Below the pieces are notes generated by a model. It did no database searches. It worked only from the letters and a program-made list of their open reading frames with translations, and was not told the origin of the DNA. Shown here piece after piece: positions 1 to 37,669 of a DNA stretch of 37,669 nucleotides. The stretch spans positions 1 to 37,669 of the forward strand of contig CAMARK010000046.1 in NCBI GenBank assembly GCA_945860205.1, written 5' to 3'. The translations under genes and the position numbers were made by a program. The stretch is from Reyranella massiliensis 521. GTDB lineage: Bacteria > Pseudomonadota > Alphaproteobacteria > Reyranellales > Reyranellaceae. Each line of letters starts with the position of its first letter. Position 1 is the stretch's first letter.

Positions 1-1
1 C

Positions 2-1615
2 GCCATCGTCGAGGATCAGGAGCAGGTGGACAAGATGCTGGAGATCAAGGGCCAGTGTCCGCAGCTCCAGCACATCCTCTACGACGATCCGCGCGGCATG
101 CGCCACTACAACCAGGCGTTTCTGCACGGCCTCGACGAAGTGCAGGAGATGGGTCGCATCCACAACCGCAACCACCCGGAATTCCTCGACGTCGAAATTG
201 CCCTCGGCAAGTCCGACGATGTCTCGGTCATGCTCTACACGTCCGGCACGACCGGCAAGCCGAAAGGGGTGTGCCAGACCCACGCGGCTTTCATCATGGC
301 GGCCGAGAGCGGCTGCAGCTTCGACAAGCTCGGTGCGGAAGACAGCATTCTTTCCTACCTGCCGATGGCCTGGGTGGGCGACCATCTTTTCTCCTTTGCC
401 CAGGCGATGTACGCCGGGTTCACCATCAATTGCCCGGAATCCGGCGATACGGTGATGACCGACCTGCGCGAGATCGGCCCGACCTACTACTTTGCGCCGC
501 CGCGCGTGCTGGAAAACCTGATCACCCAGGTCACCATCCGCATGGAGGACGCGGGCTTCCTCAAGCGCCGGATGTTCCAGTTCTTCATGACGGTGGCTCG
601 CCGCGTCGGACCGGCGCGGCTCGACGGCCGGCCGGTGTCGCCGGTCGACCGGCTGCTCTACGCGCTCGGCAATCTTGTGATCTACGGACCGCTCAAGAAC
701 ACATTGGGCATGAGCCGGGTGCGTGTGGCCTACACCGCAGGCGAGGCGGTGGGCCCGGAGATCTTCAATTTCTATCGCGCCCTGGGCGTGAACATGAAGC
801 AGCTCTACGGGCAGACCGAGGCGTCGGTTTTCGTCACCATCCATCCCAACGGCGAGGTCTATCCCGACACGGTCGGCAAGCCGGTTTCCGAGGTCGAGCT
901 CAGGATCGCCGACTCGGGTGAGGTGCTCTACCGCAGCCCCGGCGTGTTCAAGGAGTACTTCAAGAATCCTGAGGCAACCAACGACGCCAAGACGGCCGAC
1001 GGCTGGGTGCACACCGGCGATGCCGGCTATCTCGACGAGCGCGGGCACCTGCGCATCATCGACCGCGCCAAGGACGTCGGGAAGCTGAATGACGGCACGC
1101 TGTTCGCGCCGAAGTTCATCGAGAACAAACTGAAGTTCTATCCGCACATCAACGAGGTGGTGGCGTTTGGTCACGGCCGCGACTACGTCGCCGTGTTCGT
1201 CAATATCGACATGATTGCCGTCGGTGACTGGGCCGAGCGGCGCAACGTCTCCTATGCGAGCTATCAGGAACTGGCGTCGCGGCCCGAGGTCTACGACCTG
1301 GTCCAGGGCGAGATCGAGCAGGTCAACCGCGACCTCGCCGCCGATCCGCGCATGGCGGGCGCCCAGATCCGCCGCTTCCTGATCCTGCACAAGGCGCTCG
1401 AGGCCGACGATGGCGAACTCACGCGCACCAACAAGGTTCGGCGCGGCTTCATCGCCGAGCGCTACAAGCCGCTGGTCGACGCGCTCTACGACGGCTCCAG
1501 GGCCGCCCATATCAAGGTCGATGTCACCTTCGAGGACGGCCGCAAGGGCGCCATCGAGGGCGACGTGACCGTCCGCGACGTGGCGCCTCACGTCGCGCTG
1601 AAGAAGGCGAGCTGA
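2..1615 (+). CDS. Acyl-CoA synthetase (AMP-binding), 5'-truncated by window edge
   Basis: This enzyme activates a carboxylic acid to its acyl-CoA through an acyl-adenylate. The reading frame is open to the left edge, so the first in-frame ATG at 26 is internal and the true start lies outside. Counting from that ATG, the adenylate P-loop YTSGTTGKPKG is at about residues 71-81. Further on are the YGQTEAS motif, the HTGDAGYL hinge region and a C-terminal Lys in TRTNKVRRG that suits the A10 catalytic lysine. Full-length long-chain ligases have about 600-660 residues, so roughly 80-120 are missing. It ends 5 nt before an ABC ATPase gene and heads the importer operon, which suggests that it activates the imported compound (inference). 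The substrate is unknown. Confidence 0.93.
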   Translation, partial: AIVEDQEQVDKMLEIKGQCPQLQHILYDDPRGMRHYNQAFLHGLDEVQEMGRIHNRNHPEFLDVEIALGKSDDVSVMLYTSGTTGKPKGVCQTHAAFIMAAESGCSFDKLGAEDSILSYLPMAWVGDHLFSFAQAMYAGFTINCPESGDTVMTDLREIGPTYYFAPPRVLENLITQVTIRMEDAGFLKRRMFQFFMTVARRVGPARLDGRPVSPVDRLLYALGNLVIYGPLKNTLGMSRVRVAYTAGEAVGPEIFNFYRALGVNMKQLYGQTEASVFVTIHPNGEVYPDTVGKPVSEVELRIADSGEVLYRSPGVFKEYFKNPEATNDAKTADGWVHTGDAGYLDERGHLRIIDRAKDVGKLNDGTLFAPKFIENKLKFYPHINEVVAFGHGRDYVAVFVNIDMIAVGDWAERRNVSYASYQELASRPEVYDLVQGEIEQVNRDLAADPRMAGAQIRRFLILHKALEADDGELTRTNKVRRGFIAERYKPLVDALYDGSRAAHIKVDVTFEDGRKGAIEGDVTVRDVAPHVALKKAS

Positions 1616-1620
1616 ACGCC

Positions 1621-2412
<792 letters not shown>

Positions 2413-2422
2413 CGGAGTGAAC

Positions 2423-3547
2423 ATGCTGGGCGCGTTCCTCGAAACCCTGATCGGCGGCCTGTTGACCGGCGTGCTCTATTCGCTGGTGGCGCTGGGCTTC
2501 GTGCTGATCTTCAAGGCTTCAGGCGTCTTCAATTTCGCGCAAGGCGCGATGGTGCTGTTCGCGGCACTCACCATCGCCCGGCTCAGTGGCGAGATCGACG
2601 GCAAGGAAGTCCATCTCGCCAACTTCGTCGTCGCGGCGGCGATCCTGGGCGTCGCGGTGGCGTTCATCGGCTGGTACGCATGGCGCGAATATGTCGCGCG
2701 CGGCGCCGGGCCGGACGAGCGGCGCAAGATGCAGATGCTGGCCGTCGTCGGCGCGCTGGTGGGCGGCCTCGCGGCCTACAGCTACGGCAAGGGTGCGTGG
2801 CCGCTGTGGCTTGCGATCGCGGCCACCGCGGCCATCATGGGTCTGCTCGCCTATGCCATCGAACGCCTGGTGCTGCGCCATCTTGTGAACCAGGAAGGCA
2901 TCATTCTCTTCATGGCGACGCTCGGCATCGCCAACTTCCTCGACGGTTTCGGCCAGACGCTGTGGGGCAGCGACATCTACAAGATCAATCTCGGCCTGCC
3001 CAAGGATCCACTGTTCCTGTTCGAGGGCGTGTTCCCGGGCGGCCTGCTGGTCGATCCGGGCGAACTCGTGGCGGCCGCCATTGCGGCGGGGCTGGTCGTG
3101 GTGCTCGCGATCTTCTTCCAGAAGACGCGCGTCGGCCGCGCGCTCCGCGCCGTCGCCGACGACCACGCTGCGGCCCAATCGGTCGGCATTCCGCTCAACA
3201 CCATCTGGCTGATCGTATGGACCGTGTCGGGTCTGGTGGCGTTGGCCGCGGGGCTGATCTGGGGCGCCAAGCTCGGCGTCCAGTTCTCGATCTCGCTGAT
3301 CGCGCTGAAAGCGCTGCCGGTGCTGATCCTGGGCGGTTTCACCTCGGTGCCCGGCGCCATCGTCGGCGGCCTGATCATCGGCGCCGGCGAGAAGCTCTCC
3401 GAGGTGTTCCTGGCGCCGATCCTGGTCAAGCAGTTCGATCTCGCCGGCGGCGGCATCGAAAACTGGTTCGCCTACATGCTGGCGCTCGTCTTCCTGCTGT
3501 TCCGGCCGCAGGGCCTGTTCGGCGAACGCATTATCGAGCGGGTGTAG
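2423..3547 (+). CDS. Branched-chain-type ABC permease, LivH type
   Basis: This is an inner-membrane permease subunit. ATG 2423 is preferred over the in-frame GTG at 2417 because GGAG (2414-2417) lies about 5 nt before the ATG and overlaps the GTG. The product has 374 residues, longer than the usual 290-310. The extra length is an insertion at roughly residues 55-135 that appears to hold two additional hydrophobic segments around a charged loop (GPDERRKMQ). The family core follows, with the GRALRAVADD cytoplasmic loop and the GGFTSVPGAIVGG segment near the C-terminus. It pairs with the LivM-type permease that starts 3 nt after its stop. Confidence 0.92.
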   Translation: MLGAFLETLIGGLLTGVLYSLVALGFVLIFKASGVFNFAQGAMVLFAALTIARLSGEIDGKEVHLANFVVAAAILGVAVAFIGWYAWREYVARGAGPDERRKMQMLAVVGALVGGLAAYSYGKGAWPLWLAIAATAAIMGLLAYAIERLVLRHLVNQEGIILFMATLGIANFLDGFGQTLWGSDIYKINLGLPKDPLFLFEGVFPGGLLVDPGELVAAAIAAGLVVVLAIFFQKTRVGRALRAVADDHAAAQSVGIPLNTIWLIVWTVSGLVALAAGLIWGAKLGVQFSISLIALKALPVLILGGFTSVPGAIVGGLIIGAGEKLSEVFLAPILVKQFDLAGGGIENWFAYMLALVFLLFRPQGLFGERIIERV

Positions 3548-3550
3548 CCG

Positions 3551-4618
3551 ATGCTTTATCGCGAGGCCGGCCAATTCAAGACGACCTACGTCGCCGATCA
3601 GCAGATCTTCCCGATCCTGCAGGATCGTCTGTTCGTGCTTGCGGTCATCGTCGTGGCCTTCGTCGCCGTGCCGATGTTCGCCTCGCCCTATCTCTACACC
3701 GAGATCCTGATCCCGTTCCTGATCCTGTCGATGGCCGCCATCGGGCTCAACATCCTGGTCGGCTATTGCGGACAGGTCTCGCTCGGTACCGGCGGCTTCA
3801 TGGCGGTCGGCGCCTACGCCGCCTACAACCTCTGGCTCCGCGTGCCGGAGTTCAACAATCTCATCGTCGTGTTCCTGTTCGGCGGCGTGATGGCGGCGGC
3901 GGTCGGCATTTTGTTCGGCATCCCGTCGCTGCGCATCAAGGGCTTCTATCTCGCGGTGGCGACGCTGGCCTCGCAGTTCTTCCTCGACTGGCTGTTCGCG
4001 CGCGTGAAGTGGCTGACCAACTACACGCCGTCCGGCTCGGTCGCGGTCGGCAAGCTGGAAGTCTTCGGCTGGCATGTCGACACACCGGCCGACCGCTACC
4101 TGTTGATCCTGGGCCTCGTCGTCGTGGCCACGCTGGTCGCCAAGAACCTGGTCCGCGGCCACATCGGCCGCTCGTGGATGGCGATCCGCGACATGGATAT
4201 CGCGGCCGAAATCATCGGTTTCAGGCCGCTACGCACCAAGCTTACCGCCTTCGCCGTCAGTTCGTTCTTCATCGGCGTGGCCGGCGCCATGTGGGCGTTC
4301 CTGCGGCTGGGCGCCTGGGAGCCGCTGGCGTTCGACATCAACCGCTCGTTCCAGATCCTGTTCATGGTCATCATCGGCGGGCTGGGGTCGCTGCTCGGCA
4401 GCTTCCTGGGGGCTGCCTTCATCGTGCTGATGCCGATCCTGCTCAACCAACTGCCCGGCTGGTTCGGCATCAGGATGTCGACGGCACTGCTCAGCCACCT
4501 CGAATTCATGGTGTTCGGCGCCATGATCGTATTTTTCCTGATCGTCGAGCCGCATGGGTTGGCCCGCCTGTGGGCGGTCGCCAAGGAGAAACTGCGGCTC
4601 TGGCCGTTCCCGCACTGA
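3551..4618 (+). CDS. Branched-chain-type ABC permease, LivM type
   Basis: This is the second inner-membrane permease subunit of the importer, with 355 residues. The N-terminus has a hydrophilic stretch of about 30 residues and then several membrane segments. The GYCGQVSLGTGGFMAVGAY motif is the LivM hallmark. The cytoplasmic coupling loop reads GRSWMAIRDMDIAAEIIG, the equivalent of the EAA loop. The C-terminal MVIIGGLGSLLGSFLGAAF is also typical. It is followed by 61 nt containing a strong ribosome-binding site for the binding-protein gene. Confidence 0.93.
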   Translation: MLYREAGQFKTTYVADQQIFPILQDRLFVLAVIVVAFVAVPMFASPYLYTEILIPFLILSMAAIGLNILVGYCGQVSLGTGGFMAVGAYAAYNLWLRVPEFNNLIVVFLFGGVMAAAVGILFGIPSLRIKGFYLAVATLASQFFLDWLFARVKWLTNYTPSGSVAVGKLEVFGWHVDTPADRYLLILGLVVVATLVAKNLVRGHIGRSWMAIRDMDIAAEIIGFRPLRTKLTAFAVSSFFIGVAGAMWAFLRLGAWEPLAFDINRSFQILFMVIIGGLGSLLGSFLGAAFIVLMPILLNQLPGWFGIRMSTALLSHLEFMVFGAMIVFFLIVEPHGLARLWAVAKEKLRLWPFPH

Positions 4619-4679
4619 TCCACTAGGTTTCTGGCAAGGGCAGGCCGGCAAGGACCGCCCACTTTTGAGGAGGAACACG

Positions 4680-6005
4680 ATGACACTACGCAAGGCAGTG
4701 CTTCTCGGCGCGTCTATCGCGGCGGCGGGATTGGCGTTCGCGTCGACCGCCCAGGCCCAGAACGAGCAGTTCATTCCAGGCCTGATCTACCGGACCGGCG
4801 CCTATGCCCCGAACGGCATCCCGTTCGCCAACGGCGTCGCCGACTACTACGCGCTCGTCAACGAACGCGACGGCGGCATCAATGGCGTCAAAATCCTCTA
4901 CGAGGAGTGCGACACCGGCTACGCCACCGACCGTGGCGTGGAGTGCTACGAGCGCCTCAAGAACAAGGGCCCGACCGGCGCCGCCTACGTCAATCCGCTC
5001 AGCACCGGCATCACCTTCGCGCTCACCGAAAAGGCGCCGATCGACAAGATCCCGGTGATCTCGATGGGCTACGGCCGCTCCGAGTCGCGCGACGGCAGCG
5101 TGTTCCAGTGGAATTTCCCGCTGCTCGGCACCTACTGGTCGGCCGCCGACATCATCATGCAGCACATTGCCCTCAAGGAGGGTGGCTTCGAGAAGCTCAA
5201 GGGCAAGAAGGTCGTGCTGGTCTATCACGACTCGCCCTACGGCAAGGAGCCGATCGCGCTTCTCGAGCAGCGTGCCAAGATGCACGGCTTCGAGTTCACG
5301 CCGATGCCCGTCACCCATCCCGGCGTCGAGCAGAAGGCGACGTGGCTGCAGATCCGCCAGAACCGGCCGGACTATGTCCTGTTGTGGGGCTGGGGGGTCA
5401 TGAACTCGACGTCGATCAAGGAAGCGGCCGCGGTCGGCTTCCCGCGCGACAAGATGTTCGGCGTGTGGTGGTCGGGTGCCGAGCCTGACGTCCGTCCGGC
5501 CGAGGGCGGCGCCAAGGGTTATAGCGCCGCCATGCTGCAGCACGGCGCCGGCCAGTTCGGCGTCCATGCCGACCTCAAGAAGTTCCTTTACGACAAGAGC
5601 AAGGGTGTCGCGAAGTTCGATGAGACCGGCGAGGTCCTCTATAACCGCGGCCTGGTCAACGCCATGCTGGGCGTCGAATCGATCCGCAAGGCGCAGACCA
5701 AGTTCGGCAACAAGCCGCTGACCGGCGAACAGGTCCGCTGGGGCATCGAGAATCTCGATCTCAGCGCCGCGCGGCTGAAGGAGCTGGGCTTCGAGGGCAT
5801 GCTGCAGCCGCTCAAGGTGAGCTGCGCCGATCACGAAGGCACCCGCGCCGGCCGCGTCCAACAGTGGGACGGCGCCAAGTGGGTGGTGGTCTCCGATTGG
5901 TATCAGTCGGACGACAAGGTGCTGAAGCCGATGGTTGACGCCGCAGCCAAGAAGTACGCCGAGGAGAAGAAGCTGACCGTCCGCGACTGCTCCAAGGAGA
6001 GCTGA
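4680..6005 (+). CDS. Periplasmic substrate-binding protein of the importer (type 1 fold)
   Basis: This binding protein delivers its ligand to the LivHM-type permease. ATG 4680 follows GAGGAGGAA at 4667-4675, and the product begins with a Sec signal peptide of about 22 residues ending AQA before QNEQF. An upstream in-frame start would add an implausible N-terminus. The mature part resembles Peripla_BP_6 proteins: the opening RTGAYAPNGIPFANGVADYY corresponds to the ligand-capping strand of the family, and a KILYEECDTGY stretch follows. At 441 residues it is longer than amino-acid-binding LivJ/K (about 370), in the range of paralogs that bind aromatic or other organic acids. The ligand cannot be inferred from sequence alone. 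Confidence 0.92.
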   Translation: MTLRKAVLLGASIAAAGLAFASTAQAQNEQFIPGLIYRTGAYAPNGIPFANGVADYYALVNERDGGINGVKILYEECDTGYATDRGVECYERLKNKGPTGAAYVNPLSTGITFALTEKAPIDKIPVISMGYGRSESRDGSVFQWNFPLLGTYWSAADIIMQHIALKEGGFEKLKGKKVVLVYHDSPYGKEPIALLEQRAKMHGFEFTPMPVTHPGVEQKATWLQIRQNRPDYVLLWGWGVMNSTSIKEAAAVGFPRDKMFGVWWSGAEPDVRPAEGGAKGYSAAMLQHGAGQFGVHADLKKFLYDKSKGVAKFDETGEVLYNRGLVNAMLGVESIRKAQTKFGNKPLTGEQVRWGIENLDLSAARLKELGFEGMLQPLKVSCADHEGTRAGRVQQWDGAKWVVVSDWYQSDDKVLKPMVDAAAKKYAEEKKLTVRDCSKES

Positions 6006-6014
6006 GTCTCGTCA

Positions 6015-6860
6015 ATGAACCCCGCTCCGGCACCGACAACAACAGCCGTCCCTGCCACGTCGATCAACGTCATCGACGTGGCCAACATCGAGGTGATTTA
6101 TAATCACGTCATCCTCGTGTTGAAGGGCGTCTCGTTGTCGGTGCCGGAGGGCGGCATCGTGGCATTGCTCGGCGGCAACGGCGCCGGCAAGTCGACGACC
6201 CTGAAGTCGATCTCCAACCTGCTGCGCACCGAGCGTGGCGAGGTCACCAAGGGCCACATCCACTGTCGCGGCGAGCGGGTCGACGGGCTCACGCCCAACG
6301 ACCTGGTGCGGCGCGGCGTGATCCAAGTGATGGAGGGACGCCACTGCTTCGGCCATCTCACGGTCGAGGAGAATTTGCTGACCGGCGCCTTCATCCACGG
6401 CAGCAAGCGCCGCCAGATCGCCGATGATCTGGAGAAGGTCTATCACTACTTTCCGCGCCTCAAGGAACGCCGCACCAGCCAGGCGGGCTACACCTCGGGC
6501 GGCGAGCAGCAGATGACGGCGATCGGGCGCGCGTTGATGAGCCGGCCCACCACCATCTTGCTCGACGAACCGTCGATGGGGCTGGCGCCGCAGCTCGTCG
6601 AGGAAATCTTCGAGATCGTGAAGAACCTCAACGAGAAGGAAAGGGTCTCCATCCTGCTGGCCGAGCAGAACACCAATGTGGCGCTGCGCTATGCCCACTA
6701 CGGCTACATCCTCGAGAACGGCCGGGTGGTGCTCGACGGCAAGGCCGCCGCCTTGCGCGAAAACGAGGACGTGAAGGAATTCTACCTCGGCATCGCTGGC
6801 GAAGGTCGCCGCTCGTTCCGCGACGTCAAGCACTACCGCCGGCGCAAGCGCTGGCTTTAG
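6015..6860 (+). CDS. ABC transporter ATP-binding protein, LivF type
   Basis: This is the second ATPase of the importer. Of 281 residues the first 20 are an unconserved Pro/Thr-rich lead-in. Walker A is GGNGAGKST, the signature is TSGGEQQM, Walker B is TILLDEPSMGL, and the switch region reads LLAEQNTN, where LivF proteins have Gln in place of the H-loop His. The family is about 235 residues long, and the C-terminus here carries an extra basic tail (RRSFRDVKHYRRRKRW). The gene starts 9 nt after the binding-protein stop and closes the operon. Its last 35 nt overlap the end of the convergent membrane-protein gene. Confidence 0.93.
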   Translation: MNPAPAPTTTAVPATSINVIDVANIEVIYNHVILVLKGVSLSVPEGGIVALLGGNGAGKSTTLKSISNLLRTERGEVTKGHIHCRGERVDGLTPNDLVRRGVIQVMEGRHCFGHLTVEENLLTGAFIHGSKRRQIADDLEKVYHYFPRLKERRTSQAGYTSGGEQQMTAIGRALMSRPTTILLDEPSMGLAPQLVEEIFEIVKNLNEKERVSILLAEQNTNVALRYAHYGYILENGRVVLDGKAAALRENEDVKEFYLGIAGEGRRSFRDVKHYRRRKRWL

Positions 6861-7233
6861 CTGCGCCCCATTTGCGAATGAGCGTCGTCCACGCCGCGAA
6901 GGCAAGCGGCGGGAGCGCGATCAGGTCGACGACCGCGATGGTGCGGAGCGCCCCCGTCGGACTGCCGTAAAGCGCATAGAAGCCCAGGAAGCCCACGACA
7001 TTGATCGCCGCCGCCAGCAGCGCGGCGGGCCGCACGGGCGCGGCCCAGCTCGCCCACAGGCAGAGGATGCCGACCAGCGCCAGCAGCAGCGCGCGGTGGC
7101 GCAACAGCACCAGCAACGTCGTGTCGCCAGGGGCGATGCCGTAGAGGCGGGCGAGCGTCTCGGGCACGAACACCGGCGCGATCGGCATCAGGTGAATGGC
7201 GCCGACGACGGCGAAAGCGAGCGAGGTCCACAT
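6826..7233 (-). CDS. Small hypothetical membrane protein
   Basis: This protein has about 135 residues and four hydrophobic segments (near 5-20, 44-62, 70-88 and 96-112). The opening MWTSLAFAVVGAIHLMP resembles a widespread family of short integral membrane proteins with no established function. ATG 7233 was chosen because the protein then begins at the first membrane segment. A TTG at 7269 would add 12 non-conserved residues but has a closer GGAG upstream. The start codon lies inside a perfect hairpin (7228-7260). It follows the AhpD-like gene by 57 nt on the same strand and overlaps the end of the convergent LivF-type gene. Confidence 0.7.
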   Translation of the reverse strand: MWTSLAFAVVGAIHLMPIAPVFVPETLARLYGIAPGDTTLLVLLRHRALLLALVGILCLWASWAAPVRPAALLAAAINVVGFLGFYALYGSPTGALRTIAVVDLIALPPLAFAAWTTLIRKWGAAKASACAGGSA

Positions 7234-7260
7234 GCCGGCAGCTTGGCGGCCGGCATGTGG
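7228..7260 (-). repeat. Perfect 12-bp inverted repeat over a start codon
   Basis: CCACATGCCGGC (7228-7239) and GCCGGCATGTGG (7249-7260) are exact reverse complements separated by 9 nt. On the minus strand the downstream arm contains the ATG of the small membrane-protein gene. In mRNA the start codon would be base-paired, which could limit translation. Confidence 0.75.
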
Positions 7261-7290
7261 TCCGGGCAATTACTCCGGAGGTAAGGGCGC

Positions 7291-7767
7291 CTAGGCCGCC
7301 GCCGCCACCTTCTTCGGGATCGGCGGCGCGAAGCGGAAGGCGGCACCCAGCCGGTTCCAGGCGTTGATGGTGGCGATGGCCGTGCTCAGGAACACGATCT
7401 GGCTTTCGCTGAAGTGCTTGCGGACGGAATCGTAGGCCGTGTCGGAGACGCTGTGGCCGGCGAGGTACGTCAGCGCCTCGGCCCAGGCGAGAGCGGCACA
7501 CTCGCGCTCCGAAAATATGCCGGCTTCGTGCCAGGTCGCCACCAGGTCGAGCTTCTCCTGGGCGATGCCGAGTCTGCGCGAGACGTTGAGATGGATTTGC
7601 AGGCAGAAGGCGCAGTTGTTGATCTGCGAGACACGGAGCTTGACCAGTTCCACGATCTCCTTGTCGAGGCCCGACTCGTCGGCGGTCTTGCCCATGGCGA
7701 GCAGGGCGGCCTGGGCGGCGGGCGCAGTCTTCTGGAACGTATCGTAGGCAATGCGGACGTGAGACAT
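7291..7767 (-). CDS. AhpD-like / carboxymuconolactone decarboxylase family protein
   Basis: This is an alkylhydroperoxidase-type helical-bundle protein of 158 residues. The family's redox-active motif is present as NNCAFCLQIH, that is CxxC followed by His three residues on, with the preceding acidic stretch LDKEIVELVKLRVSQI. AhpD-core proteins reduce peroxides or use the cysteine pair in related chemistry; the substrate here is unknown. ATG 7767 is preferred over upstream in-frame starts because GGAG lies about 5 nt before it and the protein then begins MSHVRIAYDTF, a usual start for this family. It is divergent from the PaaK-like gene, with a 98-nt AT-richer gap between them. Confidence 0.9.
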   Translation of the reverse strand: MSHVRIAYDTFQKTAPAAQAALLAMGKTADESGLDKEIVELVKLRVSQINNCAFCLQIHLNVSRRLGIAQEKLDLVATWHEAGIFSERECAALAWAEALTYLAGHSVSDTAYDSVRKHFSESQIVFLSTAIATINAWNRLGAAFRFAPPIPKKVAAAA

Positions 7768-7865
7768 GACGACTCCATGATATTCGTACTCTGATATTAT
7801 GCGAATGCCTTTCCGTTGCAAGGCGGGGAGCGGGGTTCTACGGTCCGCAAAAGACCGAGGAAATC

Positions 7866-9101
7866 ATGTCCAAGCACTACGACACGCTGGAAACCCGTTC
7901 GACGGCCGAACGCGAGAAGGCGCTGATGCAGGCACTGCCGCAGCAGATCGCCCACGCCAAGGCCAATGCGCCGTTCTTTGCCACATGGCTGAAGGACGTC
8001 GATCCGACGGCAATCACCTCGCGCGCGGCGCTTGCCGCACTGCCGGTGCTGCGTAAGTCGGTGCTGGGTGAAGTGCAGAAGAAGAACCCGCCGATGGGCG
8101 GTCTCATCACCGTGCCGATGAGCCGGGTGCGCCATGTTTTCATGTCACCGGGGCCGATCTTCGAGATCGATACCGACGAGCCCGACTATTTCCGCGGCGC
8201 CCGCGCCATGCATGCCGCGGGCTTCCGGCCTGGCGATATCGTCTACAACACCTTCTCCTATCACCTGACCCCCGCCGGCCTGATGATGGAGCATGCGTTG
8301 CGCGCGCTCGGCTGCGCCGTGGTGCCGGGCGGCGTCGGCAACACCGAGCTGCAGCTCGACGCCATCGCCGCCATCCGGCCCTCGGGCTATGTCGGCACGC
8401 CCTCGTTCCTGAAAATCCTGATCGAGAAGGCGGCCGAGCTGGGCAAGGACATCTCCTCGCTAAAACATGCTTTCGTGGGCGCCGAGGCTTTGCCGCCCAG
8501 CCTGCGCCAGATGTTCATCGATAAGGGCATGACCTGTCTGCAAAGCTACGGCACCGCCGATCTCGGCACCATCGCCTACGAGTCGGAGGCCATCCAGGGC
8601 ATGACGGTCGATGAAGGCGTGATCGTCGAGATCGTACGTCCCGGCACGGGCGACCCGGTGCCCGAGGGCGACGTCGGCGAGGTCGTGGTCACCACCTTCA
8701 ATCATGCCTATCCGCTGATCCGCTTCGGCACCGGCGACATGTCTGCGGTTCTGGCGGGGCCGAGCCCCTGCGGACGCACCAACATGCGCATCAAGGGTTG
8801 GATGGGGCGCGCCGACCAGCGCACCAAGGTGCGCGGCATGTTCGTCGATCCCGAACAAATCGCCGAGATCGCCAGGAAGCATCCCGGCCTCGGCCGGTTG
8901 CGGCTGGTGATCGACTGGGTGAACCAGGCCGATGTGATGACGCTCAAGGTCGAGGCGGCGCAACCGACGCCCGATCTCGAGAAGGCGATGGAAGGCACGG
9001 TTCGCACGGTCTGCAAGGTCGGCGGCAAGATCGAGTTCGCCACGCCGGGCAGCCTGCCCAACGACGGCAAGGTGATCGACGACGTCCGCAAGTACACGTG
9101 A
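7866..9101 (+). CDS. PaaK-like adenylate-forming protein with atypical P-loop
   Basis: The protein has 411 residues, close to phenylacetate-CoA ligase (about 430). The family features seen are an aromatic-rich YNTFSYHLTPAGLMMEHALRAL core, GTPSFLKILIEKA, the SYGTADLG segment equivalent to the YG-T-E motif, the RFGTGDMS hinge Asp and a C-terminal PNDGK whose Lys402 fits the A10 catalytic lysine. The Ser/Thr/Gly-rich ATP-binding loop (SSGTTGKPT in PaaK) is absent; at the equivalent place, residues 93-102, it reads MSPGPIFEID. It may still be an active ligase of a divergent subfamily, or may bind an acyl-adenylate or CoA ester without forming it. An SDR gene follows after 7 nt. Confidence 0.82.
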   Translation: MSKHYDTLETRSTAEREKALMQALPQQIAHAKANAPFFATWLKDVDPTAITSRAALAALPVLRKSVLGEVQKKNPPMGGLITVPMSRVRHVFMSPGPIFEIDTDEPDYFRGARAMHAAGFRPGDIVYNTFSYHLTPAGLMMEHALRALGCAVVPGGVGNTELQLDAIAAIRPSGYVGTPSFLKILIEKAAELGKDISSLKHAFVGAEALPPSLRQMFIDKGMTCLQSYGTADLGTIAYESEAIQGMTVDEGVIVEIVRPGTGDPVPEGDVGEVVVTTFNHAYPLIRFGTGDMSAVLAGPSPCGRTNMRIKGWMGRADQRTKVRGMFVDPEQIAEIARKHPGLGRLRLVIDWVNQADVMTLKVEAAQPTPDLEKAMEGTVRTVCKVGGKIEFATPGSLPNDGKVIDDVRKYT

Positions 9102-9108
9102 GGGTGCG

Positions 9109-9903
9109 ATGGAACTGGGGTTGGGCGGCAAGCATGCACTGGTGACAGGCTCGACCGCCGGCATCGGCTACGCGATCGCCAGGGGCCTCGCGGCCGAGGG
9201 CGCGCATGTTGTCCTGACAGGGCGCACGCAAGCCGGCGTCGACGCGGCGCTAAAGCGCCTGCGCGATTCGGTGCCCGAGGCCAAGGTGACCGGCATCGCC
9301 GCCGACTGCGCCACGGCCGAGGGCGCGGCCACGGTGTTCGGGGGCGTGCCCGAACTCGACGTGCTGGTGAACAACCTCGGCATCTACGGTCGCAAGCCCG
9401 CCTTCGAGATCGACGATGCTGAATGGCGGCGCTTCTTTGAGGTGAATGTCATGAGCGGCATCCGCTTTACGCGCCACTATGCGCCAGGCATGGCCAAGCG
9501 CGGCTGGGGCCGCATCCTCTTCGTGTCGAGCGAATCGGCGCTCAACATTCCGCCCGAGATGATCCACTACGGCATGACCAAGACCGCCCAGCTCGCGATC
9601 AGCCACGGCTTCGCCATGGAACTTGCCGGCACGGGGGTGACGGTGAATGCGCTGCTGCCGGGCCCGACCCACACCGAGAATACCGACCGGCTGCGCGCCG
9701 AACGCGCCAAGGCTGCCGGCGTGACGGTCGCGGAGATCGAGGCGGCGTTCCTGCGCGACCACAGGCCGACCTCGCTGATCCGCCGCTTCACCTCTGCCGA
9801 CGAGGTGGCGGCGCTCGGAGTCTATCTTTGCAGCGAGGTGGCGTCGGGAACCTCGGGCGCCGCCATGCGAGTCGACGGCGGCGTCGTGAACCAGATCATG
9901 TGA
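9109..9903 (+). CDS. SDR family oxidoreductase
   Basis: This is a classical short-chain dehydrogenase/reductase of 264 residues that uses NAD(P)H to interconvert an alcohol and a ketone. The cofactor motif TGSTAGIG is at residues 13-20, and NNLGIYG corresponds to NNAG. The active site has Tyr154 and Lys158 (YGMTK), with the catalytic Ser in the preceding VSSESA strand. The C-terminus has the usual G-A-A-M-R-V-D-G-G pattern. The ATG follows GAGGG, which overlaps the upstream stop. It is probably co-transcribed with the PaaK-like gene, consistent with a role in converting a CoA-activated or free acid (inference). Confidence 0.93.
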   Translation: MELGLGGKHALVTGSTAGIGYAIARGLAAEGAHVVLTGRTQAGVDAALKRLRDSVPEAKVTGIAADCATAEGAATVFGGVPELDVLVNNLGIYGRKPAFEIDDAEWRRFFEVNVMSGIRFTRHYAPGMAKRGWGRILFVSSESALNIPPEMIHYGMTKTAQLAISHGFAMELAGTGVTVNALLPGPTHTENTDRLRAERAKAAGVTVAEIEAAFLRDHRPTSLIRRFTSADEVAALGVYLCSEVASGTSGAAMRVDGGVVNQIM

Positions 9904-9919
9904 CGGTCCGTGAGGCCCG

Positions 9920-10942
9920 TCAGTTCACGTCGAGCTTCAGCCCTTCCTTGTCGATCACGCTCTTCCACAGCGCGATCTGGGCATTCACGAAGCCGTTGAA
10001 CTGCTCGGGCGTGCCGTAGGCGGGGAAACCCGCCATGGTCTTGAAGCGCTCCTTGGTCTTCTCGTCGTCCAGCCAGGCCTTCATCTGGGCGTTGAGCGAG
10101 TCAACGATGGGCTTGGGCGTGGCGGCGGGGAGGAAGACGCCGAACCAGGTCGAGACGTCGAACGGCTTCAGCTCGGGCATGGTCTCGCAGATCGGCACGA
10201 GGTCCGGCGTCAACGGGTTGCGCTCCTTGGAGGTAAGGCCCAGCGCTCGTAACTTCCCTGCCCGCACGAATTCGATCGAGGTCGTGAGATTGTCGAAGAA
10301 GAACTGGGTCACCCCTGCCGTCAGGTCCTGCAGCGCCGGCGCCGCACCGCGGTAGGGGATGTGCTCGGCCTTGGTGCCGGTGAGCTGGAGGAACCAGGCG
10401 GCCGAGAGGTGCGGCGACTGGCCGGTTCCGGACGAGGCGTAGGAGACCTTGCCGTTCTGGGCTTTTAGCCAGGCCACGAACTCCGGCACGGTTTTGGCCG
10501 GCACCGACGGGTGGAGCACCAGCACGTTGGGCGCGGTCAGCACGCACGACACCGGGATCAGGCTGGCCTGCGTGTAGGGCATGTTGCGGTAGAGCGAATA
10601 GGCGATCGACTGCGGGCCGATATTGCCCATCAGGACCGTGCTTCCGTCGGGGGTCGACTTGACCACCTCGGCCGAGCCGATGACGCCGCCGGCGCCCGAC
10701 TTGTTGTCGACCACGCAGGACTGGCCCCAGGCCTGCTGGAGATGGGCGGCCAGCAGGCGGGCCACGATGTCGGTGGTGCCGCCAGGCGCGGCCGGGACGA
10801 CGATCTTGACTGCCTGGCTGGGCTTCCAGGGCGACTGAGCGCGGAGGCCACTTGGAATTGTAAGGGAGGGCAGCAGGGCGGCGGCGGCGGTGGCCCCCAT
10901 ACCCAAACGAACGGTGGCGCGACGGGAAAGGCGGCGGATCAT
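9920..10942 (-). CDS. Bug-family (TTT) periplasmic solute-binding protein
   Basis: Bug proteins are the extracytoplasmic receptors of tripartite tricarboxylate transporters and bind small carboxylates, nicotinate and similar ligands. The product has 340 residues from ATG 10942, which follows GAGGAA. The leader contains SRRATVRLG and a hydrophobic stretch, so Tat export is possible. Family motifs are KIVVPAAPGGTTDIVARL, VVDNKSGAGG, the HLSAAWFLQLTG region and HIPYRGAAPALQDLTAG. No TctA/TctB membrane subunits lie nearby, as is usual for the many orphan Bug genes of alpha- and betaproteobacteria. The 211-nt gap to the divergent gene at 11154 holds both promoters. Confidence 0.93.
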   Translation of the reverse strand: MIRRLSRRATVRLGMGATAAAALLPSLTIPSGLRAQSPWKPSQAVKIVVPAAPGGTTDIVARLLAAHLQQAWGQSCVVDNKSGAGGVIGSAEVVKSTPDGSTVLMGNIGPQSIAYSLYRNMPYTQASLIPVSCVLTAPNVLVLHPSVPAKTVPEFVAWLKAQNGKVSYASSGTGQSPHLSAAWFLQLTGTKAEHIPYRGAAPALQDLTAGVTQFFFDNLTTSIEFVRAGKLRALGLTSKERNPLTPDLVPICETMPELKPFDVSTWFGVFLPAATPKPIVDSLNAQMKAWLDDEKTKERFKTMAGFPAYGTPEQFNGFVNAQIALWKSVIDKEGLKLDVN

Positions 10943-11153
10943 CGATTCCTCACATTTTTGTATAGCTGGATGACCCGTAACATGACCCCATGAGTCGACC
11001 AAGCGCGTGCGCCGCGCCTGTTCCGCGCTCGTGTCGCACTGGCAAATTCGCCACATTTCCCGTATCAATATGTTTGTGCGGTCGCCCCCGAATCGCCGGG
11101 CTCTTCCGGCGGGTTTGCCCCCTCTCACGGGGTCCGCGCCATGGAGGACTATC

Positions 11154-12023
11154 TTGAAGAGGCGCACTTTCGTCTCCGGTACGGCGGCACTCGCCACGGC
11201 CGGTTTCGTCTCGCCGGCATTCGCCGCGACGATCAAGCCCTATAGCTGGGATCTCAACCCGCCGACCGACACGCGCGACAATTTCATCGCGTGGGGCAAG
11301 GCGCGCGGCGAGGATCCCGTGTTCCTCGGCCAGCGCTGGGACCGCTTCCAGGCGCTGCTCAAGAACAAGGACATCTGGGGCGCGCCCACCATCCGCGCCT
11401 TCCTCCTGACGCCGCGCGAAGAATTCGCCTCGGTCAATCCGGCGATCTACAAGCGCGCCTACGAGCACAACTTCCTCGATATCGGCTACGGCGTGACGAT
11501 GTCCGGCCCCCATCTCCAGGGCCGCATGACCAACGTCCTCGACATCAAGCGCGGCGAGAAGGTGCTCGAGATCGGCACCGGCTCGGGCGTCCAGGCGGCC
11601 TACCTCGCCAATCTCACCGAGAACACCTACACGATCGAGATCATCGCCCCGCTCGCCGCCCGCACGCGCGCGCTGTACGACAAACTGATCGACAAGGGCT
11701 ACACCGAATACAAGCACATCAAGACCAAGGCTGCCGACGGCTACTACGGCTGGGAACAGGCGGCGCCCTTCGACAAGATCATCGTGACCTGCGGCATCGA
11801 CCACGTGCCGCCGCCGCTCCTGCAGCAGCTCAAGACCGGCGGCCTGATGGTCATTCCGGTGGGCCCGCCGGGCGCCCAGCGCGTGCTCAAGGTCTCGAAG
11901 ACGCAAGGGTCCGATGGTTCCATCACCACGAGCCGCGAGGACATCTACGGCGGCAAGATCGTGCCGTTCGTGCCCTTCACCAAGCTCGACGGCGACAAGA
12001 TCGCGGGCACGCACAACCGCTGA
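11154..12023 (+). CDS. Protein-L-isoaspartate methyltransferase-like protein with Tat-type signal
   Basis: The TTG at 11154 is chosen as start because GGAGG (11143-11147) lies 6 nt before it and the product then begins MKRRTFVSGTAALATAG, a twin-arginine signal (RRTFV) with a probable cleavage site after AFA. Longer starts bury this leader. Of 289 residues the C-terminal two thirds follow isoaspartyl methyltransferase: GYGVTMSGPH at the substrate loop, the S-adenosylmethionine motif VLEIGTGSG, ADGYYGW and FDKIIVTCGIDHVP...LLQQLKTGG. Known repair enzymes are cytosolic, so an exported form is odd, since S-adenosylmethionine is not known in the periplasm. The next gene, 99 nt away, also carries a methyltransferase-like fold. 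Confidence 0.85.
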   Translation: MKRRTFVSGTAALATAGFVSPAFAATIKPYSWDLNPPTDTRDNFIAWGKARGEDPVFLGQRWDRFQALLKNKDIWGAPTIRAFLLTPREEFASVNPAIYKRAYEHNFLDIGYGVTMSGPHLQGRMTNVLDIKRGEKVLEIGTGSGVQAAYLANLTENTYTIEIIAPLAARTRALYDKLIDKGYTEYKHIKTKAADGYYGWEQAAPFDKIIVTCGIDHVPPPLLQQLKTGGLMVIPVGPPGAQRVLKVSKTQGSDGSITTSREDIYGGKIVPFVPFTKLDGDKIAGTHNR

Positions 12024-12051
12024 CGTCGATACGCTACGACACCAAACACGA

Positions 12052-12080
12052 CAGGGCCGCGCCATGAACGCGCGGCCCTG
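12052..12080 (+). other. GC-rich hairpin between two operon genes, no T-tract
   Basis: CAGGGCCGCGC (12052-12062) and GCGCGGCCCTG (12070-12080) are exact reverse complements with a 7-nt loop. No run of T follows, so it is not a standard intrinsic terminator. Lying 29 nt after the methyltransferase-like stop and 42 nt before the next start, it may act as an attenuator, an RNA-stability element or a weak terminator. Confidence 0.65.
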
Positions 12081-12122
12081 ATCGGCCGCAACGACGGCCC
12101 AACAACACGGAGCCTCCCCCCT

Positions 12123-14771
12123 TTGACCGTCTCCGTCGATCTCGACAATCGTCCGTCGCTTTCCTTCTATCTTTCCGTAGGCCTGGTCGCCGGCAGTATC
12201 ATCGCGCTGCAGATCGGCATCATGCGGGTCTTCTCGGTCGGCAGCTGGGCCCATTTCGGCTCGCTGGTCGTGAGCCTCGCCATGTTCGGCTTCGGCCTCA
12301 CCAGCGCGGTCATGTGCGTCGCCAAGGGCTGGTTCGAGCGCCACTGGGAAGGCGCGATCAAGTTCGCGCTGCTCTCCTTCGGGCCGCTGATGGTGGTGTG
12401 CAACCTCGCCGCCCAGCAGGTGCCGTTCAACGCCATCTTCCTGATCTCCGACCCGATGCAGAAGTGGCGGCTGCTCGCCAACTTCGTGCTCTATTTCATG
12501 CCGTTCCTGGCCGGCGCGCTCTATCTCGGCGTCGTCTTCCTCAAGGCGCAGAAGACTTTCAACCGCGTCTACTTCGCCGATCTCGTGGGCTCGGGCCTGT
12601 GCGGACTGTCCGTGCTGCTCGCCATGTACTTCTTCAAGCCCGACGACCTCATCATGGCGCCGCTGCTGCTGTGGCTGGCCGGCGGCGTGCTGTGGTTCGT
12701 GGCCATGAGCGACCGGCGCGGGATCTTCGTCATCGTGGGCGTGGCCGTCCTGTCGGCGGTGGTGCACTACGCGGCGCCGCCGCTGCTTGGCATCCCCAAG
12801 CTTTCGGTGTCCGACTACAAGGGCGTGTCCTACGCCCGCAAGTTCCCCGACGCCGTGCGCACCTACGAGCACGCCTCGCCGTTCGGCTACCTGGAAGTCT
12901 ATTCCAGCTCCTACCTGCATTTTGCACCGGGCCAGTCCGACAACGCTGCCTTCAATGTCCCGAAGATGCCGTCCAACGCCTATCTCGGCCTTTACATCGA
13001 CTCCGAGGGGCCGTCGGGCATCATCAAGGACCTGCCGGCCGACGAGACGCCGTATTTCCGATATCTGCCGATGTTCTATCCGTACCTGCTGAAGAAGGAT
13101 CCCAACACCTTCGTCGTGCAGTTCGGCGGCGGCATCTCGACCGCGGTGGCGCTGAAGTCCGGCTCCAAGCACGTGACGGTGGCGGAAGGCAATCCCGCGC
13201 TGCTGACGGCGTTCCGCGAGGACAAGGGGCTCAGGGCCTTCACCAACGACGTGTTGAACAACCCCAAAGTCACGGTCATCGACTACGATGGCCGCCTCTA
13301 CGTCGCCGGCACGAAAAATCGCTACGACATCATCGACCTGTCACTGGCCGATTCGGCCGGCCTCTCGAGCCCAGGTGGCTTCTCGATCGTCGAGAAGTAT
13401 TCTTATACGCGCGAGGCGATGAGCGCCTACATGCGCGCGCTCAGCCCCGGTGGCATCCTCTCCGTCACCATGTGGAACAAGGAAGAGCCGCCCAAGTCGG
13501 TGCTGAAGCTCTACGCCACGATGGTGGCCGCCGCGCGTGACGTCGATGGCGGTAAGGACGTCGCGCAGAAATTCTACGTCGTGTCGTCCTACCTCTCGAC
13601 GGCGACGGTGCTTTACAAGCGTGACGGCTTCTCGCCCAAGGAAGTGGCCGAACTCAACGCCCACACCAAGGCAATGTCGTTCGACGAGATCTACTATCCC
13701 GGCTTCAAGGTCGACACCTCAGCGCTGCCGCAGATCCTCTCCGACTATCGCGACCAGTTCTTCTTCGCGGGCGAACAGGCCGATCCGACGGCGCCGTCGG
13801 ACAAGGAGCCCAACGACAAGCCTCCGCCCGGCGCTCCCGGCGCGCCGGAAGTCAAAGCTGACGGCACGCCACCTGCGCCGATCGTGCCGGCGACCGTGCT
13901 GGGCCGCCTCGCCTGGCACTATCTGATCAACGGCGGCTGGCAGACGGAAATGGCGGACAAATATGTGTTCGACACCCGCATCCTGACCAACCACCAGCCC
14001 TACTTCGCCGCCTACATCAAGGTGGGCGACCTGCTGAAGTTCACCGACCGGCTCGAGCTGGTGCAGGACGAGTGGGGCTACCTGCTGCTGTGGGCGACGC
14101 TCGGCATCGCCACGGTCTTTGCGCTCACCCTCGTGCTTCTCCCCGTGATCTTCGGCTGGCGCACCATCTTCAGCCGCTATCCCGGCAAGGCCGGCACGAT
14201 GCTCTACTTCCTCTGCCTTGGCCTCGGCTACATCATCGTCGAGGTTGGCATGATCTCGCACTTCATCCTGGCGCTTTCCAACGCCACTGTATCGGCCTCG
14301 GTGCTGATCACCGGCATGCTGGTCTTCTCGGGCTGCGGCAGCTTCTTCTCGGAGCGCTACCTCGACCGGGCGCGCACCTTCATGCCCAAGATTTTCCTCG
14401 CCATCTTCGCGATCCTGACGCTCTACGCCTTCACCATCGACTATGCGCTCGACTGGATCGGCACGCTTCCCTATGCGCTCCGCATCGCGCTCTGCATGGT
14501 GCTGCTGTTCCCGCCGGCCTTCCTGATGGGCTTCCCCATGCCGACGGCGATGACGGTGCTGGGCCGCCTCGGCAAGGATCACATGTTCCTGTGGGCCTGG
14601 GGCATCAACGGCTGCTTCTCGGTGATCGGCGCCGCGCTGGTGCCGATCGTGGCGACCAGCTTCGGCCTGCCGGCGGTGGTGCTGCTGGGCGCCGTCGCCT
14701 ACCTGGTCGCGATGCCCGCCTTCTTCTCCGTCCTGATGCCGCTCCAAAAAGGGCGGCCTGCCGCAGCGTGA
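12123..14771 (+). CDS. Membrane protein with spermidine-synthase-like domain between two 7-TM blocks
   Basis: This protein has 882 residues from a TTG start. Seven hydrophobic segments (about 13-215) are followed by a soluble region (about 222-645) and seven more segments (about 650-875). The soluble part contains a spermidine-synthase-type Rossmann fold: FGGGIST at 334-340, acidic Glu355 at the end of the second strand (VTVAEGN), YDIIDLSLADS where aminopropyltransferases have their catalytic Asp region, and LSPGGILSVTMW. A Pro-rich low-complexity insert lies near 553-596. Positive charges fall in the loops after TM2, 4, 6, 8, 10, 12 and 14, so the N-terminus is predicted inside and the soluble domain in the periplasm. 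Its substrate is unknown and true spermidine synthesis is unlikely. Its stop overlaps the next start by 4 nt. Confidence 0.85.
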   Translation: MTVSVDLDNRPSLSFYLSVGLVAGSIIALQIGIMRVFSVGSWAHFGSLVVSLAMFGFGLTSAVMCVAKGWFERHWEGAIKFALLSFGPLMVVCNLAAQQVPFNAIFLISDPMQKWRLLANFVLYFMPFLAGALYLGVVFLKAQKTFNRVYFADLVGSGLCGLSVLLAMYFFKPDDLIMAPLLLWLAGGVLWFVAMSDRRGIFVIVGVAVLSAVVHYAAPPLLGIPKLSVSDYKGVSYARKFPDAVRTYEHASPFGYLEVYSSSYLHFAPGQSDNAAFNVPKMPSNAYLGLYIDSEGPSGIIKDLPADETPYFRYLPMFYPYLLKKDPNTFVVQFGGGISTAVALKSGSKHVTVAEGNPALLTAFREDKGLRAFTNDVLNNPKVTVIDYDGRLYVAGTKNRYDIIDLSLADSAGLSSPGGFSIVEKYSYTREAMSAYMRALSPGGILSVTMWNKEEPPKSVLKLYATMVAAARDVDGGKDVAQKFYVVSSYLSTATVLYKRDGFSPKEVAELNAHTKAMSFDEIYYPGFKVDTSALPQILSDYRDQFFFAGEQADPTAPSDKEPNDKPPPGAPGAPEVKADGTPPAPIVPATVLGRLAWHYLINGGWQTEMADKYVFDTRILTNHQPYFAAYIKVGDLLKFTDRLELVQDEWGYLLLWATLGIATVFALTLVLLPVIFGWRTIFSRYPGKAGTMLYFLCLGLGYIIVEVGMISHFILALSNATVSASVLITGMLVFSGCGSFFSERYLDRARTFMPKIFLAIFAILTLYAFTIDYALDWIGTLPYALRIALCMVLLFPPAFLMGFPMPTAMTVLGRLGKDHMFLWAWGINGCFSVIGAALVPIVATSFGLPAVVLLGAVAYLVAMPAFFSVLMPLQKGRPAAA

Positions 14772-15790
14772 AGCGGCGGGCGCTGCTGCTGGGGGCCTTG
14801 TTGATGCCGACTGCCGCGCACGCCCAGAGCAAGACGCCCCGTAAGAGACAGGCGGCCAAGCCGGCGGCTAAGAAGCCGCCACCACCTCCGCCGCCACCGC
14901 GCGAGGCGAAGACCCAGCTCGTGGCCTTTAATGCCTCGCCGTTTCCCTATCGAGGGTTCATCCCCGACACGAACCGTCAGTTCCTCGATGCGCGCGACGA
15001 CAAGCGGCGCGGCCACACCACGTCGCGTGGCGATGTCTACTGGGAGGACACGGTCTACAGCGACCGTCGCTCGCTGCTCTACCTGCCACCGGCCTTCGAT
15101 CCGGCGCGGCCAGTCTTGATCGTGCTCTATCTCCACGGCCAGGGCGCCACGCTCGAACGCGACGTGATGGTGCGCCAGGCCGTGCCGCGGCAGGTGGCGG
15201 CGTCGGGCCAGAACATCGCCGTGGTCGCGCCGCAGCTCGCCGTCGATGCCGCCGATTCCAGCGCCGGCAATTTCTGGCGTGGTGGCCACTTCGCCAAATA
15301 TCTCGACGAGGCGGCCGAGCGGCTGATGCGGCTGGAGGGCAATCGCGAGTCCGGCCGGGCATTCAACCTGGCGTCGGTCGTGATCGTGGCCTACAGCGGC
15401 GGCTATCTCTCCGCCGCCTATGCGCTGGAACGCGGCGGCGCGAACCATCGCGTAAAAGGCGTCATCCTGATGGACGCGCTCTATGGCGACGAGGACAAGT
15501 TCGCCACCTGGTTCGCCGCGCGCCGGCGCCAGGCTTTCCTGCTGAGCGCCTACACCGATTCCACCAAGGAAGAGAACGCCACGCTGCAGGGCCTGTTGAA
15601 CAAGCGCCGCATTCCTTTTACGCGCAGCGTTCCCCGGACGCTGGCGCCCGGCACGGCGGCGTTCGTGGCCACCGGCGGGCTCGACATGCATGGCGATTTT
15701 GTTACGCGTGCCTGGCAGCCCGATCCCCTCGAAAAAGCGCTGGCGATGATTCCCGGCTACGCCCCGGTTCGTGGTAAAATCGGCGCATGA
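14768..15790 (+). CDS. Exported alpha/beta hydrolase-like protein
   Basis: The GTG at 14768 overlaps the upstream stop as GTGA, indicating translational coupling. The product of 340 residues starts MKRRALLLGALLMPTAAHAQ, a clear signal peptide (the Arg pair might allow Tat). A basic linker follows, then eight consecutive prolines (residues 37-44), which may span or touch the envelope. The hydrolase core has LIVLYLHGQGA (oxyanion-hole strand), the nucleophile elbow AYSGG with Ser in place of the usual GxSxG context, and a C-terminal His in GLDMHGDF as a triad candidate. The substrate is unknown. Being extracytoplasmic, it matches the predicted location of the two preceding products. Confidence 0.82.
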   Translation: MKRRALLLGALLMPTAAHAQSKTPRKRQAAKPAAKKPPPPPPPPREAKTQLVAFNASPFPYRGFIPDTNRQFLDARDDKRRGHTTSRGDVYWEDTVYSDRRSLLYLPPAFDPARPVLIVLYLHGQGATLERDVMVRQAVPRQVAASGQNIAVVAPQLAVDAADSSAGNFWRGGHFAKYLDEAAERLMRLEGNRESGRAFNLASVVIVAYSGGYLSAAYALERGGANHRVKGVILMDALYGDEDKFATWFAARRRQAFLLSAYTDSTKEENATLQGLLNKRRIPFTRSVPRTLAPGTAAFVATGGLDMHGDFVTRAWQPDPLEKALAMIPGYAPVRGKIGA

Positions 15791-16338
15791 GCGACCCCCT
15801 CCGCCAGGAACTTTTAGACATCTTCGTCGGCCGCGCGACGCGCCGCTATGGCTTGAGTGAGATCAACCAGCTTCAGCACGCACTGCAGGCGGCGGCGCTG
15901 GCCGAGGCCGACGCGGCCACGCCCGCCACGGTGCTGGCCTCGCTGCTGCACGATGTCGGCCACATGATCCATCATCTGGGCGAGGACCCGGCCGCCCGCG
16001 GCCTCGACGACGTCCATGAGGAGCTGGGTGCCAAATGGCTGGCCGAGCGCTTCGGCCCCGAGGTCAGCGAGCCGGTTCGCCTTCATGTCGCGGCCAAGCG
16101 CTATCTCTGTGCCGTCGAGTCGGACTATTTCGGCAAGCTCTCGCCCGACTCGGTGCGCAGCCTCGGCCTGCAGGGCGGCCCGATGTCGGCCGACGAGATC
16201 GAAATTTTCAGGCGCCATCCGCAGCATGCCGAGGCCGTGCGGCTAAGGCGCTACGACGAGGCGGCCAAGGACCCCAACGCCCGTACGCCGGACTTCGACC
16301 ACTTCCTGCGCCACGTCGCAGTCTGCCAGCGCGCCTGA
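15787..16338 (+). CDS. HD-domain oxygenase-like protein, PhnZ type
   Basis: This is a cytoplasmic HD-fold protein of 183 residues that overlaps the previous stop by ATGA. PhnZ uses a mixed-valent di-iron centre to cleave the C-P bond of a hydroxylated aminophosphonate. As recalled, the PhnZ metal and substrate residues are Y24, H34, H58, D59, H62, H80, H104, K108 and D161. Here Tyr21, His31, His55, Asp56, His59, His77, His100, Lys104 and Asp157 stand in the same order and spacing. The position of PhnZ Glu27 appears to be Ser24. No phnY-like dioxygenase or C-P lyase gene is nearby, so phosphonate as substrate is only possible. Related HD oxygenases act on other hydroxylated compounds. Confidence 0.83.
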   Translation: MSDPLRQELLDIFVGRATRRYGLSEINQLQHALQAAALAEADAATPATVLASLLHDVGHMIHHLGEDPAARGLDDVHEELGAKWLAERFGPEVSEPVRLHVAAKRYLCAVESDYFGKLSPDSVRSLGLQGGPMSADEIEIFRRHPQHAEAVRLRRYDEAAKDPNARTPDFDHFLRHVAVCQRA

Positions 16339-16345
16339 GCCTCGC

Positions 16346-17269
16346 ATGATTTCCCGCACCGAGGTCGAGGCCGCCTGGAGCCTCATCCGCCCGCACGTCC
16401 GTCGCACGCCAGCGCTCGAACTCGCCGCCGGGTCGCTCGGCATCGCCGCCCCGCTGGCGCTGAAACTCGAGTCGCTGCAGGTGAGCGGCTCGTTCAAGGG
16501 CCGCGGCGCCTTCCACAAAATTCTGGCTTCAAAGGTGCCGGCCGCCGGCATCGTCGCCGCCTCGGGCGGCAACCATGGCGCCGCCGCGGCCTATGCCGCC
16601 CGTGCCCTGGGCCACAGGGCGGAGATCTTCGTGCCCACCGTCTCCTCGCCGACCAAGGTGGCGCGGCTGAAAATCTATGGCGCGATCGTCCACCAGATCG
16701 GCGCCGTCTATGCCGAGGCCCGCGCCGCCTCCGAGGCCCGCGCGGCCGAGACCGGGGCGATGATCGTGCCGGCTTATGAAGATCCAGTCGTGTTCGCGGG
16801 CGCCGGCAGCGTGGCACTCGAGTTTGCCGAGCAGGCCACATTCGACACGCTGCTGGTGGCCGTGGGCGGTGGCGGTCTGATCGCCGGCTGCGCCGCGGCC
16901 ATCGGTGCGGCGACGAAGCTCGTGGCCGTCGAGACCGACGGCACACCGACGCTGCACGAGGCGCTGAGAGCGGGACGGCCGGTCGATGTGAAAATCTCCG
17001 GCATTGCCGCCGACGCGCTGGGCGCCAGCCGCATCGGGGTGCCCAACTTCGAGGTGGCGCAGAAGCTGGTGCGCTCCTCGGTACTCGTCAGCGACGAGGC
17101 GGTCCGCGCGGCGCAACGTGCGTTGTGGGAAGAGCTGCGCATCGTGGCCGAGCCCGCCGGTGCCACGGGCCTCGCCGCATTGATGGCCGGTGCCTACAAG
17201 CCTGAAGCGGGCGAGCGGGTGGCGACGCTGGTGTGCGGCGCCAACACCGATCCCGGGTCGGTAACCTAG
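16346..17269 (+). CDS. PLP-dependent serine/threonine dehydratase-like protein
   Basis: This fold-type II PLP enzyme has 307 residues. The PLP lysine is in SGSFKGRGA (about residue 51), the substrate-binding loop is ASGGNHG, and the phosphate-binding glycine loop is VGGGGLIAG. The family removes water or ammonia from hydroxy-amino acids such as serine or threonine, and some members are racemases. There is no C-terminal ACT regulatory domain, so it resembles catabolic dehydratases. It begins 7 nt after the HD-oxygenase stop and appears to be the last gene of the operon. The convergent monooxygenase gene ends 44 nt downstream. Confidence 0.9.
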   Translation: MISRTEVEAAWSLIRPHVRRTPALELAAGSLGIAAPLALKLESLQVSGSFKGRGAFHKILASKVPAAGIVAASGGNHGAAAAYAARALGHRAEIFVPTVSSPTKVARLKIYGAIVHQIGAVYAEARAASEARAAETGAMIVPAYEDPVVFAGAGSVALEFAEQATFDTLLVAVGGGGLIAGCAAAIGAATKLVAVETDGTPTLHEALRAGRPVDVKISGIAADALGASRIGVPNFEVAQKLVRSSVLVSDEAVRAAQRALWEELRIVAEPAGATGLAALMAGAYKPEAGERVATLVCGANTDPGSVT

Positions 17270-17313
17270 AGCAGAGCGAAGAGGCGCCTGTCGGATCGGT
17301 GCGAGGTCTGCGG

Positions 17314-18465
17314 TCAGACCCACGCGTCATCGAGTTTCACGCCCAGCAGGCTTTTGCCTTGGATCTCGACGTTCACATCGAAATCGAGCATTGCGTGATG
17401 AGATGCGGTGTTCATGTCGCGGAAAAATATCTGCATGACGTGACTGTCGTGCGCGGCACCGGCGCCGGCCCCTTCGAACAGCCTGTTGCATGCACGCCGG
17501 CACAGCTCGGTAGCGTAGGCTGCGTTCCAGCGAACCTGCGCCCGCTTCGCCGTGGGCATCGGCGGATCGCGCAGCATCGCGTCCTCGAGCAGATCGCAGT
17601 TCTGCTGCGCGAGCGCCCAGGCGCAGGAAATCTCCACGCTCGCCTCGGCGACGCGGCGCTGCAGGCCGGCGTTATCGGCCTTCATCGCGCCGGTGTAGAC
17701 ATCGCGGCGACCGCGCGTCTTGTCGATGAAGAGCTGCAGTCCCCGCTCGGCCATGCCGACGATCGTGCCCAGCAGCATGGTGGCCAAGGCTGGCCGGATC
17801 GGGAGTCGATAAAGCGGACTGTCGATCCCCGGCACGGTGCCGAGCTGCGCCTCGATCATGGGCACCGCGTAGTGCTCCGGAATGAACGCGTTTTCCAAGA
17901 CGACGTCCTTGGAGCCGGTGCCGCGCATGCCGAGGGTGAACCAGGTGTCGACGATGACGGCATCCTTCTTGGGCATCACGACGATCAGGGAGGGGCACTG
18001 GTCGCCGGCTTCATTGCGAATGCCCTTGCAGCCGACCAGCACCCAGTCACCATGGTCGGCACCGCTGGCATAGGGCCACTGGCCGTTGAGAATGTATCCA
18101 TCCCTTGTGCGCTGGCATGTCCCCCGCAGCGATGGCACGCCGGGAATCAACATGCCGGGATGGCCGCCGAAGATTTCATCCTGTCCGCGACGCGGCATGC
18201 GCCCGGCAATGAAGGTATGGGCTGCACATACCATCAGGACCCACGACGCCGCCGTGCTGCCGTGCGCGATCGTACGCTCGGCTTCGACCAGGGCGCGCAC
18301 CGGCAACTCGTAACCGCCATATGCGGCTGGAGCCACGATCCGGGTGACGCCTGACTGATGCAGGAGTTCGACCGCGCGAGCGCTGAGCTGACGGTCCGCC
18401 TCGGACTCGGCCTCGGTTTCCTTCAGCGCCTCGACGATCTTTTCCGCATTTGCGGCGTCGTACAT
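17314..18465 (-). CDS. Acyl-CoA-dehydrogenase-fold flavin monooxygenase (group D-like)
   Basis: The protein has 383 residues. ATG 18465 is preferred over ATG 18510 because GGAGGAG lies 4-6 nt upstream, and this also leaves 68 nt for the divergent promoter region. The sequence resembles the HsaA/HpaB-type hydroxylases, which share the acyl-CoA dehydrogenase fold but use reduced flavin and oxygen. The features are a helical N-domain with GVTRIVAPAAYGGYEL, the middle beta-domain with GTCQRTRDGYILNGQWPYASG and LGMRGTGSKDVVLENAFIP, and a four-helix C-domain. A separate flavin reductase would be expected but is not adjacent. An ordinary acyl-CoA dehydrogenase is the alternative. It is divergent from a GntR-type regulator gene. 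Confidence 0.85.
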   Translation of the reverse strand: MYDAANAEKIVEALKETEAESEADRQLSARAVELLHQSGVTRIVAPAAYGGYELPVRALVEAERTIAHGSTAASWVLMVCAAHTFIAGRMPRRGQDEIFGGHPGMLIPGVPSLRGTCQRTRDGYILNGQWPYASGADHGDWVLVGCKGIRNEAGDQCPSLIVVMPKKDAVIVDTWFTLGMRGTGSKDVVLENAFIPEHYAVPMIEAQLGTVPGIDSPLYRLPIRPALATMLLGTIVGMAERGLQLFIDKTRGRRDVYTGAMKADNAGLQRRVAEASVEISCAWALAQQNCDLLEDAMLRDPPMPTAKRAQVRWNAAYATELCRRACNRLFEGAGAGAAHDSHVMQIFFRDMNTASHHAMLDFDVNVEIQGKSLLGVKLDDAWV

Positions 18466-18508
18466 CGCCTCCTCCACGGCTCTGGGTGAGTCCGGGGCTG
18501 CGGACTCC

Positions 18509-18526
18509 ATACTAGTATGTTAGTAT
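18509..18526. promoter_or_regulatory. Operator-like inverted repeat in divergent promoter
   Basis: ATACTA (18509-18514) and TAGTAT (18521-18526) form an inverted repeat with a 6-nt spacer. An overlapping perfect 10-bp palindrome ATACTAGTAT lies at 18509-18518. The AT-rich block sits in a 68-nt gap between the monooxygenase gene and the GntR-type gene. FCD-type GntR regulators often bind short palindromes next to their own gene, so this is a likely operator (inference). TATAAG at 18524-18529 may be a -10 element for the regulator gene. Confidence 0.6.
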
Positions 18527-18533
18527 AAGCACC

Positions 18534-19265
18534 ATGCGAACAGCCTTCAATGTCGTTCTGCCCGATGCCTCGGAATCGCTGTGGCGGGGCGGCCCCCGGC
18601 TCCACGATCTGGCCTACGCCTATCTCAAGGGCCTGTTGCTCGGCGGGGGGCTGGATCCCGGCGACCAGATTTCGTCCGAAGGGGTCGGCCGGGTCCTCTC
18701 GATAAGTCGCGCGCCGGTCACCGATGCGATCCGCCGTCTTTCAGTCGAGGGCCTTCTGGAAATCCTGCCCCAGGTCGGCTGCCGCGTGATGCAGCCGGTG
18801 CCGGCCGAAGTCAGGGATCTCTATGAAATCTTCGGCGCCAGCGAAGGCGTGATCGCCCGTTGGGCCGCGGAGCGTCGCTCGGAGGAGGAAGCCCAAGAAT
18901 TTCGCGCCCTTTGCGCTTCGCTGGCAGCCAGCGACGGTCTTCCGGCCGATCCCGATGCGCGTTTCCTGGAGCTGCGGCGACGCAACCGTCGCCGCTACGA
19001 GATGCTGCACAGGCTCGCCCGGTCACCGCTCAGCACCGACAGCGGCGAGACATATTGGGACCGTAGCGACTTCTTCCTGCGTGTGACCTTCGGCGGGCGC
19101 GATCTGCCGGGATTCGTGCGGGACGCGCGTGCGGCGCTCGTCGACGCCGTCGTCGCCGGAGAGGGGCAGACTGCCGAGCATGAGACCCGGCAATACCTGG
19201 TCCGCCTCGGACGGGAGGTCGCCGATGCACTCGAGCGCCAAGCCCAGGAAAAGAATCGCCGATAA
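18534..19265 (+). CDS. GntR-family transcriptional regulator (FCD-type)
   Basis: The regulator has 243 residues. The N-terminal winged helix-turn-helix spans about residues 20-88, with DLAYAYLKGLLLGGGLDPGDQ and the recognition-helix region VGRVLSISRAPVTDAIRRL typical of GntR. The C-terminal helical domain (about 90-235) resembles an FCD ligand domain, with RDLYEIFGASEGVIARWAAE and His residues in MLHRLARSP and AEHETRQYL that could bind metal. No clear ribosome-binding site precedes the ATG. TATAAG ends 4 nt before it, so a leaderless transcript or a later start is possible. It probably controls the divergent monooxygenase gene and its own VOC-SDR operon (inference). Confidence 0.9.
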   Translation: MRTAFNVVLPDASESLWRGGPRLHDLAYAYLKGLLLGGGLDPGDQISSEGVGRVLSISRAPVTDAIRRLSVEGLLEILPQVGCRVMQPVPAEVRDLYEIFGASEGVIARWAAERRSEEEAQEFRALCASLAASDGLPADPDARFLELRRRNRRRYEMLHRLARSPLSTDSGETYWDRSDFFLRVTFGGRDLPGFVRDARAALVDAVVAGEGQTAEHETRQYLVRLGREVADALERQAQEKNRR

Positions 19266-19292
19266 CCCATTCACACCGCGGGAGGACCAACC

Positions 19293-19712
19293 ATGAAGTT
19301 CAAATTCCATCACCTCAATCTCTGCACCGACAATCTGCCGCGACTGACCAAGTTCTATCAGCGGCTGTTCGAGCTCGGCACGATCCGCGACGAGGAGCAC
19401 ACCCGTGTGAATGCCGAGCGCAGCGGCAACGGCTACAGCGGCAACGTGGACTTCCTGACCGATGGCGCCATCGAGTTCCATTGGGCCGAGCGGGACGTCG
19501 ATACCGGCTTCAAGATGAAGCAGTTCGTCAATCCGATGGCGAAAGGCCATTACTGCTTCCGCACGGACGACATCAGGGGCTTCATGCGTCGCTGCGACGA
19601 ACTGGGCATTCGCTACGCCGATTACGGCAAGTGGGCCATTGCCGGCTGGCACCAGGTCTTCCTGACCGACCCCGACGGCAATGTCGTCGAGATCCATCAG
19701 CCGAACATGTGA
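19293..19712 (+). CDS. VOC-family (glyoxalase-like) metalloprotein
   Basis: This is a small vicinal-oxygen-chelate protein of 139 residues with the paired beta-alpha-beta-beta-beta fold. Candidate metal ligands are His7 (FHHLNL), Glu61 (IEFHW), His86 (KGHYCF) and Glu133 (NVVEIHQP), the full His-Glu-His-Glu set used by glyoxalase I and related isomerases. It is therefore likely to be a metal-dependent enzyme rather than a binding protein; the substrate is unknown. GGGAGG precedes the ATG by about 8 nt. It follows the GntR-type gene by 27 nt and precedes an SDR by 7 nt, so the three are probably one transcript. Confidence 0.9.
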   Translation: MKFKFHHLNLCTDNLPRLTKFYQRLFELGTIRDEEHTRVNAERSGNGYSGNVDFLTDGAIEFHWAERDVDTGFKMKQFVNPMAKGHYCFRTDDIRGFMRRCDELGIRYADYGKWAIAGWHQVFLTDPDGNVVEIHQPNM

Positions 19713-19719
19713 CGCCGCC

Positions 19720-20490
19720 ATGCTTCTGCACGACAAGGTCTGCATCATCACCGGAGCCGCATCACTGCGCGGCATCGGGTACGCGACGGCAGAGCTCTTC
19801 GCCGAACATGGAGCCAAGATCGTCATCGCCGATCTGGCAATGAACGAGAAGATCGCAGCCGACGTCCGGATGTCCATCGACAACGGGATCTCCGGGCCGA
19901 CAGATCTGCATGGTGTCCGCTGTGACATCGGTTCGTTGGATGACTGCCGGACCCTGTTCGAAGGCGTCATTTCCCGCTTCGGTCGCGTCGACTGCCTCGT
20001 CAACTGTGCCGGCGTCGTGAAGTCCCAACCTTTCCTGTCCATTTCGGAGAAGGACTACGACTTCGTGGTCGACGTGAACCTCAGGGGCGCCTTCAATCTG
20101 GCCAAGGTCGCCGTCGAACATTTCGTCGTCAGGAAGGGCGGCAACATCGTCAATGTGGCCTCGGTGGCAGCCCAGCGCGGCGGCGGCCTCGTGGGCGGCG
20201 CGCACTACGCTGCGTCCAAGGGGGGTGTCATCAGTCTGACGAAGTCGATTGCCCGCGAGTACGGCCCTCAAGGTGTAAGGGCCAACGCGGTATGCCCGTC
20301 TATGACTGAAACCGGCATGCTCGATGAACTGACCGAGGAAAGGTTCCGGGAAATCGTGGCGGCCATTCCGATGCGGCGCGCGGGCAAGCCACGCGACGTT
20401 GCAGGCGCCTGCCTGTTCCTGGCATCCGACCTTTCAGCCTATGTGACTGGCGCAACCATCGATGTGAACGGCGGCAGCCACATTCATTGA
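19720..20490 (+). CDS. SDR family oxidoreductase
   Basis: This is a short-chain dehydrogenase/reductase of 256 residues from ATG 19720. The cofactor loop TGAASLRGIG (11-20) has the two-residue-longer form seen in some SDRs. Asp41 in VIADLA suggests preference for NAD. NCAG corresponds to NNAG, Tyr163 and Lys167 (YAASK) are the active-site pair, and the Ser is in NVASVAA. The end YVTGATIDVNGG is typical. As the last gene of the GntR-VOC-SDR unit it probably oxidises an alcohol intermediate of the pathway that includes the divergent monooxygenase (inference). A 518-nt stretch without a confident gene follows. Confidence 0.93.
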   Translation: MLLHDKVCIITGAASLRGIGYATAELFAEHGAKIVIADLAMNEKIAADVRMSIDNGISGPTDLHGVRCDIGSLDDCRTLFEGVISRFGRVDCLVNCAGVVKSQPFLSISEKDYDFVVDVNLRGAFNLAKVAVEHFVVRKGGNIVNVASVAAQRGGGLVGGAHYAASKGGVISLTKSIAREYGPQGVRANAVCPSMTETGMLDELTEERFREIVAAIPMRRAGKPRDVAGACLFLASDLSAYVTGATIDVNGGSHIH

Positions 20491-20565
20491 ACGTATTTGC
20501 AGTCAATGCCAGCATCTGCTCCAGGGAATATGATCGGGCAGGAGTTGCAAGTTCAGCAGAAATAT

Positions 20566-20584
20566 GCCTATATTTTCTATAGGC
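20566..20584. repeat. AT-rich perfect hairpin
   Basis: GCCTATA (20566-20572) and TATAGGC (20578-20584) are exact reverse complements with a TTTTC loop, 75 nt after the SDR stop. No T-tract follows on the plus strand, so it is a weak terminator candidate or a protein-binding palindrome. Confidence 0.55.
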
Positions 20585-20851
20585 TGACGCGAGGACCGCG
20601 CCGGCCTTTTCTACTTTCGGCACGACCCCTCGCGGCACGCCCGCGGGACAGGCTCTGAGCCTCGGGTGCAGCCGCCGCGGGTCCTGACCCGTGGATAGTC
20701 CGAAGAACGACCCCGTCTCCACGACACGCCAAATAACGACGTGCGAACAGACACTTGAACGACGCCTGGGCACAGGCGCGCCGGGGCTTGTGATCATGAA
20801 GAAATCCGGGAGTCTCTTAAAAGCTTATGGAATAAGGCTTATCTCGAAGTC

Positions 20852-20992
20852 TGGCCCAACTTGGGGCACAACATTCGGCCCATTCAGGTGGGCCTGAGGC
20901 GCGGGCGAAAAGATTGGATTTGCTGGCTTTCCGGCGTGCGGAGGGCCGAAAATCTTGTCGTCGATTTGGGCCAATTTTCGCGCGTTGGGCCA
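20852..20992. repeat. Three copies of the 8-mer TTGGGCCA
   Basis: TTGGGCCA occurs at 20966-20973 and 20985-20992 in direct orientation (19 nt apart) and at 20852-20859 inverted as TGGCCCAA. All lie in the gene-free stretch. They may be regulator-binding sites or chance. Confidence 0.4.
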
Positions 20993-21008
20993 GCGTCAAC
21001 GTGTGACC

Positions 21009-21578
21009 CTAGCGCGTGACCTCGGTCACCACGGCGCGGTTGGCCTTGCCGGCGCCGTCGCTGAAATCGTAGCGGATGGCGAACTTGTCGGCGGGCGAGA
21101 TCCACCAGCGCGAGATCGAGCGCTGGCCCTTGTCGCCGTGCTCTTTCATCTCGATCACGAACGTGTCGATCATCTTGTCGCCGGGTCCGGTGCGCTTCTC
21201 GGTGCGCGGCACCGACAGCGTATAGGTCCAGGTGCCGCCGGCCACGCTGTAGCGCGCCTCGATCTTCTTGCCGACCTCGAGCGGCCACAGGCGCTCTGGA
21301 CGGAGGGCCGCAATATAGGCCGACATGTCGGCGCCGTCGGGCGAGGGATTGTCGAACAGCAGGGCGCGCAGCTTGAACGGCTTGCCGCCGACGCGGTCCA
21401 TGGTGCAGTCGAGGCCGTCCCGGCCGCGCGAGATGACCTTTACGCCGCTGTCGTAGGTGAAGCCCGTGCCCGGCTCGGGGCAGGCAAAGTCCATGGTCTG
21501 GGCGGTGGCGATCCCGGCCGGCAACAGGACGGCGGCGAGGGCGAACGAGGCAAGACGCGTCAGCATGGGCCGGATCAT
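21009..21578 (-). CDS. Hypothetical secreted protein
   Basis: I do not recognise this family. The 189 residues start with a Sec signal peptide (hydrophobic core SFALAAVLLPAGIATAQ, probable cleavage after TAQ). The mature part of about 160 residues is predicted soluble and beta-rich, with a Cys in DFACPEPG and another in GLDCTMD that could form a disulfide. A second ATG 12 nt downstream (21566) would also give a good leader. It lies 14 nt after the thioesterase stop, as the last gene of the minus-strand run from 25381. It may not share their function. Confidence 0.8.
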   Translation of the reverse strand: MIRPMLTRLASFALAAVLLPAGIATAQTMDFACPEPGTGFTYDSGVKVISRGRDGLDCTMDRVGGKPFKLRALLFDNPSPDGADMSAYIAALRPERLWPLEVGKKIEARYSVAGGTWTYTLSVPRTEKRTGPGDKMIDTFVIEMKEHGDKGQRSISRWWISPADKFAIRYDFSDGAGKANRAVVTEVTR

Positions 21579-21592
21579 AGCCGAACCTTTGG

Positions 21593-22021
21593 TCAGCCGG
21601 CCAACGTCGAGTAGGCCGCACGGCCGACGGCGACCAGCGCCTTCTGGTCGTTGAACACGTCGACATCGACCAGACCGACGCTCTTGCCGGCGCGGCGCAC
21701 GCGGGCCGTCGAGGTGAGCGACGTCTTGATCGCGGGCCGCAGATAATCGACGCGGAAGTTGATGGTTGGCAGGCCGCGGCGCAGCGCCATGATCAGCGCA
21801 TAGTCGCCAACCGTGTCAATGATCGCCGCGATCGGGCCGCCGTGCCACTGACCCGTGCCGGCGCCCCGTTCGAACTCCGGCCGCATGGCGCAGGTCATGG
21901 TGACCAACTCCTTGGCCGGGTCGGCCTCGGTGATTTTGAGGCCAAGGAAGGCGATGAACGGCGAGCGGTCGAGCATCGCCTGCAGCTCGTCCCCGGTCAG
22001 GGGTTTTGGGGCGTCGCTCAT
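21593..22021 (-). CDS. PaaI-type hotdog-fold thioesterase
   Basis: This is an acyl-CoA thioesterase-like protein of 142 residues. HGGPIAAIIDTVG at residues 60-72 is the hotdog active-site helix, with Asp69 as the likely catalytic acid. TINFRVDYLRPA forms a central strand. PaaI-type enzymes release CoA from dead-end or aromatic acyl-CoAs. Its ATG overlaps the stop of the upstream MDR gene (ATGA), so translation is coupled. With the ligase two genes upstream, this operon both makes and hydrolyses CoA thioesters, suggesting a proofreading or salvage role (inference). Confidence 0.92.
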   Translation of the reverse strand: MSDAPKPLTGDELQAMLDRSPFIAFLGLKITEADPAKELVTMTCAMRPEFERGAGTGQWHGGPIAAIIDTVGDYALIMALRRGLPTINFRVDYLRPAIKTSLTSTARVRRAGKSVGLVDVDVFNDQKALVAVGRAAYSTLAG

Positions 22022-23031
22022 GGCGCGACCACGATCTTGCCGAACACTTCGCGGTCTTCGATCACCCGCAAGGCCTCGCGCGCCTCCTCGAGCTTATAAA
22101 TCTTGTCGACCAGCACCTTGAGCTTGCCCTGCTGGACCATCTCCAGAAGCGTGACGATGTCGCTGCGCGCCCAGCCGTTGGAGCCCAGCACCTTCAGCTC
22201 GAAAGTCCAGATGAAGCGGATGTCCTCCTGCGGGTCGTAGCCCGCGGTGGCGCCGCAGGTGAGCAGGCGGCCGCCGACCTTCAGGACCTTCATCGACTTC
22301 ACCCAGGTGTCGCCGCCGGTGTAGTTCACCACCACGTCGACGCCCTGGTCGGTGCCCGCGCCGCGCCGTGTCGGCTTGCCGTACATCGCGAAGACTTCCT
22401 TCATGAAGTCCTTCTCGATGTAGTTGATGGTCTTGTCGGCGCCGAGGTCGGCCAGCCGCTTGGCCTTGGCGTCGGTGCCGGCGCAGGCGATGACCTCGGC
22501 GCCGGCGATCTTGGCGAGCTGCACGCAGCACACGCCGACGCCGCCCGAGGCGCCCAGAATCAGCACCTTCTCGCCCGCGGCGACACGGCCGTTGGTGCGC
22601 ATCATGCGCAGCGCCGTGCCGTAGGCGACGGGCAGCGCGGCGGCGTCGGAGAACGACACGCCCTCGGGAATTTTTACGAGCTGGTGGGCCTTGGCGCGGC
22701 AAAGCTCGGCCAGGCCGCCGTGGACGGTCTCGCCCATCAGGCCGCCTTCGATACGGTTGATGGGATCGACCAGGACGCGGTCGCCCTTGCTCCAACCGGT
22801 GACGCCAGGGCCGACCTCGGCGATTTCGCCGGCGACGTCGAGCCCCATGATGGCGGGCATCGGCACCTTGATGCCGGGCATGCCGCGGCGGGTGAAGACG
22901 TCGTGATAGTTGAGCGAGGAGGCCTTCACTGCCACGATCACGTCGCCCGGGCCGGGCCTGGGATCGGGAAAGTCGGTCTCGAAGTTCAGGCGGTCCGGCG
23001 CGCCATGCTCACGGACGACAGCTGCTTTCAT
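22018..23031 (-). CDS. MDR-superfamily oxidoreductase lacking zinc ligands
   Basis: This is a medium-chain dehydrogenase/reductase of 337 residues. The GroES-like N-domain ends near GLDVAGEIAEVGPGV, and the NAD(P) loop is LGASGGVGVCCVQLAK. The catalytic-zinc Cys is absent: the position reads SSLNYHDVFTRRG, as in quinone oxidoreductases and enoyl reductases. There is also no four-Cys structural-zinc lobe. It is therefore predicted to be an NADPH-dependent quinone or 2-enoyl reductase, not a zinc alcohol dehydrogenase. ATG 23031 lies 2 nt after the ligase stop. A longer frame to 23337 overlaps the ligase and lacks family similarity. Confidence 0.92.
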   Translation of the reverse strand: MKAAVVREHGAPDRLNFETDFPDPRPGPGDVIVAVKASSLNYHDVFTRRGMPGIKVPMPAIMGLDVAGEIAEVGPGVTGWSKGDRVLVDPINRIEGGLMGETVHGGLAELCRAKAHQLVKIPEGVSFSDAAALPVAYGTALRMMRTNGRVAAGEKVLILGASGGVGVCCVQLAKIAGAEVIACAGTDAKAKRLADLGADKTINYIEKDFMKEVFAMYGKPTRRGAGTDQGVDVVVNYTGGDTWVKSMKVLKVGGRLLTCGATAGYDPQEDIRFIWTFELKVLGSNGWARSDIVTLLEMVQQGKLKVLVDKIYKLEEAREALRVIEDREVFGKIVVAP

Positions 23032-23033
23032 TG

Positions 23034-24536
23034 TCACACGTCTCCGGTGGGGATCTGTCGGGCCAGCACGCGCTTGTCGATCTTGTTGGTGCCGGCAAGC
23101 GGCATCTCGTCGACGAAGAAGACGCGGCGCGGGTGTTGATAGGCGGGCGCATTGGCCAGCACATAGGTCTTTATGGCCTGTTCGTCGAGGTCGGTTACGT
23201 CCGTCCGCACCACGAAGGCCACCGGCTTGTGGCCCTTCAGCTCGTCCGGGACGGCGATGACGGCGGCTTGGTGGATGCCGGGATGGCGCTCCAGCATCTT
23301 CTCGACCTCGCCGGGATAGATGTTCTCGCCACCGCACACGAACATATCGTCGACGCGGCCGACGAAATAGAAGAAGCCACTCTCGTCGCGGCGGAATACG
23401 TCACTGGTGCGGTAGTAGCCATCCAGCGTCATCGCCTTGGCCGTGACCTCGGGCAGCTTGTGATAGTGCGTCATCAGCGCGCCGCACTTCATTTGCAGCT
23501 CGCCTTCGTCCTGTACTTCCCGGCCGTCGCGAATCAGGCGGAGCTCCACGTCGGGATGCGGATAGCCGGTCGAGAGTTCGGGCTGCGCGATGCCCTTGGG
23601 GTGCGGTCCAAACACGACGGGCCCGGCCTCGGTCGTGCCGTAGCCGTTGCTGATCATCGCCTTGGGGAATGCCGCACGCACCTGGTCGATCAGCGCCTGG
23701 GTGATCGGCGCCGAGCCCATGCGCACGGCCTCAACTGCCGACAGGTCGTGGCTGGCCAGCAGCTCGCGCTCGCGCAGCAGCATGGCGATCATGGTCGGCA
23801 CCGAAGTGAGGAAGGCCACGCGATGCTTGGCGGCGGCCTCGACATAGCCCTTGGTCGTGAACTGCGGCAGCAGCACGACGGTATCCCCGTGCGAGAATGT
23901 GGTCTGGCACATGGCAAGACCGTTCATGTGATAGAGCGGCGCGGCGATCAGCGCGCGTTGGCCAAGCGGTACTGCTCGCCGTGTCCTCTGGCTGATCGCC
24001 CAGAGGTGGGAATAGTGCGACAGCACCACGCCCTTGGGCCGTCCGGTCGAGCCCGAGGTGTAGAGGAACAGCGCCGGTTCCCCGGGCTGCATCTTGAGCG
24101 GCGTGAACGGACCCTCGTCCAGCAATGCGGTAAAACCGCTGTCGAAGGAAATCTTGGGTACGCTGTCGGGGGCCAGCGGCAGGCGCGCATCGTCTCCGAT
24201 CACCAGCTTGGCGTCGCAGTCGCCCACGATGTAGGCCACCGTCTCGGCCGGCAGCTTGTAGTTCACAGGCACCGAGACGAGGCCCGCCTGCATGGTGCCG
24301 AGGAAGGTCAGCAGGAATTCGGCGCGATTGGCGGACAGGATGGCGACGCGATCGCCGCGCTTCAGGCCGCGCTTCAAGAGGCCGCGGGCCACTGCGCCGC
24401 TCAGCCGCTGGATGTCGGCATAGCTGTAGGCCCGGTCGCTGCCGTTGCCGCCGGCGTCGATCAGCGCCAGCGCCTCGCCCGGCACATCGCGCGAGATGGC
24501 ATCGCCTTGGTTGTCGTATTTGATCGCCGCCATCAT
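23034..24536 (-). CDS. Acyl-CoA synthetase (class I AMP-binding)
   Basis: This CoA ligase has 500 residues and is complete. The P-loop is YTSGSTGRPKG, followed by NGYGTTEAG, the hinge YRTSDVFRRDESGFFYFVGR, DDMFVCGGENIYPGEVE, and the A10 lysine in GTNKIDKRVL. The short N-terminal domain and overall size resemble ligases for medium-chain, aromatic or bile-acid-like acids rather than long-chain FadD (inference). Two ATGs stand at the start (24536 and 24533). It sits between VOC (2 nt upstream) and MDR (2 nt downstream) genes in a compact operon. Confidence 0.94.
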   Translation of the reverse strand: MMAAIKYDNQGDAISRDVPGEALALIDAGGNGSDRAYSYADIQRLSGAVARGLLKRGLKRGDRVAILSANRAEFLLTFLGTMQAGLVSVPVNYKLPAETVAYIVGDCDAKLVIGDDARLPLAPDSVPKISFDSGFTALLDEGPFTPLKMQPGEPALFLYTSGSTGRPKGVVLSHYSHLWAISQRTRRAVPLGQRALIAAPLYHMNGLAMCQTTFSHGDTVVLLPQFTTKGYVEAAAKHRVAFLTSVPTMIAMLLRERELLASHDLSAVEAVRMGSAPITQALIDQVRAAFPKAMISNGYGTTEAGPVVFGPHPKGIAQPELSTGYPHPDVELRLIRDGREVQDEGELQMKCGALMTHYHKLPEVTAKAMTLDGYYRTSDVFRRDESGFFYFVGRVDDMFVCGGENIYPGEVEKMLERHPGIHQAAVIAVPDELKGHKPVAFVVRTDVTDLDEQAIKTYVLANAPAYQHPRRVFFVDEMPLAGTNKIDKRVLARQIPTGDV

Positions 24537-24538
24537 GC

Positions 24539-25381
24539 CTACTCTACGAACTCCAGCACGGCGTTCAGCGCCTGCTTGGCCGGAACGACGACGCGGTTCT
24601 TGTCCTGCACCACGCCCTCGATCTTGCCCGCGTGCAAGGCGCGGGCCGCCTTGGCGAGCGAAGTCGTGCGGAAGCTGAGGCCGGCCATGTAAGCCTTGCG
24701 CCCCTCGGCTTCGGGGACAGAGGCGCCGAACTCGGCCTTGAGCGTCGGCTCGGTGACGATGTCGAAGCGCGAGTTGCCGACGATCACCGTCTTGCCGCCC
24801 GTGATATCACGCACGCTGTCGGTGCCGAACATGTCGGCATAGAGCTTGGCGGCGGCCGACGGATCGGGCTCGACGATCAGGGCGCGGACCACGGCCACGG
24901 TGCCGTTGGCGTGGTGGCGCCACTCATCGCGCCACACCAGCTCGCGCGTGAAGTGATGGCAGTAATAGATCCGGCCATAGGGCACGACGCCGCCTTTCAT
25001 GCGCACGGTGCGGAAGCGGGCGTCGCCCTGACCTCCTTCGTATTTCACCGGTCGCGTGAATTCGACGGGGGCATCGAACGGCAGGTTGGCCTTGACGAGG
25101 GCGGCGTAGGTGACGGCCGAGTCCTCGGAGCCGAACACCAGGCCGTTCAGGCCGGCGGAATAGGTGAGGAGGTCGAGGCGGCCTGAGGAGGCGCTCTTGG
25201 GAATGGCGATCAGCTCGAGGTAGTCGGTGCCGAACATCGCCAGGTGGTTCATCGAACCCAGCGAATGATAGCCGCGCTCGGTGAGCGTGAAGCCCAGCCG
25301 GCAGTAGACATCGGCGGCGTGATCCATGTCGTCGCGCGCGTTGATGACGACGTGATCGAGCGTTGGCACGGGTAATGTCAT
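24539..25381 (-). CDS. VOC-family protein with Glyoxalase_3-type N-domain
   Basis: This protein has 280 residues. The N-terminal half fits the Glyoxalase_3-type domain (LDHVVINARDDMDHAADVY, then GSMNHLAMFGTDYLELIAIP). A second, weaker repeat starts near residue 160 (VRALIVEPDPSAAAKLYADM). The candidate metal residues His10 and the acid in YLELI are visible. Function is not established for this group. As the first gene of the five-gene minus-strand operon it lies downstream of a TATAAA element and a 13-bp palindrome. Confidence 0.88.
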   Translation of the reverse strand: MTLPVPTLDHVVINARDDMDHAADVYCRLGFTLTERGYHSLGSMNHLAMFGTDYLELIAIPKSASSGRLDLLTYSAGLNGLVFGSEDSAVTYAALVKANLPFDAPVEFTRPVKYEGGQGDARFRTVRMKGGVVPYGRIYYCHHFTRELVWRDEWRHHANGTVAVVRALIVEPDPSAAAKLYADMFGTDSVRDITGGKTVIVGNSRFDIVTEPTLKAEFGASVPEAEGRKAYMAGLSFRTTSLAKAARALHAGKIEGVVQDKNRVVVPAKQALNAVLEFVE

Positions 25382-25438
25382 GCAGAATCCCCCTCATCCC
25401 CAGCGTCCCATCTTGGCACGCCGGACACGTCAGGGTTT

Positions 25439-25481
25439 TTTATATTCTGCGGCGGCTGCCCCCGGCGAGGAAATCATTTCC
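25439..25481 (-). promoter_or_regulatory. Candidate promoter and operator of the VOC-ligase operon
   Basis: On the minus strand TATAAA (25439-25444 on the plus axis) is a good -10 element 58 nt before the VOC start. The perfect 13-bp palindrome GGAAAT-C-ATTTCC at 25469-25481 lies 25-37 nt further upstream, over the -35 to -50 region, where a repressor or activator could bind. No clear -35 hexamer is seen. Confidence 0.5.
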
Positions 25482-25519
25482 AGGATTTCGCGCAACGGGA
25501 GAATGAACGGCTAAAAGTG

Positions 25520-26383
25520 CTACGTCGTCGCCACCCAGACGCCAGCACAGACCGTGGCGAGACCCAATACGAGGATGATGGTAATGGGCTTGCCCAGCAG
25601 CATCGTTCCGAACGCCATGGCGATCATGGGGTTGATGGTGATCGTGTTCGCCACGCGGGTCGGGCTCGCATACTTGAGCGCCAGCACCCACAGGAAGAAG
25701 CCGAAGGCCCCGCCACCGGCCGCGAGATAGAGGCTGACGAAGGCCTCTGTCGGATCAAAGGATAGAAGCGTCGCCGCGCGGCCGGTAACGAGGCCGAACA
25801 GGATCATCGCGCCGCCGCCCACGACCATGCCGAAGGTCAGGAACCCGAGGGCGCTCGATCGCTGGGTGTAGGGCCGGGAATAGGCGTTGTAGAGCGCCAT
25901 GCAGATCGTGGCGCCCGCCATGATGAGGTCGCCGCGCCAGGCGCCGGCGGGGGCGGTGCCGAGGCTCGCCGACAGGGCGGTCGCTACGCCGCCCATCGCC
26001 AGCAGCACGCCGGATGTCTTACGGACCGAGAGTGCCTCGAGCCCGAGCACGGCGCCCACCACCATGGTCATCAGCGGCAGGGTCGAGAGCGCCAGCGTCC
26101 CGCGCGCCACCGTCGTGTAGGAGAGCGCCAGATTGTAGATGACGAAGAACACGGCGAAGAACAGGAAGCCGAGACCGGCGACCGCTGGCCAGTCGGCGCG
26201 CGGCGGCAGTTTCGGCCTGAGCAGCAGCGCGACGGGCAACAGGCAAAGTGCGCCGCCGCCGAAGCGGATCATCGCGATCGTGAGTGGGTCATGGCTGCCG
26301 ATCAGGAAGCGTGTGGCGACCGCTGCACCGCCGCCCAGCGCGCTTGACAGCACAGCGATCAGGACGCCGGTGGATTCCTTCAT
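25520..26383 (-). CDS. EamA/DMT-family transporter
   Basis: This is a drug/metabolite-superfamily exporter of 287 residues. About ten hydrophobic segments are arranged as two EamA repeats, the first starting LIAVLSSALGGGAAVATRFLI and the second near WRGDLIMAGATICMALYNAYSRP. Members export amino acids, nucleotide precursors or other metabolites; the cargo cannot be told here. It lies 48 nt downstream of ribA on the same strand. The gap includes TACCT-CGC-AGGTA (26419-26431), a small palindrome touching the ribA stop codon. A role in flavin or precursor export is conceivable but unsupported. Confidence 0.92.
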   Translation of the reverse strand: MKESTGVLIAVLSSALGGGAAVATRFLIGSHDPLTIAMIRFGGGALCLLPVALLLRPKLPPRADWPAVAGLGFLFFAVFFVIYNLALSYTTVARGTLALSTLPLMTMVVGAVLGLEALSVRKTSGVLLAMGGVATALSASLGTAPAGAWRGDLIMAGATICMALYNAYSRPYTQRSSALGFLTFGMVVGGGAMILFGLVTGRAATLLSFDPTEAFVSLYLAAGGGAFGFFLWVLALKYASPTRVANTITINPMIAMAFGTMLLGKPITIILVLGLATVCAGVWVATT

Positions 26384-26431
26384 CGCCGCACTTTGGAGCA
26401 GCGCCCGGTGCGGGCAACTACCTCGCAGGTA

Positions 26432-27613
26432 TTAGAGCAGGTGGCCCGCGCGTTCAGCCTTGGTGCGCAGGTAGTTCTCGTTGTGGCCGTTGGCCGGGAA
26501 AGAATGCGCCACGCGCTCGGCGACCGCGATGCCGTAGCGCTCCAGCCCGCGGATCTTCTCCGGATTGTTGGTCATCACGCGCACCCGTTGGATGCCCATG
26601 CGGGCCAGCATGGTCGCCGCCGGCGCATAGATGCGCTCGTCGGCGTCGAAGCCCAACTGCTCGTTGGCGTCGATCGTGTCGAAGCCGTCGTCCTGGAGTT
26701 CGTAGGCCCGCAGCTTGTTGACCAGGCCGATGCCGCGGCCTTCCTGTGCGAGATAGAGCAGCACGCCCGAGCCCTGCTTGGCGAGCTCGGCGATGGCGCC
26801 GCGCAGCTGGACGCCGCAGTCGCAGCGCAGCGAGCCCAGGAGATCCCCGGTGAAGCACTCGGAATGGAGCCGGATCAGAACCGGCTCGGTCGGGTCGATC
26901 TCGCCGACCACGATGGCGAGATGCTCCTTGCCGCCGTCGCTCGGACGCCAGGCGAGGATGCGCGCATTCTCGGCGCCTTCGAGCGGCACATGCGCCTGCG
27001 CCACCTGCTGCAGGGTGCGCGAGGCGGTATCCTCGTAGGCCAGAATGTCGGTGGCCTCGACATAGATCAGGTCCTGATCGCGCGCCCAGTCACGCCGCTT
27101 GTTGTTGGGGTCGCGGCTGAGTGGTCCTAGCACGACGGCGGGCAGCAGGCGGGCGAGCTTGGCGAGCTCGATCGCGGTCTGGGCGATCAGCGGCGCGTGG
27201 CTTGCCACCGGCCGCGACAGGTGGCGGAGCGCGACGTGGCGGGCCGCCGTGCCCTTGTGATCGGGCGGCACGCTCTCATGTGGTTGCAGGATGACGTCGA
27301 CCGGCACCCCTTCGGGCAGGTCGAGGGTGATCGGCTTGTTGGTTTCACCCATGCCGCCGGCGATATGAGGCGGGATTTCCATGCCGATCGCCTCGGCGCG
27401 GCGGCGCGTGGTGACCAGCACGGGCGCCGCCTGGGCAAGACCCTGGAGGCGCTGAAGCGCCCGCGGGCCGCAGGATTCGGCGGCAATCGCCAAGCCGCCA
27501 TGGCCATTGTCATCACGTATCACGACGATGCCGCCCCGGCGCAGCTCGGCCATGGCGCGTTCGACGGCGGCGAGCGCCGATGCTGTGCGGGAATGAACCT
27601 GACCCGGGATCAT
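26432..27613 (-). CDS. ribA: GTP cyclohydrolase II with degenerate RibB-like N-terminal half
   Basis: The C-terminal half (about residues 195-393) opens GTP to the pyrimidine precursor of riboflavin. It has the zinc Cys set in SECFTGDLLGSLRCDCG, the GTP-binding EGRGIGL, and DERIYAP where E. coli RibA has its catalytic DLR. The N-terminal half resembles 3,4-dihydroxybutanone-phosphate synthase in outline (RRGGIVVIRDDNGHGG), but the metal-binding EDRENEGD motif is missing, so RibB activity is not expected. ATG 27613 is preferred because AAGGAA precedes it; ATG 27628 has no visible binding site. The gene diverges from a response-regulator gene. Confidence 0.92.
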   Translation of the reverse strand: MIPGQVHSRTASALAAVERAMAELRRGGIVVIRDDNGHGGLAIAAESCGPRALQRLQGLAQAAPVLVTTRRRAEAIGMEIPPHIAGGMGETNKPITLDLPEGVPVDVILQPHESVPPDHKGTAARHVALRHLSRPVASHAPLIAQTAIELAKLARLLPAVVLGPLSRDPNNKRRDWARDQDLIYVEATDILAYEDTASRTLQQVAQAHVPLEGAENARILAWRPSDGGKEHLAIVVGEIDPTEPVLIRLHSECFTGDLLGSLRCDCGVQLRGAIAELAKQGSGVLLYLAQEGRGIGLVNKLRAYELQDDGFDTIDANEQLGFDADERIYAPAATMLARMGIQRVRVMTNNPEKIRGLERYGIAVAERVAHSFPANGHNENYLRTKAERAGHLL

Positions 27614-27630
27614 GCTTTCCTTTACCATGG

Positions 27631-27657
27631 GTGGGCACTTGCGGGGTGGGCATTTGC
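27631..27657. repeat. Two direct repeats GTGGGCAYTTGC upstream of ribA and the regulator gene
   Basis: GTGGGCACTTGC (27631-27642) and GTGGGCATTTGC (27646-27657) differ at one base and start 15 nt apart. They lie in the 128-nt gap between ribA and the divergent OmpR-type regulator gene. OmpR-family proteins usually bind tandem direct repeats, so this may be an operator (inference). Confidence 0.5.
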
Positions 27658-27741
27658 CGAAGTGAACCGCTTTTTCGCCTGCATCGTACCAGATAGAGTG
27701 GCCCAGATAATGTGGGACGGCGACGCGCAGGTAGCATCAGC

Positions 27742-28440
27742 ATGTCAGTGAACAATCGTGGCAAGAAAATCCTGCTGGTCGACGACGACCAGGCGCTGCG
27801 CACCGTGCTGGCCGAGCAGCTCGATCTCTATGACGGCTTCACCACCATCCAGGTCGGCACCGCGGCCGAGGGGCTGGAGAAGGCCAAGCTCGCGCATTAC
27901 GACGCCATCCTGCTCGACATCGGGCTGCCCGACATGGACGGCCGCGAACTCTGCAAGCTGATGCGGCGCCAGGGCGTGCGCTCGCCCGTCATCATGCTGA
28001 CGGCCGCCGACAGCGATGCCGACACCATCCTGGGCCTCGAATCGGGGGCCAACGACTACGTCACCAAGCCGTTCCGCATCAACGTCCTGCTCGCCCGACT
28101 GCGCGCCCACCTGCGCCAGCATGAGCGCAGCGAGGACGCAATCATGACCATCGGCCCCTACGAATTCCATCCGGCGGCCAAGATGCTGATGGAGAAGGGC
28201 GGCAAGAAGAAGGTCCGGCTCACCGACAAGGAAGCCTCGATCCTGAAATACCTGTTCCGGGCCGGCGACCGCCCTGTGGCGCGCGACATCCTGCTGAACG
28301 AGGTCTGGGGCTACAACGCCGGGGTCACCACCCACACGCTGGAAACCCACATCTACCGCCTGCGCCAGAAGATCGAGAAGGATCCGGCCAATGCGGCCAT
28401 CCTGATCACCGATCGGGGCGGCTATCGCCTGCAGCCGTAA
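27742..28440 (+). CDS. OmpR/PhoB-family response regulator
   Basis: This two-component transcription factor has 232 residues. The receiver domain (about 8-122) contains the acidic pocket VDDD, the phospho-acceptor Asp59 in LLDIGLPDMDG, the switch Thr in MLTAADS and Lys in YVTKPF. The C-terminal winged helix (about 140-232) has LTDKEASILKYLF and the recognition region GVTTHTLETHIYRLRQKIE. ATG 27742 removes an unconserved extension. No histidine kinase gene is adjacent, so the partner must lie elsewhere. It is divergent from ribA. The downstream diiron-protein gene is 75 nt away on the same strand but probably has its own promoter. Confidence 0.93.
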   Translation: MSVNNRGKKILLVDDDQALRTVLAEQLDLYDGFTTIQVGTAAEGLEKAKLAHYDAILLDIGLPDMDGRELCKLMRRQGVRSPVIMLTAADSDADTILGLESGANDYVTKPFRINVLLARLRAHLRQHERSEDAIMTIGPYEFHPAAKMLMEKGGKKKVRLTDKEASILKYLFRAGDRPVARDILLNEVWGYNAGVTTHTLETHIYRLRQKIEKDPANAAILITDRGGYRLQP

Positions 28441-28515
28441 TCGACTTGCCAGAAGGTGACCGGTGCGTCATCTTTTTGCCAACCTGACAGACGATGGCCC
28501 CGGGAGGGCTCCGCC

Positions 28516-29583
28516 ATGAGCACGCAGCGCATCTACGCCCTGCCCGTCGAACTCACCGAGTGGAAGTTCGATGGCGCGACCGACCTCCAGTTCAATTGGG
28601 AGTACGACGACGGCTCCGCGCCGCTGCTCGAACTCTACGAGAAGGGCAAGCAGCAGCAGTGGGACGCCAGCACGCGGCTCGACTGGTCGCTCGAGCTCAA
28701 TCCCGACAATCCCATGGAGCTCAAGGACGAGGCGATCTCGATCTGGGGCACCGACTACTGGAACAAGATGACCGAGAAGGAGCGGAGCTGGTTGCGCCTC
28801 CATCTCCAGGCCAACTCGATCTCGCAGTTCATGCACGGCGAGCAGGGTGCGCTGATCGCCACCGCCAAGATCGTCGGCACCGTGCCCGACATGAATGCCA
28901 AGTTCTATGCCGCCACGCAGGTGATGGACGAGGCGCGCCACGTCGAAGCTTATAAGCGGCTGCTGCACGAGAAGTTCAAGGTCGCCTATCCGATCAACAA
29001 GGCGCTGCAGACGCTGCTCGAGCAGACGCTGACCGACCGCCGCTGGGACATGACCTATCTCGGCATGCAGGTGCTGATCGAAGGCCTCGCGCTGGCCGCC
29101 TTCCAGTCGATCCGCGACAAGGCGGGCAACACGCTGGCCGGCGCCGTCAACGCCTACGTCATGCAGGACGAGGCGCGCCATGTTTCCTTCGGCCGGCTGG
29201 CGTTGCGCGAATACTACCCGCAGCTCTCCGACGCCGAGCGCGACGAGCGCGAGGAGTTCGTGGTCGAGGCGCTCTATTTCATGCGCGACCGCTTCAACCA
29301 GTCGGAAGTGTGGGAGCGGCTCGGGCTGCCGGCCAAGATGCTCGACGACATCCACTACAACTCCAAGCAGATGCAATCCTTCCGCGGCCGGCTGTTCAGC
29401 CGCGTCGTACCGACGGTGAAGGATATCGGCCTGTGGGGGCCGCGGGTGCAGAAGGCTTTCGCCGAGATGGGCGTGATGGAATACGCCAAGATCAACGTCA
29501 CCGAACAGCTTGCCAACGATGGCAAGGTGGCCGAGGAGTTCGACAAGAAGATGTTTGTCGAGAAGGCGATCGCGGCCGAATAG
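28516..29583 (+). CDS. Ferritin-like diiron protein, copy 1
   Basis: This is a four-helix-bundle diiron protein of 355 residues. Six carboxylate/His ligands are visible in the classical pattern: Glu109, Glu139, His142 (HGEQGA ... DEARH) and Glu189, Glu219, His222 (IEGLAL ... DEARH), with 30 residues between the two Glu of each half. Automatic annotation often names such proteins ribonucleotide reductase beta. It lacks an obvious radical Tyr context and an alpha subunit nearby, so an R2-like oxidase or N-oxygenase is more likely (inference). ATG 28516 follows GGGAGGG. A paralog of the same length lies at 32304, about seven in ten residues identical by eye. Confidence 0.88.
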   Translation: MSTQRIYALPVELTEWKFDGATDLQFNWEYDDGSAPLLELYEKGKQQQWDASTRLDWSLELNPDNPMELKDEAISIWGTDYWNKMTEKERSWLRLHLQANSISQFMHGEQGALIATAKIVGTVPDMNAKFYAATQVMDEARHVEAYKRLLHEKFKVAYPINKALQTLLEQTLTDRRWDMTYLGMQVLIEGLALAAFQSIRDKAGNTLAGAVNAYVMQDEARHVSFGRLALREYYPQLSDAERDEREEFVVEALYFMRDRFNQSEVWERLGLPAKMLDDIHYNSKQMQSFRGRLFSRVVPTVKDIGLWGPRVQKAFAEMGVMEYAKINVTEQLANDGKVAEEFDKKMFVEKAIAAE

Positions 29584-29619
29584 CTGCCTTGCCTCGTACA
29601 AGACCGGACGGGGCAAAAT

Positions 29620-31125
29620 ATGAAAAAGTCGATCGCATCCGTCCTGCTGTACGCGGTCATGGCGGCACTTGCCTTCAGCGCACCGGCGCCGGCGCGGGGG
29701 ACGCCTGCCAAGACCGACTACCAGGCAACCCGGCAGTACTATGACAGTCTGATCGCCGGTCCGAGCCCCAACCTCGCGGCCCTCACTCTGCTGATGACGA
29801 TGATGCCCAAGGGCGGCGACCTGCATCATCACTATGCTGGCGCGATCTACGTCGAAACCTTTCTCGATTGGATCAAGCAGAAGGCCTATTGCATCTATCG
29901 CGCCGACAATTCCGAGCTCAAGGCCATCAGGTTCCGCGTCGAGACGAAGCCGGGCGGGCTGAGCCCTGCGGCGCGCGCCCTGTGCCTCGATGTCGACCAG
30001 GTGCGCGACCCGTCCGACGAAGTCTTCTATCGAGAGCTGCTGTCGCGCTGGTCCGACAAGGATTACAAAAACCACTTCCATCAGCAGGTCGCGCCCGACC
30101 AGCACTTCTTCGACACCTTCGGCTACTTCGGCTCATTCTCCGACGACGACTACAATCAGGGACTGCGCCAGTTGAAAGTCCGCGCGGTCGCGGAAAACGT
30201 GCAGTACATCGAGACCATGTTGCGCAGCGCGCCCGCGCCCGACAACCCGGCGCTCTCCAGGGCAGTCAATGATTTGCCGGCCGACGCGAGCCCGGCCCGG
30301 ATAGAAGCCGCCCTCGCCCCCTTGTACGAATTTCTGACCAGGGACGAGGCCACGGCCAAGGGCGTTGCCGACTATCTGGGCAGCGTCGATGCCGGCGATT
30401 TCAGGATGCGCTTTCAGGCCTATGTGGTCCGCAGCGAGCAGCCGGCCAAGGTGTTCGCCGGCCTGTACTCGGCATTCGCCGCGGTCAACGCCCGCCGCCG
30501 CGTGGTGGCGGTGAACATCGTCGGCCCCGAGGACGGGATCGTGTCGATGCGCGACTACAGTCTGCACATGCGCATGTTCGCCTTTCTGAAACACAAGCAT
30601 CCCGACGTGCGGCTTTCCTTGCATGCCGGCGAACTCACCCTCGGCATGGTGCCGCCGGAGGGGCTGCAAAGCCATATCCGCGAGGCCGTCGAGGTCGCCG
30701 GCGCCGACCGCATCGGCCATGGCGCGGACATCGTTTACGAGCGCGACGCTGTTGGTCTGCTGCGCACCATGCGCGAGCGCGGGGTCGCGGTCGAAATCAA
30801 CCTCACCAGCAACGCCTTCATCCTGGGGGTCAAGAACGAGGCGCATCCGGTGCAGGTCTATCGCCAGCAGGGCGTACCCTTCGTGATCTCCACCGACGAC
30901 CCCGGCGTCTCGCGCAACAACCTGTCGGCTGAGTACGTGCTCTACACCAGCCGCTACAAGCCCAGCTACGATGGGCTGAAGGAAACGGTCTTCAACAGCA
31001 TCCGCTACTCGTTCCTCTCCGAGGCCGAGAAAGCCGCCGAATTGAAGGTCCTCACACAGCGCTTTACCGCGTTCGAAGCCAGGGGGCGGGAACTGGCGGC
31101 CGGCGCGTCGACCAGGCAGAAATAG
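29620..31125 (+). CDS. Exported adenosine-deaminase-like metallohydrolase
   Basis: The protein has 501 residues with a Sec signal peptide (hydrophobic LLYAVMAALAFSAPAPA). The deaminase signature follows in order: the zinc HxH in GGDLHHHYAGA (His69, His71), SLHAGE with the third zinc His and the catalytic Glu nearby, RIGHG, and STDDPGV with the final Asp pair. Length and leader resemble the secreted ADGF/CECR1 group rather than cytosolic adenosine deaminase (about 340). It probably deaminates adenosine or a related nucleoside in the periplasm (inference). The gene starts 36 nt after the first diiron gene and ends 5 nt before the convergent reductase gene. Confidence 0.88.
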   Translation: MKKSIASVLLYAVMAALAFSAPAPARGTPAKTDYQATRQYYDSLIAGPSPNLAALTLLMTMMPKGGDLHHHYAGAIYVETFLDWIKQKAYCIYRADNSELKAIRFRVETKPGGLSPAARALCLDVDQVRDPSDEVFYRELLSRWSDKDYKNHFHQQVAPDQHFFDTFGYFGSFSDDDYNQGLRQLKVRAVAENVQYIETMLRSAPAPDNPALSRAVNDLPADASPARIEAALAPLYEFLTRDEATAKGVADYLGSVDAGDFRMRFQAYVVRSEQPAKVFAGLYSAFAAVNARRRVVAVNIVGPEDGIVSMRDYSLHMRMFAFLKHKHPDVRLSLHAGELTLGMVPPEGLQSHIREAVEVAGADRIGHGADIVYERDAVGLLRTMRERGVAVEINLTSNAFILGVKNEAHPVQVYRQQGVPFVISTDDPGVSRNNLSAEYVLYTSRYKPSYDGLKETVFNSIRYSFLSEAEKAAELKVLTQRFTAFEARGRELAAGASTRQK

Positions 31126-31130
31126 TTCGG

Positions 31131-32168
31131 CTACACCACGTCGTAGGTGATCTCGACCTCGGGACCGAAGCAATGGCCCTGGCAGGTGAGGATCCAGTTA
31201 TTAGCGAGATCGTCGGCCGTGTAGATGTCGTTGTTGGCCAGTACGACCTTGCCCTTGATACTCTTGGCGGCACACGAGGCGCAGAAGCCTTCCTCGCACG
31301 ACGACAGCGGATTGAGTCCCGCCGCCCGCGCCGCGACCAGGATGGTTTGCCCCTTCTGGTAGGGCACCTTGTGCGTCTTGCCCTCGAAATGGATCGTGAT
31401 CTCACTCGGGATCACCTCACCTTCCGTCGGTTCGACTGGCACCGCGTCGTTGCCTGAAGCCTCGAAGCGCTCGATGTGCACACGCTCGCGCGGCATGCCG
31501 GCGGCGATCAGGGTGCTCTCCACCAGCGCCATGAAGGGACCCGGCCCGCAGAGATAGGCCTCGGCGACTTCAAAGCCTTTGAGCGCGGCCAGGATTTCCT
31601 CGGGCTTGGTCAGGCCCTGCGTGGCGTCGAGATGATGGATGATTTCCAGGCGGCCCGGATTGGCCTTCATCAGCGCTTCGAACTCGGCATCGAAGATGAT
31701 CGAGGGCTTGTCGCGGTTGGCGTAGAAGAGCCGCAAATGACGCTGGCCCTCTTTGAGAGCGCTCTTGATCAGCGACATCATCGGCGTGATGCCGCTGCCG
31801 CCACCGAACAGCAACACCGGCGCGTCGCCGGCATCCAGCACGAAGCGGCCGGCCGGCGGCAGCACGTCGAGCGTGCCGCCTTCCTTCAGCGCGTCGTGGA
31901 ACCAGTTGGAGCCTTTGCCCCCGCCGACACGCTTCACCGTCACCTTGGGCAGGCTGTCGATCCCGGGTGCGCTCGAAAGCGAATAGCAGCGGTTGAAGGC
32001 GCCATCGGCGTACGGCACCCGGAAGGTCAGGAACTGGCCCGCCCGGTACTGGAATTTCGCGGCCAGATCGCCGGGGACCTCGAGCACGAAGGAGCGCGCA
32101 TCCGGCGTTTCCTGGATGATCTTGGCGATGCGCAACTGATGATAAGACATAGGTAAATCCGCGTTCAT
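31131..32168 (-). CDS. Ferredoxin-NAD(P) reductase with C-terminal 2Fe-2S domain (PaaE/KshB type)
   Basis: This is an electron-transfer component of 345 residues: an FAD domain (RCYSLSSAPG), an NAD domain (LLFGGGSGITPMMS, and LCGPGPFM) and a plant-type 2Fe-2S domain near the C-terminus with Cys in SSCEEGFCASCAAK and the fourth in ILTCQGH. Such reductases pass electrons from NAD(P)H to diiron or Rieske oxygenases. Its gene is divergent from the second diiron gene and 1.5 kb from the first, so it is the likely electron donor for both (inference). ATG 32168 and ATG 32150 are both possible; neither has a strong binding site. Confidence 0.92.
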   Translation of the reverse strand: MNADLPMSYHQLRIAKIIQETPDARSFVLEVPGDLAAKFQYRAGQFLTFRVPYADGAFNRCYSLSSAPGIDSLPKVTVKRVGGGKGSNWFHDALKEGGTLDVLPPAGRFVLDAGDAPVLLFGGGSGITPMMSLIKSALKEGQRHLRLFYANRDKPSIIFDAEFEALMKANPGRLEIIHHLDATQGLTKPEEILAALKGFEVAEAYLCGPGPFMALVESTLIAAGMPRERVHIERFEASGNDAVPVEPTEGEVIPSEITIHFEGKTHKVPYQKGQTILVAARAAGLNPLSSCEEGFCASCAAKSIKGKVVLANNDIYTADDLANNWILTCQGHCFGPEVEITYDVV

Positions 32169-32197
32169 TGACCGTGCGATTTCCGAGGTGGGACTCT

Positions 32198-32214
32198 CTA
32201 TCAGACTGTGATAG
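32198..32214. promoter_or_regulatory. 17-bp palindrome in divergent reductase/diiron promoter
   Basis: CTATCA (32198-32203) and TGATAG (32209-32214) are exact reverse complements with a 5-nt spacer, 30 nt upstream of the reductase start and 90 nt upstream of the second diiron start. Its position between two divergent genes suggests a shared operator. Confidence 0.5.
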
Positions 32215-32233
32215 TTTCCGCCCAGAAAAATGA

Positions 32234-32259
32234 ACGGAGCGTCATGTTCGTCGCTCCGT
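32234..32259 (+). other. Hairpin in the probable 5' leader of diiron copy 2
   Basis: ACGGAGCG (32234-32241) and CGCTCCGT (32252-32259) pair perfectly over a 10-nt loop. The stem lies 45 nt before the start codon and could stabilise or regulate the leader mRNA. Confidence 0.45.
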
Positions 32260-32303
32260 CCCTCGGGATGGGACTGCTTTCAGCGTCAGGAGGCAAGAGA
32301 CAC

Positions 32304-33371
32304 ATGAGCACACAGAAGATCTACGCGCTGCCGGTCGAAACGACGGGCTGGAAATTCGATGGCGCCACCGAAATTTCCTTCAACTGGGAATACGACGAGG
32401 GCTCGTCCGACCTGCTGAACCTCTACGAAAAAGGCAAGCAGCAGCAGTGGGACACGTCCACCCGCATCGACTGGACGCAGGAGCTGTTCGAAGGCAACCC
32501 CATGGGCATGGCCGACGAGTCGATCCCGATCTACGGCTCGCCCTTCTGGGAGAAAATGACCGACAAGGAGAAGGACTGGCTGCGCTTCAACCTGCAGTGC
32601 CATTCCATCTGCCAGTTCATGCACGGCGAGCAGGGCGCGCTGATCGCGACGGCCAAGATCGTCAACACCGTGCCGGACATGAACGCCAAGTTCTATGCCG
32701 CCACCCAGGTGATGGACGAGGCCCGCCATGTCGAGAGTTATAAGCGGCTGATCCACGAAAAGTTCAAGTGCGCCTACCCGATCACGCCGTCGCTAAAACA
32801 GCTCCTCGAGCAGACGCTGACCGACCGCCGCTGGGACATGACCTACCTCGGCATGCAGGTGCTGATCGAAGGCCTGGCGCTGGCCGCCTTCCAGCGCATC
32901 CGCGACACCGCCAAGAACAACCTCGCCGGCGCGGTCAACGCCTACGTCATGCAGGACGAGGCGCGCCACGTCACGTTCGGCCGCATGGCGCTGCGCGAAT
33001 ACTACCCGCATCTGAGCGACGCCGAGCGCGCCGAGCGTGAGGAATTCGTCGTCGAGGCGCTCTACTTCATGCGCGACCGCTTCAACCAGGCCGAGGTTTG
33101 GATGCGATCGGGCCTGCCGGTCGATAAGCTGATGGAGTATGCCTACAACTCCGGCGCCATGCAGTCGTTCCGCAGCAGGCTCTTCACCCGCATCGTGCCG
33201 ATCCTCAAGGAGATCGGCCTGTTCGGACCCAAGGTGCAGAAGGCACTGGGCGACATGGGCGTGATGGAATACGCCAAGATCGACATCAACGAACTGATCG
33301 GCAACGACCTCAAGGTCGCCGACGACTTCGACAAGAAGAAGTTCGTGCAGGACGCGATCGCCGCCGAATAG
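32304..33371 (+). CDS. Ferritin-like diiron protein, copy 2
   Basis: This is the paralog of the gene at 28516, with 355 residues alignable without gaps. All six predicted iron ligands are kept at the same positions (Glu109, Glu139, His142, Glu189, Glu219, His222). Differences cluster in residues 30-105 and 270-345, which may alter substrate or partner binding. ATG 32304 follows AGGAGG with a 10-nt spacing; an in-frame ATG upstream at 32244 has no family similarity behind it. Having its own divergent promoter with the reductase suggests that this copy is the main partner. A strong terminator follows at 33393. Confidence 0.88.
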   Translation: MSTQKIYALPVETTGWKFDGATEISFNWEYDEGSSDLLNLYEKGKQQQWDTSTRIDWTQELFEGNPMGMADESIPIYGSPFWEKMTDKEKDWLRFNLQCHSICQFMHGEQGALIATAKIVNTVPDMNAKFYAATQVMDEARHVESYKRLIHEKFKCAYPITPSLKQLLEQTLTDRRWDMTYLGMQVLIEGLALAAFQRIRDTAKNNLAGAVNAYVMQDEARHVTFGRMALREYYPHLSDAERAEREEFVVEALYFMRDRFNQAEVWMRSGLPVDKLMEYAYNSGAMQSFRSRLFTRIVPILKEIGLFGPKVQKALGDMGVMEYAKIDINELIGNDLKVADDFDKKKFVQDAIAAE

Positions 33372-33392
33372 CCGCCGCTCTAACGAGATTGG

Positions 33393-33419
33393 AAAGGGGG
33401 CGCTTGGCGCCCCCTTTTT
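33393..33419 (+). terminator. Intrinsic terminator after diiron copy 2
   Basis: GGGGGCGC (33396-33403), loop TTG, GCGCCCCC (33407-33414), then TTTTT. With the flanking AAA/TTT the stem reaches 11 bp. It starts 22 nt after the stop of the diiron gene and overlaps the stop codon of the convergent minus-strand gene (33418-33420). The AAA on the left may also serve that strand weakly. Confidence 0.88.
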
Positions 33420-34074
33420 ATTTACAGGTATCGATCCGCGGCGGGGCGTCGAGTACTGTCGCCACTTTCGTGATGTCGATGCAGCGCGCGCCGAGCCAGG
33501 CCTTGCCCTGCACGAAGATCGCGAACCGCGCGAAGGTGTCGGCCTGCTCGGCGGGTGTCGGCCGGTTGCGCGCAAGCAGCCAGGCCAGCGCATAGATGTT
33601 GCTGGTGGCGAAGTCGGCCGACGCCATGTCGAGGTCCTTGCCCCACAGGGCAGCGTTCTTCTGCGCCGCACCGCTGGGATCGGGCAGGCCCGCGAGCCAG
33701 GCGTGCGCGGCGGAGGTCATGGCATAGGCGCCGCCGTTCTGATTGCGCAGTGCCTTGGCCTGTTCGGCCACGCCGATATAGCCCTGCCCTTCGATCGTGC
33801 TGTTGGCGCAGCCGCGGCGGCAGAGCGCGACGAACATCAGGTATTCGGCGAGGATGATCTCGATGTTGCCGTTGTTGTGCTTGCGCCAGGCGCGCGCGAG
33901 GTTCCAGCCCTGCGTGAGTTCCGCGCCCGACCACTGTTTGGCGGCCTGAGGCGTGTCGCGTTCGAGTTCGCCGACCACGGCCTGAGCGGCGGATTGCCAT
34001 TCGGCGGGAATCTGCGCGGCGGCAGGTGCTCCGCCCAGCAGAACCAGCAACAGGATCGAGATCGCTCGTTTCAT
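33418..34074 (-). CDS. Hypothetical secreted protein
   Basis: I do not recognise this family. The 218 residues begin with a signal peptide (KRAISILLLVLLGGAPAAAQ, probable cleavage after AAA or AAAQ). The mature part is predicted mostly helical, with ALCRRGCANS holding two Cys close together and two more Cys near the C-terminus (GARCIDI, IDTCK), so disulfides are plausible. The ATG follows AGGGAG, which overlaps the stop of the upstream gene; the two are 11 nt apart and probably co-transcribed. Its own stop codon is inside the convergent terminator. Confidence 0.8.
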   Translation of the reverse strand: MKRAISILLLVLLGGAPAAAQIPAEWQSAAQAVVGELERDTPQAAKQWSGAELTQGWNLARAWRKHNNGNIEIILAEYLMFVALCRRGCANSTIEGQGYIGVAEQAKALRNQNGGAYAMTSAAHAWLAGLPDPSGAAQKNAALWGKDLDMASADFATSNIYALAWLLARNRPTPAEQADTFARFAIFVQGKAWLGARCIDITKVATVLDAPPRIDTCK

Positions 34075-34085
34075 CGCGGTGCTCC

Positions 34086-34784
34086 CTAATATTTGCCGGC
34101 CGTCTTGCGATCGCGGCTTTCGTATTGAAGCAGGTTGTCGGCACGCATCACGGTGGCATCAGGCGGCATCAGCCAGCGCATCTGGCCCGGTGTGATCAGC
34201 CGGTAGTGACGCGCGTCGTCGACGGCGGCGCCGACATCCCAGCAGTTCTCCTCGTTGGTGATCCACATGCCGGACGGGAAGCGGCGGAGGTCGAACGACG
34301 CCGAATAGGTGCGCAGCGTCTTGCGGCCGTTGTTGAAGTATTCGTGGAAGTACGACATCGCGAGTTCGCGGAGGCTGCGATAGACGGGATCGCGCCAGCG
34401 CAGCCAGGCATGATTGCTCTTGGAGATCGCGCCCCAACAGCCGTCGCGGCGGAAGAGGGCGACGACATGGTCGGAATCGCCCTTGGCGGCCGTCAGATCC
34501 ATCAGCAGCGGCGGCTCGCCGTGCAGCCAGAGCGCGCAGGCGGCGACGAAGGCCGCTTCGATGCAATGCGCCTTGCGGTGGCGCAGCACGCCGCGGACCG
34601 ATCGCAGGGTATCGCCGTCCTGCTCGAAGTTGGCGCGCAGGCCCGCGACGAACTCCTGCACGCGCTGCGGCGTGCGCAACGCGGCGAGAACGCGGCCCTC
34701 GTCGGTCGAGAGACCGAGGTCGCCTGGGCTGGGTTGTTTGCGGCTGCGCATTGACTGCAAGTGTGCCGCGACGGCGCGCGGCAT
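34086..34784 (-). CDS. Hypothetical protein with transglutaminase-like Cys/His pattern
   Basis: This soluble protein has about 232 residues. The central part HRKAHCIEAAFVAACALWL places a Cys at the start of a helix, followed some 30 residues later by DHVVALFRRDGCWGAISKSNH. This order of Cys, His and Asp/Asn resembles transglutaminase-like peptidase folds, though membership is a tentative reading. The start is uncertain: ATG 34784 is used here, while ATG 34751 and TTG 34802 are also in frame and none has a clear binding site. It lies 62 nt downstream of tRNA-Ala on the same strand and could be read through from it. Confidence 0.75.
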   Translation of the reverse strand: MPRAVAAHLQSMRSRKQPSPGDLGLSTDEGRVLAALRTPQRVQEFVAGLRANFEQDGDTLRSVRGVLRHRKAHCIEAAFVAACALWLHGEPPLLMDLTAAKGDSDHVVALFRRDGCWGAISKSNHAWLRWRDPVYRSLRELAMSYFHEYFNNGRKTLRTYSASFDLRRFPSGMWITNEENCWDVGAAVDDARHYRLITPGQMRWLMPPDATVMRADNLLQYESRDRKTAGKY

Positions 34785-34845
34785 GCCAGTGAATGCGGCC
34801 AAGGAAGCTGCCAGAGGAGCAGATCGTGAAGCGGGTCGGGGTGGT

Positions 34846-34921
34846 TGGTGGAGCTGAGGGGGATCGAACCCCTGACCTCCTCATTGCGAACGAGGCGCTC
34901 TCCCAGCTGAGCTACAGCCCC
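34846..34921 (-). tRNA. tRNA-Ala (anticodon CGC)
   Basis: The 76-nt gene, CCA included, folds into a complete cloverleaf. The acceptor stem is GGGGCTG with CAGCTCC, including the G3-U70 pair that is the main identity element for alanyl-tRNA synthetase. The D-arm begins TAGCTCAGCTGGGAGAGC. The anticodon loop TTCGCAA gives CGC, reading GCG codons. The T-arm has GGTTCGATCC, and the 3' end CCA is encoded. Confidence 0.96.
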
Positions 34922-34941
34922 CTCCGACCCGGAGAACCGCG

Positions 34942-34970
34942 CGGATAATGGTTGCCGGGGCACCTGTCAA
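34942..34970 (-). promoter_or_regulatory. Sigma-70-type promoter of tRNA-Ala
   Basis: On the minus strand a perfect TTGACA (34965-34970) is followed after 17 nt by TATCCG (34942-34947) as a partial -10. The implied start point is about 14 nt before the tRNA. The GC-rich stretch after the -10 (CGCGCGG) resembles discriminators of stringently controlled stable-RNA promoters. Confidence 0.65.
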
Positions 34971-35022
34971 GCAAACCGGTCTATGTTAGCGTCCCACGGG
35001 CTTTTTCGAAGGAGAGTATCCA

Positions 35023-35415
35023 GTGGCAAACGACAAGAAGGCGGTTCAGACCGACGCGGCCCCCAAGGCGCTCGGACCTTACTCGCAGGCGATCGTGGCC
35101 AACGGAATGGTCTTCTGCGCCGGGCAAATTCCTCTCGATCCGGCGTCCGGCAACCTCATCGAGGGCGGCATTGCCGAGCAGACCCACCAGGTTCTCAAGA
35201 ACCTGCGCGCCGTGCTGAAGGCGGCCGGCAGCGACCTCGACCGGTCGGTCAAGACCACCGTGTTCCTGAAGAGCATGGACAGCTTCACGGCCATGAACGA
35301 GGTCTACGGCCGGCCGGAATATTTCGGCGCCAACCCGCCCGCCCGCTCGACGGTGGAAGTGGCGCGCCTGCCGCGCGACGTGATGGTCGAGATCGAAGTC
35401 GTGGCGCTCGTCTAG
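35023..35415 (+). CDS. ridA: RidA family enamine/imine deaminase
   Basis: The RidA/YjgF fold hydrolyses reactive 2-aminoacrylate-type enamines released by PLP enzymes and so protects other PLP enzymes. Of 130 residues, GPYSQAIVANG at 18-28 carries the substrate-pocket Tyr20/Ser21, Arg108 in PPARSTVEV is the carboxylate-binding arginine, and Glu123 follows in VEIEVVA. These match active RidA members rather than the inactive Rid subgroups. The GTG start is supported by GAAGGAGAG 7 nt before it. The next gene begins 3 nt after the stop, again with GTG. Confidence 0.94.
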   Translation: MANDKKAVQTDAAPKALGPYSQAIVANGMVFCAGQIPLDPASGNLIEGGIAEQTHQVLKNLRAVLKAAGSDLDRSVKTTVFLKSMDSFTAMNEVYGRPEYFGANPPARSTVEVARLPRDVMVEIEVVALV

Positions 35416-35418
35416 CCC

Positions 35419-35664
35419 GTGGACAATCCCGTGACCTGGATCCTCGGGCTCGGCTCGCTCGTCGCCTTCGCGTTTTTGATCGCGCACCTGTTGCTGGCGC
35501 TCGTGCTGATCATCCCGACCTGGCGCATCTGTACACGGGCGGGCTTCTCCGGCGCCCTGTCGCTGTTCCATCTCGTGCCGTTGATCGGCTCGTTCATCGT
35601 CATGGCCATGCTTGCCTTTAGTACCTGGCCCAACGGCGAAGCCTCGCCGGGGCGGCGCTCATGA
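35419..35664 (+). CDS. Small two-to-three-segment membrane protein
   Basis: This protein has 81 residues from a GTG start 3 nt after ridA. Hydrophobic segments are near residues 6-33 and 45-67, separated by TWRICTRAGFSGALSLF. This linker and the closing FSTWP resemble the corresponding AWRIVEKAGLPGW and FMRWP of the next protein, so the two look like paralogous modules. The pattern is reminiscent of small membrane domains of unknown function with a W-x-I/V-x-x-K-A-G turn. The stop overlaps the next start by ATGA, so the two products may form a complex (inference). Confidence 0.8.
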   Translation: MDNPVTWILGLGSLVAFAFLIAHLLLALVLIIPTWRICTRAGFSGALSLFHLVPLIGSFIVMAMLAFSTWPNGEASPGRRS

Positions 35665-36323
35665 TGGGCGCGGAGATCGCGGCGCTGATGGGCTTCTTCG
35701 GCCTCACCGGCGCCTTTGCCCTCGTCGGCACCGTGCTGGCGGCGTGGATGGCCTGGCGCATCGTGGAGAAGGCGGGCCTGCCGGGCTGGACAGGTCTCGG
35801 CGCGATCCTGCTGACGCTGACGGGCATCGGTTCGATCGTGCCGCTGGTCCTGCTGTGGGTGTTCGCCTTCATGCGCTGGCCGCGCGACGAGGCCCCTGCC
35901 GGCGCGGCAACTCCCGGCTTTGCGCCGGCCGGCCGGCCAGCCGGTGGGCCCAATCCGCCAACCCCTGCCGCTTTGGCGGCGCCTGCGATGGCGTTGGCCG
36001 ACCGGCGTGGCTGGCAGCTCACCGGCGCGCTCGCCAGTGGCGGCGTCGTGGCGCTGGCTATCGACGGCACGTCGGGGACCTACGTGCTCACCGGCGCGCC
36101 CTCGGCGCAGGCCTCCGACCTGTCGGTGCCCGACCCCTCGGTCGGCCAACCCCACGCCCGGCTGCTGACGGCCGGCACCCGGCTGGGGCTCGAGGACCTG
36201 GGCAGCCCCGGCGGCACCTTCATCGACGGCGCCCGCCTGCTGCCCGAGCACGGGCCCAGGGATATCAGCGGGGCGCGTGCGATCCGGCTCGGAAGCGTCG
36301 ACCTCGCCCTGTCGCGCACCTGA
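35661..36323 (+). CDS. Membrane protein with C-terminal FHA-like domain
   Basis: This protein has 220 residues. Two hydrophobic segments (about 8-33 and 45-70) are followed by an Ala/Pro-rich linker (76-110) and a forkhead-associated-like beta-sandwich (about 118-219). FHA landmarks are SVPDPSVGQPHARL and DLGSPGGTFIDG. The phosphothreonine-contacting Ser (three before His165) is Gly162, and the Asn before GT is Gly184, so phosphopeptide binding may be lost or altered. With the N-terminal module embedded in the membrane, the FHA-like part probably sits in the cytoplasm. It is translationally coupled to the previous gene. Confidence 0.85.
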   Translation: MMGAEIAALMGFFGLTGAFALVGTVLAAWMAWRIVEKAGLPGWTGLGAILLTLTGIGSIVPLVLLWVFAFMRWPRDEAPAGAATPGFAPAGRPAGGPNPPTPAALAAPAMALADRRGWQLTGALASGGVVALAIDGTSGTYVLTGAPSAQASDLSVPDPSVGQPHARLLTAGTRLGLEDLGSPGGTFIDGARLLPEHGPRDISGARAIRLGSVDLALSRT

Positions 36324-36419
36324 AACAGGGCAAACCTCAAATAGGCTTGTGATCGGCATTCCCCGCCGAGTAGGGTGCGCGCAGCCGGCAACCTGCCGGC
36401 ATTTTTAGGCGAGGACGCG

Positions 36420-36713
36420 ATGCTGTCGCTGGCGGTGCTGATCGACAAGGTGATCGACATCTACACCTGGATCGTGATTGCGGGAGCGATCATGAGCTGG
36501 CTGGTGGCGTTCGGCGTGGTCAACATCAGCAACAAGTTCATCCGCATGGTCGTCGATGTGCTCTATCGACTGACCGAACCGGTGCTGCGCCCGATCCGCC
36601 GCATCCTGCCCAACCTCGGCGGCGTCGACATCTCGCCCGTCATCCTGTTGCTCGGCCTGTTCTTCGTCCGCAGCCTGCTGTGGGAATACGTCTGGCCGGC
36701 GCTGATCCAGTAG
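36420..36713 (+). CDS. YggT family membrane protein
   Basis: This protein has 97 residues and two YggT-type membrane segments (about 4-28 and 70-92). The conserved cytoplasmic stretch between them reads [27 protein letters not shown]. Family members are implicated in envelope integrity, osmotic resistance or division-site processes, but the mechanism is not known. ATG 36420 follows GCGAGGA; the longer frame from 36375 adds no family sequence. FolD begins 16 nt after its stop. Confidence 0.93.
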
Positions 36714-36729
36714 TCTGCCGCCCGCGAAC

Positions 36730-37647
36730 ATGGCTGATGCCAAGCTACCTCATGCGAAACTAATAGACGGAAAGGCCTTTGCCCTTGGCCTGCGTCAGCG
36801 CGTGGGCGTGGGCGTGGCTGAACTGGTGGCTTCAGGCTCGCCCAAACCAGGTCTGGCGACAGTGCTCGTCGGCGCCGATCCGGCGAGCCAGGTCTATGTC
36901 CGCAACAAGGGTAAGCTCGCCGCCGAACTCGGCATGACGAGCTTCGATCATCGGCTGCCGGCCGAGACCACCGAGGCGCAGCTGCTGGCGCTGATCGCGA
37001 CGCTCAATGTCGATCCCGCCATCAACGGCATCCTGGTGCAGCTTCCGCTGCCTAGGCACATCGATACATCGCATGTGCTGCTGGCGGTCGATCCCGCCAA
37101 GGACGTCGACGGCTTCCATCCCATCAATGTCGGCCGGTTGGGCTCGATCGCCGCGGGCGCGCCGCTCGACTTCCCGGTGCCGTGCACGCCTCTCGGTGTG
37201 TCGATGCTGCTGCAGGATGCGCTGAAGTCGCTGTCGGGCCTGCATGCCGTCGTCATTGGCCGCTCGAACCTGGTCGGCCGTCCGGTGGCGCAGCTTCTCC
37301 TGCGCGCCGACTGCACCGTCACCATTACGCATTCGCGCACACGCGACCTGCCGGGCCTCTGCCGCCAAGCCGATATCGTCGTCGTCGCGATCGGCAAGCA
37401 GGAGTTCGTGCGCGGCGACTGGATCAAGCCCGGTGCGGCGGTGATCGACGTCGGCATCAATCGCATCCCGACGGCCGACGGCAAGTCGAAGCTGGTGGGC
37501 GATGCGGCCTTCGCCGAGATCCTGCCGGTGGCGGGCCATCTCACGCCGGTGCCGGGCGGCGTCGGCCCGATGACGGTGGCGTGCCTGATGTTCAACACGC
37601 TCCAGGCCGCCCGCCGCGCGGCGGGGCTGGCGGTGGTTTCGGCTTAG
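36730..37647 (+). CDS. folD: Bifunctional methylene-THF dehydrogenase / methenyl-THF cyclohydrolase
   Basis: FolD interconverts 5,10-methylene- and 10-formyl-tetrahydrofolate in the cytoplasm. It is complete, with 305 residues. The catalytic YVRNK places Tyr56 and Lys60 as in other FolD proteins. The folate site has [14 protein letters not shown] and PCTPLGV, the NADP loop is [12 protein letters not shown], and [11 protein letters not shown] closes the fold. It supplies one-carbon units for purine, thymidylate and formyl-Met synthesis. It is probably co-transcribed with yggT. The remaining 22 nt of the window show nothing. Confidence 0.96.
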
Positions 37648-37669
37648 AATTCTCCCGGACCGCGAGCCT

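Follow-up and report, generated by a model that had tools for sequence, protein, structure and literature searches.

Methylation of bacterial proteins by S-adenosylmethionine (SAM) is generally treated as cytoplasmic chemistry, and we know of no occurrence of SAM in the periplasm; no report of it there was found in the literature searched, which covers few subscription journals. Several described groups of proteins come close to parts of the locus discussed here: the protein isoaspartyl methyltransferases (PIMT/Pcm, PF01135); the proteins of NCBIfam NF002956 and relatives, which we take to be aminopropyltransferases fused to a membrane part; the MFS transporters SV2A, FLVCR1/2, PiPT and AmpG; and, among hydrolases, the feruloyl and carbohydrate esterases and S-formylglutathione hydrolases. 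In a eukaryote, NHMT of Aspergillus is a seven-transmembrane (7TM) enzyme of the ER that methylates secreted proteins, with 7TM homologues that are reported nearly exclusively from filamentous Ascomycota; its authors also consider that such reactions may be restricted by scarce SAM in the ER, and mention plant Golgi SAM transporters in that connection (PMC10349129). The three proteins of our locus each belong to or resemble known families. Their arrangement was not found described, and within the same literature, again with few subscription journals covered, neither an exported PIMT nor the gene pair at the centre of this analysis came up.

The window, meaning the whole 37,669-nt stretch of DNA that was analysed, is contig C46 of an assembly of 4.98 Mb. 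Between 11154 and 15790 it carries three genes in head-to-tail order, here called g1, g2 and g3 (Table 1), and all three lie where an earlier note on this DNA had placed them. Our main reading, to which we give a probability of roughly 0.45, is that g1 and g2 together make up a module for SAM-dependent methylation outside the cytoplasm, in which g2 binds, and may supply, SAM. The gap between g1 and g2 is 99 bases, and the GTG start of g3 overlaps the g2 stop as GTGA, as the earlier note had seen. A fourth gene, for a PhnZ-type HD oxygenase (NCBIfam), overlaps the g3 stop as ATGA; since it lies beside g2 only where g2 is at least 79% identical, we leave it outside the unit. No Rfam match was found in 9500-17000. 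A strong hairpin (z -3.56) stands between g1 and g2, and of 67 intergenic stretches between the two genes 43 contain perfect palindromes, that of L049 being a run of N; the hairpin has no T tract on the + strand and the palindromes differ in sequence, and the hairpin was dropped from the finding. A defence-system reading was set aside; PADLOC matches to mad2 (51.7 bits for g1, 25.4 bits for g2) are partial, covering 252-399 and 301-415, respectively, of the 492 model positions.

Table 1. Features of the g1-g2-g3 locus, in window coordinates.
Feature	Position	Strand	Basis
Shine-Dalgarno-like GGAGG	11143..11147	+	sequence; six bases before TTG of g1
g1, protein-L-isoaspartate O-methyltransferase (PCMT) family protein, exported by prediction, 289 aa, TTG start	11154..12023	+	Pfam, solved PIMTs, SAM motifs
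Twin-arginine (Tat-type) leader of g1, 24 aa, AFA end	11154..11225	+	sequence and leaders of homologues
g2, membrane protein of 882 aa with TTG start; spermidine-synthase-like domain inserted in an MFS-type fold	12123..14771	+	hydropathy, AlphaFold2, Foldseek, VIA-align
g2 N-terminal seven helices, residues 13-222	12159..12788	+	hydropathy, AlphaFold2
g2 spermidine-synthase-like domain, residues ~235-646, predicted outside the cytoplasm	12825..14060	+	fold, Lys+Arg bias
g2 nucleotide-site loop FGGGIS, residues 334-339	13122..13139	+	alignment; Ile/Leu at 338 in place of the Asp/Glu of spermidine synthases
g2 Glu355, acidic residue after beta strand 2, expected SAM-ribose holder	13185..13187	+	kept in 23/24 homologues
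g2 C-terminal seven helices, residues 650-870	14070..14732	+	hydropathy, AlphaFold2
g3, alpha/beta hydrolase, exported by prediction, 340 aa, GTG start	14768..15790	+	sequence, model, Ser210/Asp236/His308
g3 signal peptide MKRRALLLGALLMPTAAHA	14768..14824	+	sequence

The g1 product shares with PIMT/Pcm the catalytic core, the SAM motifs and the TxSxP loop, and its description as isoaspartyl-methyltransferase-like stands: it matches Pfam PCMT at 141.3 bits, above the gathering score of 20.3, and resembles solved PIMTs (1.3e-30). It differs from PIMT/Pcm in its leader, in its link to g2 and in falling below the cut-offs of the NCBIfam PIMT equivalog models (160 vs 188, 137 vs 282 and 134.5 vs 159.05). 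SAM motif I (EIGTGSG), Glu162 and the PIMT loop (TMSGP) are present, and across 24 aligned homologues Glu139, Gly141, Thr142, Gly143, Ser144, Gly145, Glu162, Asp195 and Gly196 are invariant, with the TxSxP substrate loop and the SAM motifs largely conserved. When loose patterns were matched anywhere within each of 43 g2-linked PCMT sequences, remote ones included, motif I was recovered in 42, the post-I acidic residue in all 43 and the PIMT loop in 37. The six sequences in which the loop pattern was missing (L076, L132, L133, L138, L148 and L149) imply that isoaspartate need not be the substrate everywhere. The genome of the window also has a leaderless PCMT, on contig C48, with the best family score. 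In a quick tree of the 43 linked and 33 unlinked PCMTs, in which long branches meet and the deep joins are unsure, the two labels change only twice, against about 25 times when shuffled, and for this reason the exported forms are probably old.

Residues 1-24 of g1 (LKRRTFVSGTAALATAGFVSPAFA) show the three marks of a Tat substrate, namely a twin arginine, a hydrophobic stretch and an AxA end (here AFA), so that the twin-arginine leader claimed in the earlier note is upheld. Leaders of this type are found in most close homologues, but other kinds occur: those of L045 and L119-L131 are Sec-like and have no twin arginine, those of L132 and L133 are Tat leaders that carry a lipobox Cys (Tat lipoproteins), and L153 has an N-terminal membrane anchor in which a basic N-terminus is followed by a single helix and then a charged linker. 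Two arginines are also present in L043 and L044, in leaders that are otherwise Sec-like, and the leaders of L051, L053, L056 and L057 lack the second arginine, leaving their export route unsure. Besides inspection by eye, leaders were scored with a hydropathy test whose threshold was chosen after the values had been seen; it gave a leader in 123 of 128 linked PCMTs scoring at least 90 bits, a redundant set (values at least 1.48), whereas all 33 unlinked PCMTs, taken from places without g2, were leaderless by the hydropathy test (values at most 1.32); 29 of these 33 were the best-scoring matches from 120 genomes rather than a random draw, and one place was counted twice (L144, L165). The linked sequences below the threshold were three at contig ends (L008, L059 and L084), L153, with its anchor further upstream, and a second copy (L067). 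This test and the tree cover PCMTs that reach 90 bits against the g1 profile, which leaves out L112 and L113, for example, and also L072, where just the end of g1 is present. Leaderless homologues in the same neighbourhood had been raised as a possible objection to an exported system, and these counts do not refute such a system.

Such a variety of leaders, kept on linked PCMTs, argues that the extracytoplasmic location is conserved. It also bears on how g1 would obtain its methyl donor. A protein exported by Tat could in principle leave the cytoplasm preloaded with SAM and act once, with no need of a donor in the periplasm, and the twin-arginine leaders of the window and of most close homologues would suit that idea. 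We consider it very improbable, since g2-linked homologues with Sec-like leaders or a membrane anchor would cross as unfolded, empty proteins; g1 is thus unlikely to carry its own SAM out.

The link between g1 and g2 was followed in Pseudomonadota genomes, in genome_contigs (best 80 of 102 matches) and in plasmids. In one draw of 397 Pseudomonadota genomes, 13 gave a g2-profile score above 1000 bits, and the same 13 gave a g1-profile score above 360 bits, the next g1-profile score in that draw being 174.5 bits. This close set amounts to 14 places, and in each of them g1 and g2 are adjacent, within about 160 bp. The close pair is uncommon but tightly linked, and a lack of co-occurrence in other genomes, which the earlier note had named as a possible refutation of its proposal, was not what we found. 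Widening the search to g2-profile matches of 1e-10 or better gave 22 genomes, with a PCMT adjoining in 19 and none in G231, G242 and G264; all of these PCMTs whose sequence was covered, 18 (every one but that of G151), bear a leader. Weaker g2-profile matches (43 to 255 bits, best per genome) adjoin leader-bearing PCMTs in G165, G331, G160, G080, G268 and G386, and do not in G231, G242 and G264.

A leader-bearing PCMT adjoins 13 of 18 remote g2-like loci (L129-L134, L139, L140, L142, L145, L148, L149 and L152), and the five others (L135, L136, L141, L150 and L151) have room on both sides and no PCMT, which means that a protein built like g2 can also occur without g1 as its partner; no other exported methyltransferase was obvious near these five in the lists of open reading frames. 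A convincing g2 match was not found at L137 or L155. Among 127 linked loci, a redundant count in that genomes are shared between searches and the window itself is present twice, the order is g1-g2 in 120, g2-g1 in six and divergent in one (Rhizobium jaguaris, L138). Fifteen loci have g2 without g1; ten of them have less than 370 bp upstream, and the five with room are the remote ones. In the loci examined, wherever a close-lineage g2 has more than 370 bp of sequence upstream, g1 adjoins it or lies one gene away. Extra methyltransferase genes with no clear leader by eye lie near the pair in L139 and L142. Of 17 matching plasmid records five were examined: those of Microvirga, Paraburkholderia and Phyllobacterium annotate the pair as two separate genes, a 'protein-L-isoaspartate(D-aspartate) O-methyltransferase' beside a 'SAM-dependent methyltransferase', and that of Legionella adelaidensis has a g2-like gene without a PCMT. 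Overall, what the earlier note observed is confirmed, the neighbourhood is conserved far more strongly than the sequence alone could show, and the earlier interpretation is partly supported.

Hydropathy divides the second protein, g2, into two sets of seven helices with a soluble block of about 410 residues between them; 14 hydrophobic segments were counted in the window protein, and as many in each of 16 further homologues. Its relatives, 55-96% identical and spread over several orders (among the best 80 of 102 matches, where the nearest are mostly labelled Reyranella), rule out a chance open reading frame. An AlphaFold2 model built with 24 sequences (mean pLDDT 80.3, pTM 0.82) fits the hydropathy if the long element 721-779 is taken as two helices. 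The soluble block falls short of the Pfam SpdSyn cut-off (14.3 bits vs 22.9) and is clearly spermidine-synthase-like by fold: Foldseek finds 1uir at 4.2e-07, all 50 matches that it listed are spermidine synthases or aminopropyltransferases, and VIA-align superposes 1uir with Z 19.0 over 267 residues. No Pfam MFS model matched the membrane part at E 0.1; its modelled fold is MFS-type, with VIA-align scores, used here as a second look at Foldseek candidates and to be set against chance values of typically about 13-14 for helical models, of Z 27.4 over 359 residues for SV2A, 24.2 for FLVCR2, 23.9 for FLVCR1, 22.7 for PiPT (359-370 residues for these SV2A, FLVCR and PiPT matches) and 17.5 for AmpG. 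Unlike these transporters, g2 has 14 helices, the seventh and eighth of which are separated by a large enzyme-like domain. In SV2A, too, the large lumenal loop separates helices 7 and 8, and the 14-helix members of the MFS carry an additional central pair of helices; each of these points would suit a g2 block that lies in the periplasm.

The predicted orientation rests on the positive-inside bias of Lys and Arg. With the soluble block taken as outside, the 24 homologues together have 426 such residues in the eight inside segments, tails included, and 112 in the six short outside loops. With the tails left out, the window protein has 16 inside and 5 outside, and all 16 further homologues, remote ones among them, are biased in the same direction (9-16 inside, 4-7 outside). 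We therefore place the soluble domain of g2, by prediction, outside the cytoplasm, in agreement with the periplasmic spermidine-synthase-like domain of the earlier note and against the cytoplasmic domain that it had named as a ground for doubt. With the PCMT kept outside and a SAM-type domain predicted on the same side, a SAM-type reaction outside the cytoplasm is the simplest reading of the pair.

What this domain binds is suggested by its nucleotide site. The GGGEG of 1uir aligns with GGGIS in g2; Gly336 and Gly337 are kept in 24 of 24 homologues, and residue 338 is Ile or Leu in all of them. Glu355 is replaced once, by Gln. Position 407, where the first Asp of DxxD would stand, is Ser in 21 and Ala in 3, and Asp410, the second Asp, is present in 24/24. 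In remote homologues the loop differs, and by eye none of eight has Asp or Glu at the corresponding position. The domain thus keeps the residues of a SAM-type site and lacks the acidic residue that spermidine synthases need. That g2 might be a periplasmic aminopropyltransferase making surface polyamines, with g1 incidental to it, would draw on the SpdSyn fold and the invariant Asp410, and g2 does match the membrane-fused aminopropyltransferases weakly. It differs from them in its two seven-helix sets with an MFS fold, in the absence of the acidic residue that binds decarboxylated SAM (dcSAM), with Ile/Leu in place of the D/E of GxG(D/E)G throughout, in the Ser/Ala that replaces the first Asp of DxxD, and in curated scores far below their cut-offs (26.3 vs 472 bits for the NF002956 group, 20 vs 260 for another NCBIfam aminopropyltransferase model). 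We rejected this reading, which has hardly any probability left.

The missing acidic residue is itself a likeness to NHMT, in which a change from D/E to Ile in the glycine loop marks the difference from spermidine synthases and a SAM-binding Glu is conserved (PMC10349129). NHMT also places seven helices before its SpdSyn-like domain and acts on secreted proteins in the ER (PMC10349129), a precedent for a SpdSyn-like membrane methyltransferase at work on the distal side of a membrane. In a rival reading, g2 alone would be an NHMT-like membrane methyltransferase of exported proteins, and g1 a further methyltransferase of the envelope, encoded in the same operon but working independently, with neither enzyme relying on the other for its donor. 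The seven helices and SpdSyn-like domain, the Ile/Leu at the D/E position, the conserved Glu and the g2-like genes that have no PCMT all count in favour of two independent enzymes. We find the idea doubtful, given how constantly g1 lies beside or one gene away from close-lineage g2 with enough upstream sequence, and given that the C-terminal half of g2 and its MFS fold exceed what a simple anchor would call for. According to the available part of the NHMT report, that enzyme is without the C-terminal seven helices that g2 has, and no companion methyltransferase is described for it (PMC10349129).

Another alternative keeps both proteins outside but changes the ligand: the two Rossmann sites would bind S-adenosylhomocysteine, methylthioadenosine or some other nucleoside, and the pair would be a sensor or a scavenger. 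Its appeal is that SAM is not known from the periplasm and was not reported there in the literature searched. Against it stands the PIMT substrate loop, needless in a pure binding protein, in 37 of the 43 linked PCMTs, and we regard this reading as unlikely.

For the extracytoplasmic methylation module that we prefer, the steps may be sketched as follows. After export, g1 would work outside the inner membrane, where it would most likely methylate carboxyl groups of envelope proteins, with isoaspartyl repair as our first guess. The inserted domain of g2 would face the periplasm and most likely bind SAM there. Because g1 is unlikely to bring its own SAM and g2 has an MFS fold, we infer that g2 is a candidate donor route: it would move SAM across the membrane for g1, possibly in exchange for S-adenosylhomocysteine. 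Equally, within the same module, g2 may itself be a second methyltransferase that draws SAM through its own membrane part. Stated most specifically, g2 would be an MFS-type SAM exporter or exchanger that hands SAM to the exported PIMT, or uses it beside that enzyme, in a periplasmic methylation system with its own donor supply; this version we hold to be possible, with the odds somewhat against it. The 'unusual donor supply' that the earlier note had invoked has in this way gained a candidate supplier in the fold of g2, with SAM transport as such being what we would add by inference.

The third protein was correctly described as an exported alpha/beta hydrolase. The model (pLDDT 89.0) has this fold, with feruloyl esterases nearest (best Z 16.0), and Ser210 (in YSGGY), Asp236 and His308 are invariant in 21 aligned sequences. 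The fold and the Ser-Asp-His triad are shared with the feruloyl and carbohydrate esterases and the S-formylglutathione hydrolases (Z about 14-16), from which the window protein differs in having no Pfam family match; no Pfam or NCBIfam family was found for it at E 0.1, and Pfam gave weak single matches only across the 21 sequences. Of 108 close loci (L001-L109 except L002), 99 have the gene, as do L118-L127 and L154. It was not found in the 13 remote pairs, in L128, a cut contig, or in L138 and L153; among the nine close loci that lack it, there is enough sequence to contain it in L058, L076, L077 and L078, and the others are short on that side. From this distribution g3 would be an accessory of the closer lineage only. 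The unit of three genes that the earlier note had drawn therefore holds for g1 and g2, which co-occur very strongly, and not for g3, which is no constant partner. As a secreted serine esterase, g3 could in that lineage remove or process the ester made by g1; CheR and CheB are a precedent for a hydrolase that acts on a methyl ester.

The g1-g2 pair may serve in repair or modification of the envelope. An exported PIMT that has been given several kinds of leader, next to a transporter-shaped protein with a SAM-type site predicted to face outward, suggests that the periplasm of these bacteria receives SAM or something closely analogous to it. Furthermore, the pair makes two questions directly testable: how long-lived envelope proteins may undergo repair in a compartment that has no known methyl donor, and what role is played by membrane proteins with an inserted spermidine-synthase-like domain.

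The unit is flanked by a PhnZ-type gene and a TctC-type gene (table). The product of the former scores 206.3 bits against TIGR03276, slightly short of the 214.6 cut-off, and this gene was observed next to the unit only at loci whose g2, the membrane protein with an inserted spermidine-synthase-like domain, is at least 79% identical.

Coordinates of flanking genes, the intergenic hairpin and PCMT-like stretches at other loci
Feature	Locus	Position	Context	Family model
PhnZ-type HD-domain phosphonate oxygenase gene	window	15787-16338	overlaps g3 stop as ATGA	TIGR03276
TctC-type periplasmic receptor gene	window	9920-10945	divergent, upstream of g1	PF03401
G+C hairpin	window	12052-12080	g1-g2 gap	
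Additional PCMT-like stretch	L067	1-1206	contig start, upstream of g2, no clear reading frame; g1 downstream	
g1 homologue	L153	2654-3937		
Remote g1 homologue	L132	6968-8092		
Remote g1 homologue	L133	5649-7412		

The intergenic hairpin is strong (z -3.56) and lacks a T tract on the + strand; an attenuator and a mobile palindrome are two possible readings of it. Palindromes that differ in sequence from that of the window are present at many related loci.

Leaders vary among homologues of g1, the PCMT-family protein. At L153 an N-terminal membrane helix and a long charged linker replace the cleavable leader, and the remote homologues of L132 and L133 carry leaders of the Tat lipoprotein type (VAC, AAC), with SAM motif I intact but the PIMT substrate loop altered. 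The g2-like genes of L135, L136, L141, L150 and L151 have no adjoining PCMT gene, and perhaps represent other subfamilies.
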